DNA of 14,616 nt, from positions 1 through 14,616 of the forward strand of contig ONPY01000068.1 of the NCBI GenBank assembly GCA_900319835.1, given 5' to 3'. Position numbers and translations under genes: made by a program. The notes below the pieces were generated by a model, which worked only from the letters and a program-made list of their open reading frames with translations, was not told the origin of the DNA and did not search any database. Shown piece after piece: positions 1 to 14,616 of this stretch. The number at the start of each line of letters is the position of its first letter. Position 1 is the first letter of the stretch. The stretch is from an uncultured Eubacteriales bacterium (GTDB lineage: Bacteria; Bacillota_A; Clostridia; Oscillospirales; Oscillospiraceae).

Positions 1-90
1 GTAGGCATGATGGAGATGGTTCTGGACGTTGACGACATCGTCAGCGAAATGAGCGCCATCCGTTCGGACTACTGCAAGTACCTGGGCTGA
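1..90 (+). CDS. grdA: glycine/sarcosine/betaine reductase selenoprotein A, C-terminal end only (copy 1)
   Basis: Frame 1 reads 29 residues and then TGA at 88-90. The start of this peptide, GMMEMVLDVD, and the charged end with a CKYLG terminus match the C-terminus I know for GrdA, the small selenoprotein that receives the carboxymethyl group from substrate-specific protein B and hands it to protein C. The selenocysteine region lies outside the window, so Sec is not seen here. The gene is partial because the window starts inside it. An identical 3' end occurs on the opposite strand at the other edge. The family call rests on recalled similarity of a short tail, but the grdC-grdD genes directly downstream support it strongly. 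Confidence 0.82.
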   Translation, partial: VGMMEMVLDVDDIVSEMSAIRSDYCKYLG

Positions 91-99
91 TCAAGCCAA
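1..99 (+). repeat. left arm of 99-bp exact terminal inverted repeat
   Basis: Bases 1-99 are the exact reverse complement of 14518-14616. Identity ends at base 100 (g, where the other copy would need a). The arm covers the grdA 3' end plus 9 bases after its stop codon. Both arms touch the window edge, so identity probably continues into the two grdA bodies. Confidence 0.97.
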
Positions 100-111
100 G
101 CAACACGATCC

Positions 112-150
112 GGGGCGGCGGCGTTGCCGCCGCCCCCATTTCTATTTTTT
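112..150 (+). terminator. Rho-independent terminator after grdA copy 1
   Basis: A perfect 11-bp GC stem, GGGGCGGCGGC (112-122) with GCCGCCGCCCC (126-136), encloses a 3-base loop. It is followed by a T-rich run ending in six Ts at 145-150. It sits 21 bases after the grdA stop and would cut grdA off from grdC. It also differs completely from the terminator after the second grdA copy. Confidence 0.88.
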
Positions 151-159
151 GAGCTTTCC

Positions 160-189
160 TTAACGCGCGCTCCAGCGCGGAAATACTAT
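160..189 (+). promoter_or_regulatory. possible weak promoter for grdC-grdD
   Basis: TTAACG (160-165) and TACTAT (184-189) are 18 bp apart, each 4 of 6 to the sigma-70 consensus. A small inverted repeat, CGCGCT/AGCGCG (166-179), lies between them. The case rests mainly on position: the preceding terminator means grdC needs either its own promoter or readthrough. Confidence 0.3.
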
Positions 190-209
190 ATGAGAGGTAA
201 TGACGACTT

Positions 210-1757
210 ATGAAGAGTGTTATCAAAGGCGCTGGCTACATTCTCTGCCATGTCCCCGATATGGTTCTGCATAACGGCACCACCCAGACCACTGAGATGG
301 TTGTCAATCCCGACAGCGAATACCTCAAGGAACTGCCCAACCACCTGCGCAGTTGGGAAGACGTTCTGGCTTACTGGCCCAACCAGGTCTACATCGGCAA
401 CAAGACCCCGGCTGAGCTGACCGCCATTCCCCAGCCCTTCTACCAGACCCCCTGCGACGTGACCGAGCGTTACGGTCACTTCGGCCAGATGATGCCCCAG
501 CAGGAGTTCCTGCTCCTGATGCAGGCGAGCGACGTGTTCGACCTGGTGTGGCTGGACAAGAACTTTGTCGCCGCCCACAAGGCAGAGCTGGCCGCCAACC
601 CCATGATTGACGAGAGCATCATGGCCCGCATCAAGGAGGGCATTGAGCTCAGTGAGATCGAGCGCCTGGTCAAGGAGGAGCACTCCGAGGGCCTGTATCA
701 CAACGGCGTTCTGGTCGGCTGCGTCAAGCGCGCCCACGATATCGACGTGAACCTCTCCGCTCACGTCATGCACGAAAACATCGTCTCCAAGGCTTCCTCC
801 GTCCTGGCCCTGCTCTCCGGTGTGCACAACGCGGGTCTGGAGAAGGCCGACGTCGAATATGTCATCGACTGCTGCGAGGAGTCCTGCGGCGATATGAACC
901 AGCGCGGCGGCTGCAACTTTGCCAAGGCCGCGGCTGAAATCGCGGGTCTCGTCTCCGCATCCGGCTCCGACAGCCGCGGCTTCTGCGCCGGTCCTGCCCA
1001 CGCCCTGGTCGAGGCTGCCGCTCTGGTCGAGTCCGGCGCCTACAAGACCGTTGCCGTCACCGCCGGAGGCTGCACCGCAAAGCTCGGCATGAACGGCAAG
1101 GACCACGTCAAGAAGGGCATGCCCGCCTTTGAGGATATGCTGGGCGGCTTCTGCGTCATCATCGGCCAGAACGACGGCGTCAGCCCTGAGATCAACCTCG
1201 AGATCCTGGGCCGCCACACCGTCGGCACCGGCTCCGCTCCCCAGAATGTCATCAGCTCCCTCGTCACCGATCCTCTGGACCGCAACGGCCTGAAGGTCAC
1301 CGACGTGGACAAGTTCTCCCCCGAGATGCAGAACCCCGACATCACCAAGCCCGCGGGCGCAGGCGACGTGCCCCAGGCCAACTACAAGATGATCGCGGCT
1401 CTGGCTGTCAAGCGCGGCGACATCCCCAAGGCCGATATGCCCGCCTTTATCAAGGATCACGGTCTCACCGGCTGGGCTCCCACCCAGGGCCATATCCCCT
1501 CCGGCGTGCCTTATATCGGCTTTGCCCGCGAGGATATTATGGCCGGCAACATCAAGCGCGTCATGATCATCGGCAAGGGCTCCCTGTTCCTCGGCCGTAT
1601 GACCAACCTGTTTGACGGCATTTCTTTTGTCATTCAGGCCAACTCCAGCGCCGCAGCCGCTCCCGCCGAAGCCGGCGTCAGCGAAGACGAAGTCAAGAGC
1701 ATGATCGCCAAGGCGATGAAGGAGTTTGCAGCGACGCTTCTGGCCCAGGCCGAGTAA
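210..1757 (+). CDS. grdC: glycine/sarcosine/betaine reductase complex protein C, large subunit
   Basis: Encodes 515 residues, the usual GrdC size. Protein C (GrdC+GrdD) takes the acetyl group generated on selenoprotein A and releases it as acetyl phosphate in the cytoplasm, so ATP can be made by acetate kinase. GrdC is related to beta-ketoacyl-ACP synthase III. Visible here are a Cys-rich stretch, DCCEESCGDMNQRGGC (residues 220-235), and GFCAGPAHALVEAA (257-270), which resembles the CAGF nucleophile motif of FabH, making C259 the likely equivalent. The last ~40 residues are Ala/Glu/Lys-rich. ATG 210 follows GAGAGGTAA at 192-200 with normal spacing. The stop is 12 bases before grdD, with GGAGGTG between, so the two are cotranscribed. 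Codon use is strongly biased to C-ending codons, consistent with high expression. Confidence 0.95.
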   Translation: MKSVIKGAGYILCHVPDMVLHNGTTQTTEMVVNPDSEYLKELPNHLRSWEDVLAYWPNQVYIGNKTPAELTAIPQPFYQTPCDVTERYGHFGQMMPQQEFLLLMQASDVFDLVWLDKNFVAAHKAELAANPMIDESIMARIKEGIELSEIERLVKEEHSEGLYHNGVLVGCVKRAHDIDVNLSAHVMHENIVSKASSVLALLSGVHNAGLEKADVEYVIDCCEESCGDMNQRGGCNFAKAAAEIAGLVSASGSDSRGFCAGPAHALVEAAALVESGAYKTVAVTAGGCTAKLGMNGKDHVKKGMPAFEDMLGGFCVIIGQNDGVSPEINLEILGRHTVGTGSAPQNVISSLVTDPLDRNGLKVTDVDKFSPEMQNPDITKPAGAGDVPQANYKMIAALAVKRGDIPKADMPAFIKDHGLTGWAPTQGHIPSGVPYIGFAREDIMAGNIKRVMIIGKGSLFLGRMTNLFDGISFVIQANSSAAAAPAEAGVSEDEVKSMIAKAMKEFAATLLAQAE

Positions 1758-1769
1758 GGAGGTGCCGGA

Positions 1770-2921
1770 ATGAGTAATCTTCAGAAAACCATCGCCGAGG
1801 CTTTCCTGGAAATGGCACAGGGGCTGGAGAGCGGCTCCTTCGGCAAGAAGCCGAAGATCGCCCTGACCGGCATGGGCAGCGAGCACGGCGAGGAAAACGC
1901 CATGAAGGCCGCTTTGATGGCGGCTGCCCGCGGCGTTGACGTCTACTACATCGGCACCCTGGAAGCCGAGGGCGTGACCACCGTTCACGTGGAGAACGAG
2001 GACGAGGGCCACAAGAAGATGGATGAGCTGGTGGAGTCCGGCGCGGTTGACGGCGCCGTCACCATGCACTATCCGTTCCCCATCGGCGTGTCCACCGTCG
2101 GCCGTGTCATCACCCCCGCCAAGGGCAAGGAGATGTTCGTGGCCAACACCACCGGCACCTCCAGCGGCGACCGCATCGAGGGTATGATCAAGAACGCGGT
2201 TTACGGCATCATCACCGCCAAGGCCAGCGGCGTGAAGAACCCCACCGTGGGCATCCTGAACGTCGACGGCGCCCGCCAATGCGAGATCGCCCTCAACCAG
2301 CTCAAGGACGGCGGCTACGACTTTACGTGGGCCAATTCCGCCAGAGCTGACGGCGGCGCGGTCATGCGCGGCAACGACGTGCTGCAGGGCACCCCGGACG
2401 TCATGGTCATGGATTCCCTGACCGGCAACGTGCTCATCAAGATGCTCTCCGCCTATACCACCGGCGGCAGCTTCGAGGCCACCGGCTACGGCTACGGCCC
2501 CGGCATCGGCATGGATTACAACAAGCTGATCCTCATCATCTCCCGCGCTTCCGGCGCACCTCTGATCGCAAACGCCCTGGAGTTTGCGGCCCAGCTCGTG
2601 CGCGGCAAGGTCTTCGAGGTGGCGAAGGAGGAGTTTGCCAAGGCCGAAAAGGCGGGCTTCAGCAAGATCCTGGAGGCCCGCAAGGCTTCCGCCAAGTCCG
2701 CCGCTCCCGCCGAGGAGGTCAAGGCACCCCCCGCAGAGCCGTGCCCCGCTGCCATTCTGGGCGTCGAGGTCATGGATCTGGAGGACGCAGTCAAGGTCCT
2801 GTGGAAGGCCGGCATCTACGCCGAGTCCGGCATGGGCTGCACCGGCCCCGTCGTTCTTATGAGTGACGCCAACCACGACAAGGCAGTCGAACTGCTCAAG
2901 GCGGCAGGCTACATCGGCTGA
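1770..2921 (+). CDS. grdD: glycine/sarcosine/betaine reductase complex protein C, small subunit
   Basis: Encodes 383 residues with a PlsX-like (phosphate acyltransferase-like) fold expected for GrdD, the partner of GrdC in protein C. It forms an acetyl-thioester and releases acetyl phosphate. An Ala/Pro-rich linker (about residues 308-327) leads to a C-terminal segment with the motif GMGCTGPVVLMS. C357 in it corresponds to the thioester cysteine described near the C-terminus of clostridial GrdD. The start is fixed by GGAGGTG (1758-1764) immediately after the grdC stop. The reductase-specific protein B genes (grdB/F/H, grdE/G/I) are not in the window, so the substrate (glycine, sarcosine or betaine) cannot be assigned. 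The stop is an ordinary TGA after the complete family C-terminus. Confidence 0.95.
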   Translation: MSNLQKTIAEAFLEMAQGLESGSFGKKPKIALTGMGSEHGEENAMKAALMAAARGVDVYYIGTLEAEGVTTVHVENEDEGHKKMDELVESGAVDGAVTMHYPFPIGVSTVGRVITPAKGKEMFVANTTGTSSGDRIEGMIKNAVYGIITAKASGVKNPTVGILNVDGARQCEIALNQLKDGGYDFTWANSARADGGAVMRGNDVLQGTPDVMVMDSLTGNVLIKMLSAYTTGGSFEATGYGYGPGIGMDYNKLILIISRASGAPLIANALEFAAQLVRGKVFEVAKEEFAKAEKAGFSKILEARKASAKSAAPAEEVKAPPAEPCPAAILGVEVMDLEDAVKVLWKAGIYAESGMGCTGPVVLMSDANHDKAVELLKAAGYIG

Positions 2922-2940
2922 TCCGACAACAACAAACAGC

Positions 2941-2989
2941 GAGCGGTCCGGCTTTCCTCCGGACCGCTCAAGCTGTTAACAGCTTGAGC
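2941..2989 (+). repeat. two overlapping hairpins after grdD that share an arm
   Basis: Hairpin 1 pairs GAGCGGTCCGG (2941-2951) with CCGGACCGCTC (2959-2969). Hairpin 2 is a perfect 24-base palindrome (2966-2989) centred on GTTAAC. The GCTC at 2966-2969 belongs to both, so the full forms exclude each other. Neither has a T-run directly after it. They may protect the grdCD mRNA 3' end or act with the terminator that follows. Confidence 0.75.
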
Positions 2990-2995
2990 AACAAG

Positions 2996-3026
2996 AATGG
3001 AAGCTTCCGCAGAAGCTCCCATTTTT
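2996..3026 (+). terminator. Rho-independent terminator after grdC-grdD
   Basis: A 12-bp stem with one A-C mismatch (2996-3007 with 3012-3023) encloses the loop CGCA. A TTTTT run spans 3022-3026. It ends the grdCD transcript. The ~140 bases that follow, up to the next gene, show no convincing promoter. Confidence 0.8.
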
Positions 3027-3167
3027 GTACCAATTGGGCGTGAAGAGGGGCTCCCCGCCCCCTTCACAATCCCCCTTACCTGTCTGCCAGTGTCTGAGTA
3101 AGCGGGGCCTTCTGCAAAAACAGTACGATATTTCTTAGTTGCTTTGAAAAACCAGGAGGATTGCGGC

Positions 3168-4328
3168 ATGAGATCGGTTTACCTGGATAACGGCGCAAGC
3201 GCCTTCCCCAAGGCTCCCGGTGTGGCCGAGGCCATGGCGGACTACCTGCTCCACAACGGGGCCAACGTCAACCGCGGCACCTACCGCTCGGCCAGCTCCG
3301 CCGCCATGACGGTGCTGGAGACGCGCACGCAGCTCAAAGAACTGTTCCATTTCCCGGGAAAAGAGACCGAGGTGCTCTTTACCCCGGGCCAGACCTACGG
3401 GCTCAATCAGATCCTGCGCGGCTTCCTGAAACCCGGGGACCATGTGATCGTCAGCAGCATGGAGCACAACGCCGTCATGCGGCCGATCATGGACCTGAAA
3501 AAGCAGGGGGTGACGTTTTCCCGCATCCCAGCGGACACGGCGGGGCGCACCCGGGCGGCGGATCTGCTGCCGCTCATCCGGGAGAACACCAGGCTTGTGA
3601 TGGTCTCCCACGCCTCAAACGTCAGCGGCACGCTCTTCCCCCTGGAGGAGACGGCGGCGCTGTGTTATGAGCGGGGCATCCCCCTCGCGGTGGACGCGGC
3701 CCAGACCGCGGGCCACCGGGACATTGACTTTGGCGCGCTGCACCTGGCGGCGCTTTCCGTCCCCGGCCACAAGGGACTGCTCGGCCCCCAGGGCATCGGC
3801 GCGCTGCTGGTGAAAAAGGACTTTGCCGGAAAGCTCACCCCGCTGATCACCGGAGGCACGGGCTCCGCCTCCGACAGCGAGGAGCAGCCGGCCTATATGC
3901 CGGACCGCTTTGAGTCCGGCACGGTGAATCTCCCCGGCGTTTTCGGCCTGCATGCCGCGCTCGGTTTCATTCTGGAGCAGGGCGTGGAGAGACTGGGCGA
4001 GCATGAGGAGAGATTGACCGCGCGTTTTCTCGCGGGCGTGCGGGCTCTGCCCCTGCGCGTGGCGGGACCGGCCGATCCCAAAGAGCAGGTGGGCGTGGTG
4101 TCCATCGACTTCACCGGCCGGGACAACGGCGAGATGGCCTTTGCCCTGGAACAGGAGTACGGCATCAGTACCCGCTGCGGCCTGCACTGCGCGCCCAACG
4201 CCCACAAGACCCTGGGCACCTTCCCGCAGGGGACGGTGCGCTTCTCCTTCGGGTATGCGACCACCGAGGAGGAGATCGACTGCACCGTGGAGGCCATCCG
4301 GCGCCTGACAGCGGAAGAAACGCGATAA
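3168..4328 (+). CDS. class V aminotransferase, cysteine desulfurase / selenocysteine lyase-like
   Basis: Encodes 386 residues of a PLP-dependent fold type I enzyme in the cysteine desulfurase (SufS/CsdB-like) group. Its likely job is taking sulfur from cysteine or selenium from selenocysteine. The PLP lysine is K202 in [13 protein letters not shown]. The substrate-side histidine region is SSMEHN (residues 96-101), and VDAAQTAGH (175-183) is the cofactor Asp/Gln/His segment. RCGLHCAP (336-343) matches the RxGxHCA motif, giving C341 as the likely persulfide/perselenide cysteine. ATG 3168 is chosen because AGGAGGA lies 7 bases upstream; a TTG at 3144 would be in frame but lies ahead of that site. 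It sits 77 bases before selD, which suggests selenium supply for selenophosphate. It resembles the EF2568-type subfamily often found near selenium genes. Desulfurase versus lyase cannot be decided from sequence. Confidence 0.88.
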
Positions 4329-4337
4329 AACACAACG

Positions 4338-4372
4338 CCGCACTTGACTTTTTCGGCAGAGTGCGGTATGAA
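4338..4372 (+). promoter_or_regulatory. candidate selD promoter overlapped by an inverted repeat
   Basis: TTGACT (4344-4349) and TATGAA (4367-4372) are 17 bp apart. CCGCACT (4338-4344) and AGTGCGG (4360-4366) form a 7-bp inverted repeat that spans the -35 box and spacer. This could be an operator or a weak 3' hairpin for the preceding gene. Confidence 0.5.
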
Positions 4373-4405
4373 TGAAAAGATAAAGCATGGAAAGGAGGTG
4401 GCAAC

Positions 4406-5449
4406 GTGGCACACGCGAAGAAGAGATTGACCGAGATGGTGGCCGCGGCCGGCTGAGCGGCCAAGCTCCCACCAGGAGCACTCGCCAAGGTATTGTGCGA
4501 ACTTCCCAAATACCCCAACAAAGATATTCTGATCGGCTTTGATTCCTCGGACGACGCCTGCGTCTACCGGGTTTCAGACGATGTCGCCATTGTGCAGACG
4601 GTGGACTTCTTCCCACCCATGGTGGACGATCCCTATCTCTTCGGACAGATCGCCGCGGCCAATGCCATCTCCGACGTCTATGCCATGGGCGGAAAGCCCA
4701 TCTTTGCCCTGAATCTGCTGTGTTTCCCCAACTGCCTCGATTTGGAGGTGGCGGGGGAGATCCTGGCCGGAGGCGCCGACAAGGCGGCCGAGGCCATGTG
4801 TACCATCGCGGGGGGCCACTCCATCACCGATGACGAACCCAAGTACGGCATGTGTGTCACCGGCACGGTGCATCCTCAAAAGGTCCTGGCCAATAACAGC
4901 CCCCGCCAGGGGGACGCGGTGGTCATCACCAAGGCCCTGGGCACCGGCATCCTGACCACCGCCTTCAAGGGCGAGTTTATCGGAGAGGACGACCTCAAGC
5001 CTGCGACCGACGCCATGCGACAGCTCAACCGCTACGCGGCGGAGGCGGCGGAGGGCCTGCGGGTACACGCCTGCACGGACATCACGGGCTTCGGCTTTGC
5101 CGGGCACCTGTGTGAGATGATGGAGGGCAGCGGCATGACCGCGCAGATTTCGGCGCAAAAGCTGCCGATTCTGCCCAGAGCCATGGAGATGGCAAGCTAC
5201 GGCATGGTGCCCGGCGGCGCCTACCGCAACCGGGATCACTTTGGCTTGAAGCTGGACCTGTCCGGCGTCAGCCAGAGCTACGGCGATGTCATGCTCGACC
5301 CCCAGACCTCGGGAGGCCTGATGTTCTCCGTGGACGAGAGGGACGTGGAGACGCTGCTGCGCCGCCTGCGGGATGCGGGCGTGATCGGCGCGCAGGTCGG
5401 TTGGATATCTGCTTACGACGGGGTGTTGGTCAGAGCGAAGGAGCAATGA
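4406..5449 (+). CDS. selD: selenide, water dikinase (selenophosphate synthetase), selenocysteine-containing
   Basis: Makes selenophosphate from selenide and ATP, the selenium donor for SelA. The true start is GTG 4406, 5 bases after AAAGGAGGTG (4391-4400). Reading on, TGA at 4454-4456 is in frame at codon 17, within the peptide AAAG-U-AAKLPPG. This aligns with the GAGCGCK active-site loop of E. coli SelD, with Sec in place of C17 and Ala in place of C19. An annotation treating TGA as stop would start the gene late, around 4493, and lose the catalytic residue. Full length is 347 residues, normal for the family. Later motifs are DSSDDACVY, TVDFFPPMVDD, AAANAISDVYAMGG (metal/ATP-binding Asp), AGGHSITDDEP and DITGFGFAGHL. 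A terminator follows the stop. SelD therefore needs the Sec machinery it feeds. Confidence 0.95.
4454..4482 (+). promoter_or_regulatory. Sec UGA codon and candidate bacterial SECIS hairpin in selD
   Basis: The in-frame TGA (4454-4456) is followed after 8 bases by a hairpin: GCTCC (4465-4469), loop CACCA, GGAGC (4475-4479). Spacing fits a bacterial SECIS. The loop lacks the G usually found among its first two bases, so the exact fold recognised by SelB is uncertain. Confidence 0.6.
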
Positions 5450-5465
5450 CCGCACGCATGAAATT

Positions 5466-5502
5466 GGCGATGCTCATACTACGGTATGGCGTCGCCTTTT
5501 TT
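5466..5502 (+). terminator. Rho-independent terminator after selD
   Basis: GGCGATGC, a bulged T, and CATAC pair with GTATG and GCGTCGCC (one G-U pair). The stem is closed by the loop TACG inside C...G, a stable UNCG-type tetraloop. Six Ts follow at 5497-5502. It separates selD from selB1, leaving the selB1 promoter unclear. Confidence 0.9.
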
Positions 5503-5535
5503 ATGGAATAAAAAACGAGGAGCAGAGGATTCCCA

Positions 5536-5586
5536 ATGGCAGAGAGACACAAAAGAAGTGAGAGAAAAGCGGGGGCTGAGACATGA
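5536..5586 (+). CDS. possible 16-residue leader peptide upstream of selB1
   Basis: An ATG at 5536 opens a 16-codon frame, MAERHKRSERKAGAET, rich in Arg, Lys and Glu. Its TGA (5584-5586) overlaps the selB1 ATG as ATGA. It could couple translation into selB1, whose own upstream sequence has only a GCGGGGG stretch as a ribosome site. No family is recognised and it may be chance. Confidence 0.25.
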   Translation: MAERHKRSERKAGAET

Positions 5587-7520
5587 AGCACGTGATCATC
5601 GGCACCGCAGGACATATTGACCACGGCAAAAGCGCCCTGACCAGGGCGCTGGTCGGCGACCGGGAGGGCAGCCGGGGCATCGACCGACTGAAGGAAGAGC
5701 AAAAGCGCGGCATCACCATTGAGCTGGGCTTTGCTGAATTCATCCTGCCCAACGGCCAGTCGGCCAGTATCGTGGACGTGCCGGGCCATGAAAAGCTCAT
5801 CAAGCACATGCTGATGGGCGCCGGCGGCATGGATCTGGTGCTGCTGGTTGTGGCGGCGGACGAGGGCTTCATGCCCCAGACCAAGGAGCATTTGGAGATT
5901 CTGGGCCTGCTGGGACTCAAGCACGGTATCGTGGTGCTGACCAAGACAGACCTGGTGGACGCGGAATGGATCGAAGTTGTGAAGGAGGATCTGACCGAGC
6001 ACCTCAAGGGCAGCTCCCTTGAAAACGCCCCGGTGATGCTGGTGTCCTCCGCAACCGGCGAGGGGATCGAGGCGCTGCGAAACCGGATCCAGGAGATGGT
6101 GGAGCAGTTGGACGACCACACGGCGGACAAGCCCTTCCGGCTCCCGGTGGACCGCGTCTTCACGGTGCGCGGCTTTGGCACCGTCGTCACCGGAACGGCG
6201 GTGGACGGAGAGCTCAGCCAGGGGGAGAGCGTGATGATTTACCCCCAGGAGAAGCTCTGCAAGGTGCGCGAGATGCAGCACCATGAAGTCAAGCAGGAGC
6301 ACGTAAGCCCCGGTATGCGCGTGGCGCTGAACCTGGGCAACATCGACAAAAAGGAGCTGATGCGAGGCTGCACCGTGGCGGCTCCCGGCTCCATGCAGCT
6401 GACCAACCGCATCGCGGTGCGCCTGCAGATGACGCGTGACGCGGCCTTCAGCCTCAAAAACGCCTCGCGCGTACACTTCTATCAGGGCACCCAGGAGCTG
6501 ATCGGCAAGCTGCGGCTGCTGGATGCGAACATCCTCGGCCCCGGCGAGAGCGGCTACGCCCTCATCATGTTCACCGAGATGCTGACAGCCCGGAACCTGG
6601 ACAAGTTCATCATCCGCTTCTTCTCGCCCATGGTGACCGTGGGCGGCGGACAGATCCTGGATATGCAGTCGCCCCGTCTGCGCCGCGCGGACGAGGAGGT
6701 CGTGCGCCGTCTGGACCGCCTGGCAGGCCTGCCGGAGGAGCGGATCGGCCAGCTGGTCCTGGACGCAGGCAGCAGCATCCTGCCGGAGCAGGAGCTGGTA
6801 ACGGAGAGCGGACTTGCCGCCGGCACGGTGCGCAAGGCGCTGCGGCAGCTCTGCGACCGTGGGGAGATCTGCCCCATGGCGGACGGCTATGTGGCCGCGG
6901 CCAGTCTCAACGAGGTCTGGGCAAAGATCGAGGAGGCGCTGCGCGCCTTCCACCGGGATGAGCCGCTGGCCGAGGGGATGAACCTGGGCGAACTCAGGGA
7001 GAAGGTCTTCCCGGCGGGCAGCAGAGGCGCCGACGTCATTCTGGACGCCTTCGTGCAGCAGGGGAAGCTCCGCCGCAGCGGCGGGGCGGCAGCGCTGGCG
7101 GAGTTCAGCTCCGTCTTCTCGAACGAGCTGCGCCAGGCCCATGACCGGCTGGAGGGCATCTACCTGCGGGCAGGGCTGGACCCGCTGGGCAGCCAGGAGG
7201 CGGCCGAGGCCTTCGGGGAAAATACGAAGCAGTTTCGCCAGCTCACGCAGCGCATGCTGCAGGACGGCACCCTGATCGCCCTCGACCCCGCGACGCTTGT
7301 CCACAAAAACGCTTACCGCAGCGCGCTGGAGATGCTGGCGGAGATCTTCCGCGAGAAAGGCGAAGTGGTGCTGGGCGATTACCGGACCCGCCTCGGCGTG
7401 TCGAGAAAGAGCGCACTGCTCTACCTGGATTCCTTCGACGCAAAACGCATCACGCGTAAGATGGGCGACAAGCGTGTGGTGCTGAAGCTGCCGGAGGGGA
7501 TAGGCGAAACGCGATTGTAA
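5583..7520 (+). CDS. selB: selenocysteine-specific elongation factor SelB, paralogue 1
   Basis: Encodes 645 residues. SelB binds Sec-tRNA-Sec with GTP and delivers it to the ribosome at UGA codons marked by a SECIS hairpin. The EF-Tu-like G domain carries GHIDHGKS (10-17), GITIE (43-47), DVPGH (65-69) and TKTD (120-123). The beta-barrel domains run to about residue 350, followed by the winged-helix domain IV, ending in LGVSRKSALLYLDSFD and GDKRVVLK, which are expected to bind the SECIS RNA. Between LVG and DRLKEE there are about five extra residues (DREGSRGI region, 26-33) not present in the second SelB of this window. ATG 5583 gives the family N-terminus MKHVIIGTAGH. It is followed by the tRNA-Sec gene. 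All GTPase motifs look intact, so I see no sign of decay. Which mRNAs it serves is unknown. Confidence 0.95.
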   Translation: MKHVIIGTAGHIDHGKSALTRALVGDREGSRGIDRLKEEQKRGITIELGFAEFILPNGQSASIVDVPGHEKLIKHMLMGAGGMDLVLLVVAADEGFMPQTKEHLEILGLLGLKHGIVVLTKTDLVDAEWIEVVKEDLTEHLKGSSLENAPVMLVSSATGEGIEALRNRIQEMVEQLDDHTADKPFRLPVDRVFTVRGFGTVVTGTAVDGELSQGESVMIYPQEKLCKVREMQHHEVKQEHVSPGMRVALNLGNIDKKELMRGCTVAAPGSMQLTNRIAVRLQMTRDAAFSLKNASRVHFYQGTQELIGKLRLLDANILGPGESGYALIMFTEMLTARNLDKFIIRFFSPMVTVGGGQILDMQSPRLRRADEEVVRRLDRLAGLPEERIGQLVLDAGSSILPEQELVTESGLAAGTVRKALRQLCDRGEICPMADGYVAAASLNEVWAKIEEALRAFHRDEPLAEGMNLGELREKVFPAGSRGADVILDAFVQQGKLRRSGGAAALAEFSSVFSNELRQAHDRLEGIYLRAGLDPLGSQEAAEAFGENTKQFRQLTQRMLQDGTLIALDPATLVHKNAYRSALEMLAEIFREKGEVVLGDYRTRLGVSRKSALLYLDSFDAKRITRKMGDKRVVLKLPEGIGETRL

Positions 7521-7533
7521 AAAGAAGAGCATT

Positions 7534-7589
7534 TCTCCCGGTTACGCGGCCGCAGAACCGTGCGCGGCCGCGGAACCGGAAACGGGAGG
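7534..7589 (+). repeat. GC-rich hairpin region with an 18-bp-period direct repeat
   Basis: CGCGGCCGCAGAACCG (7545-7560) recurs at 7563-7578 with one change. GCGGCCGC in each copy lets them pair with each other, and outer CTCCCG/CGGGAG can close the structure. There is no T-run, so this is structured RNA after selB1 rather than a classic terminator. Bases 7590-7637 hold nothing I recognise. Confidence 0.6.
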
Positions 7590-7637
7590 AAGCCTTCAAA
7601 ACCGCGCTCTCACAGGGGGCAAAAGTGAAATCCGCTG

Positions 7638-7666
7638 TTGACTTTGCACGATCTCAATAGTATAAT
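7638..7666 (+). promoter_or_regulatory. strong sigma-70-type promoter for tRNA-Sec
   Basis: TTGACT (7638-7643), a 17-bp spacer and a perfect TATAAT (7661-7666). The predicted start at about 7673 is some 23 bases before the mature tRNA 5' end. Confidence 0.92.
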
Positions 7667-7695
7667 CGGACTTAGAAAAGAACGGTAGAAAATAT

Positions 7696-7790
7696 GGGAG
7701 TAGAAGGGTGACTGGTGTGCCCTCTGGTCTTCAAAACCAGTATAAGCAGCAGCCTGCTTGGGTGGGTTCGATTCCCACCTACTCTCGCCA
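7696..7790 (+). tRNA. selC: tRNA-Sec (anticodon TCA)
   Basis: The 95-nt gene has the bacterial selenocysteine tRNA shape. The acceptor stem is 8 bp, GGGAGTAG (7696-7703) with CTACTCTC (7779-7786), with one G-U pair. The extended D stem is AGGGTG/TGCCCT (7705-7723). The anticodon stem is CTGGT/ACCAG (7724-7740) with loop CTTCAAA, giving anticodon TCA at 7731-7733. The long variable arm is AAGCAG/CTGCTT. The T arm is GTGGG/CCCAC. G is the discriminator base and the CCA end is encoded (7788-7790). The tRNA is charged with serine, converted by SelA to Sec, and read at UGA by SelB. It is the only tRNA in the window, so both SelB proteins would have to use it unless another exists elsewhere. Confidence 0.98.
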
Positions 7791-7791
7791 T

Positions 7792-7834
7792 CAAACAGGA
7801 AATGTGTCCGCGGATGCATTTCCTGTTTGCTTTA
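7792..7834 (+). terminator. terminator-like hairpin after tRNA-Sec
   Basis: CAAACAGGAAATG (7792-7804) pairs perfectly with CATTTCCTGTTTG (7817-7829) over 13 bp. The loop contains the palindrome TCCGCGGA. The following CTTTA is a weak T-run. Position directly after the CCA end fits termination or 3' processing. Confidence 0.75.
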
Positions 7835-8048
7835 AGCCTTGCGCGGAGGCTGTAGCCGCGCCGGGTGAACACCGTTGGATCGCCGGCTCAAGCGGGGGCT
7901 GACCGCTCAGGCTGGATGTCCTTGACCAGGACAGGGGAGCGCGGCTGCAAAGCTCACCGTCCGAGAAAGATAAGCCCCGCAAAAAGGAGAGACGGCTGCA
8001 TGTCCCTCGGGGCTGGGAAAAGAGAATTGCATAAAGGAGGAATTTCTC
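7835..8048 (+). other. gene-free leader region before yedE with inverted repeats
   Basis: No gene is seen. Inverted repeats are present: GGCT/AGCC inside GCG/CGC near 7840-7862, AGCGG/CCGCT near 7891-7907, and TGTCCT/AGGACA (7917-7922, 7928-7933). The last overlaps TTGACC, a possible -35 box, but no good -10 box lies 16-18 bp away. A strong ribosome site (AAAGGAGG, 8033-8040) ends the region. A structured regulatory leader is possible but not shown. Confidence 0.4.
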
Positions 8049-9125
8049 ATGGCGAAAATGAAAAACCACCTCTGGGTGATTCTGACCGGCCTGGTCGTCG
8101 GTCTGGCCGCGGTGCTGCTGGCTAAGATGGGCAACCCCGGCAACATGGGCTTCTGCATTGCCTGCTTCATCCGTGACATCGCCGGCGGCGTCAAGATGCA
8201 CACCGCCGCTGTGGTACAGTACATCCGACCTGAGATCATCGGCATCGTCCTCGGCGCCATGGCCATGGCCCTCATTGGCGGCGAGTTCAAGGCCCAGGGC
8301 GGTTCCGCCCCGGTCAGCCGCTTCACCCTCGGTTTCTTCGTGATGGTCGGCGCTCTGATGTTCCTGGGCTGCCCCCTGCGTATGGTCATCCGCCTCGGCG
8401 GCGGCGACGGCAACGCCATCTTCGGTCTGCTGGGCTTCGTCGCCGGCGTCTGGTGCGGCACGGTTTTCCTCAACAAGGGCTTCACTTTCAAGCGCTCCTA
8501 CAATATGCCCAAGCTGGAGGGCTTCGTCCTGCCCGCTATCAATGTGGTCCTGCTGGTCCTGCTCCTGAGCGGCGCTGCTGTTCTGGCCTTCTCTGAGAAG
8601 GGTCCCGGCTCCATGCACGCGCCCATCGCGGTGGCTCTGATCGTCGGCCTGGTGGTCGGCGCTCTGGCCCAGAAGTCCCGCCTCTGCATGGCCGGCGGCA
8701 TCCGTGACGCCATCATGCTCAAGGACTTCCACCTGCTCTGGGGCTTCATTGCCATCTTCGTGGCTGTTCTGGTCGGCAACCTCGTGCTCGGCAAGTTCAA
8801 ACCCGGCTTTGACGGCCAGCCTGTCGCCTTCAATACCCTGGTGTCCGGCAACTTCCTGTGGGCCTTCCTGGGCATGTTCCTGGTCGGCCTGGCCTCCATC
8901 CTGCTGGGCGGCTGCCCCCTGCGTCAGCTGATCCTGGCCGGCGCCGGCAGCAGCGACGCTGTGATGGCCGTCCTCGGCATGACCGTGGGCGCAGCCTTCT
9001 GCCACAACTTCGGCTTCGCCTCCTCCGGCGACGGCACCACCGCCAACGGCCACATCGCCGTGATCGTGGGCATCGTCGTGACGCTGGTCATCGCCCTTGC
9101 AAACTGCAAGAAGGCTGAGGACTGA
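8049..9125 (+). CDS. yedE: YedE-type selenium metabolism membrane transporter
   Basis: Encodes a 358-residue, very hydrophobic protein with about nine to ten membrane segments, in the YeeE/YedE family. The family transports sulfur compounds, and the selenium-linked YedE branch is found with selenium genes. The two halves repeat the same Cys signatures. GFCIACFIRD (residues 35-43) and FLGCPLRM with C108 occur in the first half. SRLCMAGGIRD with C213 and GGCPLRQL with C289 occur in the second. This is the internal pseudo-symmetry expected of the family, and the cysteines are likely substrate-passing residues. AAAGGAGG is 8 bases before the ATG. The next gene, a TusA-like carrier, starts 22 bases after the stop, a usual pairing in which TusA accepts the imported chalcogen. 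Selenium specificity is inferred from the neighbours. Confidence 0.9.
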   Translation: MAKMKNHLWVILTGLVVGLAAVLLAKMGNPGNMGFCIACFIRDIAGGVKMHTAAVVQYIRPEIIGIVLGAMAMALIGGEFKAQGGSAPVSRFTLGFFVMVGALMFLGCPLRMVIRLGGGDGNAIFGLLGFVAGVWCGTVFLNKGFTFKRSYNMPKLEGFVLPAINVVLLVLLLSGAAVLAFSEKGPGSMHAPIAVALIVGLVVGALAQKSRLCMAGGIRDAIMLKDFHLLWGFIAIFVAVLVGNLVLGKFKPGFDGQPVAFNTLVSGNFLWAFLGMFLVGLASILLGGCPLRQLILAGAGSSDAVMAVLGMTVGAAFCHNFGFASSGDGTTANGHIAVIVGIVVTLVIALANCKKAED

Positions 9126-9147
9126 ACTGAAACGGGAGGAATACCCC

Positions 9148-9354
9148 ATGAAAATTGTGGACGCCCGGGGCTATGCCTGCCCCCAGCCTGTCATCATGAC
9201 CAAGAAGGCGCTGGAGAATAACGGCGCCCCGCTTCAGGTCCTGGTGGACAGCAAGACTCCCCTGGAAAATGTGACTCGCTTCGCGACCAACGCGGGCTTC
9301 CAGGTAACCAGCAAACCCATGGAAGACGGCGAGTTTGAAATCATCATCCAGTAA
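9148..9354 (+). CDS. TusA/SirA-like sulfur or selenium carrier protein
   Basis: Encodes 68 residues, one TusA-like domain. The signature RGYACPQPVIMTKKAL (7-22) contains the CPxP motif, and C11 is the residue that carries persulfide, or here perhaps perselenide. ATG 9148 is chosen because GGGAGGA lies 7 bases upstream; a longer in-frame reading from 9097 runs back into yedE and lacks a site. It directly follows yedE and is probably in the same operon. The related selenium protein YedF has this domain fused to a second DsrE-like domain, which is absent here, so this is a stand-alone carrier. The likely role is taking selenium from YedE toward SelD, by inference. Confidence 0.87.
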   Translation: MKIVDARGYACPQPVIMTKKALENNGAPLQVLVDSKTPLENVTRFATNAGFQVTSKPMEDGEFEIIIQ

Positions 9355-9359
9355 TGCCA

Positions 9360-9392
9360 TTTCCCCTCCCGGCTCTTCGCCGGGAGGGGAAA
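9360..9392 (+). repeat. perfect 14-bp stem hairpin between tusA-like and radical SAM genes
   Basis: TTTCCCCTCCCGGC (9360-9373) and GCCGGGAGGGGAAA (9379-9392) enclose TCTTC. No T-run follows, so complete termination is unlikely. It could partially terminate or stabilise the yedE-tusA part of the transcript. It ends 8 bases before the next ribosome site. Confidence 0.75.
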
Positions 9393-9412
9393 ACCGAAGG
9401 AAGGAGAGGGAA

Positions 9413-10288
9413 ATGGAGTACGAAGGCCAGATCTGCCGCAGCCCCATGGAGCGGGCCAGCTTCATGCTGCCCGTTGCGGTGGGCTGCTCCCACAACGCCT
9501 GCAGCTTCTGCATGCTGTTTAAGCATCTGCAGTACCGCGTGCTGCCCAAAGAGCAGGTCTTTGCGGAGATCGACCGTGTCGCCGCCATCGGCGGCAACCC
9601 CGAGCGTGTATTTCTGGGCGATGGCAACGCCTTTTCCCTCTCCGCCGCTGAGTTGACCGAGATCCTGGAAAAGCTCCGCGCTTCCTTCCCTGGGCTCAGG
9701 AGCGTCGCTATGGACTCCACGGTGAAAAATGTCCTGGACAAGAGCGATGAGGAGCTGGCCCGGCTCCATGAGCTGGGTGTGACGGACCTCTATCTCGGTA
9801 TCGAGTGCGCGCTGGAGGATGTGCTGAGCTTTGTCAACAAGGGGAACACCCTCTTTCAGGCGGAGGCCGCCATCGAACGCCTGCACCGGGCGGGCATCGA
9901 CTACGACGCCCATATCATGACCGGCATCTGCGGCCACGGACGCGGTGAGGAAAACGCCGCGGCTCTGGCGGACTTCTTCCTGCGGACGCGGCCCCTGCGC
10001 ATCTGCAACTTCTCCCTGTTCCTCCACAAGCGCGCGCCGCTGTACCGGGACGTGCTGGGCGGGCGCTACGTCCCCGCTGACGAGCTGGAAAACCTCCGGG
10101 AGGAGCTCCGGCTGCTGGAAAGGCTGGATGGCCTGGAGGCGTTGTACGACGGGATGCACGATTTCATCCCCTTCCGGGTGCGCGGCAAACTCCCCGCGGA
10201 CCGGGAGACCATGTGCATCAAGCTCCGCGCGGAGATCGCGCGCCTTGAGAAAGAACCGGAGAGCATCGCCATCGGAATCGTCGAATAA
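9413..10288 (+). CDS. radical SAM protein of unknown function
   Basis: Encodes 291 residues. The N-terminal motif GCSHNACSFC gives C25, C30 and C33, a Cx4Cx2C spacing for the 4Fe-4S cluster instead of the common Cx3Cx2C. FLGDGNAF (about residue 64) and YLGIECALEDVLSFVNKG (about 128-145) are typical later strands of the radical SAM barrel, involved in SAM binding. I see no cobalamin-binding domain and no extra C-terminal cluster cysteines. ATG 9413 follows AAGGAGAGGG. It lies 58 bases after the TusA-like gene and before a strong terminator, so it is likely the last gene of the yedE transcript. A role in selenium metabolism is suggested only by location. The substrate is unknown. Confidence 0.85.
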   Translation: MEYEGQICRSPMERASFMLPVAVGCSHNACSFCMLFKHLQYRVLPKEQVFAEIDRVAAIGGNPERVFLGDGNAFSLSAAELTEILEKLRASFPGLRSVAMDSTVKNVLDKSDEELARLHELGVTDLYLGIECALEDVLSFVNKGNTLFQAEAAIERLHRAGIDYDAHIMTGICGHGRGEENAAALADFFLRTRPLRICNFSLFLHKRAPLYRDVLGGRYVPADELENLREELRLLERLDGLEALYDGMHDFIPFRVRGKLPADRETMCIKLRAEIARLEKEPESIAIGIVE

Positions 10289-10291
10289 GGG

Positions 10292-10343
10292 CAGCGTCCC
10301 CGCAAACGGATTGCGCAGGTCCGCTTGCGGGGATGCTGTTTTT
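10292..10343 (+). terminator. Rho-independent terminator after radical SAM gene
   Basis: CAGCGTCCCCGCAA (10292-10305) pairs with TTGCGGGGATGCTG (10325-10338) with one G-T wobble. An inner CGGA/TCCG helix extends it, and TTTTT follows at 10339-10343. It ends the yedE-tusA-radical SAM transcript. Confidence 0.9.
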
Positions 10344-10354
10344 CCGGGAGGGGC

Positions 10355-10383
10355 TTGAGGAGCCGGGGCGCGCGTGATACAAT
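10355..10383 (+). promoter_or_regulatory. promoter for the 76-residue gene
   Basis: TTGAGG (10355-10360), a 17-bp spacer and TACAAT (10378-10383), with TG one base before the -10 box (extended -10). Located right after a terminator, it gives the next small gene its own transcript. Confidence 0.75.
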
Positions 10384-10417
10384 ATAGAAAAACCGCCGAA
10401 AGGGGAGGGGAGAATCC

Positions 10418-10648
10418 ATGGGCCTGTTTCCAAAACGCAAGACAGAGCCGGTGCTGCCGGACTATGACCTCACGGCCTTTGAGCCCGTGATCCGCGCCAG
10501 TATCTGCACCGGCGAGAAGGTGGCCTGTATGCGGGAGCGGGAGTCCGGAAAGCTGCACGAGCTGATGCTGGTCCGGACGGATGAGGACCTGCAGCGCTTT
10601 TGCCGCGCCTATGGCCTGACGGCGAAAGATATTCGGACAGTCTATTAA
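10418..10648 (+). CDS. small conserved-looking protein of unknown function
   Basis: Encodes 76 residues: basic N-terminus, then RASICTGEKVACMRE and a C-terminal acidic/aromatic part (RTDEDLQRFCRAYGLTAKDI). No signal peptide or membrane segment is seen. There are three cysteines (C30, C37, C62) but no CxxC. A promoter with extended -10 and an AGGGGAGGGG ribosome site about 8 bases before ATG 10418 show it is a real gene. It is transcribed alone between two terminators. I have a weak sense that similar small proteins occur in Clostridia with no known function, but cannot name a family. Location in a selenium island is the only hint of a role. Confidence 0.7.
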   Translation: MGLFPKRKTEPVLPDYDLTAFEPVIRASICTGEKVACMRERESGKLHELMLVRTDEDLQRFCRAYGLTAKDIRTVY

Positions 10649-10729
10649 AGGTTGACATAATCTAAACAACATAATATGGAAGACATAATCAAATAATTAT
10701 CATTTAATATACATAAATGAGTTGACATA
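10649..10729 (+). repeat. AT-rich convergent intergenic stretch with repeated GACATAA words
   Basis: GTTGACATAA occurs at 10651-10660 and 10721-10730, exactly 70 bp apart. GACATAATC occurs at 10654-10662 and 10682-10690. An inverted repeat TCATTTA/TAAATGA sits at 10700-10720. The stretch is strikingly AT-rich against its surroundings. TTGACA in each copy resembles a -35 box, but I find no matching -10 box or gene. Confidence 0.6.
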
Positions 10730-10766
10730 AAGCCACCCGGCGTCCATCGGACGCCGGGTGGCTTTT
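10730..10766. terminator. bidirectional terminator between convergent genes
   Basis: AAGCCACCCGGCGTCC (10730-10745), loop ATC, and GGACGCCGGGTGGCTT (10749-10764), a perfect 16-bp stem. TTTT ends the + side. The other strand ends with a shorter CTTTA. It closes the + strand small gene and the - strand DUF3343 gene. Confidence 0.88.
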
Positions 10767-10775
10767 CGGTGTGAA

Positions 10776-11021
10776 TTATTCCTCGCTCTGGTTGAGAAAG
10801 ATGGTGCGAAAGCCGCTGCCCTCCCGGACATAAACTCCGGCAAGATCCTCGTCGGCCCAGGCGGGGTCGAAGGGGAGCTCAAAGCGGACGCAGGTGCCGC
10901 AGGAGGCGGAGAGCTTGCGGGGGACCGGCATCATGACGGCGGTCGCGTCGCCCAGGCTGTCCAGCTTCTTTTTCAGCCGCAGGGCGCCCAGGTGGGTGTG
11001 AAAGGTGGCAAGCTGTTCCAT
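10776..11021 (-). CDS. DUF3343 family protein, putative Se/S carrier
   Basis: Encodes 81 residues. The segment PVPRKLSASCGTCVRFELP (33-50) matches the DUF3343 (Pfam PF11823, putative Se/S carrier) pattern in which a cysteine after PVPR-x-L/I-S-x-S is conserved; here C41, with C44 forming CGTC. The N-terminus (TFHTHLGALRLKKKL) also fits. It starts 12 bases after the selB2 stop with GAGGGGG before the ATG, so it is the third gene of the selA-selB2 operon. Its likely role is handling selenium or sulfur as a bound persulfide or perselenide, or feeding SelD. This is inferred from family name and location; the biochemical activity of the family is not well settled. Confidence 0.85.
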   Translation of the reverse strand: MEQLATFHTHLGALRLKKKLDSLGDATAVMMPVPRKLSASCGTCVRFELPFDPAWADEDLAGVYVREGSGFRTIFLNQSEE

Positions 11022-11033
11022 GGCCGTGCCCCC

Positions 11034-12944
11034 TCACTTCAGAGGCTTGAGCAGCACGCGTTTGTCGCCCGTCAGCTTGGAGATCTTCTGACTGTCAAAG
11101 TAGTCCAGGAAATACTGGGCAAACTTGCGGGAAATGCCCATTTTAGTGCGGTAGTCGCCGATGGCCACGGCGTCGGCGTCGGCAAACATGCCGAGAAAGG
11201 TTTCCAGCGCCTGCTTGCAGGCGGAGGCGTGGCAGGTGACGTTGGGGTTGAGCGCCACCAGGATCCCGTCACGCGTCATGCGGGCCATGACCTGGCGGGT
11301 CAGCTTCGGGTCCTTGCCGAAGGACTCGGCCACCTCGGTGTTCAGCGGAGGCTCAAAACCGCACTTGAGATAGTGGGCTTCCAGCTCTGCCTGGAGAGAG
11401 GCCTGCTCGGGCGAGTAGTCCGCCTGGAAGCTCGGGAGGGAGACGCTGCTGCCCACGATGCGCAGCTTGCCCTTGTCCTTGAGGTAGTTGAGCACCACGT
11501 CGTTGGTCTTGGCAGAGACGGTGAAGAGCTTGCCGCGAAACTCGCTCAAACTCATGCCCTCCATGAGGGACTGGGCCTCGTGGTGCTTTTTCAGGATGAC
11601 GGCGGCCTTTTCCTCCAGCTCGTCCAGCACCTTGCGGGCCGCAAAGCCGCCCTGAATGCGGACGGTGACGCCCATCTGCTGCAGCTCCTGGATGGCGGCG
11701 TGCACCGCCTTGGCGGAGAGACCGCTGGCGGAGACCAGCTCCGCCTCCTTGATCAGCGAGCAGCCCGCGTCCTCGATCATCTGGTAGATGCGGTTGACGG
11801 GGGTGGAGTGCAGGCGATCCAGCCGTTCGATCTCCTGGGGGGAGTTTAACTTGATGCGGCGGGGCTGCACGTCCAGGATCACGCCGCCGCCCACGGTGGT
11901 CATGGGGGAGAAGAAACGGACGATGAAGCGGTCCAGGTTTCTGGCCACGATGCTCTCGTTTTTAAAGACAAGCTGGGCGTAGGCCTTTTCTCCGGGCTTT
12001 AAGGAGCTGCGGTCCAAGAAGCGGACCTTGCAAACGGCCTCCTGCGTGCCGGTGTAGAAATGCAGGAAGGAGTAGTTTTTGACGCGATAAGGGGAGTCCG
12101 GCGTCAGTTGGAGTTCCACGGTGATCTTGTCAGTCTGGAACATGGAGCCGGGCTCGGCGATGATGCAGCCGCGGCTGATGTCCTTTTTATCGATACCGGC
12201 CAGGTTGATGGCGACCCGCATGCCGGCCTCCACAGATTCCACCTTGGTGTCGTGGTTTTGGAGCTCTCTGGCCTTGGTTTCCAGCATCTCGGGATAGACC
12301 ATCAGCGCGTCGCCGGTATTCAGTGTGCCGTCTACCGAGGTGCCGGTGACCACGGTGCCGAAGCCCTTGATGGAGAAGACCCGGTCCACGGGCAGACGGA
12401 AGGGGCGATCGGTGGCACGGGCGGGAGACTCCGCCAGCAGCTCCACGATCTTGGCCTTCAGCTCTTCGATGCCCTCGCCGGTGTAAGAGGAGACATGGAC
12501 GATAGGGGCATTTTCCAGAAAGCTGCCCTGGACCTGATCGCGGATATCCTCCTCCACGGCCTCTATCCACTCGGGATCGGCCAGGTCGCACTTGGTCAGT
12601 ACGATGATGCCGTTTTTCACGTCCAGCAGGGAGAGAATGTCCAGATGCTCCCGCGTCTGCGGCATGAAGCCCTCGTCCGCGGCGATGACCAGCAGCACCA
12701 CGTCGATGCCGGTGGCGCCCATGAGCATGTTGTGGATCAGCCGCTCATGTCCCGGCACGTCCACAATGCTGGCCCGCTGGCCGTTTGGCAGCGTCAGCTG
12801 GGCAAAGCCGATCTCAATGGTGATGCCGCGCTTCTGCTCTTCCTTCAGCCGGTCCGTATCCACGCCGGTCAGGGCCTTGGTCAGGCAGGTCTTGCCGTGA
12901 TCCACATGGCCGGCGGTTCCGATGACAATGTGTTTCATATCCAT
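11034..12944 (-). CDS. selB: selenocysteine-specific elongation factor SelB, paralogue 2
   Basis: Encodes 636 residues with the same four-domain layout as the + strand SelB but clearly divergent sequence. The G domain carries GHVDHGKT (12-19), GITIE (40-44), DVPGH (62-66) and TKCD (117-120). The segment LTGVDTDRLKEE has the usual SelB form without the insertion of paralogue 1. The C-terminal winged helices end in MGISRKFAQYFLDYFD and GDKRVLLK. The ATG at 12944 overlaps the selA stop as TGATG, indicating translational coupling. A second ATG at 12938 (MKHIVIG) is equally close to the family N-terminus. The selA-selB order is the classic bacterial arrangement, so this may be the ancestral copy, with paralogue 1 the specialised or acquired one (inference). 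Confidence 0.95.
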   Translation of the reverse strand: MDMKHIVIGTAGHVDHGKTCLTKALTGVDTDRLKEEQKRGITIEIGFAQLTLPNGQRASIVDVPGHERLIHNMLMGATGIDVVLLVIAADEGFMPQTREHLDILSLLDVKNGIIVLTKCDLADPEWIEAVEEDIRDQVQGSFLENAPIVHVSSYTGEGIEELKAKIVELLAESPARATDRPFRLPVDRVFSIKGFGTVVTGTSVDGTLNTGDALMVYPEMLETKARELQNHDTKVESVEAGMRVAINLAGIDKKDISRGCIIAEPGSMFQTDKITVELQLTPDSPYRVKNYSFLHFYTGTQEAVCKVRFLDRSSLKPGEKAYAQLVFKNESIVARNLDRFIVRFFSPMTTVGGGVILDVQPRRIKLNSPQEIERLDRLHSTPVNRIYQMIEDAGCSLIKEAELVSASGLSAKAVHAAIQELQQMGVTVRIQGGFAARKVLDELEEKAAVILKKHHEAQSLMEGMSLSEFRGKLFTVSAKTNDVVLNYLKDKGKLRIVGSSVSLPSFQADYSPEQASLQAELEAHYLKCGFEPPLNTEVAESFGKDPKLTRQVMARMTRDGILVALNPNVTCHASACKQALETFLGMFADADAVAIGDYRTKMGISRKFAQYFLDYFDSQKISKLTGDKRVLLKPLK

Positions 12945-14347
12945 CAAGCCTTTGCTTCCTGATTGATTCTGGCAAGCGCTGCGGCGATCTCGTCCAGGTC
13001 GCCCTCAAGCAGGGTGCGGGCCGAGAGCAGCAGACTGTCCCGGCTGATGCGGGCGATGACCGGCACCGCGTTTGCGCGGAGCTTCTTCTCCAACTGCTCG
13101 GGCCGAAGCGCACCCACCTGGATCGCGAGAGCCGCCCCGTCCAGAAACACGTCCGGCAGGGAGCCGCCGCCCGCCTCATCCTGCACGGAGACGAGGTCCG
13201 CGTAAATCTCCGGCGCGGCGGCGCGGATGTTTTCCTTGAGTGTCCGGCAGATCGCGCGGCAGTCGTCCTCCGTCCGGGAGAGCATGTGCAGGGCGGGGAT
13301 GTGTTCGGCGGCGAGGGCCGGATCCACGCTGTAGCGCAGAGCGTATTCCAGCGCCGCCAGCGACAGCTTGTCGATGCGCAGCATGCGCGTCAGATGGTTC
13401 TTCTTGATCTGGTCGATGTACTTCTTTTTGCCGATGAGCACGCCCGCCTGGGCGGAGCCCAGCAGCTTGTCGCCGGAGAAGGAGACCACGTCCGCCCCGG
13501 CGCGCAGGCACTTGCCGGCCACATGGCCCTCCCCGTGCAGGCCGAAGTGCTCGCAGGGGAAGAGAAAGCCGGAGCCCAGGTCGTACAGCAGCAGCGCGCC
13601 TTTTTCCCGGGCGATGGGGCCCAGCTCCTCGATCTCCACGGACTCGGTAAAGCCGCGGATTTTGAAGTTGCTGGTGTGCACCTTCAGCAGCGCCTCGGCG
13701 CCGCTGTCAATGGCATTGACGTAGTCATAGGGGTGGGTCTTGTTGGTGGTGCCGATTTCCATGAGCGCGGCACCGCTGCGCGTCATGATCTCCGGCACAC
13801 GGAAGGAGCCGCCGATTTCCACCAGCTCGCCCCGGGAGACGGCCACGGTCTTGCCCTGGCAGAGGGTGTTGAGCATGAGAAAGACCGCGCCGGCGTTGTT
13901 GTTGACGACCATGGCGGCCTCGGCCCCCGTGATCTCACAGAGCAGGCGCTCGATGTGGGAATAGCGGCTGCCGCGCTCGCCCTTTTCCAGGTTGTATTCA
14001 AGGTTGCTGTACCCGGCGGCTACGGCGGCCACATGCTCCGCTGCCTCCCGGCCCAGGGGTGCGCGGCCCAGGTTGGTGTGCAGGACCACGCCGGTGGCGT
14101 TGATGACACGGCGCAGAGAATAATAATCGCCATGCCGGAGCCGTTCCAAAACCTGCGCGGCAAGCGCCGGGGCGGAGGGGACGGCGTCAGCCGTGCCGGC
14201 CAGCAGGGACTGGCGGAGGGTCTCGGTTTCCTCCTTCAAGAGTTCCCGCACGAGTACATAGGGGTGCTCCTCGCAGGCCCGGCGGATTTCGGGCAGAGCC
14301 AGCAAACTGTCAATTTTTGGGATCCTGCGGAGAAGAGCGTTGTTCAT
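12944..14347 (-). CDS. selA: L-seryl-tRNA(Sec) selenium transferase
   Basis: Encodes 467 residues, close to E. coli SelA (463). It is a PLP enzyme that converts Ser-tRNA-Sec to Sec-tRNA-Sec using selenophosphate from SelD. The PLP lysine is K294 in VVSFSGDKLLGSAQAG. Other signature segments are RRVINATGVVLHTNLGRAPLG (about 79-99), VVNNNAGAVFL (147-157), GELVEIGGSFRVP and LLLYDLGSGF. ATG 14347 is chosen because GAAGGAGAA lies 7 bases upstream. A longer in-frame reading to 14449 would add a hydrophobic stretch but runs across the promoter, so it is rejected. It is the first gene of the selA-selB2-DUF3343 operon. Confidence 0.96.
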   Translation of the reverse strand: MNNALLRRIPKIDSLLALPEIRRACEEHPYVLVRELLKEETETLRQSLLAGTADAVPSAPALAAQVLERLRHGDYYSLRRVINATGVVLHTNLGRAPLGREAAEHVAAVAAGYSNLEYNLEKGERGSRYSHIERLLCEITGAEAAMVVNNNAGAVFLMLNTLCQGKTVAVSRGELVEIGGSFRVPEIMTRSGAALMEIGTTNKTHPYDYVNAIDSGAEALLKVHTSNFKIRGFTESVEIEELGPIAREKGALLLYDLGSGFLFPCEHFGLHGEGHVAGKCLRAGADVVSFSGDKLLGSAQAGVLIGKKKYIDQIKKNHLTRMLRIDKLSLAALEYALRYSVDPALAAEHIPALHMLSRTEDDCRAICRTLKENIRAAAPEIYADLVSVQDEAGGGSLPDVFLDGAALAIQVGALRPEQLEKKLRANAVPVIARISRDSLLLSARTLLEGDLDEIAAALARINQEAKA

Positions 14348-14420
14348 GACCGTGTTCTCCTTCTCAAAGCACTGTAATACCGCGGGAAAAGCGGCAAAAA
14401 TCAATAACGCGATTAGAATT

Positions 14421-14449
14421 ATTATAATATCTGAGAGAGGAAAAATCAA
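14421..14449 (-). promoter_or_regulatory. promoter of the selA-selB2-DUF3343 operon
   Basis: Read on the - strand: TTGATT (14449-14444), a 17-bp spacer and a perfect TATAAT (14426-14421). The predicted start near 14414 leaves a leader of about 65 bases before selA. Confidence 0.88.
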
Positions 14450-14477
14450 GCTCTGCGCGGAAGAGAGGCCTTCCCAA

Positions 14478-14507
14478 AGAAAAAGGCGGCAGAGTTTTCT
14501 GCCGCCT
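14478..14507 (-). terminator. Rho-independent terminator after grdA copy 2
   Basis: On the - strand AGGCGGCAGA and TCTGCCGCCT form a 10-bp stem (14507-14484) with loop AAAC, followed by TTTTTCTTT. It isolates the second grdA from the selA promoter that follows. Confidence 0.9.
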
Positions 14508-14517
14508 CGCGTGCCGT

Positions 14518-14616
14518 TTGGCTTGATCAGCCCAGGTACTTGCAGTAGTCCGAACGGATGGCGCTCATTTCGCTGACGATGTCGTCAACGTCCAGAACCA
14601 TCTCCATCATGCCTAC
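14518..14616 (-). repeat. right arm of 99-bp exact terminal inverted repeat
   Basis: Exact reverse complement of bases 1-99, ending 9 bases past the stop of grdA copy 2. Beyond it the two loci diverge completely (different terminators and neighbours), so these are two genomic sites, not one site read twice, unless the sequence was misassembled. Confidence 0.97.
14527..14616 (-). CDS. grdA: glycine/sarcosine/betaine reductase selenoprotein A, C-terminal end only (copy 2)
   Basis: The - strand reading gives the same 29 C-terminal residues as the left-edge copy, ending in TGA (14529-14527). The gene body lies beyond the window. Unlike copy 1 it is not followed by grdC-grdD but by its own terminator and then the selA operon. 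Identity at every base including silent positions points to a recent duplication, gene conversion or an assembly overlap. The GrdA assignment rests on the GMMEMVLDVD tail. Confidence 0.8.
   Translation of the reverse strand, partial: VGMMEMVLDVDDIVSEMSAIRSDYCKYLG

Follow-up and report, generated by a model that had tools for sequence, protein, structure and literature searches.

The window, by which we mean the whole 14,616 nt stretch of DNA analysed here, carries two intact selB genes of separate clades together with one selA and one tRNA-Sec gene. The selA that a related genome, G001, has between selD and selB is missing from that place in the window, and G001 and its relative G441 each have a single SelB type, one matching each copy in the window. 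On balance, we infer that the best explanation is a merger of two selenium gene clusters, after which selA was lost from the resident cluster, with both SelB proteins functional, overlapping in specificity and differing in expression.

Gene content of the window

The features recognised are as follows.

1-90, + strand: grdA copy 1 (glycine reductase selenoprotein A), 3' end; the contig starts inside the gene (83% identity over 29 residues to the C-terminus of the G001 gene matching GrdA NF040748)
210-1757, + strand: grdC, component C subunit beta (NF040746, 786 bits)
1770-2921, + strand: grdD, component C subunit alpha (NF040747, 563 bits)
3144-4328, + strand: csd, cysteine desulfurase-like (TIGR01977, 417 bits, cut-off 377; selenocysteine lyase SclA NF040779, 377 bits, below its cut-off of 525)
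4406-5449, + strand: selD, selenoprotein (TIGR00476, 357 bits for the part downstream of the TGA; Sec codon TGA 4454-4456)
5466-5502, + strand: terminator-like element in the selD-selB1 gap, a hairpin with six T (fold z -4.2 over 5450-5582; absent from the consensus-scan list)
5583-7520, + strand: selB1, resident-type SelB, 645 aa (TIGR00475, 335.7 bits; clade; insertion; model against 5lzb)
7638-7666, + strand: promoter-like site of selC (11/12 consensus match)
7696-7790, + strand: selC, tRNA-Sec, anticodon tca (ARAGORN; Rfam RF01852, 70.8 bits)
8049-9125, + strand: yedE, putative selenium transporter (TIGR04112, 491 bits)
9097-9354, + strand: yedF/TusA-like protein (PF01206; TIGR03527, 58.7 bits, below the YedF cut-off of 110)
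9335-10288, + strand: radical SAM protein (PF04055)
10729-10765, no strand assigned: terminator-like 17 bp palindrome with a 3-base loop, between two converging gene groups
10776-11021, - strand: DUF3343-type putative Se/S carrier (PF11823, 41.9 bits)
11034-12944, - strand: selB2 (TIGR00475, 372.9 bits; TGATG junction with the selA stop codon; clade)
12944-14347, - strand: selA, selenocysteine synthase (TIGR00474, 551.6 bits; ATG 14347 with AAGGAG upstream)
14421-14449, - strand: promoter-like site before selA-selB2 (10/12 consensus match)
14483-14508, - strand: terminator-like hairpin separating selA from grdA copy 2 (consensus scan and fold)
14518-14616, - strand: grdA copy 2, 3' end plus bases up to 12 past the stop (99 bases shared without a difference by the opposite end of the window)

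Every sel gene in the window is single except selB, and no second match to selA was found within it. The sequence-only reading had described a single tRNA-Sec, SelB1 lying between selD and selC, and SelB2 coupled to selA; all three hold, the start of selB2 overlapping the selA stop codon. The selB2 start is ATG 12944 or 12938, giving a protein of about 634-636 residues. The selA reading frame as listed begins too early, the likely start being ATG 14347, and that of selD is likely to be GTG 4406, which is preceded by GGAGG. The selD frame is open through its TGA with an AGUAAK motif, which is also present in SelD from G001 and G441. No more than one complete selenoprotein gene was recognised here. 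At each end of the window lies the 3' end of a grdA copy, and the two share exactly 99 identical bases; an assignment of these ends to grdB was rejected because the G001 homologue matches GrdA.

The two SelB proteins

The two proteins share 51% identity over 636 columns, and both exceed the cut-off of 242.25 bits of the curated selB family. EF-Tu-like domains and the SelB winged helices (PF09106 and PF09107) are found in each, and both match the solved SelB winged-helix chains 1lva (at 5e-21 and 6e-21) and 2ply. The motifs which we take to be the P-loop, switch I RGIT, DVPGHE and TKxD of the GTPase are kept in both, as judged from the alignment columns. These results confirm the earlier observation that two SelBs differing along their length both retain all GTPase motifs and the winged-helix end. 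The domain II elements VDR.F and GMR, presumably the residues of the Sec-tRNA pocket, include Asp190, Arg191 and Arg246, which are invariant across a 44-row alignment including SelB1 and SelB2. SECIS-arm motifs are present in both proteins. In WH4, which we assume to be the main SECIS contact, the RK of the SRK motif is invariant and the adjoining residues differ between SelB1 and SelB2, as read from the alignment columns. The structural model of SelB1 matches E. coli SelB (5lzb) over 638 columns. A five-residue insertion precedes switch I in SelB1; we discarded it as a sign of new function in a two-SelB genome since G001, P0006 and P0013, of the same clade, share it.

Comparison with near relatives, in which P0002, P0057 and P0134 were assumed to be one species, shows how recent changes are distributed. 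SelB1 and P0002 are 91% identical, and the columns of their 56 changes are more variable than the remaining ones (p 2e-9); the 74 changes between SelB2 and P0057 are placed likewise (p 2e-10). Both SelBs look functional, because the G-domain, Sec-pocket and SECIS-arm motifs are kept and changes between near kin fall at variable sites.

Origin of the pair

The sequence-only reading had called for an alignment and tree of SelB. These place SelB1 with the G001 SelB and SelB2 with the G441 SelB in two separate well-supported clades, so that the two are not recent near-identical duplicates. Given this separation and the 51% identity, recent duplication of selB is ruled out and the pair is old.

G441 and G001 belong to one genus. 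The gene order in G001 is grdC-grdD-csd-selD-selA-selB-selC-yedE-yedF, with one SelB above the cut-off, of the SelB1 type; the window has the same order minus selA between selD and selB1, its DUF3343 gene being placed elsewhere, beside selB2. The GrdC proteins of the window and G001 are 92% identical. In G441, the selC promoter and selC come directly after selD, both selA and selB being absent from that interval, and selA-selB-yedE-yedF-DUF3343 lies on another contig, where selB is of the SelB2 type and is the one SelB found. SelB1 is presumably the resident copy, because G001 has the same cluster (selD-selA-selB-selC) with one SelB.

The window SelA groups (support 99) with the SelA proteins P0138 and P0139, which are listed on contigs equally long as those of P0063 and P0055 of the SelB2 clade. 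If equally long contigs are assumed to be one contig, the nearest kin of SelA and SelB2 seem to travel together. The SelA tree is not fully congruent, G441 SelA being nearer to the G001 group than to the window SelA; either there was more than one exchange of genes or the merger model is too simple.

In the history that we favour, two selenium gene clusters from related lineages were joined in one genome. The resident cluster would have comprised the grd genes, selD, selA, selB1, selC, yedE and yedF and have lost its selA, and the second would have supplied a selA-selB2 module, which may once have come with yedE, yedF and DUF3343, a guess based on G441. After the merger selA would have been reduced to one copy while selB stayed double. 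Both SelBs most likely draw Sec-tRNA-Sec from one selC/selA pathway to decode UGA-Sec; their specificities would largely overlap and their expression would differ. SelB2 would be produced along with SelA under a separate promoter, and SelB1 from a gene behind a terminator and adjoining selC. G001, G441 and the window then represent three states, which may show the replacement of a Sec cluster step by step.

Expression signals

The consensus scan gave 11 promoter-like sites compared with 2.7 in shuffles and 21 terminator-like sites compared with 11.7, promoters and terminators here being predicted solely from consensus or folding. Upstream of selC, TTGAC and TATA-like boxes occur in G001 and G441 as well. 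Different expression conditions had been one proposal for the pair, and it has only predicted signals in its favour: the selD-selB1 hairpin with its six T, and the separate promoter-like site before selA-selB2. On such signals, different expression appears likelier than a split by SECIS class. Another proposal was that one SelB may act as a regulator by binding a SECIS-like leader; the hairpin preceding selB1, a candidate for such a leader, resembles a terminator in having six T at its end.

Occurrence of two SelBs

A single SelB was found in 388 of 393 distinct sampled genomes with a SelB match and two in the other five, a count from which overlaps between samples were removed by hand and which includes G028, a fragment below the family cut-off. 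One selB per genome is thus usual in these samples, as had been stated; co-occurrence is rare, yet recurs. Two SelBs with a single selA were met three times, once on one 3.8 Mb contig. That contig, in G1519, carries SelBs of 40% identity, with selC-selB and selA-selB far apart. In G222 both SelBs (43% identity) share one contig with a single selA, and a formate dehydrogenase gene that contains an in-frame TGA is found about 2.8 kb from the second. In G269, selA and selC are each present twice, on separate contigs, and the genome is possibly a mixture; we doubt G1410 as a true case, its SelBs being 86% identical and on different contigs, with a second selA.

We put forward as a tentative idea, more doubtful than not, that a pair of SelBs served by a single SelA and a single tRNA-Sec is a recurring, stable bacterial arrangement, in which selB alone resists reduction to one copy after a Sec-cluster merger or selB duplication because the copies divided work by client mRNA or condition; the window, G1519 and G222 would be independent cases. 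Such an arrangement makes it possible to examine whether SelB-SECIS pairing can be orthogonal in nature, which would be useful for selenoprotein engineering. In the open-licence papers searched we found no account of two SelBs alongside selenocysteine and selC, nor of a second SelB, and nothing on Peptoclostridium acidaminophilum with selB. A selDABC cluster has reportedly been described in Eubacterium acidaminophilum.

Alternative explanations

A division of labour, in which the SelBs prefer different selenoprotein mRNAs and both are needed, would account for selB being the sole double sel gene in the window, and it gains from the single-selA contigs of G1519 and G222, the latter with its neighbouring formate dehydrogenase gene. 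The SelD hairpin also differs between the window and G001 in its loop and closing pair (CACCA versus GCC), but that of the window is weak (z -1.9), and the comparison set of SelD and GrdA from two genomes and SelD from the window is too small to conclude from. GrdA and SelD each have one in-frame TGA in G001 and again in G441, whereas no in-frame stop was found in the GrdB matches (three in G001, two of them partial, and one in G441). The motif script for Sec codons missed known SelD sites, and its matches other than G441 GrdA look out-of-frame. Each of G001 and G441 thus has Sec-GrdA together with Sec-SelD alongside a single SelB type, and one type of either kind appears sufficient for decoding the two. 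The suggested division by SECIS class is therefore not supported as a necessity, and strict specialisation is weakened: neither of these close relatives, both draft genomes, lacks the clients expected of the SelB type that was not found in it. The excess change in SelB1 is strongest in the winged-helix arm (WH1 and WH3) and less marked in the G domain (at most 17:8), but it is slight in WH4, with counts of 10:8, 7:9, 9:9, 9:6, 12:9 and 9:8. The single complete selenoprotein gene recognised in the window is a further point against it, and we regard a division of labour as distinctly improbable.

Slow decay of SelB1 and assembly chimerism are likewise less likely than the merger with two working SelBs. 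In the former, SelB2 took over and SelB1 is a remnant being lost, a process perhaps already completed in G441, where selD leads directly to selC. A long SelB1 stem branch (0.45) and departure from 4 of 125 near-invariant columns (3 of 125 in P0002) also fit relaxed constraint, and the terminator-like hairpin ahead of selB1 points the same way. Relative-rate tests reached nominal p < 0.05 in four of six cases, uncorrected, but SelB1 is accelerated mildly, and with P0012 as outgroup the difference loses significance (66:63 and 68:55). Moreover, the frame is intact, SelB1 is retained in P0002, and its recent changes keep away from conserved sites no less clearly than those of SelB2. A pseudogene as such is rejected on the intact frame, motifs and constrained changes, and transitional redundancy is unlikely. 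We consider it very improbable that the contig joins arms of two organisms with one SelB each. The window is probably a metagenome contig, single-type lineages exist and both ends lie in a repeat, but the arms are complementary, with one selA, one selD and one selC in total and no selA in the SelB1 arm. They meet between genes at the intact 17 bp palindrome, and GC and GC3 agree across them. P0002 is listed on a 14,632 bp contig, nearly the window size, a length that would be predicted for a contig ending in the same pair of grdA repeats, and the close clusters of SelB1, SelB2 and SelA are of comparable size (68, 46 and 56 members). These points against a chimera are no proof.

Comparison with known systems

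The window resembles bacterial SelB (TIGR00475) systems in domains, motifs and the neighbours selA, selC and selD, and differs in that its single selA and selC are accompanied by two SelBs that diverge from each other. Several Sec operons per genome are described for Photobacterium profundum 3TCK (PMC5330540), where two sel operons are called complete and the tRNA-Sec copies are non-identical; in contrast, the window has double selB with single selA and selC. Transfer of selA-selB-selC with a selenoprotein gene, as reported in PMC1794560, likewise shows sel genes moving as a cluster, but here the recipient presumably already decoded Sec, and selA-selB2 lacks an adjoining selC. Excess SelB may sequester Sec-tRNA-Sec, according to PMC8124441. 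Finally, archaeal aSelBL is a SelB paralogue that can stand beside SelB; its G domain is described as disrupted to varying degrees (PMC4342817), whereas both SelBs of the window keep their G-domain motifs.

Gene content and intactness of the two SelBs

The genes of the window are as follows.

Forward strand: grdC, grdD, cysteine desulfurase-like gene, selD, selB1, selC, yedE, yedF/TusA-like gene, radical SAM gene
Reverse strand: selA, selB2, DUF3343-type Se/S-carrier gene

The two SelBs recognized in the sequence-only reading are real, both passing the curated selB cut-off, and the coupling of SelB2 to selA is seen in the overlap of the selA stop codon with the SelB2 start (TGATG). The likely selA start is the ATG at 14347; that of the listed selA ORF falls within a promoter-like site. 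The selD reading frame, which likely starts at the GTG at 4406 with GGAGG ahead of it, continues across the TGA at 4454 in the motif AGUAAK. SelD is a selenoprotein, and the Sec machinery here therefore requires its own product. A plain ORF call shortens selD (window 4406–4454). We also note a 76-residue ORF at 10418–10648, 3' of the radical SAM gene, with no Pfam match.

Both SelBs keep the invariant motif residues of a 44-row alignment. At 125 near-invariant columns, SelB1 departs at four, its 91% identical relative P0002 at three and SelB2 at none, while three of five other proteins show no departures and two show two each; the columns were defined from 80 other proteins that include SelB2 and the five comparison proteins, which favours these. 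Columns at which SelB1 differs from P0002 are more variable than the rest (p = 2e-9), and the same holds for SelB2 and its relative P0057 (88% identity; p = 2e-10). The window SelA is 88% identical to its relative P0134.

In relative-rate tests, SelB1 has changed somewhat faster than the SelB of G001 (a relative with a SelB1-type protein) or the SelB1-clade protein P0006. With different outgroups, unique changes were 80:50, 66:63, 84:55 and 66:37 against G001 and 83:43 and 68:55 against P0006; nominal, uncorrected p values were below 0.05 in four of the six tests. The excess is greatest in winged helices WH1 and WH3; it is weaker in the G domain, and WH4 shows little of it. SelB2 showed no significant excess over the SelB2-type protein of G441, from the same genus as G001, in any of three tests. 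The predicted SelB1 structure (mean pLDDT 86) superposes on E. coli SelB (5lzb) over 638 columns with TM scores of 0.79/0.83; pLDDT falls below 50 at residues 8–11, 28–30, 32–46 and the last four, leaving the SelB1 insertion unresolved in the model.

Frequency of paired SelBs

Five samples, pooled with overlaps removed by hand, gave 393 distinct SelB-bearing genomes (family, 61/400, 60 of them above the family cut-off; genus, 2/102; class, 60/391, by protein query at E 1e-80; order, 22/394; phylum, 263/398). Only five carry two SelBs, which agrees with the expectation of one selB per genome, although genome completeness is unstated and absence is accordingly soft. Two of the five (G222 and G269) come from the family sample set and three (G1410, G1440 and G1519) from a different one. 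G1519, G222 and G1440 each yielded a single selA, G1410 and G269 two each.

The G1519 pair is 40% identical, its selC-selB and selA-selB loci (L150, L151) lying far apart on the single 3.8 Mb contig that makes up the genome; the two are sisters in a sparse, long-branched tree. Near the first locus are two ORFs starting VPHPVGM or VPHPMGM and a third similar ORF. The G222 pair (43% identical) shares a 750 kb contig. About 2.8 kb separate its second SelB (L087) from a gene for formate dehydrogenase that contains an in-frame TGA, and fdhD lies beyond; neither selA nor selC was found within this 15 kb stretch. The G1440 pair is 72% identical and lies on two contigs.

In the portions of the literature available, two complete Sec operons are described in Photobacterium profundum 3TCK (PMC5330540), selABC is reported to have been transferred together with a selenoprotein gene (PMC1794560) and about one bacterial SelB duplication is counted, without description (PMC4342817). 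A two-SelB, one-SelA arrangement was not met in the corresponding portions of PMC1273633, PMC1780047, PMC13188914, PMC9312934 and PMC8124441, nor by phrase searches of open-licence literature.

Comparison with relatives and origin of the arrangement

A scan of genome contigs using SelB1 as the query gave five loci, the best of which (L001) belongs to Oscillospiraceae MAG RUI270 (G001). Here grdC, grdD, csd, selD, selA, selB, selC, yedE, yedF, DUF3343 and radical SAM genes form a single run, and the genome has one SelB above the cut-off. Identities to the window are 92% (grdC), 97% (grdD), 81% (csd), 74% (selD), 61% (selA), 65% (selB, to SelB1) and 88% (yedE). Within the genus of G001, SelB was found in two of 102 genomes, G001 and G441. 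In G441, grdC, grdD, csd and selD are followed directly by the selC promoter and selC, where the contig ends; a separate contig carries selA-selB-yedE-yedF-DUF3343, this selB being 68% identical to SelB2. Three states are thus seen: selD-selA-selB-selC in G001, selD-selB1-selC plus selA-selB2 in the window, and selD-selC plus a selA-selB2-type unit in G441. DUF3343 adjoins selB2 in the window, whereas in G001 it separates yedF from the radical SAM gene.

SelB1 and SelB2, 51% identical, fall in two neighbouring clades in a 107-row tree (supports 100 and 99) and again separately in a 56-row tree (100 and 96), so they are not near-identical duplicates. The window SelA groups with P0138 and P0139 (support 99), apart from that of G001; these two are on contigs equal in length to those of the SelB2-clade proteins P0063 and P0055. 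The G441 SelA, however, is nearer the G001 group, which counts against a simple merger. The arrangement on this contig is real and uncommon, and in our view a merger of clusters whose SelBs overlap is the best explanation: two clusters would have come together, with some gene exchange, after which selA, and perhaps also yedE, yedF and DUF3343, would have been cut to single copies while selB was kept double.

A 774-residue protein (P0161) with AIRS (SelD-type) and SelA domains, an apparent SelD-SelA fusion, is listed on a contig equal in length to that of the SelB1-clade protein P0009.

Selenoprotein clients and expression signals

A division of labour by SECIS class (grdA/grdB versus selD) had been suggested for the pair. 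G001 and G441, with one SelB type each, both carry GrdA and SelD, each gene with one in-frame TGA, and the AGUAAK motif of SelD is common to the window and both relatives; an in-frame stop was looked for in their GrdB matches and none was found. Neither type thus seems limited to one named client, and the specialization claim is weakened. The loop of the SelD hairpin is CACCA in the window and GCC in G001, the changes being synonymous; the window hairpin is weak (z = −1.9) and too few sequences were compared.

The predicted expression signals of the SelB1 and SelB2 units differ. A hairpin followed by six T lies between selD and selB1, while the selD-selA interval of G001 is only a short gap. 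Separate promoter-like sites precede selC and selA-selB2. Boxes resembling those before selC also occur in G001 and G441, and the selA-selB2 site follows a terminator-like hairpin.

Contig ends

The 3' end of grdA occurs at both window ends as inverted copies (1–99 and 14518–14616), identical over exactly 99 bases and divergent beyond. We infer that this is a k-mer assembler product at a two-copy repeat, and the window probably spans the full interval between two grdA genes. P0002 is listed on a contig of nearly the same size (14,632 bp). Recombination between the inverted copies could flip the intervening segment.
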